Positions 1 through 35,088 of a DNA stretch of 35,088 nucleotides are shown here, in pieces. Under the pieces are notes generated by a model. The model saw nothing but the letters and a program-made list of their open reading frames with translations. It was not told where the DNA came from and searched no databases. Source of the DNA: Candidatus Woesearchaeota archaeon (lineage in GTDB: Archaea; Nanobdellota; Nanobdellia; Woesearchaeales; JABMPP01); the NCBI GenBank assembly GCA_018303405.1, contig JAGVYD010000006.1, forward strand, positions 1 through 35,088, given 5' to 3'. The translations under genes and the position numbers were made by a program. Each line of letters begins with the position of its first letter. Positions within the stretch are counted from its first letter, which is position 1.

Positions 1-113
1 AGCATTGCAGCTTCCCATGCATTGCATTTTTCTCCTCTGCAACCCCGAAAAATGCTTAACCCCTCCTGGAATGGGCTTCGCAAAATTGATGCCCAAACTA
101 ACTTTTCGGGCAA
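1..113 (-). repeat. Truncated copy of the 162-bp inverted-repeat (MITE-like) element
   Basis: The first ~110 bases, read on the minus strand, match 18189-18301 with about 9 mismatches (roughly 92% identity by eye). The conserved parts include TGCCCGAAAAG, TTTGGGCATCA, TTTTGCGAAGCCC and a run reading TTAAGCATTTTTCGGGG. The other end of this copy lies left of the window. No open reading frame is conserved between the copies. The flank beyond position 113 has no similarity to the flank of the second copy, as expected for an element sitting at an independent target. Confidence 0.75.
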
Positions 114-158
114 CCCCCTTGCCAGCGCATGAATGCATGAATGGTTAGAAAAGCATGT

Positions 159-1820
159 TTAGAAATGCAGGACTTTGCCAGTCTTGTCCCTGTGGACCCT
201 GCCAAAGTCTGGCGCCACAGACGCAGCAGTCATGATTGGGCCATCTATGCAGGTCCTGTAGCCATTGCACTCGCACACACCGCAGATTCCCACGCCGCAC
301 TTGTAATATCTTTCAGTGCTCAGGAGGATTTTATCCTCAGGAAGGTAGTTGGCTGCAATGTCTGCCGCTTTCTTCATCATGATTTCAGGCCCGGCAGTTG
401 AAAAGCTCCTGATCTTGAGGCCTGACTTGAGCTTGCCTGCAAGCAGGTCAGTCACATATCCCTTGAATCCCTCGGAGCCATCATCGGTTGAGACGAATGT
501 CATGCAGATTTTGCTGAACTCGTCCTTGAGAAGAAGCTGATTGGCTGTCCTTCCGCCAATGAAGACTGCAGATGGCAGCTGCTGTGATGCAAGAAAAAAC
601 AAAGGGGCAACACCTGTCCCCCCGCCAACGAGAACAGAATCTTTCATCTCAGGATAGGCAGTCCCATAAGGGCCGCGCATCATCACTGTGCCGCCAACCT
701 TGAGCTCAAACATCTTTTTAGTGAAAGGGCCAACTGCCCTGACAACAAGCATTACGGGATTGTTGTGCGCCAGCGAAAAAGGCTTTTCAGCAACCCCCTT
801 TAGCCACGCAAAAACATAATGCCCTGGCCTGGCATGCGGGATTGCCCTGTCAAAATAAAAGATTTTCAGGTCGTGGTCAACCTGCCTGATTTCTGTGATC
901 TTGAATGGGGAATACTGCATGAGTTTCTGCTTTATCACAATGCTGGCGCATGAATTCTGATTGCCTTGCAGATCTTTGTCCATGGCGGCAAAATATTTTT
1001 TTATGGAGCTTGTGTCCAGGCCGGTCAGGGCTGAGCCAACTCCGAAAATTGTCGCCCCTGCATCCCTGAATTGCCTGACATCATCAGCATCCATTATGCC
1101 TCCCATCCCTATAATCGGGATTTTTTTGCCGAGCCTGTCAGCCACTTCCCTTGTTATTTTCACGCATTCAAGCGCCCTTGGTTTTACAAATGAGCCTGAC
1201 ACGCCACCTTTGCCGTGGCTAAGAACTTCATTGTCAGCCGGGCCAATTGTGTTGATTGCAGTAATGCCATCTGCACCCGCATTCAGCGCGCCCTCGACAA
1301 TCTCACTGTAATTTTCCACATTGGGCGTCATTTTAACGATGATCGGCTTGCTGACCTGGTCCTTGAGTTTTTTTGTGTATCTCCCTGTCAGCTCACAGCT
1401 TGTGCCAATGTGGATGCCATAGCCTTTTTCAGCATGCGGGCAGGAAAAATTCAGCTCAAAGCCGTCTGCAATGCCTTCCAGCCCCTTGGCAATCTTCACA
1501 AGACCTTCCGGCGATGAATCAAAAATTGAAACAAGCAGGAAGCGGTTTTTGAGAGGATAGATTTTTTCAGCTTCGGCCCTGAAGGCTTCAAATCCGGGAT
1601 TGCCTAAGCCCACTGCATTTATGAAAGTGTTTTTTTCAGGCAAGTCTGCAAAAATGGGCTCAATGTTGCCGGGCTTGGGCGCCAGGCCAATGCTTTTTGT
1701 GGTAAGAACGCCGACCTGGGGGATTTCCCTGGCAAATTTTGCAATTATTCCGATGTTGGTTGTGACAATGCCAGAGCCTATTGTAAAAGGGCCTGATATT
1801 TTTTTTCCGAAGAGCTCCAT
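159..1820 (-). CDS. pyrD: Dihydroorotate dehydrogenase, PyrD-PyrK fusion
   Basis: This 553-residue protein joins two subunits that are normally separate in class 1B dihydroorotate dehydrogenase, which oxidises dihydroorotate to orotate in UMP synthesis and passes electrons to NAD+. Residues ~1-300 are the FMN barrel: NFSCPH holds the catalytic-base cysteine, followed by KMTPN, an NTI loop, GGVSG and GMGGI. Residues ~310-553 are PyrK-like: FAD-binding RPGHY and EKPFSL, a GGGTGVAPL nucleotide loop, and a C-terminal 2Fe-2S cysteine set in KCGVGICGVC plus TC. The start MELFG is chosen over a longer frame beginning at 1883 because a TATA box (1847-1853, minus strand) lies ~27 bp upstream and the family begins here; the longer frame would cross the promoter of the divergent neighbour. 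Other subunit-fusion homologues could exist; electron acceptor is inferred from the family. Confidence 0.9.
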   Translation of the reverse strand: MELFGKKISGPFTIGSGIVTTNIGIIAKFAREIPQVGVLTTKSIGLAPKPGNIEPIFADLPEKNTFINAVGLGNPGFEAFRAEAEKIYPLKNRFLLVSIFDSSPEGLVKIAKGLEGIADGFELNFSCPHAEKGYGIHIGTSCELTGRYTKKLKDQVSKPIIVKMTPNVENYSEIVEGALNAGADGITAINTIGPADNEVLSHGKGGVSGSFVKPRALECVKITREVADRLGKKIPIIGMGGIMDADDVRQFRDAGATIFGVGSALTGLDTSSIKKYFAAMDKDLQGNQNSCASIVIKQKLMQYSPFKITEIRQVDHDLKIFYFDRAIPHARPGHYVFAWLKGVAEKPFSLAHNNPVMLVVRAVGPFTKKMFELKVGGTVMMRGPYGTAYPEMKDSVLVGGGTGVAPLFFLASQQLPSAVFIGGRTANQLLLKDEFSKICMTFVSTDDGSEGFKGYVTDLLAGKLKSGLKIRSFSTAGPEIMMKKAADIAANYLPEDKILLSTERYYKCGVGICGVCECNGYRTCIDGPIMTAASVAPDFGRVHRDKTGKVLHF

Positions 1821-1844
1821 GTCATCTATGCGAGCAGCCAGGTG

Positions 1845-1876
1845 GTTATAAAGTTTTGCCAAGATTTTTATATGGC
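1845..1876. promoter_or_regulatory. Divergent promoter pair for pyrDK and the RNase Z-like gene
   Basis: On the minus strand ACTTTATAACC (about 1844-1854) stands ~27 bp before the pyrDK ATG at 1820. On the plus strand TTTTTATATGG (1865-1875) stands ~24 bp before the ATG at 1895. Both spacings predict transcripts starting at or within a few bases of the start codon. The two boxes are only about 20 bp apart, so initiation in the two directions may interfere. Confidence 0.6.
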
Positions 1877-1894
1877 AATGCATTAAAACAGCCC

Positions 1895-2647
1895 ATGAAA
1901 ATTACATTCCTTGGCGTTGGAAGCGCAACAGACCCCAATTATCCAAATGTGTCTGTCCATGTTGAGGGCAAAAAAAGCAGCATCATCCTTGATTGCGGCA
2001 CAAGCATTGCCCAGGCCCTGATAAACCGCCAGGATATCATGACAACAGTTGACGGCATTTACATAAGCCACAGGCACGGCGACCATTTTTTCGGCCTGCC
2101 GACTGTGCTGATGAGGATGAGGGAGCTAAACAGGAAAAAGCCGCTTGTAATCTTCGGCCATGCAGGAATAAAAAAATTCGTCCAGGCTGCCCTTGCCCTT
2201 GCTTATTCAACTTTTCTTGGAGAGCAGCCGGATTTGCCATATTCACTCAGGTATGCTGAGTTTGAGCAGAATAAAAAAATGTTCGGGCTTGGCTTTGGGC
2301 TCGCGCCGACCATCCACGGTGAAACAAATTATGCTGTTAGAATCACAGAGGGAAATAAGTCAGTTGTTTACAGCGGCGACGGCATGTTTACTGAGCAAGG
2401 CAGGAAACTCTACAGGGGATGTGACCTGCTGATACATGAATCTTTCACAATTGACGAGACTTTCAGGGGGCATGCAATGGCCACTGACCTAATCAAAATG
2501 AGCAAGGAAGAGAATGTCAAGGCATTGGCGCTGGTTCATTTCAGGGAAACTGTCAGGGCAGGAGACCTGGCCAGGCTGAGAACAATAATTAAAAAGGAAA
2601 AAATAAATGCATTTGTCCCCGAGCCAGGAACAATGCTGGTCATCTGA
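1895..2647 (+). CDS. RNase Z-like metallo-beta-lactamase-fold nuclease
   Basis: This 250-residue protein has the metallo-beta-lactamase fold signature: an N-terminal ITFLGVGSA strand, the zinc motif HRHGDH (within SHRHGDHFFGLP), an SGDG segment carrying the third-site Asp, an RNase Z-type LIHESF motif, and a late His in LVHFRE. These match the short (ELAC1/archaeal) tRNA 3'-endonuclease RNase Z, which cuts tRNA precursors 3' of the discriminator base. That fits a genome in which the three tRNA genes seen here do not encode CCA. The start is MKITF because a TATA box sits ~24 bp upstream and the earlier in-frame ATG at 1856 lies before the promoter. The exosite arm typical of RNase Z is not obvious, so a different MBL hydrolase remains possible. 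Confidence 0.75.
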   Translation: MKITFLGVGSATDPNYPNVSVHVEGKKSSIILDCGTSIAQALINRQDIMTTVDGIYISHRHGDHFFGLPTVLMRMRELNRKKPLVIFGHAGIKKFVQAALALAYSTFLGEQPDLPYSLRYAEFEQNKKMFGLGFGLAPTIHGETNYAVRITEGNKSVVYSGDGMFTEQGRKLYRGCDLLIHESFTIDETFRGHAMATDLIKMSKEENVKALALVHFRETVRAGDLARLRTIIKKEKINAFVPEPGTMLVI

Positions 2648-2688
2648 ATGATACCATGCCAAAGCTTATCATTAACGCAACAATTCTG

Positions 2689-2728
2689 CCGGAAATTTTC
2701 CGGAAAAAATGAGCAAAGGCATAAATAA
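2689..2728 (+). promoter_or_regulatory. Promoter and palindromic operator of the Lrp-like gene
   Basis: A TATA box (ATAAATAA, 2721-2728) lies 22-29 bp before the ATG at 2750. Directly upstream are overlapping perfect palindromes: CCGGAAATTTTCCGG (2689-2703) and TTTTCCGGAAAA (2696-2707). They cover the BRE side of the promoter, where an Lrp-family protein often binds to control its own gene. Autoregulation is inferred from position. Confidence 0.5.
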
Positions 2729-2749
2729 CTTATGGATATGCAATAACGC

Positions 2750-3214
2750 ATGATCAGCCGAAAAGAATTGATGGTTCTTGCATGCCTGAGAAAAAATGCA
2801 AGGCAGCCCCTAGTTGAAATGGCAGGGCAAACAGGCATGTCCGTATCAAATGTGCATTCCATCATGAGAAAGATAGCCAGCCACGGAATAAGCAAAAATT
2901 ATTGCGAGCTGGATTTCGGAATGGCCGGCTACCCGATACGGCTATGCTACATCGTGCAGATTGGCAGCAATAAGGGAACAAATGAAAACTTAGGGGAGCT
3001 TTTGAATGCCAGGCCGGATTTGCTAAAGCATGTCAATAATGTTTTCAGGCTTAACAATGGCACGAATTATTTTATCGAAGCCATTTTCAGGGAAATGCGG
3101 GAAGCCTATGCGTTCAGCGAGCTGCTGCAGCAAGTTTCCAAAAATTTTGCCGAACACCATGTTATTGAAGTCATCAAAAAAGAGGGGTTTGAATTGCCCT
3201 TGAAGAGCGAATAG
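2750..3214 (+). CDS. Lrp/AsnC-like winged-helix transcriptional regulator
   Basis: This is a 154-residue protein with an N-terminal helix-turn-helix of Lrp type: residues ~1-45 read like the family pattern, with LVEMAGQTGMSVSNVHSIMRKI as helix-turn-helix followed by a wing. The rest (~50-150) has the size and alternating strand/helix look of a ligand-sensing RAM-like domain, though its sequence is not typical. It would bind DNA as a dimer or higher oligomer and control amino-acid or general metabolic genes. The start is set by a TATA box 22-29 bp upstream, so the mRNA should be nearly leaderless. It stands alone; the palindrome at its own promoter suggests autoregulation. The ligand cannot be told. 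Confidence 0.65.
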   Translation: MISRKELMVLACLRKNARQPLVEMAGQTGMSVSNVHSIMRKIASHGISKNYCELDFGMAGYPIRLCYIVQIGSNKGTNENLGELLNARPDLLKHVNNVFRLNNGTNYFIEAIFREMREAYAFSELLQQVSKNFAEHHVIEVIKKEGFELPLKSE

Positions 3215-3329
3215 CGGTTAATGACCGCATTCAGGGCAAAATTCTGGCTTTTTTGCTGGGCATTTGTTCTCATAAATGGTTAAGCTGTCCTCATAATAGT
3301 TTATAATCCCCCAAGCATGGTGCGAAAGG

Positions 3330-3371
3330 TTTATATATGAATATAATCATGTAACAGCTAAGAAGAGGTGA
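3330..3371 (+). promoter_or_regulatory. Promoter and Shine-Dalgarno site of the coiled-coil gene pair
   Basis: TTTATATATG (3330-3339) is a strong TATA box. Transcription should begin near 3357, leaving a short leader that carries GAGGTGA (3365-3371) four bases before the ATG at 3376. This gene pair is one of the minority here with a clear ribosome-binding site. Confidence 0.6.
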
Positions 3372-3375
3372 ATCC

Positions 3376-3972
3376 ATGGGTGAGGATGACAGTGAGTATG
3401 AATTGACTTCTCGAAAGCAGCTAGAGGATTTGAAGAGGGAAATTAGAAGGCTCAAAGGCAAGTCACCTGAAGATGACAGGGAAGCCCGCCCGCACAGTTC
3501 AGGCAAGCTGGATTCATCGGGCAGCGGCTCATTGCAGGACTCAATTGACGAACTTAACGGCCACATTAGCGAGCTTCTGGATATTTTCAAAATGGCCAAA
3601 GACGGCGAATCCGAAGATGGCAACTCACATGAGACCATCATGAAAAAGCTTGATTTGATTCTGGATGAAAACAGAAAGATTGCAAAAGGCATTGTGTCCC
3701 TGGCAGACATGATGAAAAGGCAAGCGCAGGCGCCTCCTCCAATGCCCATGAGGGATATGGGCATGCAACAGGGAATGCCTCCGCCATTGAGGGCCCCATT
3801 GCAAAGAGTGCAGGCTCCGCCTCCAATGCAGGGCATGCCGCCACAGTTTGGCCCTCCGCCAGGAGGAATGCCGCCGCCTTTTGACATTCCTCCAGCCTTG
3901 CAGCCATTTAATCCAGGAATGCCCCCTCCGCCGCCAAGGGAAGAAAAGAAGAGGGGCCTTTTCGGAAGGTAG
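3376..3972 (+). CDS. Coiled-coil protein with Pro/Met-rich tail
   Basis: No named family is recognised. The 198-residue protein has a charged N-terminal helix (~10-30, LTSRKQLEDLKREIRRLKG), a Ser-rich linker, and a second helical segment (~55-120) with heptad-like Leu/Ile spacing ending in SLADMMKRQ. From ~120 to 185 it is a low-complexity Pro/Met/Gly/Gln stretch (PPPM, PPPL, GMPPP), then a basic end KKRGLFGR. There is no signal peptide or membrane helix, so it should be cytoplasmic, possibly bound to a surface by the tail. It is followed after 8 bp by a second coiled-coil gene whose tail is similar (KGLFHK), so the two are probably cotranscribed and may act as a pair. A scaffold or cytoskeletal-adaptor role would be a guess. 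Confidence 0.75.
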   Translation: MGEDDSEYELTSRKQLEDLKREIRRLKGKSPEDDREARPHSSGKLDSSGSGSLQDSIDELNGHISELLDIFKMAKDGESEDGNSHETIMKKLDLILDENRKIAKGIVSLADMMKRQAQAPPPMPMRDMGMQQGMPPPLRAPLQRVQAPPPMQGMPPQFGPPPGGMPPPFDIPPALQPFNPGMPPPPPREEKKRGLFGR

Positions 3973-3980
3973 CAGCTAAA

Positions 3981-5057
3981 ATGCAGCGCGGGCAAATCGA
4001 TTTTGATGCTGTTTCTCATGCACTGGCTAAACTTTCTGCCGCAGCAAAATCCGTGGACACGTCGAAGAGGTTCAGCCTTGGCCCATTGCCGGTTTCTGAG
4101 CAAAAGCAGAGCTATTACAGCACAGGCAGGAAGCAGAAAAAACAGGCATTGAAGCCCATTGAGAATGAAAAAAGCAGCGGCTCCAAAAGCATCATTGCAG
4201 TTGTCCCAGCCGGGCCGGATATGGATGCAGGGCAGAAAGCTGAATATGAAAAGCTTGCGTCAAGGTATGAGGGCCTCAAGGAAAAATACCAGATGCTTCT
4301 TGATGAAAAATCACGCAGCGAGCGGCTTTTGCAGGAAAGGCTGGAAATAATTTCCAAAAGGGCACAAAGGGAAAGCACGCTGGAAATTGTGAGGAAAAAA
4401 CTCATGAAGCTTGAAGAGCGGAACAGGAAATTGATGAGCAGTGGCGGCGCGCCGTATGACAAGCTTCAGAAAATGCTCGACCGAATTGCAGAAATCAGGA
4501 GAAGACTTTACTTGCCTGATGCGCTTGAGGAGCATGAGCACATTTTGGAAAAGGAAAGCCATGAAGAAGAGGTTTATGACAAGATTGGGGATATGGATTT
4601 TGAGCCAGAACAGCCAGGCGGCCAGCCACTGGCCGGCCAGGACATCCAGGGAGATGGAATGCCCTTTCCACCGGATGCAATGAATGCTGCCAATTCAATC
4701 AATGCAAACCAGCAGCGGGAAAGTGAAGGCAACATGGAAAAGGCAATGGCTGAGCAGGGACAAAGCCTTATGCCTCTTGACCCGTCCATGATGGCTGGCC
4801 AGGAAAGCGAAACAGCTGATGGCTATGGCAATACGCCGGTTTTTGAAGCAGATGTCCCCCCGGAATGGCTTGCGGAAGAATCCCCGCAGGAAATGGTGCC
4901 GGACAATATTGAAGCGCCAATTGTCCCCCCGCTGGAAGGGAAAGATGATGACAAGGCAAGGCTTCCTGAATTAAGGGATGATGAGCAGACAACACCTCTG
5001 CCCGGCGAGAAGAAAGAAGGACTGGCCGGAAAATTGAAAGGGCTTTTCCATAAATGA
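3981..5057 (+). CDS. Coiled-coil protein with acidic disordered tail
   Basis: No family is recognised. The 358-residue protein begins only 8 bp after the previous stop and lacks its own promoter, so it is the second gene of that unit. Residues ~1-80 are basic and Ser-rich; ~80-190 form a strong coiled coil (EYEKLASRYEGLKEKYQMLLDEKSRSERLL, continued by repeats of charged residues around Leu); ~200-345 are acidic, Pro/Gln/Met-rich and probably disordered. It ends in KKEGLAGKLKGLFHK, which resembles the GLFGR end of its neighbour and could be a short amphipathic anchor. No catalytic motif, signal peptide or membrane segment is visible. Its role is unknown; partnership with the upstream protein is inferred from adjacency and the shared tail style. 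Confidence 0.8.
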   Translation: MQRGQIDFDAVSHALAKLSAAAKSVDTSKRFSLGPLPVSEQKQSYYSTGRKQKKQALKPIENEKSSGSKSIIAVVPAGPDMDAGQKAEYEKLASRYEGLKEKYQMLLDEKSRSERLLQERLEIISKRAQRESTLEIVRKKLMKLEERNRKLMSSGGAPYDKLQKMLDRIAEIRRRLYLPDALEEHEHILEKESHEEEVYDKIGDMDFEPEQPGGQPLAGQDIQGDGMPFPPDAMNAANSINANQQRESEGNMEKAMAEQGQSLMPLDPSMMAGQESETADGYGNTPVFEADVPPEWLAEESPQEMVPDNIEAPIVPPLEGKDDDKARLPELRDDEQTTPLPGEKKEGLAGKLKGLFHK

Positions 5058-5103
5058 GGCAAGATTGGGGTAATAGCCATGCTTAGCATTCTAACAACAC
5101 AAA

Positions 5104-5113
5104 TTTTATATAA
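5104..5113 (+). promoter_or_regulatory. TATA box of the histone-fold gene
   Basis: TTTTATATAA lies 22-31 bp before the ATG at 5135, the usual leaderless arrangement. The ATG at 5130 is in another frame and runs into a stop after three codons, so 5135 is the start. Confidence 0.6.
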
Positions 5114-5134
5114 TCCCCGATAAGGAAAAATGCC

Positions 5135-5308
5135 ATGTTAATCGTCAAATCCAACATAAAGGAAGCCACGACATACCAGGGCAAGGCATACAATGTCTCA
5201 AGCGATTTTGCAGATGCGTTGGACGCCAAAGTCAAGGAAATGATCCAGGACGCATGCAGAAGGGCGGGCCAGAACAACAGGCACACAATAATGCCGCGAG
5301 ACCTTTGA
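5135..5308 (+). CDS. Short histone-fold protein (57 aa)
   Basis: This small gene encodes 57 residues. VSSDFADALDAKVKEMIQDA resembles the long central helix of archaeal histone-fold proteins, and CRRAGQNNRH followed by TIMPRDL matches the loop after it (the RxTxxxxDL pattern of histones, CBF/NF-Y-type proteins and the first half of DUF1931 proteins). It should be a DNA-binding dimer. It stops immediately after PRDL, where a normal histone continues into the third short helix, so it is a minimal version or half of a DUF1931-like double fold. The TATA box 22-31 bp upstream supports the start. It converges with the next gene, leaving 12 bp between stop codons. Assignment rests on recognised motifs, not on a search. 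Confidence 0.75.
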   Translation: MLIVKSNIKEATTYQGKAYNVSSDFADALDAKVKEMIQDACRRAGQNNRHTIMPRDL

Positions 5309-5320
5309 GCATTTTGCCGA

Positions 5321-5974
5321 CTAGAGCTTTTTCAGCCAGCTTCTGATAATTTCTTCTGCCGGCTTTATCATCCCTATGCCAAATCCAATTACAAAGATGA
5401 GAATAACACCGCCTGTAATCATCAGTATTGTCATCTCGGCCAGGAAAATCCTGAAGCCGATTTCGCGCAAGGCAATTCCGGCAAAGAAGATGATGGTAAG
5501 AATCTTTATGAGTGTGCTGATAGCCTGAATGCCGCGAAGCTTTTTCGCATGCGATGCGCTGTTGGCAAGGAAGTCAGCAAATAGAAGGCCAGCGAGCATT
5601 ATCACGATGCCGGCAATCAAGTGTGGCACCCAAAGCGCTACGCTTGTCAGGATATCTGCCAGTTCATCCAGGTAAATGATATTTGCCGCAGGAGTGAGGA
5701 ATGCGACAAACACCCACCATTTTACAAGCTGTCCTGCTACCCTGGACAAGTGCAGGCCGCCAATGGCGTCCACCATTTTCTTCTCATGCATCCAGTGGTC
5801 GATCTTGGTCTTTTCAATGATTTTTGTGACGAGGTAGCCAAGCAGGACACCGACAAAATAGCCGACAATGATTACGGCAAGCGCAGCCAAAATGCCTGGA
5901 AGATAAAGAACAATACTATTCCATATCTGAACAAACGGATCCAGAAGCTCATAACCTGATGTGCTGATTGCCAT
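5321..5974 (-). CDS. Small membrane protein of the MscS-associated TM-helix family
   Basis: The 217-residue protein has four or five hydrophobic helices: ~24-45 (LPGILAALAVIIVGYFVGVLLG), ~85-105, ~113-135 (HLIAGIVIMLAGLLFADF), ~150-170 and ~180-203. The first, with its Gly spacing and following VTKIIEKTKID, is like the conserved TM helix found in front of MscS-type channels. The MscS pore helix and beta domain are missing, so it is either a stand-alone relative or an accessory membrane protein. A TATA-like CTTTTAAATA lies 26-35 bp upstream of the start. A true MscS gene is present elsewhere in the window (21931-23004). Function unknown; channel-like or membrane-tension role is inference from the helix family. 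Confidence 0.6.
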   Translation of the reverse strand: MAISTSGYELLDPFVQIWNSIVLYLPGILAALAVIIVGYFVGVLLGYLVTKIIEKTKIDHWMHEKKMVDAIGGLHLSRVAGQLVKWWVFVAFLTPAANIIYLDELADILTSVALWVPHLIAGIVIMLAGLLFADFLANSASHAKKLRGIQAISTLIKILTIIFFAGIALREIGFRIFLAEMTILMITGGVILIFVIGFGIGMIKPAEEIIRSWLKKL

Positions 5975-6090
5975 CGCTGAATATTTTATTTTTTCAGACT
6001 ATTTAAAAGTTTCGGTGATGCTGTGCCCGGTTGAAAATCCCCTGCCTAAATTCAATAAATGTTTTAAATCGCATATGCTTTAATGAGCTC

Positions 6091-6816
6091 ATGGGAGATG
6101 TTTCAAGCCAGGCAGCATACCTGCAAGACTGCTACAACAGGGAATTTGAGGCAGTTGTTGAAGAAGCGAATGGAAAGTACATTGTATTGCAGAAGACATT
6201 TTTCTACCCTGACTCAGGCGGCCAGCCCTATGACACCGGAATGCTGATGACGGAAGACGGCAGGATGTTTAAGGTTATTTTTGTGGGAAAATTCGGCAAT
6301 AACATCAGCCATGAATTGGACCAGGAAGGCCTGAAACCAGGGGACAAAGTAAAAGGGATGGTTGACTGGGAAAGGAGATATGCCCATATGCGTATGCACA
6401 CCGCAATCCACATTCTCTGTGCCGTAATCAACAAAATTTCCGGCGCCCAGATTACCGGAAACCAGATAGGCGTGGAAAAAACAAGGATAGACTTCAGCCT
6501 TGATAATTTTGACAGGGAGCAGATCAAAAGGTATGAGGAAGAGACCAACAGGATAATCAATAATGCCCATGATGTGGAATTCAAGTTCATGTCCAGGGAA
6601 GATGCGCTTGAAATACCCTCGGTTGTAAAGCTGCAGATGGAATTCCCAAAGGATGTTGAAACCATCAGGCTGGTTGACATTGTTGGATTTGATGTGCAGG
6701 CATGCGGAGGGACACATGTCAAAAACACTTCTGAAGTGAGGGGGATAAGGGTCATAAAAGCGGAAAACAAGGGAAGGAACAACAGGAGGATATATTTTGA
6801 GCTGGCTGGTGAATGA
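6091..6816 (+). CDS. alaX: Alanyl-tRNA editing protein AlaX
   Basis: This free-standing 241-residue editing domain removes wrongly attached Ser (or Gly) from tRNA-Ala. It matches the AlaRS editing domain: FYPDSGGQPYDTG near the start, zinc ligands in MRMHTAIHIL (two His, four apart), and the C-terminal zinc motif ACGGTHV. Its size suits AlaX-M. The longer frame from 6031 is rejected because its first 20 residues do not look like AlaX, while MGDVSS has a TATA-like TTTAAATC (6063-6070) 21-28 bp upstream. It works with the tRNA-Ala pathway; a tRNA-Ala gene occurs at 15571-15644. It converges on gltX. Confidence 0.9.
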   Translation: MGDVSSQAAYLQDCYNREFEAVVEEANGKYIVLQKTFFYPDSGGQPYDTGMLMTEDGRMFKVIFVGKFGNNISHELDQEGLKPGDKVKGMVDWERRYAHMRMHTAIHILCAVINKISGAQITGNQIGVEKTRIDFSLDNFDREQIKRYEEETNRIINNAHDVEFKFMSREDALEIPSVVKLQMEFPKDVETIRLVDIVGFDVQACGGTHVKNTSEVRGIRVIKAENKGRNNRRIYFELAGE

Positions 6817-6875
6817 ATTCTATATAAAAAATTCCATATAAAAACTAATACTTGTTCAGGATGAATCCCAGTCGC
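6817..6875. terminator. T-rich terminator region between alaX and gltX
   Basis: The gap between the two convergent stop codons has two A/T blocks, TATATAAAAA and ATATAAAAAC (6822-6845). Read on the minus strand these give two T-runs just after the gltX stop, as in archaeal oligo-T termination. On the plus strand they also resemble tandem TATA boxes; see the rejected items. Confidence 0.4.
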
Positions 6876-8570
6876 TCACTTGTGCGTGTACCAGAAATTG
6901 AGCTGGCCGTTTTCCCCGCCTATGCTGTCAAGCCTGCAGAAGCCAAACCTTTCAAACTGCACAATCTCATTGACCTTGACATTTTTCAGCATTGGCTCGG
7001 CCTTGCCTGACCTGACCACCTTGTCCGGCATCATGACAGTGACATCCACCAGGCCATCCGCGGCAGGAAGCCAGTGCATTATTTTTTTCCCGGCTGTTTT
7101 GTATTTTTCAACTTCCTTAGAATGGAATGAAAAATCATTTCCTTTCCTGGTGAAATTCAGGCAGTCCATTAGCCGGTAAAGCGCATTGTCCTCCAGGCTT
7201 TGGAAATCATTCCTGGAAAGCAGGAATCCTGAATGCGTGATGAGGTCTCTCGTGCCCCTGTTTGGATAGTCTGGGTGCAGTTTCAAGTGGCTTGTCGAGT
7301 CCGGCGCGCCCCTGATGTGGATTTCAACCGGATCATCAATGAAAAAATACCTGTTGCAGCTTGAGTCGAGGATTCTCCTGTTCTGCACAATGAGGTCGTC
7401 CCATGTCAAAGTTGCCTCTGCCTTGGTTATGCCTGTGTTGACAATGAAATTCTTAATTGCATCCGGAACAAAGCCCCTCCTTCGCAGGGCAACAAGTGTT
7501 GTGAGGCTCGGGTCGTCCCACCCGACCAGCTCGCCATTTTTTATCTTGTCTCGGATTATCCTGCCTGAGCTTTCAACGCCCTCCATATTGAAGCGGGCAA
7601 ACTCGAAGATTTTTGTCTGGTCAAAGCCCAATTCCAGCTGAATGTGCCTCTGCAGCTCGTTCCTCAGCTCAAACTCCTTGCTTCGCAGGCGATGGGTAAT
7701 CTTCTGCAGGCCGTCCATGATTGAGTTCTCAAAATCATAGGTTGGCCAGACACGGTATCTCCTGCCGGTAAGGGGGTGGCCTTTCTCGATTATCCTCATG
7801 AGAACAGGGTCGCGCATTGTTGTGTTTTGGTGCGTGAGGTCGATTTTCATCCTCAGGACTGCCTCGCCTTCCTTCATCAGGAACATGTCCTGCCAAAGGT
7901 GCTGTATCTTCTTCAGCTCATTTTTCCGGCATGCGCATTCCATTCCCTTTGCCCTGTTCTCGCGCATTATTTCAGTTGGGCAAGTGCAGACATATGCCTT
8001 GCCTTTCTTGATTAGCTGGTCAGCAAAAAGGCTGAATTCTTCCATGTGGTTTGAAGCATTGTCAATGATGTCAGGCTCTATGCCAAGCCAACTGTAATTG
8101 TCGAGATGGATGTCATAGAACTCCTTTTCAGCCAGCTCAGGGTTGGTGTCTTCGAACCTGAGATAAAATTTGCCCTCGTGCTTCCTTGCAAGGAGGTAAT
8201 TCAGCATGATTGCCTTCGCATGCCCGATGTGGGGGTACTTGCTCGGCTCAGGCGGGAAGGCCGTCGCAACGTATTCGCCCGGCCTTATCCCCAGGAATGC
8301 AAAAATGTCCCTTTCCTCGTGCTTTTTTCCCCTGCTTTCCTCGAGAAGCTCAGGCGCGACCTTTTTCAGCTCCGCTGCCTGGGCATCCTGCGACATGGCA
8401 TTTACCCTGACGCAGACCTCCTGCGCCTTTGTCCGGATCTCATCAATCTTCTTCCTGGCCTCTTCACTCTCAGACAAAAGCCTTCCGACTACTGTTTTTT
8501 CATTTGCAGTGCCATTGAACCTGACTGCGTTCTGCAGTGCATACTTGTAGAGTTGCGCCTCAAAATCCAT
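6876..8570 (-). CDS. gltX: Glutamyl-tRNA synthetase, archaeal type
   Basis: The 564-residue class I synthetase charges tRNA with Glu; in archaea it is normally non-discriminating and works with GatDE for Gln-tRNA. Residues 1-95 are the archaeal N-terminal helical extension (LYKYALQNAVRFNG). HIGH is intact at 114-117 (KYPHIGHAKA), followed by FEDTNPE. The end is the beta-barrel anticodon-binding region of the GlnRS/archaeal GluRS group (NRYFFIDDPVEI onward). The KMSKS region reads EGVESSGRIIRDKI, lacking the usual SK pair. A TATA element in the shared 18-bp palindrome lies ~31 bp upstream. The gene is full length and shows no frameshift. Confidence 0.93.
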   Translation of the reverse strand: MDFEAQLYKYALQNAVRFNGTANEKTVVGRLLSESEEARKKIDEIRTKAQEVCVRVNAMSQDAQAAELKKVAPELLEESRGKKHEERDIFAFLGIRPGEYVATAFPPEPSKYPHIGHAKAIMLNYLLARKHEGKFYLRFEDTNPELAEKEFYDIHLDNYSWLGIEPDIIDNASNHMEEFSLFADQLIKKGKAYVCTCPTEIMRENRAKGMECACRKNELKKIQHLWQDMFLMKEGEAVLRMKIDLTHQNTTMRDPVLMRIIEKGHPLTGRRYRVWPTYDFENSIMDGLQKITHRLRSKEFELRNELQRHIQLELGFDQTKIFEFARFNMEGVESSGRIIRDKIKNGELVGWDDPSLTTLVALRRRGFVPDAIKNFIVNTGITKAEATLTWDDLIVQNRRILDSSCNRYFFIDDPVEIHIRGAPDSTSHLKLHPDYPNRGTRDLITHSGFLLSRNDFQSLEDNALYRLMDCLNFTRKGNDFSFHSKEVEKYKTAGKKIMHWLPAADGLVDVTVMMPDKVVRSGKAEPMLKNVKVNEIVQFERFGFCRLDSIGGENGQLNFWYTHK

Positions 8571-8600
8571 GTTGTCCCCATGCTTGTTTTAGGCCCATAG

Positions 8601-8618
8601 TATATAAAATTTTATATA
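8601..8618. promoter_or_regulatory. Palindromic bidirectional TATA promoter
   Basis: TATATAAAATTTTATATA is a perfect 18-bp palindrome. It gives one TATA box to gltX (ATG at 8570) and one to the divergent two-TM protein (ATG at 8641). Since a TATA box is asymmetric in effect only through flanking BRE, this single site may fire both ways. Confidence 0.6.
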
Positions 8619-8640
8619 TTTGTTCCTCCTGAAATTCAAA

Positions 8641-8931
8641 ATGGCAAAAAAAGCAGGGCTTAAGCGCAGGCTTGCTGAGAAAAGCCCGGAATTCAGGGAC
8701 AGGCCAAAATTGCATGACCACCTGGCAGCAGGCAACGGAAGCTGGTTTTTCCTTTTGTGGTCCATTGCGCTGATTGCCAATTCAGTGCTGAACTTTTTTT
8801 CAGGGGATTATTTTCTCGGGCAGTTCTGGACAGGGACAATCCTCTTCATTTTTGCAATTGTATTCTGCCCATGCTATGCTGGAAGGACGTGCAAGGTCAT
8901 AGGAATACACAGCGACAAGAAGATGAATTAA
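8641..8931 (+). CDS. Small two-helix membrane protein
   Basis: No family is recognised. The 96-residue protein has a very basic N-terminus (MAKKAGLKRRLAEK), a polar part to residue ~33, two hydrophobic helices (~36-53, SWFFLLWSIALIANSVLNFF, and ~60-78, FWTGTILFIFAIVFCPC), and a basic C-terminus. A CPCYAGRTC cysteine group follows helix two. Start at 8641 rather than 8620 because the earlier codon lies inside the TATA palindrome. With Lys/Arg on both ends the termini are probably cytoplasmic. Confidence 0.65.
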   Translation: MAKKAGLKRRLAEKSPEFRDRPKLHDHLAAGNGSWFFLLWSIALIANSVLNFFSGDYFLGQFWTGTILFIFAIVFCPCYAGRTCKVIGIHSDKKMN

Positions 8932-8994
8932 TTTTTTCTGGGTTCCGGCCATCGCCTGCCTTTGGTTTTGCAGATCGAAAACCAGACTGACATT

Positions 8995-9435
8995 TTATTC
9001 CATGCCAGGCAGCCTTGGGCCAGTTGATTTTTTCTTGAAATCCATTGGCGGCCTTCTCAATTCCTGTACCCATTGCAGGCCAATCCTCAATAGTTCCTTG
9101 TTAAAAGATTCAGACAGCTTGTATGTTTTTGAGTAGAGGTTATAATCAATTATCCCCATGCTCTTCATTGGAGTGAGTATCCTGTCATAGAACTGCCTCT
9201 TGTTGTAGGAAATCTTGACTTTCTTCCCGCTGTAGGGCGCTTCGTCGATTTCAGTGATAAGGTTTCCCTCATGCAGCTTTGTCGCGAAAAGGCTCATCTC
9301 GGTCTTCCCGATCTGGCTGCCATTTTCCTTCATGTAGCGGACAAGAAGCTTGGCAACAATGACCTGCTGCTTTGTAGCAAAGACTGTTTCGTAGATGTCA
9401 TCCGGCAGATTGAACTTGTCGAACAATATTACCAT
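8995..9435 (-). CDS. Conserved-looking hypothetical protein, possible winged helix
   Basis: The 146-residue protein is not assigned to a family. It begins MVILFDKFNLP, continues with TKQQVIVAKLLVRYMKENG and a segment ending in ATKLHEG that could form helices of a winged helix, then YNKRQFYDRILTPMKSMGIIDYNLYSKTYKLSE, which has the helix-then-strand-hairpin shape of a recognition helix plus wing. The C-terminus is basic and Pro-containing (RRPPMDFKKKSTGPRLPG). No signal peptide or membrane helix. A TATA box (TTTATATA, ~9471-9479 on the minus strand) and a G-rich GGGGGTT just before the ATG fit a short-leader mRNA. A DNA-binding role is only a shape-based guess. Confidence 0.65.
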   Translation of the reverse strand: MVILFDKFNLPDDIYETVFATKQQVIVAKLLVRYMKENGSQIGKTEMSLFATKLHEGNLITEIDEAPYSGKKVKISYNKRQFYDRILTPMKSMGIIDYNLYSKTYKLSESFNKELLRIGLQWVQELRRPPMDFKKKSTGPRLPGME

Positions 9436-9574
9436 ACTGTAACCCCCAGAAGCTTGATGATTATCCTGGTATATAAATGTTGCTTTTTGTAGAATGGGAG
9501 AGAGAAAGTAGTCTAAAAAAAGTACATGTGGATAATCTGGCGATGAGGATTATTATGTTTATTGGTTAATAGGC

Positions 9575-12500
9575 TTAGCCAAATATCCTTTCAAACCAAG
9601 CTGCTATCTTCTGCATCATTGACATGTTTTCTTCAAGCTGTTTTTGCAGGTCAACGCAGCTTCCTGAATTGCAGGTGTTGGTTTGGCATTCAAAATTGTT
9701 GTCGCACACCTGACCGATTTCTTTCTGGTATTTTATTGCTGTGTCAAGGTCACAGTAAGTGGCGGCGCCTTTGCTATCCCTGGTTCTCAAACCCACTGAC
9801 AAGCACAGGTTGCCCTTTACGCAGCCATCGCATTTCTTGGAGACTTCGCCCTTTGAGACTTCATCAGTGCCGACTGAAATTTCACTGCTGCCAGAAGCAA
9901 ATTCAGTCTCGCTTTCAGAAACCTTAGTTGTCTCAGTTGGTGGCAATGGGTGCTCTACAGAGCTATCTGTTCCCTTTATGAAGGAAAAGACAGTCTGCTG
10001 ATAGGCAGGGTCGATTTTGTGCAAGACCATGGCAATGCCATTAATGTTGAACACATCACCTTCTTCCATGTTGAATTTGAGAACTTTTCCTTCCTCATTT
10101 GTTACAGTGCCAATGACCATATACCTTGTAGCGACCACCGGGGCCTCTGTCACAAGAGTGGGCTTGGCTTCAAGCACGGCCTGGCCGGTCAGCATGTTAC
10201 TCTCCACCGAACTTGTTGGGGAAACAATCACTTTTTGGCTTCGAACCATTTCTGCCATCGCCACGATTTTCATGAGCTCCACGCGCAGGTACGGCTGGCT
10301 GAGCATTGCCTTCCCGCCTGTTTTCAGGAGGAATTTTTCATTTAGCTTGACAATTTGTGCATCGGGCTCCACAGAGTTCACAATAAAGCTTGCGCTCTTG
10401 TAATTCACATTTTTCACAGTCACCAGCATATTCTGGTATTGAGCAGGCTCATTTTGGGTAAAAATTCTTGACTCCTTGCTGCCCTGGTACTCAATTTGAA
10501 CTGCTGCCTGAGACGCTTTGCATGCAGGTGTTTCCGTGATAATTGATGGCTCTTTAGTCGTGGTGATTACACTTGTTGATTGGGCATTCGCAATGGATAC
10601 TGTATTTGCACCTGAACTGCCTCCTGATCCGCCCCCTGATGCAGCAGATGCTGTTTCTGTCATTGATTCTTGGACAGCTTCTACAGGATATGTTTCGCCA
10701 GCGGGAATGCAAGTGAGGATCTTGCAGCCTGCAACATTCAGGGAGGTATAAGGCACTGTTCCTTCTGTGCATTGCACCATTTTGATAGGGCATGTGGAGA
10801 TCACGGGACAATCGGTTGTTATTGCCCTAATCAACGTTATTTTTGCGCCGTTGTCAACCATCCTGGCGGTCTGCCCCTCATCCAGGCGGAATGGCTTTCC
10901 AAAGTATGCGATTATTTCGTCGCCGGTGTCACTTACAGAGACCTTATGTGACTGAACTGCTGTCAGGCCTGTTTCATCCCTAACAGTGAATGTCACTATG
11001 TAATCCCCTGCGCTTGAGTATTGATGCTGCATTGTGGCAGTAGTTCCAGGGGATAAAGGCACCAAAGGCACGCTCTTTGCAGTGCCCTCATTTGTTTCAT
11101 CTCCCCACAATGCCGTAAAAGTCAGCAAGGCGCCATCTGGGTCATGCGCGCTTATTCCCCAGGTGCCAACTTCATTTACATTCAAAGCACCCGGACCAGT
11201 GAAAGAGTCTATTACAGGAGCCTTATTTCCTGTTTCGCTGACATAGAATTTTTCCTCTGCGATATTGTTGCTGGAATCCTTGTCTGCGCCTGTTGGCTGC
11301 AGATAAAACTTCACTGTGTGCCAGCCAGGGGAATAATAGCTTCCGCCACCGACATTATCAGGCCCTTCGGTCTCGCCAGGCGTAAGGCCGTGATAGCCAT
11401 TGCCCGAGTTCATGAAGATATTATCTACATACAGTATAACATTGTAAGGGGCTGATGTTGCTGTACCAATGTTTTGCACCATGCCGTTGATTTTTACTTG
11501 GACACGGCCCTGCGAATCCACAGAATCCTGTTGCTGTATTGAAATGGACCCTATTGTAAGGTCAGCCTGCTGCACTGACTGGCCAACCTGAACAGTCAGC
11601 GTAGATTTTGTTGTGGCGCCCTTGTCATCAATGGCAGCAAATGTTATAGTATAATATCCCGGAGCGTAGTATGTGTGCTGGAAAGTTCCTGATGATTGAA
11701 AGCCCCCTTTTTCATCAGCACTAACCGGCGCTCCCAAGTTTTCATCTCCCCATGAAATTTCGTACGCCAGATAATTTCCATCGGGATCATATGCGGATAT
11801 TTTCCATGTGCCTGTTTCCTGAGCCTGCAATGACACAGGCCCGCCAATTGAAGTGATGACAGGAGGCTTATTTGCCGGAGCTGGTTCTGACCCACAAACC
11901 ATTATTTCGTGAGTGTGGTCGTTGAAATATGCCCAAACCCTTCTTCGAGTTCCGTCATCATTAGTTTTCCAATCAACATCGTTGATGCCGGGTGTGTACC
12001 AGTCAGACCAACCGCCGCCCCACATAATCCTATACTTAAGTATTTCTGGGTGTGATAGGGTGCTGAGGCTGGCAAATGTTTTGTCCATGGGATAAAGGGG
12101 GTTGCGAACCTGCGAACTTGTTGACTGGCCGCATCCTATGGCCACTCCACTATTTGTAAAAAAAACATAGCCCTCGCTTGTTCCTTGCGCTGCCAAATTG
12201 TTGTTGGTATCATAAATTGAAATCCTGACTTTCAGCTTCATGTTCAGAAAAGAAGGATCAGAGATAGAAATGCTTGTGCGCCCGAAACGGCTGTCATCTG
12301 GGCCAACAAATGTTGATGTTGCCGTGGTTTTGTAAACCGCCTGGCCATTGCTATCCACCAGTTCTATAACCGGCTTCGATGTCCAATACGCAGTGGGAAC
12401 GCTGCTGGTTTTCCAGCCTATTGTATAAGCATGCCCAAGCATCCATGACTCGCCGCCATAGGGAGTGACTACACTTATGGTGCTCACAACTGGCAAAGGA

Positions 12501-12877
12501 GCTGAAATCAAGCAAGCGCCATCATTGCACCCATAGGGGCATGAGACTCCCTGGCCATTTGGTGAGTAAGTGGCTATATAATTTCCAGAACACGTTGCCT
12601 CTTCCAGTGCGCAATTATCTCCACTGCAGGAAGCAGTCTGATATCCACCGCCATTGGCATAGCGAACAAAACATGCATCATATATTGTTCCAACTGCACC
12701 ATTACCATTATTACCTGTGGCAAATCCTTTTAGATTGAAATTCAGCCCCTGATCAGTGTCAGTGCATGCAGGAATGGCCGGGACGGTATCATTTTCAGCA
12801 ATAACTGCTAAAGCAGATGCAAGCATTAAACTAAAAGCAAACAAAATTGATGTTACGATTCTTAGATTTTTTTCCAT
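9575..12877 (-). CDS. Secreted surface protein with PKD and CARDB domains (1100 aa)
   Basis: A signal peptide (residues 1-28, LFAFSLMLASALAVIAE) starts this exported protein. Then come a Cys-bearing region (~35-115); a segment with the GGESWMLGHAYTIGW pattern of Kre9/KNH-like repeats (~130-240); a first PKD domain (~335-435: ISAYDPDGNYLAYEISWGDE and YYAPGYYTITF); a CARDB domain (~436-548, ending DSSNNIAEEKFYV); a second PKD domain (~549-650, AHDPDGALLTF and YSSAGDYIVTF); a Ser/Gly-rich linker; two beta-rich repeats; and a Cys-rich end (~1010-1080, CDGCVKGNLC, CQTNTCNSGSC). It closes with an amphipathic helix MMQKIAAWFERIFG that may hold it to the cell. It lies downstream of, and on the same strand as, a membrane-bound winged-helix protein. 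Its function is structural or adhesive by analogy with PKD/CARDB proteins. Confidence 0.88.
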   Translation of the reverse strand: MEKNLRIVTSILFAFSLMLASALAVIAENDTVPAIPACTDTDQGLNFNLKGFATGNNGNGAVGTIYDACFVRYANGGGYQTASCSGDNCALEEATCSGNYIATYSPNGQGVSCPYGCNDGACLISAPLPVVSTISVVTPYGGESWMLGHAYTIGWKTSSVPTAYWTSKPVIELVDSNGQAVYKTTATSTFVGPDDSRFGRTSISISDPSFLNMKLKVRISIYDTNNNLAAQGTSEGYVFFTNSGVAIGCGQSTSSQVRNPLYPMDKTFASLSTLSHPEILKYRIMWGGGWSDWYTPGINDVDWKTNDDGTRRRVWAYFNDHTHEIMVCGSEPAPANKPPVITSIGGPVSLQAQETGTWKISAYDPDGNYLAYEISWGDENLGAPVSADEKGGFQSSGTFQHTYYAPGYYTITFAAIDDKGATTKSTLTVQVGQSVQQADLTIGSISIQQQDSVDSQGRVQVKINGMVQNIGTATSAPYNVILYVDNIFMNSGNGYHGLTPGETEGPDNVGGGSYYSPGWHTVKFYLQPTGADKDSSNNIAEEKFYVSETGNKAPVIDSFTGPGALNVNEVGTWGISAHDPDGALLTFTALWGDETNEGTAKSVPLVPLSPGTTATMQHQYSSAGDYIVTFTVRDETGLTAVQSHKVSVSDTGDEIIAYFGKPFRLDEGQTARMVDNGAKITLIRAITTDCPVISTCPIKMVQCTEGTVPYTSLNVAGCKILTCIPAGETYPVEAVQESMTETASAASGGGSGGSSGANTVSIANAQSTSVITTTKEPSIITETPACKASQAAVQIEYQGSKESRIFTQNEPAQYQNMLVTVKNVNYKSASFIVNSVEPDAQIVKLNEKFLLKTGGKAMLSQPYLRVELMKIVAMAEMVRSQKVIVSPTSSVESNMLTGQAVLEAKPTLVTEAPVVATRYMVIGTVTNEEGKVLKFNMEEGDVFNINGIAMVLHKIDPAYQQTVFSFIKGTDSSVEHPLPPTETTKVSESETEFASGSSEISVGTDEVSKGEVSKKCDGCVKGNLCLSVGLRTRDSKGAATYCDLDTAIKYQKEIGQVCDNNFECQTNTCNSGSCVDLQKQLEENMSMMQKIAAWFERIFG

Positions 12878-12953
12878 TGTTTTCCCACCTTTTCACATTT
12901 TTTGGATTGATTTTATGAGGACACCACTTTTTCTGATCCATTATTAAAGCGGA

Positions 12954-12990
12954 CGAATATAAGTAGTTTTACCGGACACATGGGACACAT
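12954..12990 (-). promoter_or_regulatory. Promoter of the PKD surface protein with direct repeats
   Basis: On the minus strand CTTATATTCG (12954-12963) is the best TATA box, implying a leader of ~55 nt that ends in AAAAGGTGGG before the ATG at 12877. Just upstream of the box is GGACACAT twice (12974-12981 and 12983-12990, plus-strand reading) with 9-bp spacing. This is the position expected for an activator site. The obvious candidate is the winged helix encoded next door. Confidence 0.45.
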
Positions 12991-13036
12991 TTTTGGCATT
13001 AATCGTTCCAATGAGCCTAAATCACCAAGAAATCGT

Positions 13037-14116
13037 TTATAAGACCTTATTTTCGTTTCCGGTAAGGAAAAACTCAGTCAGCTCGGTTTTCTTCATTTTT
13101 CCAATTGACTCGGTTTTTATGATTTTTTTCTGCTCCAGTCTCTGCAAACACCTGAATAGACTAGTTTTGGGGATTCCTGAGCTGTACCTGATCTGGTTTT
13201 GCGTTGATGTGCCATTGTTTTTGAGCAGGTATTCGACCACTTCCTGTTCATAGGCGTCTAAGGTTGAGAGAACTGCTGCCATCCGGTCTGTCAATAGAAT
13301 CCCTTGGACAGCCGGAGCTGCCATTTGCGCAGATTGACCAGCTTCTGCAGACCGGTCGGGAGGCGTTTCATTTGGTTTTTTCGAGTATTCCTTGCCAGGC
13401 AAAACAGACTTTGATGAATAGAGGCGGAGAATGACAAGTATCCCCACGACAATTATTATGCCAATAATCAGTCCCCACCAAAATGTGGCGCCGAGCCCTT
13501 TAGTTTTGCTTTCAAAGTGCACCTCAACATCATAAACCATACTCTCATCCGCATTGATTTCCACGTTAGCAATGTTTTCTCCTTCGCTTGCAAAGATTTT
13601 ACAATTGCCCAGCGGAACATTAAGGAGCGAAAATGAGCCGTATACGTCAGTTAAGATATCATTTCCGGCATAATTTTGGGCACATTCATACTTTATGCCA
13701 GCTCCGGCAACATAATTGTCAAAGGCATCGACAACAGTTCCACGGATATGCGCTATTGGAGTGAGAATAATTGTTTCCTGCACGGGTGATGAGGAAGGCT
13801 GTAGCATCGTTTTGCCATAATGCCCGAAAAAAGCGGACTCAGTGCTTCTATAATTTATTGCCAGCTCATAATTCCCTTCTGCCACATTTAGCTCCAATAT
13901 TCCATCAGGCAGATAGCGGTCATAGGAAAGGATGGAACCATCATTCAAATCCTTTATTTCAAAATGGACAATTGATTCAGCGATAACGGTTCCTTTCTCA
14001 TTCATCAGGGTAAATGTGTAGTCAGTAAACCCGTCTGCAGCATATGCAGAAAACTGCAACACCGCCGCAAGAATTAAGAGAATAATTCCCCTTTTGGTCA
14101 CGAAAGACACACGCAT
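13037..14116 (-). CDS. Membrane-spanning regulator: exported sensor part, TM helix, cytoplasmic winged helix
   Basis: The 359-residue protein begins with a signal peptide (~1-27, GIILLILAAVLQFSAYAA). Residues ~30-205 are beta-rich and outside the cell, with a carboxypeptidase-regulatory-like fold suggested by IRGTVVDAFDNYVAGAGIKYEC and the later YGSFSLLNVPLGNC. One transmembrane helix follows (~212-233, FWWGLIIGIIIVVGILVIL), then a Pro/Ser-rich linker and a C-terminal winged helix (~280-350: YLLKNNGTSTQNQIRYSSGI then PKTSLFRCLQRLEQKKII) of MarR/ArsR-like type. The layout suggests it senses the envelope and binds DNA while membrane-bound. Start MRVSF is preferred over a frame five codons longer because the TATA-like ATTTAAATA (14145-14153) is ~29 bp upstream. 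Next downstream gene is the large surface protein, a likely target. Confidence 0.85.
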   Translation of the reverse strand: MRVSFVTKRGIILLILAAVLQFSAYAADGFTDYTFTLMNEKGTVIAESIVHFEIKDLNDGSILSYDRYLPDGILELNVAEGNYELAINYRSTESAFFGHYGKTMLQPSSSPVQETIILTPIAHIRGTVVDAFDNYVAGAGIKYECAQNYAGNDILTDVYGSFSLLNVPLGNCKIFASEGENIANVEINADESMVYDVEVHFESKTKGLGATFWWGLIIGIIIVVGILVILRLYSSKSVLPGKEYSKKPNETPPDRSAEAGQSAQMAAPAVQGILLTDRMAAVLSTLDAYEQEVVEYLLKNNGTSTQNQIRYSSGIPKTSLFRCLQRLEQKKIIKTESIGKMKKTELTEFFLTGNENKVL

Positions 14117-14197
14117 GTTTACCAAAATCATGCAACTGATTATTTAAATGTTTCGCAGGTTGATAGTTGGCTAATTGATGATAAAAGAGATAAGATA

Positions 14198-14392
14198 TTA
14201 ACCATAGTTTTGGAAAAATAAAGTGGACTGGCCGGTTGTGCGTCGGATCGCGGCATTCTGCAGGGACAGTCGCTCGGGATAAATCCCAAAACTTCTCAAT
14301 TCTTCCTGCTTTTCCGCAGGAAGCAAGTTCCAGCTGTGCAATAAAATTTCCTTGAATTTTTTTGCGTCGAGGGTAATTGTGTGTTTTTTCAT
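14198..14392 (-). CDS. Small protein downstream of fic
   Basis: No family is recognised. The 64-residue protein (MKKHTITLDAKKFKEILL onward) starts with a short strand, then a helix, then PAEKQEELRSFGIYPE and a basic end. A longer frame starts at 14446, 20 bp after the fic stop codon. The shorter start is favoured because a TATA-like ATTAATGA inside the 14-bp palindrome CATCATTAATGATG (14410-14423) lies ~18-31 bp upstream. It could be translated from the fic mRNA as well. A partner or antitoxin role for Fic is possible but the Fic protein already carries its own inhibitory helix. Confidence 0.45.
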   Translation of the reverse strand: MKKHTITLDAKKFKEILLHSWNLLPAEKQEELRSFGIYPERLSLQNAAIRRTTGQSTLFFQNYG

Positions 14393-14466
14393 AATATCTT
14401 GTTGTTTGTCATCATTAATGATGGGTTCTCGGAGAAGGTTATGCATTTATTCATGGTTACGGGCGA

Positions 14467-15423
14467 CTACATCTTCTTCTTTTTGTGGCCACCTAATTGT
14501 TTCTTCAGAGAATTGTATTCTTTCATATACAGTCCGATTGTCGGCTTCAAGTTATGATTCTTTTCGTATTCCTGCAGAGATTCGTAGTACCCTTGCCTAT
14601 TTTTGAGATTGATGTTTATTGGTGGTAGATTATGCTTAATTAGGATGTTGTTCAGCAATATTCTTCCAACTCTTCCATTTCCGTCCCTGAATGGGTGAAT
14701 ATTTTCAAATTGGTTGTGGATGACTGCCCCAAGAACCAAGGCAGGATACTCATTCTTGTTTTTTTCATACCACCTGATTAACTCTTTGAGCAGATGATTT
14801 ATTCTTGTTTGTGGTGCCCCTTCATGAACAACCTGTCCTCCACTGCCCATTACAACGACTTCTTCGCCTTTCTTTCGCAATTGTCCGGCAAATGATTTGG
14901 AGTTTTTGAAAACTATTTTATGAATTTTTTTTATGAGCTCAATAGAAACATGCTCTTTTGTTGTTCTTATAAGCATTATAGCTTCATCAACTCCATAAGC
15001 CTCTGCTATATCTTCCTTAGATTTGTCTGGCCACTTGTCTTTTTCCAGTAATTCCTTCACTTCTTTTACATTGAGCTTGCTTCCTTCAATTGCATTGGTG
15101 TTGTATGTAAATATTCTTGAAAATGTCTGCCAATCTTCTTTTGAAAGATGGGAAATTTTTAAGGGAATTTGCGCTTCAAGTTTTTTTATCTCTTCAATCT
15201 CTTTTTCTGATAGTTTAGTTTGCAATGGATCCTTTATGATATTATATTTGTGTATCTCTTCCAGGATAAGTTTTTCAGCAATTTCCCTCCGTTCTTCAAG
15301 CAGTTCAACTTTTAGGTCTTGACCCAGATATTTTCTGAATTTGTATACTTTAGCACCTTCCCTATATGAATGGGCGAGAAAATATTTTGCCTTCTTTCCT
15401 TCAACTCTCTTTTCGATGTGCAT
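14467..15423 (-). CDS. fic: Fic-family AMP-transferase, class II
   Basis: The 318-residue protein carries the complete Fic motif HPFRDGNGRVGR (243-254), with catalytic His243, phosphate-anchoring Asn and Arg. The inhibitory helix motif (S/T)xxxE(G/N) is present as TNAIEG (109-114), placing it N-terminal to the Fic core as in class II enzymes, which AMPylate protein hydroxyls and are held off by that Glu. Residues ~1-40 are a basic N-terminal segment (HIEKRVEGKKAKYFLAHSY). It ends in KKKKM. The gene is visibly more A/T-rich than its neighbours and lies next to tRNA-Ala, which suggests horizontal arrival. A TATA box (15445-15453) sits 22-30 bp before the start, between repeated operator-like sites. 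The target protein is unknown. Confidence 0.9.
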   Translation of the reverse strand: MHIEKRVEGKKAKYFLAHSYREGAKVYKFRKYLGQDLKVELLEERREIAEKLILEEIHKYNIIKDPLQTKLSEKEIEEIKKLEAQIPLKISHLSKEDWQTFSRIFTYNTNAIEGSKLNVKEVKELLEKDKWPDKSKEDIAEAYGVDEAIMLIRTTKEHVSIELIKKIHKIVFKNSKSFAGQLRKKGEEVVVMGSGGQVVHEGAPQTRINHLLKELIRWYEKNKNEYPALVLGAVIHNQFENIHPFRDGNGRVGRILLNNILIKHNLPPININLKNRQGYYESLQEYEKNHNLKPTIGLYMKEYNSLKKQLGGHKKKKM

Positions 15424-15433
15424 GCATTGAGGG

Positions 15434-15496
15434 GGTGACTACATATTTAAATAGTTTGCGTTTAGGTGACTACATTTTGCCTGATTTGTAGCCACC
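15434..15496 (-). promoter_or_regulatory. fic promoter with three operator-like repeats
   Basis: GGTGACTACAT occurs at 15434-15444 and 15465-15475 (plus-strand reading), exactly 31 bp apart, or about three helical turns. An inverted match, TGTAGCCACC, is at 15487-15496, forming with the second copy a GGTGACTACA-N12-TGTAGCCACC palindrome. The TATA box lies between copies one and two. A repressor bound here would cover both the TATA box and the start site. A fourth copy (GGCGACTACAT, 10 of 11) sits at 14462-14472 over the fic stop codon, followed by TGTGGCCACC. Confidence 0.55.
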
Positions 15497-15570
15497 CCTT
15501 ACCCTTTACATTATCATTTTAAATTGTAAATATGTGAGTTTTATCTCCGAGAACGGACAAAATGTAAGGA

Positions 15571-15644
15571 TGGACTGGCCGGGATTTGAACCCGGAGCCT
15601 CCCCATTGCCAACGGGGCGTTATGCCGGATTTAACTACCAGCCC
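15571..15644 (-). tRNA. tRNA-Ala (GGC)
   Basis: The minus strand folds as a full cloverleaf. Acceptor GGGCTGG pairs with CCAGTCC and includes the G3-T70 wobble that marks tRNA-Ala. The D stem is GTTA/TAAC, the anticodon stem CCCCG/TGGGG with loop TTGGCAA (anticodon GGC), and the T arm is CCGGG-TTCAAAT-CCCGG. The discriminator is A and CCA is not encoded. There is no intron. Two perfect inverted repeats lie just beyond its 5' end: GAGCTG-gcct-CAGCTC (15646-15661) and TGGGATT-N11-AATCCCA (15679-15703). Confidence 0.95.
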
Positions 15645-15783
15645 AGAGCTGGCCTCAGCTCGCACGGAATCGTATTAATGGGATTTCGCGCTGCTCAATC
15701 CCATAAACTCAATGCATCGCCGAAGCATCTCGTGAATGTAGCTTTAAGAATGCTTTATAAACTTATTCTTCATTTTTGAGTAT

Positions 15784-16578
15784 ATGCACAAGATTATCTA
15801 CGCCACTGACCTGCACGGCAATAAGGTATTATTCCAAAAGCTGTTCGCCGAAGCTGCAAAAAACAAGGCAAAGGCAATTGTCTATGGCGGCGACATTGGC
15901 CCGCTCGAAACGTCCGGATTAAAGGACAGGATAGAAAACCAGAAAAAATTCCTTTTGGACTTCCTGCTGCCAAAGATCAAGGACCTCAAAAAAAAGAAAA
16001 TTGGCTTCTACTGCATCATGGGCAACGGCGATTTCAAGGTCAATGAGGGCATTTTGGTTGAAGCAGACAAGAGAGGAGAACTGCACTATTTGCAAATGAA
16101 AGCAGCCGTGCTTGGAAAGCATAAAATTGCAGGATATGGCTTTGTCAATCTTTTCCCTTTTGCAACAAAAGACTGGGAAAAGCCCGAATTCGAGATGGTG
16201 CAGAGGGAAGGAATAAGGACCGTGCCTGTTGAAAGGACCACAATGAGCGAGGATTTGGCAGCCCTGAAAATGCTCTTTGACCCAAAAAAAACAGTCTATG
16301 TGCTTCACGCGCCGCCTTTTGACTCATTGCTGGATATGATTTACGGCGAAAGCCATGTCGGCTCAAAGGCAATAAGGCAGTTCATTGAGGAAACCCAGCC
16401 ACGGCTGACCCTGCATGGCCACATACATGAATCTTCAGAAGTGTCCGGAAGCTTTGCTGACAGAATAGGCCGGACAATATGCCTTAATCCGGGCGCAAAC
16501 CCATATGCAGACAAGGCAAGATTCCTCCTGTTAGACCTTGATGACCTGAAGAAAATCAAGATTCTTGAAGCAAAATAA
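15784..16578 (+). CDS. Calcineurin-like metallophosphoesterase
   Basis: The 264-residue protein shows the full dinuclear metal set of this superfamily: TDLHGN (DxH), YGGDIGP (GD), MGNGD (GN, catalytic His replaced by Gly-Asp context), VLHAPP, and LHGHIHES (GHxH). It would hydrolyse a phosphomono- or diester, or act as a nuclease; the substrate is not visible. Its size and order match single-domain archaeal phosphoesterases. A TATA box (TTTATAAAC, ~15753-15761) lies 23-31 bp upstream of the ATG. The gene is convergent with the CcdA-like gene, with 5 bp between them. Confidence 0.85.
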   Translation: MHKIIYATDLHGNKVLFQKLFAEAAKNKAKAIVYGGDIGPLETSGLKDRIENQKKFLLDFLLPKIKDLKKKKIGFYCIMGNGDFKVNEGILVEADKRGELHYLQMKAAVLGKHKIAGYGFVNLFPFATKDWEKPEFEMVQREGIRTVPVERTTMSEDLAALKMLFDPKKTVYVLHAPPFDSLLDMIYGESHVGSKAIRQFIEETQPRLTLHGHIHESSEVSGSFADRIGRTICLNPGANPYADKARFLLLDLDDLKKIKILEAK

Positions 16579-16583
16579 TATGC

Positions 16584-17297
16584 TTAAGTGATGTACAGCA
16601 GCATCCAGATTCCCACGCCGGTCAGAAGCAGTCCGACAATCAGGCGCATGTATTTCTTATTGGCGTTTCTCCAGGCCTCCATTGCCTGTGTTGACAATCC
16701 TTTGTAGACAAGGAACATTATGATAAAGAGCGGCAGGACAAATATGATGTTGTACAGGACAAGGTAGCTCATGTTCAATGCCGTGAAGCCGTTTATTGAC
16801 ATTAGGGTCAGAACTGCGAGGTAGACCGCTCCTGTGCATGGCAATTCAACCAGCGCGACAACAACGCCGAGCACAAAGGATATTGAGCCGCTGAGCATTG
16901 CTGATTGTTTTCCTTTCCCGCCCAATTTCTCTGCGATATCCTTTATTTTCTGGGCATAGCCGGGCAATATCTGGAGAGAAGGCCCCTTTCCATACCAAAA
17001 AAAATCCTTGAGCTCAAGCAGGCCAAAGATTATGATTGCTATGCCAATTATGATATAAGCATAGACTGAAAAATTGCCAAGGTGCTGGATAATTGGCAGC
17101 AATACCAATCCTGCGACCATGTAAGTTATGAATACACCGAATATGTAGATTGTGCCGTCCAGGAGCATGCGCTTCATGTCATGCGTCTTCTTCAGCAGAT
17201 AAGAAAGCAGGAAAATGAGAACTCCGAATGCGCAGGGATTGATTCCATCAATGAGGGAAGCCCCGATTACAAAGGGGAGTGATAGTTCAGTTGCCAT
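16584..17297 (-). CDS. ccdA: CcdA/DsbD-type thiol-disulfide transporter
   Basis: The 237-residue membrane protein has six or more hydrophobic helices and the two cysteines that define CcdA: INPCAF (Cys22) in the first helix and VELPCTGAVY (Cys154) in the fourth. CcdA moves reducing equivalents from cytoplasmic thioredoxin to proteins outside. Its own TATA box (TTTATATAC, ~17322-17330) is 25-33 bp before the start. The gene lies 62 bp downstream of an exported protein with several Cys and His, on the same strand, which is a plausible client. No thioredoxin-like domain is attached. Confidence 0.88.
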   Translation of the reverse strand: MATELSLPFVIGASLIDGINPCAFGVLIFLLSYLLKKTHDMKRMLLDGTIYIFGVFITYMVAGLVLLPIIQHLGNFSVYAYIIIGIAIIIFGLLELKDFFWYGKGPSLQILPGYAQKIKDIAEKLGGKGKQSAMLSGSISFVLGVVVALVELPCTGAVYLAVLTLMSINGFTALNMSYLVLYNIIFVLPLFIIMFLVYKGLSTQAMEAWRNANKKYMRLIVGLLLTGVGIWMLLYIT

Positions 17298-17359
17298 CTT
17301 AACTATGGTAAATTTGCAGGAAGAGTATATAAAATTTGTTATAGGGAGTTATAAGGGGA

Positions 17360-18139
17360 TTAGCCAAACTCAATCTCAATCTCATCCCCGTCTTTCCAGA
17401 CATAATTCTCGTATTCCTCGCTTGGAACGCCATTGACAGACATTTTGATTGCCCCTGCTGCCCCGCCTGGACAGGCATCGCCATTGCAGTAATCGCCTAT
17501 GCAGCCATCTGCAAACCTCATCTCCATTTGTTCAAAAAATGCCTTAAGCGTCAGCTCAGATGGGTCCATCATTGCTTCGGTTGCCGGGTCAACAGGCTCG
17601 ACATCATGCCAATGTATCAGGTTCCTTTCCTTGTGGGTATGCGCCATGCTTAACAGGCCGGTTTCAAGGGGGAAACTCACATCTTCCCCGCAAAGGTGGA
17701 CAGCAATGTCCGCATGGACATGCATGGCTATTGTGCATTCCTCAGGTGTCTTGCAGACAACTATGCCGCTTTCCCCTCCCTCAGAATAGAATGTGAAGAC
17801 ACTGAACAGCAGCCCAAGGATTACTGCAAAGAATATTGCCAGGGTGAGCACTGGGTTCCAGGCGATTTTGCCCTGCGGAAAATAGTGGTTCCTGAAGATG
17901 ACGAGCAAGGCAGCCAATATAACTAAGGAAACAAGGGTTATCCAGCCAAAGTTGGGCAGGACAAGGTTTTGGCCGAGATACTCCATTTTCAGCTGGAAAT
18001 TGGGCAGTTGCCTGACAATATCCCAGAACCTGTCTGACATTCCGGCAGCTTTAGCCTCTTCCTCCTGTGCATATGCCAGAGGCAACAATATCAAAAGAAC
18101 AAAGCCCAAAAGCATGTGTTTATGGCCACGAAATTGCAT
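17360..18139 (-). CDS. Exported His/Cys-rich membrane protein
   Basis: The 259-residue protein has a signal-like helix (~9-25, ending AYAQ), two more hydrophobic segments (~64-82 and ~96-117), and an outside C-terminal domain. That domain has Cys129 and Cys135 (VCKTPEEC), Cys150, and His140/142/148 (MHVHADIAVH), His167/169 (AHTH) and His176/178 (IHWH). A further trio of Cys lies at 213/218/223 (CIGDYCNGDAC). The spacing suggests metal binding or a disulfide-bearing thiol protein. The start MQFRGH has a TATA box (TTTATATA, ~18160-18168) ~25 bp upstream; the longer frame to 18316 runs through the repeat element and is rejected. Family not recognised; link to CcdA is inferred from adjacency. Confidence 0.75.
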   Translation of the reverse strand: MQFRGHKHMLLGFVLLILLPLAYAQEEEAKAAGMSDRFWDIVRQLPNFQLKMEYLGQNLVLPNFGWITLVSLVILAALLVIFRNHYFPQGKIAWNPVLTLAIFFAVILGLLFSVFTFYSEGGESGIVVCKTPEECTIAMHVHADIAVHLCGEDVSFPLETGLLSMAHTHKERNLIHWHDVEPVDPATEAMMDPSELTLKAFFEQMEMRFADGCIGDYCNGDACPGGAAGAIKMSVNGVPSEEYENYVWKDGDEIEIEFG

Positions 18140-18174
18140 ATTGAATCCTTGCCGGGGAGTATATAAATAATTTT

Positions 18175-18359
18175 CGGCTGAAATCAGCTTTGCCCGAAAA
18201 GTGAGTTTGGGCATCAGTTTTGCGAAGCCCATCCCTGGATGAGTTAAGCATTTTTCGGGGTTGCAGAGGAGAAAAAGGCAATGCACGAGAAGCTGCAATG
18301 CTGAGCAGATGCCCAAACCGAGCCGGAAGGCGAGTTTTCGGGCAAAGCCGGCTGAAATC
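18175..18359 (+). mobile_element. 162-bp MITE-like element with flanking 11-bp duplication
   Basis: The element spans 18187-18348. Its ends are perfect 14-bp inverted repeats, GCTTTGCCCGAAAA and TTTTCGGGCAAAGC. A second inner pair, GTTTGGGCATC (18205-18215) and GATGCCCAAAC (18308-18318), is also perfect. It is flanked on both sides by CGGCTGAAATC (18175-18185 and 18349-18359), as a target-site duplication would be. It has no coding capacity, and a second copy is cut by the start of the window. It lies in the gap between the His/Cys-rich protein promoter and the CEFC-peptide promoter. Confidence 0.7.
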
Positions 18360-18381
18360 GAAAAGTTTAAATATAAGTAGT

Positions 18382-18426
18382 ATATAAATATGTATACTAA
18401 TATACAGATTAGTATTTATAAGGAGG
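18382..18426 (+). promoter_or_regulatory. Promoter, palindromic operator and strong Shine-Dalgarno site
   Basis: TATATAAATA (18381-18390) is a strong TATA box. At the predicted start of transcription stands a perfect inverted repeat ATACTAAT-N6-ATTAGTAT (18394-18401 and 18408-18415). It is followed by AAGGAGG (18420-18426), the best ribosome-binding site in the window, eight bases before the ATG at 18435. A repressor at this site would shut off the short peptide gene. A metal- or redox-sensing regulator would fit the products, by inference. Confidence 0.6.
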
Positions 18427-18434
18427 ATGGCAAG

Positions 18435-18512
18435 ATGGATAAAAAAAAGAAATCAGGCAAGGAGAAGGAGTCCAAGGAAAACTCCAATAAGCATGCGTGC
18501 GAATTTTGCTGA
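18435..18512 (+). CDS. 25-residue Lys-rich peptide ending in HACEFC
   Basis: The reading frame MDKKKKSGKEKESKENSN-KHACEFC follows a strong Shine-Dalgarno site and a regulated-looking promoter. It is rich in Lys, Glu and Ser and ends in His-Ala-Cys-Glu-Phe-Cys, a possible metal or thiol site at the extreme C-terminus. A T-run (18515-18522) right after the stop looks like a terminator, so this could be a mono-cistronic small gene. An overlapping frame from 18427 (47 codons) is less likely given the spacing. Support is from the signals around it and the Cys tail; no homologue is known to me. Confidence 0.5.
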   Translation: MDKKKKSGKEKESKENSNKHACEFC

Positions 18513-18530
18513 TATTTTTTTTATTATTCT
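18513..18530 (+). terminator. Oligo-T terminator after the CEFC peptide
   Basis: GATATTTTTTTTATTATTC follows the stop codon directly. An eight-T run of this kind is enough to stop archaeal RNA polymerase. The next gene has its own TATA box. Confidence 0.45.
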
Positions 18531-18599
18531 TAAATTCTATTTGAAAGTAGCGTGTTCTCGCAAATTATAAATATGATTAGGTATCCAGAAACAATAACA

Positions 18600-19982
18600 A
18601 TGGTTAACAATGCCAAAAGGTTTGATGCGATAGTCATTGGCGGTGGCTCCTGCCTGAATATTGCTGATGAAATCTATGGACTGGGAAAAAAGGTGGCAAT
18701 AATAGAAGAAGGCCCACTAGGAGGGACCTGCCTCAACAGGGGCTGCATACCGAGCAAGATGTTCATACATGTGGCTGATGTGATGGAAACAATAGCCAAT
18801 GCAAAAAAGCTTGGCATAAAAGTTGGCCAGGCAAAGGCAAATTATTCAAGAATTGCAAAGAGAGTCAATTCCCTGGTTGACAGCGATGCATGGGAAATTG
18901 AAAAAGGGATTCGTGCAGAAAAGAATTTCACGCTTTACAAGAAAAGGGCAAAATTTATCGGGAAAAAAATAGTCCAGGTGGGCAACGAGACAATTACTGC
19001 TGATAAAATATTCATAGGGGCCGGCACAAGGCCATTGATATTGCCCATCCCGGGGATTGAGGATACACCTTTCTTGACAAGCACGGAAGCCTTGCGCCTG
19101 AAAAAAATCCCGAAATCAATGGTAATCCTGGGAGGAGGATACATTGCTGCTGAGCTTGCCCATTTCTTTGGCAGTTTCGGGACAAGAATAAGCATTGTGG
19201 AAATGACTGACAGGATGCTGGGGGCAGAGGATGAGGAGATTTCAAGGGCATTTACAAAGGCTTTCTCTGGCAAGCATAAGCTTTTACTCGGATATAAAGG
19301 GATTAAGGTGGGTAAAACAAAGCAGGGGATTTTCCTGAGGGCGAAGAATGTTGCTAATGGAAAGTCAAAGACCCTCCAGGCTGAAAAGCTGCTCGTTGCT
19401 GTCGGGAGGGTGCCCAATTCCGACCTCCTTGATGTCGCCAAGTCCGGCATAGCCACCAATAATCACGGGTACATCAAAGTGGATGGATATATGCAGACCA
19501 ATGTGCCGGGGATCTGGGCCATAGGGGATATTGCAGGCATTTACCTGTTTAAGCATTCTGCCAATCTTGAAGCACAATTTGCATTCCATAATGCGTACCA
19601 TCCTGGCCATGAGCAGAAAGTTGATTACACTGCAATGCCGCATGCCGTTTTCTCCTCGCCGCAAGTGGCAGGGGTAGGCATGACTGAGAATGATGCGAAA
19701 GCAAAAAAGATAGATTATGTTGCGGGAAGATATGAATACAGGAGAACTGCAATGGGTGCCGCGATGATGGAGGCGGGCGGTTTTGTGAAAGTCATTGCTG
19801 CCAAAAAAACCGGGATGATTTTAGGCTGCCATATTATAGGGCCTGAAGCCTCGACGCTAATCCATGAAGTAGTGGTCGCCATGCAAAACAATGGGACAGT
19901 AAATGCTATCCGCAAGGCAGTGCATGCCCATCCAGCACTGTCTGAAGTTGTGCAGAGGGCATTCAACAATTTGCCCATGTAA
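18600..19982 (+). CDS. Pyridine nucleotide-disulfide oxidoreductase (dihydrolipoamide dehydrogenase / mycothione reductase-like)
   Basis: The 460-residue flavoprotein has an N-terminal FAD motif of unusual form (VIGGGSCLNIAD), the redox-active pair in GGTCLNRGCIPSK (Cys44 and Cys49), a NAD(P)H motif (ILGGGYIAAE), the second FAD motif (IWAIGDIAG), and the C-terminal catalytic dyad HAHPALSE. The N-terminal wording resembles mycothione reductase more than classic lipoamide dehydrogenase, but actinobacterial thiol is not expected here, so the substrate is an unknown disulfide. Start MVNNAKRF is chosen because a TATA-like AAATTATAAATATG (~18566-18579) is ~25 bp upstream; the ORF is open earlier. 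It follows the CEFC peptide and could share its redox theme. Confidence 0.88.
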   Translation: MVNNAKRFDAIVIGGGSCLNIADEIYGLGKKVAIIEEGPLGGTCLNRGCIPSKMFIHVADVMETIANAKKLGIKVGQAKANYSRIAKRVNSLVDSDAWEIEKGIRAEKNFTLYKKRAKFIGKKIVQVGNETITADKIFIGAGTRPLILPIPGIEDTPFLTSTEALRLKKIPKSMVILGGGYIAAELAHFFGSFGTRISIVEMTDRMLGAEDEEISRAFTKAFSGKHKLLLGYKGIKVGKTKQGIFLRAKNVANGKSKTLQAEKLLVAVGRVPNSDLLDVAKSGIATNNHGYIKVDGYMQTNVPGIWAIGDIAGIYLFKHSANLEAQFAFHNAYHPGHEQKVDYTAMPHAVFSSPQVAGVGMTENDAKAKKIDYVAGRYEYRRTAMGAAMMEAGGFVKVIAAKKTGMILGCHIIGPEASTLIHEVVVAMQNNGTVNAIRKAVHAHPALSEVVQRAFNNLPM

Positions 19983-20049
19983 TTCATCCTGCGCCGAAAA
20001 ATTTAAGAATAAAGACTTTCCTGTGATTCATTGAAAAAAAGGTGATGTT

Positions 20050-20463
20050 ATGGCTGATGATTGCGTATTTTGCAAAATAGCAAAGGGAGAAATCCCGGCC
20101 TCTAAAGTTTATGAAGACAAGAACTACCTGGTTTTCCTGGACATTATGCCTGCCAATAAAGGGCACCTGCTCGTTATCCCAAAAAAGCATTACCTCAGCC
20201 TCGAGGAAATGCCAGAAAAAGCAGCTACTGGCCTCATTCTTATAGAGCAAAAGGCCATCAAAGCAATGGTCAAGACATTGAATCCGGACGGATACAATTG
20301 CCTGCAGAACAACCATTTCGCGGCAGGGCAGCTTATCCCGCATGCGCATGTTCACATTATTCCAAGGTACAACAGCGACAGGTTCAAGCTCGACTGGCCG
20401 CATATCAGCTATGACAGCGGCGAGCTGGATGAATTCACAAGGAAGATAAAGAAAGGCTGGTAA
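20050..20463 (+). CDS. HIT-family nucleotide hydrolase
   Basis: The 137-residue protein has the HIT motif HAHVHIIPR and the N-terminal CVFCKIAKGEIPA that in Hint-type members binds zinc with later His residues. KGHLLVIPKKHY is the usual middle block. It would hydrolyse adenosine phosphoramidates or dinucleoside polyphosphates. A GGTGATG (20041-20047) lies just before the ATG and a TATA-like AAAAATTTAAG (~19996-20006) is further up. Full length. Confidence 0.92.
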   Translation: MADDCVFCKIAKGEIPASKVYEDKNYLVFLDIMPANKGHLLVIPKKHYLSLEEMPEKAATGLILIEQKAIKAMVKTLNPDGYNCLQNNHFAAGQLIPHAHVHIIPRYNSDRFKLDWPHISYDSGELDEFTRKIKKGW

Positions 20464-20473
20464 GTAAAAAGCT

Positions 20474-20583
20474 TTTTATAAGGACCATTTCTCTTAAGTC
20501 ATGAATTTACCAGGCCAAGTTGGCATGGAGTTTTGGGTATTGAGCAAGGCGAAATACCCGCAATACTAATCCGGGTGTCAGCT
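20474..20583 (+). promoter_or_regulatory. Promoter and 5' leader of tRNA-Met
   Basis: TTTTTATAAGG (20473-20483) should start transcription near 20501, giving an ~84-nt leader before the tRNA. The leader contains GGGTATT...AATACCC (20535-20541 and 20553-20559). The second arm extended, ATACCCGC (20554-20561), is a perfect complement of the tRNA 5' acceptor strand plus T8 (GCGGGTAT, 20584-20591). It can therefore compete with the acceptor stem. A 22-codon leaderless frame from 20501 is possible but has no other support. Confidence 0.4.
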
Positions 20584-20681
20584 GCGGGTATAACTCAGCT
20601 TGGTTAGAGTGTCGGTCTCATAAAATGAGATATTCATTTTGGGCAAGCCGAAAGTCCCGAGTTCAAATCTCGGTACCCGCA
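20584..20681 (+). tRNA. tRNA-Met-type (CAT) with a 23-nt intron
   Basis: Acceptor GCGGGTA/TACCCGC, D stem ACTC/GAGT, anticodon stem TCGGT/GCCGA, anticodon CAT, and T arm CCGAG-TTCAAAT-CTCGG give a full cloverleaf once 20623-20645 is removed. The intron lies at position 37/38. The splice sites form a textbook bulge-helix-bulge: central helix CTCA with TGGG, bulges TA|A and CA|A, and an intron hairpin AAATGA/TCATTT. CCA is not encoded. A CAT anticodon could also be the Ile2 tRNA modified at C34; elongator Met is more likely. Confidence 0.93.
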
Positions 20682-20750
20682 TAGCCTTTTAGGAAAAGGC
20701 TATCATCCAAAAATGTTTTTCCTCCGGAAAAACGATTTGCTACGCAAATC
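20681..20750 (+). repeat. Three-hairpin array A, directly after tRNA-Met
   Basis: Three perfect inverted repeats follow each other: ATAGCCTTTT-agg-AAAAGGCTAT (20681-20703), GTTTTTCC-tcc-GGAAAAAC (20715-20733) and GATTTGC-tac-GCAAATC (20734-20750). Each loop is three bases. A similar array with different stem sequences is at 26060-26132. The first hairpin starts on the discriminator base of the tRNA, so it may also mark the 3' end of the precursor. Confidence 0.6.
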
Positions 20751-20796
20751 ATTTGAATGGTAGTCTTTCCAAAGGCACAAAAGATTATGGAATTTT

Positions 20797-21663
20797 CTAC
20801 AACGAATCAATTACCTGCCTGCTGATGTGTGAAAGGTCTGGCTTTATATGGCCGTACATGTTGATTGCATGCTTCGGCTTCAGGTTCATTATCCTTGCCA
20901 GTTCTTCCAGCGGCATGCCCGCGTTCCTTGCCCGCCAGCCAAAGTCCCTGCGGATTTCCACAGTTGTTGTCGGGAACTGCTGGAGAAGGCGCTGGAGCCA
21001 TATGACATTCAGCTTATCAGATTTATTGGACCTAGTGAATATGTAGTCTGATTCGGCCTCCCTGTTCCGTTCCCAGACATCAAGGTATTGCCTAGCCTCG
21101 TGGACAAATTTCTTGTTGAGCGGGATTGGCCTTTTCTTTCCAGAAGAAGCCAGGATTGTCACCTGCGGATTTTTCTCGCTAAAGTCGAGGTCTTCCTTTG
21201 TTATGCGCATCAACTCCCGCGGGATTATTCCGGTGTAATACAATAGGCCGACAGCAATGTAATCCCTGGCCTGCAACGGATCTGCCAATGACTCAGGCCT
21301 GTAAAACTCCAACAGCTTTTCCAGCTTTGGCGTGCCGGATGTGACGGCATTTGCTGCTGGCGCTGTCACGCCTGCCATTTGCTTGCTGATATCCTTAAGA
21401 GGGTTTGGAATTCCATCAATAACCTCCCTGCCTGCAAAATATGAGAATAATGCCTTGTAATGCTGGCGCCTGGTGTTGTTTGACAGGCCCGGCCTGACAG
21501 CGGGGTCGAGAAAATTCAGCAAGTCTCCCTTGGTTGCCGCATTGACAGGCTTGCCCATGACTTTCTCAAACAGAGCCATGGTCTTGGAATAGGTCAACAG
21601 TGAAACTTCACTGTAATTATTCTTGTAAGCCTTCAATTCCCGTGAATAATCTGTCCTGACCAT
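20797..21663 (-). CDS. Tyrosine recombinase-like protein with altered active site
   Basis: The 288-residue protein has a core-binding part (~1-95, YSEVSLLTYSKTMALFEKVMG) and a catalytic part. YYTGIIPREL carries the first Arg (149), SSGKKRPIP the lysine (~176), IRRDFGW the second Arg (238/239) and INMYGH the tyrosine (270). Both usual His positions differ: the HxxR His is Val/Glu and the GH-type His before the Tyr is Asn260. It may therefore be a divergent chromosomal Xer-like enzyme or an inactive or specialised integrase. Start MVRTDY is preferred because a TATA-like ATTTAAAAAG is 22-32 bp upstream. It is near the tRNA-Met and has a structured GC-rich region upstream. It is not clearly part of an island. 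Confidence 0.75.
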   Translation of the reverse strand: MVRTDYSRELKAYKNNYSEVSLLTYSKTMALFEKVMGKPVNAATKGDLLNFLDPAVRPGLSNNTRRQHYKALFSYFAGREVIDGIPNPLKDISKQMAGVTAPAANAVTSGTPKLEKLLEFYRPESLADPLQARDYIAVGLLYYTGIIPRELMRITKEDLDFSEKNPQVTILASSGKKRPIPLNKKFVHEARQYLDVWERNREAESDYIFTRSNKSDKLNVIWLQRLLQQFPTTTVEIRRDFGWRARNAGMPLEELARIMNLKPKHAINMYGHIKPDLSHISRQVIDSL

Positions 21664-21721
21664 GAGAATTGCCATTGTCCTAACTTTTTAAATCTTTCCT
21701 AAAAGTCACCACTATAAAATA

Positions 21722-21925
21722 GTCAATTGACTTACGAAATAGGGCTGAAGCGAAAAGAGTAAAATCTGCATTTTCCACCAGTCCATGGCTGGTGGCAAAA
21801 AACCATTAGGCGTTCCAGAAAGTGGAAAATGCAGGGTCTGAACGAGCGACCCGGGCGAACGAAGTGAGCGGGCATGCAGCCGGCCTGTGACCGGCTGTGG
21901 TCGCGAGTGATTGACGAAAAAACAA
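21722..21925. other. Structured noncoding region upstream of the recombinase
   Basis: This gene-free stretch is richer in G+C than other gaps. It has an inverted repeat CTGCATTTTCCAC (21766-21778) with GTGGAAAATGCAG (21822-21834). Nested in it is CCACCAG-N7-CTGGTGG (21775-21795), so two foldings compete. A third hairpin CAGCCGG-cctgtga-CCGGCTG lies at 21877-21897, next to CGAACGAAGTGAGCG. It could be a recombination site, an RNA gene or a relic element. No homologue is known to me. Confidence 0.4.
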
Positions 21926-21930
21926 AAATA

Positions 21931-23004
21931 TCACTTCTTCAAATGTATTGTCTGGGTCGGGAATGCCATGCTTATCCCAGCCTTCTCGAATTCCCTCTTG
22001 ATTTCGTAATTAATTTCCTGCTGGGTGTCCATGTATGTCAGATATTCGCTATCCTTGACATAGAATACTATTTCAAAAATCAGGCTAAAGTCACCAAATG
22101 CCTTGAAGTGCACCCTGTCCAGGTCTGCATTTTTAACTTTCTTGAATATCCGCCCAACAATTGCATTGATTTCCTTAAGCTGCTTAAGGGAGGTGCCATA
22201 TTCCACTCCGATTGTGTTTACAATCCTGCGCTTCTCCATGCGCTTGTAGTTGTTTACCCGGGTGTTGGTAAGCTCCCTGTTGGAAACTATAAGCTCCTGG
22301 CCCTGCAAAGTCTCAATCCTGGTGCTCTTTATCCCGATATGCTTGACAGTGCCACTGTCAGCCCCGATGACTATGAAATCCCCGACTTTGAATGGCTTGT
22401 CGAAATAGATTGTGAAGGAGCTGAAAAGGTCCTCAAGAACATTCTGCAGCGCAAAGGCGATTGCAATGCCTCCGACGCCAAGCCCTGCAATCAGCGAGGT
22501 GATATTGACACCCATATTTGACAGAACCATGAGTAGGGCAATGACCCAGACAATGGCCTTGACAATTTTTGCAATAACACTGATAAAGGAAGCGTCATCG
22601 GTCTTATCCTCTTTCTGCCTTTTTTCAATCTGCTTCTGCGCAATTACATCAATTATTGTCTGCACAAATTTTATGCCGTAGTAAACAAGCGCGGCCAGGC
22701 CAATCCAGTTTGAAATATGATGGGCCAAGCCAGGCAGGGCAAGCGGCCGTGACGCCATATAATATGAAAGATAAACATAAAAGAACCAGTTTATGTGGTC
22801 AATGAACTCAATCAGGATGTCGTCGATGCTGTTTTTGCTCTTCTTGGCAAATTTGTGCAATATTTTCAACCCATAAACTTTAAAGATTTTTAGAATTATG
22901 AATAGCCCGATGAAGAGCAGCAGGGAATGCGCAAGCTCATATCCTGTGTTCCCAAAATAATTTGTTTCCAGGTATGGCGTTAATGCCTGATAATCAATAG
23001 CCAT
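21931..23004 (-). CDS. Mechanosensitive channel of small conductance (MscS)
   Basis: The 357-residue protein has N-terminal helices (~25-45, ~70-90, ~100-120, ~148-165), then the pore helix TM3 of MscS (LIAGLGVGGIAIAFALQNVLEDLFSSFTI), followed by the beta domain signature FDKPFKVGDFIVI and the alpha/beta C-terminal domain ending in IHLKK. It opens under membrane tension to release solutes in osmotic downshock. It is full length. A T/A-rich TATA-like stretch (~23025-23042) is upstream. Convergent or tandem partners are absent. Confidence 0.92.
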   Translation of the reverse strand: MAIDYQALTPYLETNYFGNTGYELAHSLLLFIGLFIILKIFKVYGLKILHKFAKKSKNSIDDILIEFIDHINWFFYVYLSYYMASRPLALPGLAHHISNWIGLAALVYYGIKFVQTIIDVIAQKQIEKRQKEDKTDDASFISVIAKIVKAIVWVIALLMVLSNMGVNITSLIAGLGVGGIAIAFALQNVLEDLFSSFTIYFDKPFKVGDFIVIGADSGTVKHIGIKSTRIETLQGQELIVSNRELTNTRVNNYKRMEKRRIVNTIGVEYGTSLKQLKEINAIVGRIFKKVKNADLDRVHFKAFGDFSLIFEIVFYVKDSEYLTYMDTQQEINYEIKREFEKAGISMAFPTQTIHLKK

Positions 23005-23150
23005 GTCATTTCACGTTAAATGGTTAAAATAATATTATAAAAAGCTTGTGCTTGCTGTTGAAACATGCATCTTCGGGCTGCTGCCTAAGGCCAAAATTAA
23101 AAAAATTTAAATAGGCTGGATGAGATTTAGTATATAAAAGAGGTGAGATG

Positions 23151-23360
23151 ATGGAACTCACAAAGTCAGAGATGGAAAGCAAGATAGCCAATTATGATAA
23201 TGCAAAGAAGTGGAGCCTTTGGATTGTGATCATCGGAATTTTTCTGGTGTTTGCTGAACAGAAATTCGGCATCCTTATCGCCCTGGCCGGGATTTTAGGC
23301 TATGTCGTGAACAGCGATAAGGCCATAAAGATGAGATTTGAGATGAGCAAAAAACGATGA
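23151..23360 (+). CDS. Small two-helix membrane protein
   Basis: No family recognised. The 69-residue protein has a charged N-terminus (ELTKSEMESKIANYDNAKK), two hydrophobic segments (~22-35, WSLWIVIIGIFLVFA, and ~40-55, FGILIALAGILGYVV), and a basic C-terminus. GAGGTGA (23140-23146) suits the ATG at 23151 better than the one at 23148. TATA boxes lie at 23104-23112 and 23131-23138; the first gives a leader carrying the ribosome site. Confidence 0.6.
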   Translation: MELTKSEMESKIANYDNAKKWSLWIVIIGIFLVFAEQKFGILIALAGILGYVVNSDKAIKMRFEMSKKR

Positions 23361-23447
23361 TTTTTTTTGTTTAATTTGATTCCCGCATAAATTCTGCGCA
23401 TTCAACAGAAGGAAAAAACATAAAAACATGAGAGAGATTTCTGGCGC

Positions 23448-24479
23448 ATGGATAAAAAAGGCGAGGTCAACAGCCATATAATAATATATGCCCTTGTTGT
23501 CATTATCGCAGTCGTCATTTTGGCGTTTGGCGTCAAGATGATTGGGAATTTTCTGGACAGCAGCTGCCAGGCCGAGCTGAAAGCGGCGTCACTTGACCTG
23601 ACTGAATCCATCGAGGCCCTGGCAAACAGGGTTGGAAATACCGAGGAGAAAACTTTTGCCTCGGCATGCGGCATTGACCGGGCTTATTTTGTGGACCTGC
23701 CGCAGGTCCTTCCAGAAATGTTCAGCAGCTATCCTGAAATACAGTCAAGCATCAGGGAAGGCCAGGGCAATAACATGTTCTTTTACAAGCAAAATGAGCT
23801 GGTGTATGCGATTAAGACAAAGCTGGACATGTCATTCCCGCATTTTACCTGCGCCAAATCAATAGGCGGCGGGATAAGAATCCTGCTGACAGGGAGCAAG
23901 GGCGGAACTGACATCAAGGACGCCACTGCGGGCAAAAGCCCGTGCAATGGCATTGAATCGGCATTTGGCCAGGAAAGCACCCTGCCTGCCAACATCCAAC
24001 AGGCTGTTTCAGCATCTACGGGGTTAAAGGATACAGTTGTGCAGGACAATTATAAGGCTGCCCTGCCAGGCCTTTTGCCTGCCCGGTGCGTAGTTTCAGA
24101 TGACAGGAAAAAAATGCAGGTGCTCATTGGATATAACCACGAGCTTGAGAACCTCAGCGTCTATCACATCCTGCCATATTATATTGACGACGCTTACCAG
24201 ACATTCATTACAGGCATTTATCCCATAGAAATAGACGATGAGTCTGAAACAAGCGCCATAGAGACTTTTGTGTCCGACCGCTACATATTTTATAGGCTCG
24301 GCAAGACATTCGCAGACCAGGGCGTCATATTAATTGAATATGACTTTGACGGCGATGGCGTGCCTGCAGAGGCGAATGACTATTGCAACATCGTCCAAAT
24401 AGAGAAGAATTACTGCACACAGGATATACAATGCACTTATGGAGTATGCAGGACAGACAATCACTGCGCTGTGCCATGA
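23448..24479 (+). CDS. Exported protein with pilin-like N-terminus
   Basis: The 343-residue protein begins MDKKGEVNSH followed at once by a hydrophobic helix (~10-32, IIIYALVVIIAVVILAFGVKMIG). A basic start, a Gly before Glu and an uninterrupted helix look like an archaeal prepilin (class III) signal, cleaved after KKG. The remaining ~310 residues are outside and carry several Cys (SSCQAEL, ASACG, FTCAK, SPCNG, ARCVV and a C-terminal set with NYCTQDIQCTYGVC). An acidic DFDGDGVPAEAND loop near the end looks like a calcium site. Family not recognised. It could be a minor pilin or an anchored surface protein. Confidence 0.7.
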   Translation: MDKKGEVNSHIIIYALVVIIAVVILAFGVKMIGNFLDSSCQAELKAASLDLTESIEALANRVGNTEEKTFASACGIDRAYFVDLPQVLPEMFSSYPEIQSSIREGQGNNMFFYKQNELVYAIKTKLDMSFPHFTCAKSIGGGIRILLTGSKGGTDIKDATAGKSPCNGIESAFGQESTLPANIQQAVSASTGLKDTVVQDNYKAALPGLLPARCVVSDDRKKMQVLIGYNHELENLSVYHILPYYIDDAYQTFITGIYPIEIDDESETSAIETFVSDRYIFYRLGKTFADQGVILIEYDFDGDGVPAEANDYCNIVQIEKNYCTQDIQCTYGVCRTDNHCAVP

Positions 24480-24508
24480 TGATTTCTTGCCTGTTTTTTC
24501 ACCATTGA

Positions 24509-24943
24509 TTATTCAATGTAACTGTAGATGCTCTCATTTGCATACTTCCTAAAGCGCTTGAGCAGGTATGTCCTGAAATCTGTCAAATGTATGGTTGCCA
24601 TGCCTTTTTTGCTGACATGTATGATTTGGCAATTGCTGCCGAAGACTTTCTTGTAGGGCAGAAGGAAATGGTAGCTTTTGCCCGGCCTTGCCCCGTTGAT
24701 TTTCCTGGCAACTTTCCTGTCATAGCCTGGCACGCCTGCAAGGCCAAGATATTCGACAAATTCGCCGTGGATAATCCAGTCAGGGTAAGAGTAGCTGTTC
24801 CTGTAGAAATACTGCGATAGCGCCCATCGGCGAAGGACTTTCTTGTGCTCAATGCCATTCTGGTAAAGGAAATCATCAACAGCAGCTTCCTCGTAGCTGT
24901 CGCAGACGTGGCCATCCCTTGCCCTGACCCTGAGTTTCTTCAT
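24509..24943 (-). CDS. PD-(D/E)XK nuclease-like protein
   Basis: The 144-residue protein has DSYEEAAVDDFLYQNGIEHKK (helix with Glu18), then PDWII (Pro54-Asp55), EYLG (Glu64-Gly67) and Lys77/81 downstream. This is the order seen in small endonuclease-fold proteins with the PD-x(n)-ExG signature. It lacks any DNA-binding partner domain. A TATA-like TTTAATAATTTTT (~24963-24975) is upstream. Substrate unknown. It could be a repair enzyme or a stand-alone domain of helicase-linked type. Confidence 0.6.
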   Translation of the reverse strand: MKKLRVRARDGHVCDSYEEAAVDDFLYQNGIEHKKVLRRWALSQYFYRNSYSYPDWIIHGEFVEYLGLAGVPGYDRKVARKINGARPGKSYHFLLPYKKVFGSNCQIIHVSKKGMATIHLTDFRTYLLKRFRKYANESIYSYIE

Positions 24944-25050
24944 GCCTGACGCATGGATAAAAAATTATTAAAGGATTGCGGGAAATTGTCTTGTGTCCAG
25001 TGGGCGAACAAGAGAGAAGGGGTTTTATGAGGAGAAGGAAGTATATGAGA

Positions 25051-25935
25051 TTATTGCTTCAGGTTCCTTGCGAGGAAATCAAGGGTTTTCTGCCAGGCAT
25101 CCATGGTTTCTTCAGGGGCATAATTTGCGCCTGACGGGTTTGCGAAAGCATGCCCGACACCGGGGTAAATATAGATGTCCCTCGGCACACCGATTGAGCC
25201 CAATGTTGAGTTGAATTCCAGGACTGTTGCTACAGGTATGCCGGTGTCCTGGTCGCCAAATATTCCCAGGACTGGCTGTTTAATTGCTGCCAGCTTTTCA
25301 GGGTCTGTCTCAAGGCTGCCGTAATAGATTATTGTGGCTGCCAAAGGCGTGCCAGTCAAGGCAAGCTGAAGCGACATGCCGCCGCCAAAGCACCAGCCCA
25401 TTGAGGCAATTTTATCAGGAATGACATCATCGCGGGCCTTCAGGAAATTCACTGCTGCCTTCATGTTCTCGAGGGCAGGCTCTGTGTCCTGCCTGACCGC
25501 GCCGGCAAGCTGGCCTGCAATTGATGAATTTTGGGCGACCTGGCCATTGTACAAGTCCACCGCAAGGACAACATAGCCTTCTGCTGCCAATTGCCTTGCC
25601 ATGTCGCGGATATTGTCATTCAGGCCCCACCATTCATGGATCATGATTACAGCCGGATACTTGCCCTCTGCGGCCGGCCTTGCGAGGTATCCATCAGTTG
25701 TAAGGTAATAGGCTGTTTCGCCTGCCATTATTTCCATACCAGCACTATCCTCGCTGCGCGTTAAGTCAGCGTTTGTGGATTGGCCTGGCTCTGCCGCATC
25801 GGCTACCTGGTTGGCACCTGCTGCTGATTCCTTGGCATTTTCTGTAGTGGCCGGCTGTGCTGCACAGGCCGTCAGAATTACTGCCAAAATTAAAATCAGA
25901 AAGACAGATAAAGAAGGATTATTTTTTGATGCCAT
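25051..25935 (-). CDS. Dienelactone hydrolase-family lipoprotein
   Basis: The 294-residue protein starts with a lipoprotein-type signal (residues ~8-26, ending LTAC with Cys at ~24), then an Ala/Glu/Ser-rich linker to ~65. The alpha/beta hydrolase domain follows, with the dienelactone-hydrolase active site: IHEWWGLN (Glu), GWCFGGG (nucleophile Cys), GDQDTGIP (Asp) and GVGHAFANP (His). It would cleave esters or lactones outside the cell. Start MASKNNP follows a TATA box (ATTTTATAAAT, ~25957-25966) at ~25 bp; the longer frame starts with TTG and is less likely. A bacterial-looking lipobox in an archaeon may point to transfer. Confidence 0.85.
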   Translation of the reverse strand: MASKNNPSLSVFLILILAVILTACAAQPATTENAKESAAGANQVADAAEPGQSTNADLTRSEDSAGMEIMAGETAYYLTTDGYLARPAAEGKYPAVIMIHEWWGLNDNIRDMARQLAAEGYVVLAVDLYNGQVAQNSSIAGQLAGAVRQDTEPALENMKAAVNFLKARDDVIPDKIASMGWCFGGGMSLQLALTGTPLAATIIYYGSLETDPEKLAAIKQPVLGIFGDQDTGIPVATVLEFNSTLGSIGVPRDIYIYPGVGHAFANPSGANYAPEETMDAWQKTLDFLARNLKQ

Positions 25936-26034
25936 TGGCATTAACAATTGTTCATTATTTATAAAATTATGCCTGAATAGTCTTTAGAAAAGGGTTTTAA
26001 ATTGAGAATGTTGCTCAGTTGTTATAACATCTGC

Positions 26035-26051
26035 GCCACGGTCGCACAATC
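26035..26051 (+). repeat. Duplicated 5' end of tRNA-Ser
   Basis: GCCACGGTCGCACAATC matches the first 17 bases of the tRNA-Ser gene at 26166-26182 with one mismatch, 131 bp upstream. No matching 3' half follows it; hairpins do. It is either a truncated gene copy or an attachment-like site. A third piece, ATATTGCCACGG, repeats 26161-26172 at 26456-26467. Confidence 0.55.
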
Positions 26052-26059
26052 AACGGCTG

Positions 26060-26132
26060 TCCTTTTCTCTAGAGAAAAGGATAGAACCCAAAAGAGTCGT
26101 GCATTCCATGCACGGGTTTTGCTTCGCAAAAC
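26060..26132 (+). repeat. Three-hairpin array B, between the tRNA-Ser fragment and tRNA-Ser
   Basis: A perfect 22-bp palindrome with CTAG at its centre (26060-26081) is followed by CGTGCAT-tcc-ATGCACG (26098-26114) and GTTTTGC-ttc-GCAAAAC (26116-26132). The order, the three-base loops, the close packing of hairpins two and three, and the CATT after the last stem match array A at 20681-20750, while stem sequences differ in a paired way. It starts right after the truncated tRNA-Ser 5' copy. Confidence 0.6.
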
Positions 26133-26165
26133 ATTAAAACCAACTGCTTATTTCATGCTTATATT

Positions 26166-26365
26166 GCCACGGTCGCATAATCCGGTATTGCGTCGGTCTC
26201 GAAGAGCTGGCCTCACTGCACACAGATGCGGGATATTCCTTCGGAAATCCCGCAGTGCCCGCTATTTGTATTTTACAAGTCGCGAACGTGAATATGAAGT
26301 GAAGAATGCTGGTTAGAGCAAACCGATGCCGCAAGGCATTCCAGGTTCAAATCCTGGCCGTGGCG
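26166..26365 (+). tRNA. tRNA-Ser (CGA) with a 117-nt intron
   Basis: Acceptor GCCACGG (26166-26172) pairs with CCGTGGC (26358-26364). The D stem is short (GCA/TGC), the anticodon stem TCGGT/ACCGA and anticodon CGA. The variable arm TGCC-GCAA-GGCA marks a class II tRNA and the T arm is CCAGG-TTCAAAT-CCTGG. Discriminator G suits Ser. The intron is 26204-26320 at position 37/38. Its ends pair as AGCTGGC with GCTGGTT, giving a slightly relaxed bulge-helix-bulge. Inside are hairpins GCGGGAT...ATCCCGC (26228-26253) and TTGTA-ttt-TACAA (26266-26278). The mature tRNA would be 83 nt; CCA is not encoded. Confidence 0.88.
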
Positions 26366-26486
26366 TATTAATTATCATCTGTGAACTTTCATCTATGAAT
26401 GTTCAAAAATAAATCAAAATAAAGAAATAAAACCTGCAATATGCAAATGGTTCTGATATTGCCACGGAATTACAGGGTTGGTATCC

Positions 26487-26681
26487 TTAATCCGACATCT
26501 TCACATTGACTGCCTTTGGGCCCCTTTCTCCCTGCTCGACATCAAATTCAACCGAGTCGTTTTCCTTCAGGCTGACGCCTGCACCCAACGCTGTCTGATG
26601 CACAAAATAGTCCTTTCCGTCCTCTGCGGAAATGAACCCAAATCCCTTCCCTATGTTAAAAAACTTCACTTTTCCTTTCAT
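26487..26681 (-). CDS. Cold-shock domain protein
   Basis: A 64-residue single CSD protein with both RNA-binding motifs: KGFGFI (RNP1) and DYFVHQTAL (RNP2, family DxFVH). It binds single-stranded RNA or DNA as a chaperone. GAAGGTGT before the start serves as a ribosome site. CspA-type proteins are more common in bacteria, but are known in several archaeal groups. Full length. Confidence 0.95.
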   Translation of the reverse strand: MKGKVKFFNIGKGFGFISAEDGKDYFVHQTALGAGVSLKENDSVEFDVEQGERGPKAVNVKMSD

Positions 26682-26822
26682 TTTTACACCTTCTGCAAAA
26701 CTTTACTTATGTAATGCTTGCTTTGACCATAAAAAAGCCTTCTCCTTTTAAATCCCTGCTTTATTTGGCGGAAAATAATGAGAAATTCATGGCTTTCATG
26801 AGTTTATATGTGGAAACATGCC

Positions 26823-29800
26823 TTATTTTATATAGCTGTCATTTGACTGATGTGCGTGGGATTCTGCCTGTTGTGCATGGTGCTCGGCGTGCCCTGGCTC
26901 GCCATGGTGTGCAAGTCCGCCCTGGCCCCCTCCCTTGTGCCAGTTCATGTAATAGATTATCCCGCCAACCACGGCAACAATTGCGAGGAGCAGCACCCAT
27001 GTCAATGCTCCGCCGCTCTTCTTTGCCCCTTCATCAGTGCCTGCTCCTGCAGTGTCCTGAGAAGCATCAGTGGATTCAGGCTGCGCATCCTGGGCTGTTG
27101 CGGCCTGCTGGCCTGAAGCAGCATCATCTGTTTGCTCTGACGTGACTTCCCCTGTGGGCAGAGTTGTGTCCTGCACAGCCGGAGGCTCCTCAGCCAAAGC
27201 CTTGACGCCGATTGCAAAATAGCTAAATCCAGGTGTTGCTGCAGAGTAGGTCAGGGTTTCCGCATCTGAGCCGATTTTCCTTGTTGGAAGCTCCTGCCAG
27301 GCATTTTCATCCCATCTCAGCAGCACGATTTGCGCTTCAGTGTAGCCATTTGCCGTCAGCCATGATTTTGTAATCTTGAACTCGACCTGGACATTGATGA
27401 GCGAGGAATCAACAAGGTTTGTTTTGATTATGGAAAGGTATTTGTATATTTTCGGGTATGATGAGGAAAGCAAATCACCGACGCTGCCTGGCTTTGTGTC
27501 AAGCGCGGTCAGGCTGATTTCAGCCTTTGTTGCTGTTGACAGGACTGTGAACAGGATTTTTGATGCCGGAACCAGTGAATTGCTGATTGAAAAAGTCATG
27601 CTTGAGCCCGCAGGGATTGTATCCCACTGCCTTGTGACTGTAGTGGTTTCGCCTCCTCCGCCACCACCTCCGCCTCCTCCGCCACCGCTGGAGCTGGATG
27701 AGCTGCTGGATGATGAGCTTGACGAAGAGCTGCTGGGCGCTGATGGCTCCCCTCCTGCCCAGACTGAAAACTCGCAGTATGGTATTTTCCAGATGCAGTA
27801 GTCTGAGCCAGTCTTGTTCAGCAATGCCTCAGCTGTCCTGTTGATGCAGGCTGTCTGGCTGTCACTGCAATGCCAGAGCTCAGAGCATGTCCCATCGCCC
27901 GGTATCTTGACATAGCATTGCTGAGGATGCAGGTTGTTGATGATCTTGTCGCGTGTTGATGTGAGCATTCCGACATACCCTATTGTCAGGCCTCCGGATG
28001 TGGTATTGGTTCCAGTGCCCAGGGCGCTGACATCGTCGATTTCCCTAATCTTGGAGCTTAAGCCGGTTTTTGTGAGTTGGGCATTGAAAAATTCAAAATA
28101 GCTTGTATTGTCATTTGTCCTTAATTTTATATTGGCCTTTCTGCCAGTGCTGTAATTTGTCTTCATCCCTGCATTTGGCCCGCAGACGCTGCCCTGCACA
28201 TGTTCGTAAGTTCCATCCTGGTCCAGGTCATAGCTGACATTCCAGGCCGACGGGACAACCAGCTTTGTCACAAAGTTGCAGAACGCACAGCTTGAGCCTG
28301 ATTCAGTTGTAAATGATGAGCACTTGCTTATTCCGCACTTTCCGGCATCGTCGCAAAACTCAAGCTTGAAATAATATTTGGTGTCTGAGTTTAGCGGGCT
28401 GGCCAATGAATGGACCCCGCCATCGTTGTATATTTCAGCCACGTGCCATAGCTTGTAATTCCTGACATCGTCGCTGTAAATGCCGGCGTCAAAAATAGAC
28501 GCGTTCAGGTTTCCGGAGCTGCAGGTTGAATCCTCGCCATAAAATTTCAGTGTTCCGTTGGCAGGCTTGTCCGTGAAGTAATTAACCAGTGCGCTGTCAG
28601 GATACATTTCCTTGCTAATGGCAATTATTTTGGGCGTCCTTGTGTCCTCGAAATCAGGGTCATGCACGCCAAATGAATTGGCTACGCAATATGGATGGTT
28701 GTAGCATGAATAATCGCCGCAGCCCCCTTCAGACCAGCAGTCTGCATCATATTCGACATATCCCTTGTTTGCATCATCCATGCCATAGTTATTTGAGCCA
28801 TTGGCTGTGTACATGAACAGGTCAAGCTTATCCAGGTCAAAGTCCACTGAGCCCTGTGTTGCAAAGCCAGGTGATGCAGTATCTGTTGGATTTGTGACAT
28901 TGCCAGAATTATTGGAAGTGGCGACATAGACCCTGAAGTCTACGCCTGTTGAGTATAGTGATGGATATTTTTCAAGGTCCACCTTGTCAATGGCAATCAT
29001 GCCGCCGTTAATTTCAGTGCACATCTTCTGCCTGAACCCTGACAGCTTGATTTCAGCTGCTGTGAAAGCACCGGCTGAGCACCTGTATGCATTGTATGAC
29101 TCGGACACTGAGCTTGTTTGCGAGTTGTAGGATGCCGTGTATTTTAGGTAAAATTCATATCCTGTTGCTGTTGAATTGTGCTGCAATGCGCAATTGTTTG
29201 TGCGATTCTCATCAGTATCAAGGTACCAGTAAAATTTGGTCGTGTTCTTTCCAGTGCCTGATGCCCCGCTCTGCAGTTTTATTCCGTTGCACATGGCGGC
29301 ATTTGTCACGTCGACGACGCGGGTGCCAAAGCCAAATGCATTTCCCATGTCCTTGAGGCCAAAGCCAACTATGTCAACCTCGTCAGGCCCGGCATCTCCA
29401 GGCGCATCCATTCCCAGCGGGACAGGCTCCCCGCCTTCCATATTCTTGAAGAACTGGGCAGTCATCGCTGACTCACACCATCCGGATACCCACACACAGC
29501 CGCTGACATTCAACGAGGAGTTAACGCTTACATTGATTCCGCCACAGGTCTCTTGTGTAACACTGGGGCCAAAGCAAGCCGGCTGGCACCCTCCGAATTG
29601 TGGGTCCCACCTGCAGTGCGGTGTTGCATTGCAAAGCGTCTCATTTGTTGAAAGAGTGAAATTGGAAAAGCATTCAAAAATTTTCCGGCCGCAGAATCCC
29701 TGTCCTGGCATTCCGCTTGGATTTTCCCAGGTGCAAAGCGGGTTTTGCAGGCATATTGTCTGGTTGTAGCTGAACTGCGGGCAATTATTGCTGTTGTCGC

Positions 29801-32800
29801 CGTCGCAGAATCCACTGCTCTCCTGGAAATAAGTGCAGCCCGCATTGCTCTCGCAGGCAGACTGATTCCCATTGAATTTGAAGCATGTAAAGCCACTTCC
29901 TGACGCTGCATTGCCTTCGCCAAATCCTCCCCCCTCGCCGCCAAAGCCGCTGATAAAGTCAGACCCGAAGCCAGGCGGGTCGCAGAGCCCTGATACCCAG
30001 CTGCATCCGGATGCTGTGCAGCCTGACTCATTATACTTGTTGAAGCATGAATTTTCCCCGGATTGTATGCCCTCACAGAAGCCGCCCCATTCATTTTGGT
30101 TCCACTGGCACCACAGGGAATTTGTGCCGTTTGTGCAGGTAGTCTGGTTTGAGTATTGCCAGCATGAAAATTTCATATGGTCACACCAGCCTGCATTATC
30201 GCCCTGGCCTGCGCACCACTGGTCTTCCTGCCACCTGCAGGCCGCATGGGCGTCACAGGCAGCTGAAGTGCTCTTGTCTGGATAATTGTTCCAGCAGTCC
30301 ACCCAGTTTCCAGAATAGGATGGGTCAGTTTCGCACCATCCCCCTTTTTCCTGGCAGAATTTGTCGACATTCCATGTGCAATTTCCTGAGCATGATGTTG
30401 AGTTCATCCCAAGGCAGGCATCGAATTCCTCTGATTCCCAGTCATCCTCGCAGAATCCCCCGCCGCCTGAGTGCCATTCGCAGCCCTCTCCAGTGCATGT
30501 GGATTCATTCGTGCCATCCAGCTTCCAGCAATTTGCCCCTGGCACATCGCACCAGCTACCCCAGTTTTCGCTGACCCATGAGCAATTGGCTGATGTGCAT
30601 GATGCATTATCAGAGTATCCGAAACAGTTTTGGTTGCCCCCTCCAATGAATCCTCCGCCGCAGAATGGATCAGAGAAGCACATTGAGTCTGCGCAGTCTA
30701 TCTTGTTGTCATTATTATTGTCTATCCCATCCCAGCATAACTCATATTCACCGGCCCCGCTTTTTGGCTTGCAGATTTTTGAGGCTGAATCCCAGGAGCA
30801 TTGGGCGTCCAGGTTTGTATCGCCTTTCTTGGCGCCATAAGTTGTGCAAATTCCCTCATCATAGCACTGGTCACACTTGTCCTCGCATGATTTTTCCGCA
30901 GTTGGGGCGCATCGACCCTTGGATTCATCTGTTGGCGAGACAAGGTCAGGAACCCATTTGCAGCCTTTTTTGCTGTTCTTGCAATAATACGATGGGCGCT
31001 TGGATGAGTCCGAAGCAGTGGGATCACCCATGAATGTGCATGAGCCGCAGTCAGTTTCGCATGTCCCGGACGCAATGCCTTTCTTGAACTCTTCCCTCAC
31101 TGTGCAGGAGCCGTAAGTGTTGGGCGCTGATAAGTCCTCGGTGAAGCTGCAAAATCCGAGCTTTGAGCCAATGCATGCATCCCTCGCATCGCTCAGGCTT
31201 GACCAGTTTGTCCGGTCGCTCTGGAAGTCGCATGCATAGCAAGCCTTGTTGCAGTTTGTTTCCTCGTCAAACTTGAATTCACACCTGCCCGTCGGGACTG
31301 CAACGCTGCCTTCGCAATAGCTTTCAGTGACCCATTTTCCGCTGGCAAACTCGCAGTTCTGCTTGTTGTCAATGAACATGAGATTTTGCTTGCCTTCTGA
31401 AAAGATGTTGTCAAACTTGACTTCACAGCGGGTTGTCACATTATTCCAGCGGCATGGCATGTACCACGGCGCGCCTGAAATCTGGCTGCACAGAGTCTGG
31501 TCAGTGTAGCTGTTGTAATCCTCACAAAATTCTGCCCCCTCGGGAAGCTCATCAATGTCATTGAAGCATGATTGGCTGAATTTATCTGAGGTGCAGCTTG
31601 ATCCCTGCCACTTGCAGCATGTGCTAAAAGCGGCAATATCATTGCAGAGGGTGGATTGGTTAATCCGGTCGCAGCTCAGCTGGCCAGTTGGGATAAGGGT
31701 ATTATTTGTCATGCACGAGTTCCCGGTCCAGTAGCAGCCTGAAGTGTTTGTGCAGCTGCTTTCATTCGAGTCAAAGATATAGCAGCCTGGATTCCATTCA
31801 ACAAAATCGCTTACATAACCGCCGGCCGGCTCCTGGCAGGTTGAGCTGCTGAAATTCCAAAGGCAATAGAATGTGTCAGCGCAGTCCTTTGTTGTTGTCA
31901 GGTCGCCGCATGACTTGGCGCTTACATTTTCATAGCACCATCCGCCATTATTTTCCCAGACGCAGGAAATATTTGCAGTATTGTTTACACATGCGCTTTC
32001 ATTTGCATTTCCGGAAAGTGACATGTTGTCATAATTCCAGCAGCCTGCTTCCTGGCACCAGCCGCCGCTTGATGAGAACCATGAGCATGATGAATCGCCG
32101 TTGCAATTGTTTTCATTGTTATAGTTATAGCATCCTTTTTGGTTGCAGAATACCCCATCCCAGCTGCAGCTAAGGTTTGCAGTATTGTTGACGCAGGCTG
32201 ACGCATTCTTGTAGCTGAAGTCAGAGCACCACTTGTTTGAGCAATAGCCGCTGCTCCATGTGCATGCGCCTCCGAGGCCGGAGTTGCAGCCACTAAGATT
32301 TGTGAAATCTGCGCAATTGCTTTCATAGCAATAGCTGTATTGCGTATTCCATTTGCATGCGCGGTTATTCTGGCCCTGGGCTGCCGTGCATGTGGCTGAG
32401 GTTGTTTGGCTGCCGCAGTCCATTGGCGCGCATTGGCCCCAGTTGCAGCCCGCAACGGCCTGGCAGCTCGACTGGTCTGCAAAATTATAGCATTGCTTTT
32501 CCGGCGGCCCCTCGCACCTGTTTCTCCACTCGCATGACTTGCCGATTGAATTGTTCTCGCATGTTGAGGCATTTGAAGCGGACAGGCTCCAGCAATTTTT
32601 TTGGTCGCACCAGCCCGATGCACTGCTCTGCCAGGAGCAAGACTTGCTTATTGAATTGGTGCTGTTTTGGCACGCAGTCTGTGTAAAGAAATTCCAGCAT
32701 CCGAGAGGCGAGCACCATGTTCCCCAGCCGTCGCTGTTCCACTGGCAATCGCCCTGCGATTCGCATCCGGATTCGTCATGGTCATAGAGATAGCAATTGC

Positions 32801-32909
32801 TGGCATCTGATGATTGGCCTGATATAATTGCCAGCATCGCTATGAGCATGGCAAAGAAAACAGTCCTGACCGCGTACGAAAGGCCTCTTTTTGTCCCGTT
32901 ATCCTTCAT
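26823..32909 (-). CDS. Giant Cys-rich surface protein with PGF-pre-PGF-like domain (2028 aa)
   Basis: A signal peptide (~10-35, VFFAMLIAMLAIISGQSSDA) leads into ~1100 residues of Cys repeats. The unit is ~25-40 residues with four Cys and a CxW signature (e.g. CYNYNNENNC, then SSCSWFSSSGGWC). There are about 40 Cys in the first ~360 residues, and many N-x-S/T sites. A DGIDNNNDNKIDC calcium-type motif occurs near the middle. Beta-rich domains follow (~1150-1700), then an S16-G12 linker (1726-1753), a PGF-pre-PGF-like domain (IPAGSSMTFSIS to TPGFSYFAIGV), an acidic Thr/Ala/Gln stretch, a TM helix (~1966-1988) and a 40-residue tail with eight His. Single-pass anchor, outside domain. Structural, adhesive or protective envelope role is inferred. 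Folding would need a disulfide system. Confidence 0.9.
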   Translation of the reverse strand: MKDNGTKRGLSYAVRTVFFAMLIAMLAIISGQSSDASNCYLYDHDESGCESQGDCQWNSDGWGTWCSPLGCWNFFTQTACQNSTNSISKSCSWQSSASGWCDQKNCWSLSASNASTCENNSIGKSCEWRNRCEGPPEKQCYNFADQSSCQAVAGCNWGQCAPMDCGSQTTSATCTAAQGQNNRACKWNTQYSYCYESNCADFTNLSGCNSGLGGACTWSSGYCSNKWCSDFSYKNASACVNNTANLSCSWDGVFCNQKGCYNYNNENNCNGDSSCSWFSSSGGWCQEAGCWNYDNMSLSGNANESACVNNTANISCVWENNGGWCYENVSAKSCGDLTTTKDCADTFYCLWNFSSSTCQEPAGGYVSDFVEWNPGCYIFDSNESSCTNTSGCYWTGNSCMTNNTLIPTGQLSCDRINQSTLCNDIAAFSTCCKWQGSSCTSDKFSQSCFNDIDELPEGAEFCEDYNSYTDQTLCSQISGAPWYMPCRWNNVTTRCEVKFDNIFSEGKQNLMFIDNKQNCEFASGKWVTESYCEGSVAVPTGRCEFKFDEETNCNKACYACDFQSDRTNWSSLSDARDACIGSKLGFCSFTEDLSAPNTYGSCTVREEFKKGIASGTCETDCGSCTFMGDPTASDSSKRPSYYCKNSKKGCKWVPDLVSPTDESKGRCAPTAEKSCEDKCDQCYDEGICTTYGAKKGDTNLDAQCSWDSASKICKPKSGAGEYELCWDGIDNNNDNKIDCADSMCFSDPFCGGGFIGGGNQNCFGYSDNASCTSANCSWVSENWGSWCDVPGANCWKLDGTNESTCTGEGCEWHSGGGGFCEDDWESEEFDACLGMNSTSCSGNCTWNVDKFCQEKGGWCETDPSYSGNWVDCWNNYPDKSTSAACDAHAACRWQEDQWCAGQGDNAGWCDHMKFSCWQYSNQTTCTNGTNSLWCQWNQNEWGGFCEGIQSGENSCFNKYNESGCTASGCSWVSGLCDPPGFGSDFISGFGGEGGGFGEGNAASGSGFTCFKFNGNQSACESNAGCTYFQESSGFCDGDNSNNCPQFSYNQTICLQNPLCTWENPSGMPGQGFCGRKIFECFSNFTLSTNETLCNATPHCRWDPQFGGCQPACFGPSVTQETCGGINVSVNSSLNVSGCVWVSGWCESAMTAQFFKNMEGGEPVPLGMDAPGDAGPDEVDIVGFGLKDMGNAFGFGTRVVDVTNAAMCNGIKLQSGASGTGKNTTKFYWYLDTDENRTNNCALQHNSTATGYEFYLKYTASYNSQTSSVSESYNAYRCSAGAFTAAEIKLSGFRQKMCTEINGGMIAIDKVDLEKYPSLYSTGVDFRVYVATSNNSGNVTNPTDTASPGFATQGSVDFDLDKLDLFMYTANGSNNYGMDDANKGYVEYDADCWSEGGCGDYSCYNHPYCVANSFGVHDPDFEDTRTPKIIAISKEMYPDSALVNYFTDKPANGTLKFYGEDSTCSSGNLNASIFDAGIYSDDVRNYKLWHVAEIYNDGGVHSLASPLNSDTKYYFKLEFCDDAGKCGISKCSSFTTESGSSCAFCNFVTKLVVPSAWNVSYDLDQDGTYEHVQGSVCGPNAGMKTNYSTGRKANIKLRTNDNTSYFEFFNAQLTKTGLSSKIREIDDVSALGTGTNTTSGGLTIGYVGMLTSTRDKIINNLHPQQCYVKIPGDGTCSELWHCSDSQTACINRTAEALLNKTGSDYCIWKIPYCEFSVWAGGEPSAPSSSSSSSSSSSSSSSSGGGGGGGGGGGGETTTVTRQWDTIPAGSSMTFSISNSLVPASKILFTVLSTATKAEISLTALDTKPGSVGDLLSSSYPKIYKYLSIIKTNLVDSSLINVQVEFKITKSWLTANGYTEAQIVLLRWDENAWQELPTRKIGSDAETLTYSAATPGFSYFAIGVKALAEEPPAVQDTTLPTGEVTSEQTDDAASGQQAATAQDAQPESTDASQDTAGAGTDEGAKKSGGALTWVLLLAIVAVVGGIIYYMNWHKGGGQGGLAHHGEPGHAEHHAQQAESHAHQSNDSYIK

Positions 32910-32919
32910 TTTCTAGCAA

Positions 32920-32995
32920 ATTCACCAGTTAATCCAACCCATAAAATAATTTGTTTAAGCCTTAAACAATCGTTATTACGAACCTATATAAATAT
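32920..32995 (-). promoter_or_regulatory. Promoter of the giant protein with a 19-bp palindrome
   Basis: On the minus strand TATTTATATAGG (~32984-32995) is the TATA box. About 25 bp downstream, at the predicted start site, is TTGTTTAAGCCTTAAACAA (32951-32969), a perfect palindrome around one central base. A GGTGA lies ~12 bp before the ATG at 32909, so the leader is ~50 nt. A bound dimer would block initiation. Confidence 0.55.
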
Positions 32996-33020
32996 TTTAC
33001 TGTTAAAAAGGGATAATTTC

Positions 33021-33701
33021 CTAAGATTTCATGGAAGAGAATATTTTTTTGATGTCCCTTATGGAATTTGCTGTGAAATGCGCAATGTCGGATTTTTTCT
33101 CCAGGGAATTCCCATATCGTGCATAAATTGCCACCATGCCAAGTTTTTTTGCGCCGGCAATGTCCCGGCTCGCCCTGTCGCCGACCATTATGCAGTTTTT
33201 CAGGCTGACATTCAGCCTCTTTGAAGCGAGCACAAACCCTTTTTTGTCCGGCTTTGTTGCCCTGACATCATCCTTCGTCAATATCACATCAAAATATTCA
33301 TCAAAGCCAACTGCACAAAGCCTCAGGTATGCCTCCAGCTTAGGCGCATCGGAAAGGATGGCGAGCTTGTATCCCGAGGAGCGCAAAAAAATCAGAAGGT
33401 CCTTGGCGCCTGGATATGGCCTCAACAGGCCTGCATTTACCTTGCGGTATGCCAGGATAGCGTGCGCAAGAATCCGGTAATCGACCTTGCCGTACCGTGT
33501 CCTGAGGAATTTCTGGAAGATTTTCTGGTCCTCAATCCCCTTTTTCCAGTAAAATTTTGAGAAATCCCTGTGAAGCCCCTCAAAATCCTCGTCGAGCCCT
33601 GCATCAATCATTGCCTTTACAGATTCGCGGATAACCAAATTCTTTCTTTCGACAAAATCAATCAGAGTATCATCCAGGTCAAATATCACAGCTTTTGCCA
33701 T
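33021..33701 (-). CDS. HAD-family hydrolase
   Basis: The 226-residue protein has all four HAD motifs: FDLDDTL (Asp8, Asp10), ILSDAP (motif II), the Lys in ATKPDKKGF (motif III) and VGDRASRDIAGA (motif IV). The cap is of the C1 helical type (~15-90). Likely a phosphatase for a small phosphorylated metabolite. A TATA box (ATTTATAAAGC, ~33738-33748) is ~40 bp upstream. Full length. Confidence 0.9.
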   Translation of the reverse strand: MAKAVIFDLDDTLIDFVERKNLVIRESVKAMIDAGLDEDFEGLHRDFSKFYWKKGIEDQKIFQKFLRTRYGKVDYRILAHAILAYRKVNAGLLRPYPGAKDLLIFLRSSGYKLAILSDAPKLEAYLRLCAVGFDEYFDVILTKDDVRATKPDKKGFVLASKRLNVSLKNCIMVGDRASRDIAGAKKLGMVAIYARYGNSLEKKSDIAHFTANSIRDIKKIFSSMKS

Positions 33702-33893
33702 CTTGGTTAATCACATATTGCTGAATTTTGCATGCTTTATAAATTTCGCGATTATTTGCCGGGATTAATATGTGCACCTGCACAGGCAAAAAAGGCAGCA
33801 TTTGGCATCACCTTTATATTCTTGTAAGCCTTTGCGCGTGGTATTGGGGCAGATATGGATTGTTATTTCCTTTTTTTGTATGCAAAATAGTTT

Positions 33894-33920
33894 GGATGTA
33901 ATATAGGATGTAATATATAT
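33894..33920 (+). promoter_or_regulatory. Promoter of pcm with tandem 12-bp repeat
   Basis: GGATGTAATATA occurs twice back to back (33894-33905, 33906-33917), running into TATATATTG, which is the TATA box ~37-43 bp before the ATG at 33957. The rest of the 255-bp gap (33702-33956) shows only the HAD promoter and T-runs. Confidence 0.45.
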
Positions 33921-33956
33921 TGTATCGAAGAAAAGCATAAGGCATTTTCTGGCAAA

Positions 33957-34598
33957 ATGGCAGAGGAAAAGGAATTCCTGTATGCGAAACTTGAAGATAC
34001 CGGGATAGATAAAACAATAATAGATGCAATAATGAGGGTGCCGCGGGAGAATTTTGTGAGAAAGGAATACCTCAGTGAGGCATATGGGGACTATCCATTG
34101 CCAACCATGGCCGGCCAGACAATCAGCCAGCCGACAACAGTGGCGCTTATGCTGGAGTATCTTGAGCTAAAAGGCGGCATGAAGGTCTTGGAAATAGGCT
34201 GCGGGTCTGGCTGGAACGCGGCGATAATGGGCCAGCTTGTCGGGCCAAGAGGCAAGGTTTTTTCCCTGGAAATTCTCAGCGAATTAATCCACATGGCAAA
34301 GGCTAATCTGAAAACCACACAGCTTAAGAATGTCAAAATCATAAGGGCCGATGGCAGCATAGGCTATCCAGAGGAAGCTCCTTTTGACAGGATAATTGTG
34401 ACCGCAGCTACCCATTGTGTGAACAAAGAATGGGTGGATCAGCTGGTTGAGGGCGGGATAATAGTGGCGCCTGTTGGCCATTACATTGGGCAAAAAATGG
34501 CAAAAGTCGTCAAAGAGAAAGGCGCCATCCGCGAAAAGGACATGGGCTATTTCCAGTTTGTGCCGCTCAGGACAGAAAAAGAGCTGGAGAATTCCTGA
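33957..34598 (+). CDS. pcm: Protein-L-isoaspartate O-methyltransferase
   Basis: The 213-residue enzyme repairs isoaspartyl residues using S-adenosylmethionine. It shows RVPRENFV near the start, AGQTISQPTTVALML (substrate region), the SAM-binding VLEIGCGSGWNAA, a SLEIL acidic strand end, and the VTAATH post-motif region. It ends at usual family length. No signal peptide; cytoplasmic. Confidence 0.93.
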   Translation: MAEEKEFLYAKLEDTGIDKTIIDAIMRVPRENFVRKEYLSEAYGDYPLPTMAGQTISQPTTVALMLEYLELKGGMKVLEIGCGSGWNAAIMGQLVGPRGKVFSLEILSELIHMAKANLKTTQLKNVKIIRADGSIGYPEEAPFDRIIVTAATHCVNKEWVDQLVEGGIIVAPVGHYIGQKMAKVVKEKGAIREKDMGYFQFVPLRTEKELENS

Positions 34599-34614
34599 AG
34601 CCCTGCCCAAAATC

Positions 34615-34896
34615 TCAGACATGAAAAAGCAAGCCAGATGTTCCGCAGTAAAAATAGCCGTTTTCAAAGCGTATGTATTTTCTCAGCCTCTTGATTTGGT
34701 GCTTGGCCTTGACAATCCTGTGGCTGCATTTGACTTCATAAAGGTCAATAGTTGCGCCTTTCTGCGCAACGATGTCAATCTCGCCGAGCTTGCACTTGCT
34801 GCCCTTGATGACAACATGCTGAGAAATAGAGTCATATTTGTCCCGGATCTTATCGCTCAGTTCCCTGACAAACCGGTCGTGCTTGCTAAGTTTTAT
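34615..34896 (-). CDS. Small PD-(D/E)XK nuclease without a standard start codon
   Basis: The frame encodes ~93 residues with the endonuclease-fold core GEIDIVAQKG then LYEVKCS (Glu39, Asp41, Glu54, Lys56), like YraN/UPF0102-type or Holliday-junction-related nucleases, followed by KHQIKRLRKYIRFENGY. There is no ATG, GTG or TTG in frame before the core. AGGAGG (34906-34911, minus strand) stands nine bases before ATA AAA CTT, so ATA at 34894-34896 is the likely start, or an upstream CTG (34918-34920) if not. A TAG closes the frame just beyond. Either a rare start codon, a recently mutated ATG or a sequencing error. The next gene back is pcm, convergent. Confidence 0.6.
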   Translation of the reverse strand: MKLSKHDRFVRELSDKIRDKYDSISQHVVIKGSKCKLGEIDIVAQKGATIDLYEVKCSHRIVKAKHQIKRLRKYIRFENGYFYCGTSGLLFHV

Positions 34897-35002
34897 GTAT
34901 AGCGCCCTCCTGTAATGCAGTCCCTAAATACACAAAACTATAGTAATATCTGGAAATATGAGTATAAATATTTTTTGGTGGGTTTTTCCATCTCTGTTAT
35001 CC

Positions 35003-35036
35003 CGAAACTGGTTTACATCACGAAACTGCTTTACAT
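35003..35036. repeat. 16-bp direct repeat at the transposase end
   Basis: CGAAACTGGTTTACAT (35003-35018) and CGAAACTGCTTTACAT (35021-35036) differ at one base. The first copy overlaps the stop codon of the transposase and may belong to the terminal repeat of that IS. Confidence 0.5.
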
Positions 35037-35088
35037 AATTCGTCCCAAACTTCTTTTGGCGTTTTGTAATTCAAGCTCATATGGGGCC
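35018..35088 (-). CDS. Transposase C-terminus (partial)
   Basis: The last 22 codons before the window edge read PHMSLNYKTPKEVWDEL and CKAVS, then stop. HxSLNYxTPxEV is the usual close of DDE (rve-type) transposases of IS3/IS481 groups. The rest lies beyond the window. It implies an insertion sequence just past the right edge, whose end falls near 34985-35017. Confidence 0.75.
   Translation of the reverse strand, partial: PHMSLNYKTPKEVWDELCKAVS

Follow-up and report, generated by a model that had tools for sequence, protein, structure and literature searches.

What are the two triple-hairpin arrays that stand beside tRNA genes in the stretch of DNA analysed here (the window: 35,088 nucleotides, contig C6 of a 1.6 Mb Woesearchaeales draft genome in 23 contigs), and why should one architecture occur at two different genes with different letters in its stems? 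As had been claimed from the sequence alone, both neighbours are intron-bearing tRNA genes, for Met(CAT) and Ser(CGA); a default ARAGORN run missed both, and an intron-aware run found and misnamed them. Our answer is that each array very probably belongs to a family of small, non-autonomous mobile elements of the Woesearchaeales, here called family T. The features concerned are collected in Table 1.

Table 1. Hairpin elements, their target genes and target duplicates in the window
Feature	Position	Strand	Details	Basis
T element copy 1	20681-20750	+	stem1 20681-20703, linker 20704-20714, stem2 20715-20733, stem3 20734-20750	fold, CM R1 85 bits
T element copy 2	26057-26132	+	stem1 26057-26084, linker 26085-26096, stem2 26097-26115, stem3 26116-26132	fold, CM R1
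tRNA-Met(CAT) with intron	20584-20681	+	target of copy 1	Rfam RF00005 56.9 bits
tRNA-Ser(CGA), intron ~115 nt	26166-26366	+	target of copy 2	read by eye; intron-aware ARAGORN
M2-family element at tRNA-Met 5' end	20523-20583	-	stem1 first on minus strand	nhmmer E 3.6e-7
M4/M2 hybrid abutting tRNA-Ala 5' end	15646-15711	+	M4 stem1 + M2 stem2	CM R2 36 bits
Left target duplicate of copy 2	26035-26051	+	GCCACGGTCGCACAATC, copies first 17 nt of tRNA-Ser	16/17 identical
Right target duplicate of copy 2	26166-26182	+	GCCACGGTCGCATAATC	5' end of intact tRNA-Ser gene
Decayed M4-family element in tRNA-Ser intron	26204-26258	+		CM R2 28 bits, E 4.5e-5

Copy 1 consists of perfect stems of 10, 8 and 7 bp with 3-nt loops and an 11-nt linker between stem1 and stem2, and its stem1 abuts the 3' end of tRNA-Met. 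Folding against shuffles bore out the three perfect stems of the original prediction (z = -6.9 as DNA and -4.9 as RNA, with 0 shuffles equally good), and a comparable triple array appeared in 0 of 200 first-order simulated windows. Copy 2 (RNA z = -5.1) equals copy 1 in order, linker and spacing and differs from it in stem letters. The earlier description of this second array, as a match at 26060-26132, holds for order and spacing but needs amending in its start (26057) and in stem1, whose loop is 4 nt long and whose pairs include one wobble. Covariance model R1, from the building of which copy 2 was left out, scores it at 41.6 bits (E 1.2e-6). At gathering score, Rfam 15 recognised only tRNA in the window, and only tRNA and rRNA in seven element-bearing loci.

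The arrays belong to a larger set of related hairpin units. Covariance models find 11 copies of T in the window's own genome, together with 15 of a family M4 and 16 of a family K, while a fourth type, M2, gave 18 nhmmer matches in the genome stretches examined; several other hairpin modules recur together with array 1. By our reading all families share one build, with stem1 at the gene edge, then a family-specific linker (RYCCAAARA in T, GTAAAAACAA in K, GCACGGAAG in M4), then stem2, followed in T and K by another hairpin. Family T is about 70-100 bp long and has no ORF; across families the inserts measure 60-235 bp and hold no genes. Hybrid units are also seen: one in locus L126 sets stem1 and linker of T on stem2 of M4, and another stands in the window at the 5' end of a tRNA-Ala gene (15571-15644, minus strand). 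Two copies 83-84% identical to copy 1 lie in its own genome at C2:47847 and C2:48189, by tRNA-Glu. This tRNA-Glu locus (L004:1500-2227, C2:47707-48434) contains nested insertions: the tRNA 5' end occurs three times, with T, K, M4, K, T and M2 modules in between. Larger multi-hairpin elements of about 250 bp, holding a K unit, occur in other genomes (L217-L223 and L231-L235, in G237, G207, G226 and G265); the outer stem that closes them varies in its letters between copies and keeps its complementarity.

The compensatory change first noticed between the two window arrays extends through the family, with further copies found and 95.7% of cells paired over 29 related copies. In these 29 copies, drawn from many genomes, two-sided changes affect 22 of 24 pairs, compared with 14.6 in shuffles and 7-14 in slid controls, counts that lean toward structure since the alignment was fitted to the model. 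That model was made from five well-aligned copies, through which the remaining copies were aligned; a MAFFT alignment of all copies misplaced the stems. The pairing record of the hairpins contains 28 G.T and 18 A.C, where acceptor stems of tRNAs have 8 and 0 (Fisher p = 0.04). This lack of strand bias, itself weak, points to evolution of the hairpins as DNA, in which case palindrome-templated mutation could generate covariation in them without selection.

Copies gather at the edges of genes. A tRNA gene lies within 300 bp of 29 of the 42 T, M4 and K copies, where 1.8% would be expected, and of 16 of 26 once neighbouring copies are clustered into loci. Other copies stand at protein genes, where they either follow the final codons of an ORF (C17:2680, C13:47292, C2:30826) or precede its initial ones (C16:28821, C14:9998). 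In marine and groundwater Woesearchaeota (L113-L118, L120, L121) a T array on the reverse strand abuts start codons, with AAAGG of stem1 just before the ATG, of genes that we read by eye, from translated ORFs and without profile search, as those of ribosomal proteins L2, L3 and L40e, SecG and MCM. These start-codon copies show no visible target duplicate, and may have been domesticated as translation leaders. Two different epimerase-like genes (L123 and L135, in G243) carry an M4 copy at the same point within the GGAGFIG motif near their N-terminus, a hint of some preference for target sequence.

Direct repeats bracket 19 of the 42 T, M4 and K copies, against a random mean of 0.6 and a maximum of 4 in 2000 trials, although a few of the 19 may lie between neighbouring elements rather than represent target duplicates (for example at C8 and C15:35331). 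At 5' insertions the repeat takes in 15-22 nt from the start of the tRNA, in some cases plus a few upstream bases, and at 3' insertions it spans the T-loop to the end of the tRNA (C15:34705); at protein genes it is either perfect, over 29, 37 and 48 bp at C-termini, or 40-41 bp long with mismatches, and one of 41 bp lies at an N-terminus. Other families of the order show the same pattern: 21 bp, exact, at tRNA-Asn (L134), 43 bp at tRNA-Thr (L132), 28 bp, exact (L125), 39 bp at the start of the epimerase-like gene in L123, 64 bp at tRNA-Val, partly a neighbouring element (L131), and three nested insertions that each repeat GCCTCTGTAGCATA (L129). Overall the duplicates range from 15 to 64 bp. 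Since the repeats around any one family change from site to site, they are part of the target and not of the element. An empty site is available in one case, among draft genomes throughout and for a K copy rather than a T copy: at tRNA-Arg of G206 an 84-bp K element lies between two 32-bp repeats, where its congener G207, collinear over kilobases at 90-95% identity, has no insert and a single 32-bp copy. Within this stretch G207 also has 326 bp that are missing from G206, a block that includes a larger hairpin element bearing K. These comparisons establish insertion with target duplication for K and strongly imply it for T and M4. Both window copies are old: the one at tRNA-Ser keeps its duplicate, and at tRNA-Met no second tRNA fragment was found near the array with up to three mismatches allowed, so that insertion is deduced there from family membership and exact abutment to the tRNA end.

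How such an insertion might proceed can be outlined from the shape of the products. A putative machinery, acting in trans, would make cuts 15-64 bp apart in the two strands of the target at the edge of a gene, be it the 5' or 3' end of a tRNA gene or the region of a start or stop codon; the hairpin element would be joined with stem1 at one border, the other sometimes receiving a short AT-rich filler, and gap filling would then duplicate the target. As the edge of the gene falls within the duplicate, one intact gene copy would stay and the insertion would be tolerated, with tRNAs and essential genes unharmed; such tolerance is the likely cause of the bias towards edges. The tyrosine-integrase-family gene next to array 1 (PF00589; 20797-21675, minus strand) was rejected as the mobiliser, being nearly unique to the window genome, with one other match, a weak one, in 19 relatives; it may belong to an element integrated at tRNA-Met.

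Mobility of the arrays thus draws on the repeated family, the covariation of its hairpins, the target duplicates, the gene-edge sites and the one K empty site, and the general attributes of a small non-autonomous mobile element were all found (dispersed copies, insertion polymorphism in K, target duplication). Against it count the absence of a duplicate at copy 1, of a T empty site and of duplicates at the start-codon T copies, and the highly variable repeat lengths, which would be unusual for a transposase. The earlier suggestion of a mobile-element end is supported as to mobility; the array is, however, nearly or entirely the whole of a small element, and recurs far from tRNAs. An immobile alternative, in which the arrays are functional RNA elements (tRNA leaders or trailers, mRNA leaders) under selection on the folded RNA, would account for the strong fold and covariation and for the start-codon copies with their AAAGG, and we nevertheless judge it improbable: the same arrays lie behind stop codons, on both sides of tRNAs and inside a tRNA T-arm, target duplications and an empty site accompany them, and the pairing record is not strongly asymmetric, unlike that of tRNA stems. 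The tRNA processing signal proposed at the outset is likewise disfavoured, by the copies behind protein stop codons and by the majority of tRNAs, which have no array.

It is very unlikely that the arrays are relics (attL/attR) left by large plasmids or viruses that target tRNAs with tyrosine integrases of the SSV or pNOB8 kind, the repeats being attachment cores and the hairpins left-over att arms. Integrated elements of this sort do leave direct repeats of tRNA 5' or 3' ends (PMC3293823), and an integrase gene stands beside array 1, with others downstream of other tRNAs by eye. Yet the repeat around a single hairpin family is one sequence at tRNA-Ser, another at tRNA-Thr and others again at two protein genes, the inserts are small and gene-free, the K empty site is clean and the integrase is all but confined to this genome; the repeat is neither a core carried by the element nor fixed to one target, and its diversity disfavours an att-core origin.

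If the arrays are mobile elements, SINE-like insertion by target-primed reverse transcription is one conceivable route, which we regard as possible but rather doubtful. It would suit duplicates that are long and variable and elements with one constant and one variable end, and among genomes with M4, 5 of 6 carry reverse transcriptase (RT) genes (p = 0.006), as do 7 of 9 high-copy genomes (p = 0.002), over a background of 27%, although these statistics are post hoc, ignore phylogeny and genome size, and make co-occurrence a weak lead. RT is not enriched in genomes with T (6/12) or K (10/34), the RTs are group II- or DGR-like and below the curated cut-off (the DGR likeness is our own reading), and the pairing record does not look RNA-specific. 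None of the RT genes examined has an adjoining element, and the idea that the elements are ends of RT-carrying elements was rejected. We therefore lean, short of proof, towards a DNA-hairpin or other route over an RNA intermediate. Separately, two related RT genes of the window genome are broken at contig ends (L177, C3:8-628; L182, C2:59880-60497), possibly marking repeated retroelements lost in assembly.

Comparison with known systems gives partial likenesses. The subterminal hairpins, strict architecture and possible single-strand substrate recall IS200/IS605 and REP/RAYT elements, a class not known to duplicate its target; here duplicates are present, and Y1 transposase is absent from four element-rich genomes (G242, G243, G237, G206), Y1_Tnp being present in G000, G207 and G118. 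Stand-alone T and M4 copies lack terminal inverted repeats on inspection and their duplicates, at 15-64 bp, are not of fixed length, which sets them apart from MITEs of DDE transposons; judged on length alone, the same range also differs from the constant ~14-15 bp of casposon/Cas1 insertion. Target duplication is not expected of integron attC insertion. Rickettsia palindromic elements, hairpin repeats of about 100-150 bp noted for in-frame insertion inside coding genes, are similar in being small and lying in and around genes of small genomes, and we know of no 15-64 bp target duplicates in them. Nor, to our knowledge, does any archaeal transposition mechanism match long, variable duplications around a non-coding element of 60-100 bp; hence insertion may depend on a machinery not yet recognised. 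Mobile GC clusters and double-hairpin elements of fungal mitochondria are likewise tiny, palindromic and modular, merging and shuffling, and Neurospora mitochondria are cited as having palindromes that flank tRNA genes, but the flanking duplicates of the clusters are AG or ACT (PMC4478555). A tRNA-Thr gene of Caldiarchaeum offers an archaeal parallel, having a 1.8 kb insert with a putative recombinase, a tRNA 5' fragment upstream of the intact tRNA that forms a direct repeat around the insertion, and an intron gain tied to the mobile element (Sugahara et al. 2012, PMC3293823); unlike it, the units described here are gene-free and of hairpin build, comprise many families and also occupy protein genes.

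This parallel bears on the supposed link between the arrays and the introns beside them, which stands in part: the tRNA-Ser intron, which lies in the anticodon loop, does hold a decayed copy, but of the sister family M4 rather than of T. Its local alignment score of 42 exceeds the maximum of 29 in 2000 shuffles and of 21 elsewhere in the window. In G118 and G121, too, a tRNA has a T element within its T-arm (read by eye). From these two cases, suggestive rather than conclusive, some tRNA introns may have arisen from the elements, much as was proposed for Caldiarchaeum (PMC3293823), and decayed copies inside introns would make the origin of archaeal tRNA introns directly testable by strain comparison. 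The elements also account for scattered fragments of tRNAs, and could mislead the annotation of tRNAs in DPANN genomes. Taken at its broadest, and as a tentative proposal that could well fail, the set would be a new class of archaeal mobile element, built of modular hairpin units that recombine between families, inserted at gene edges with 15-64 bp duplications by a putative RT- or hairpin-DNA-based enzyme, and repeatedly seeding tRNA introns.

The literature yielded no description of such elements in archaea, including DPANN. No viral contig matched the exact patterns scanned for M2, M4, T, the short T form or the conserved core, and no GTDB genome matched that for M2. GTDB genomes contain the conserved core CTTTACAAAGNNTNNNATCCAAAGA at ten loci, each labelled as a Woesearchaeota, Nanoarchaeota or 'archaeon' MAG, and from these labels we infer that the host range is the order Woesearchaeales. 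Covariance-model searches of 353 genomes of the order (E <= 1e-3) found T in 12, M4 in 6 and K in 34, the weak K matches perhaps including unrelated hairpins. All three families also occur in other families of the order, and the relatives compared all come from outside the window's own. Beyond the second array, the window encodes on its minus strand (26823-32909) a Cys-rich protein of 2028 aa with many repeated Cys/Trp motifs and a hydrophobic C-terminal segment, probably a surface protein.
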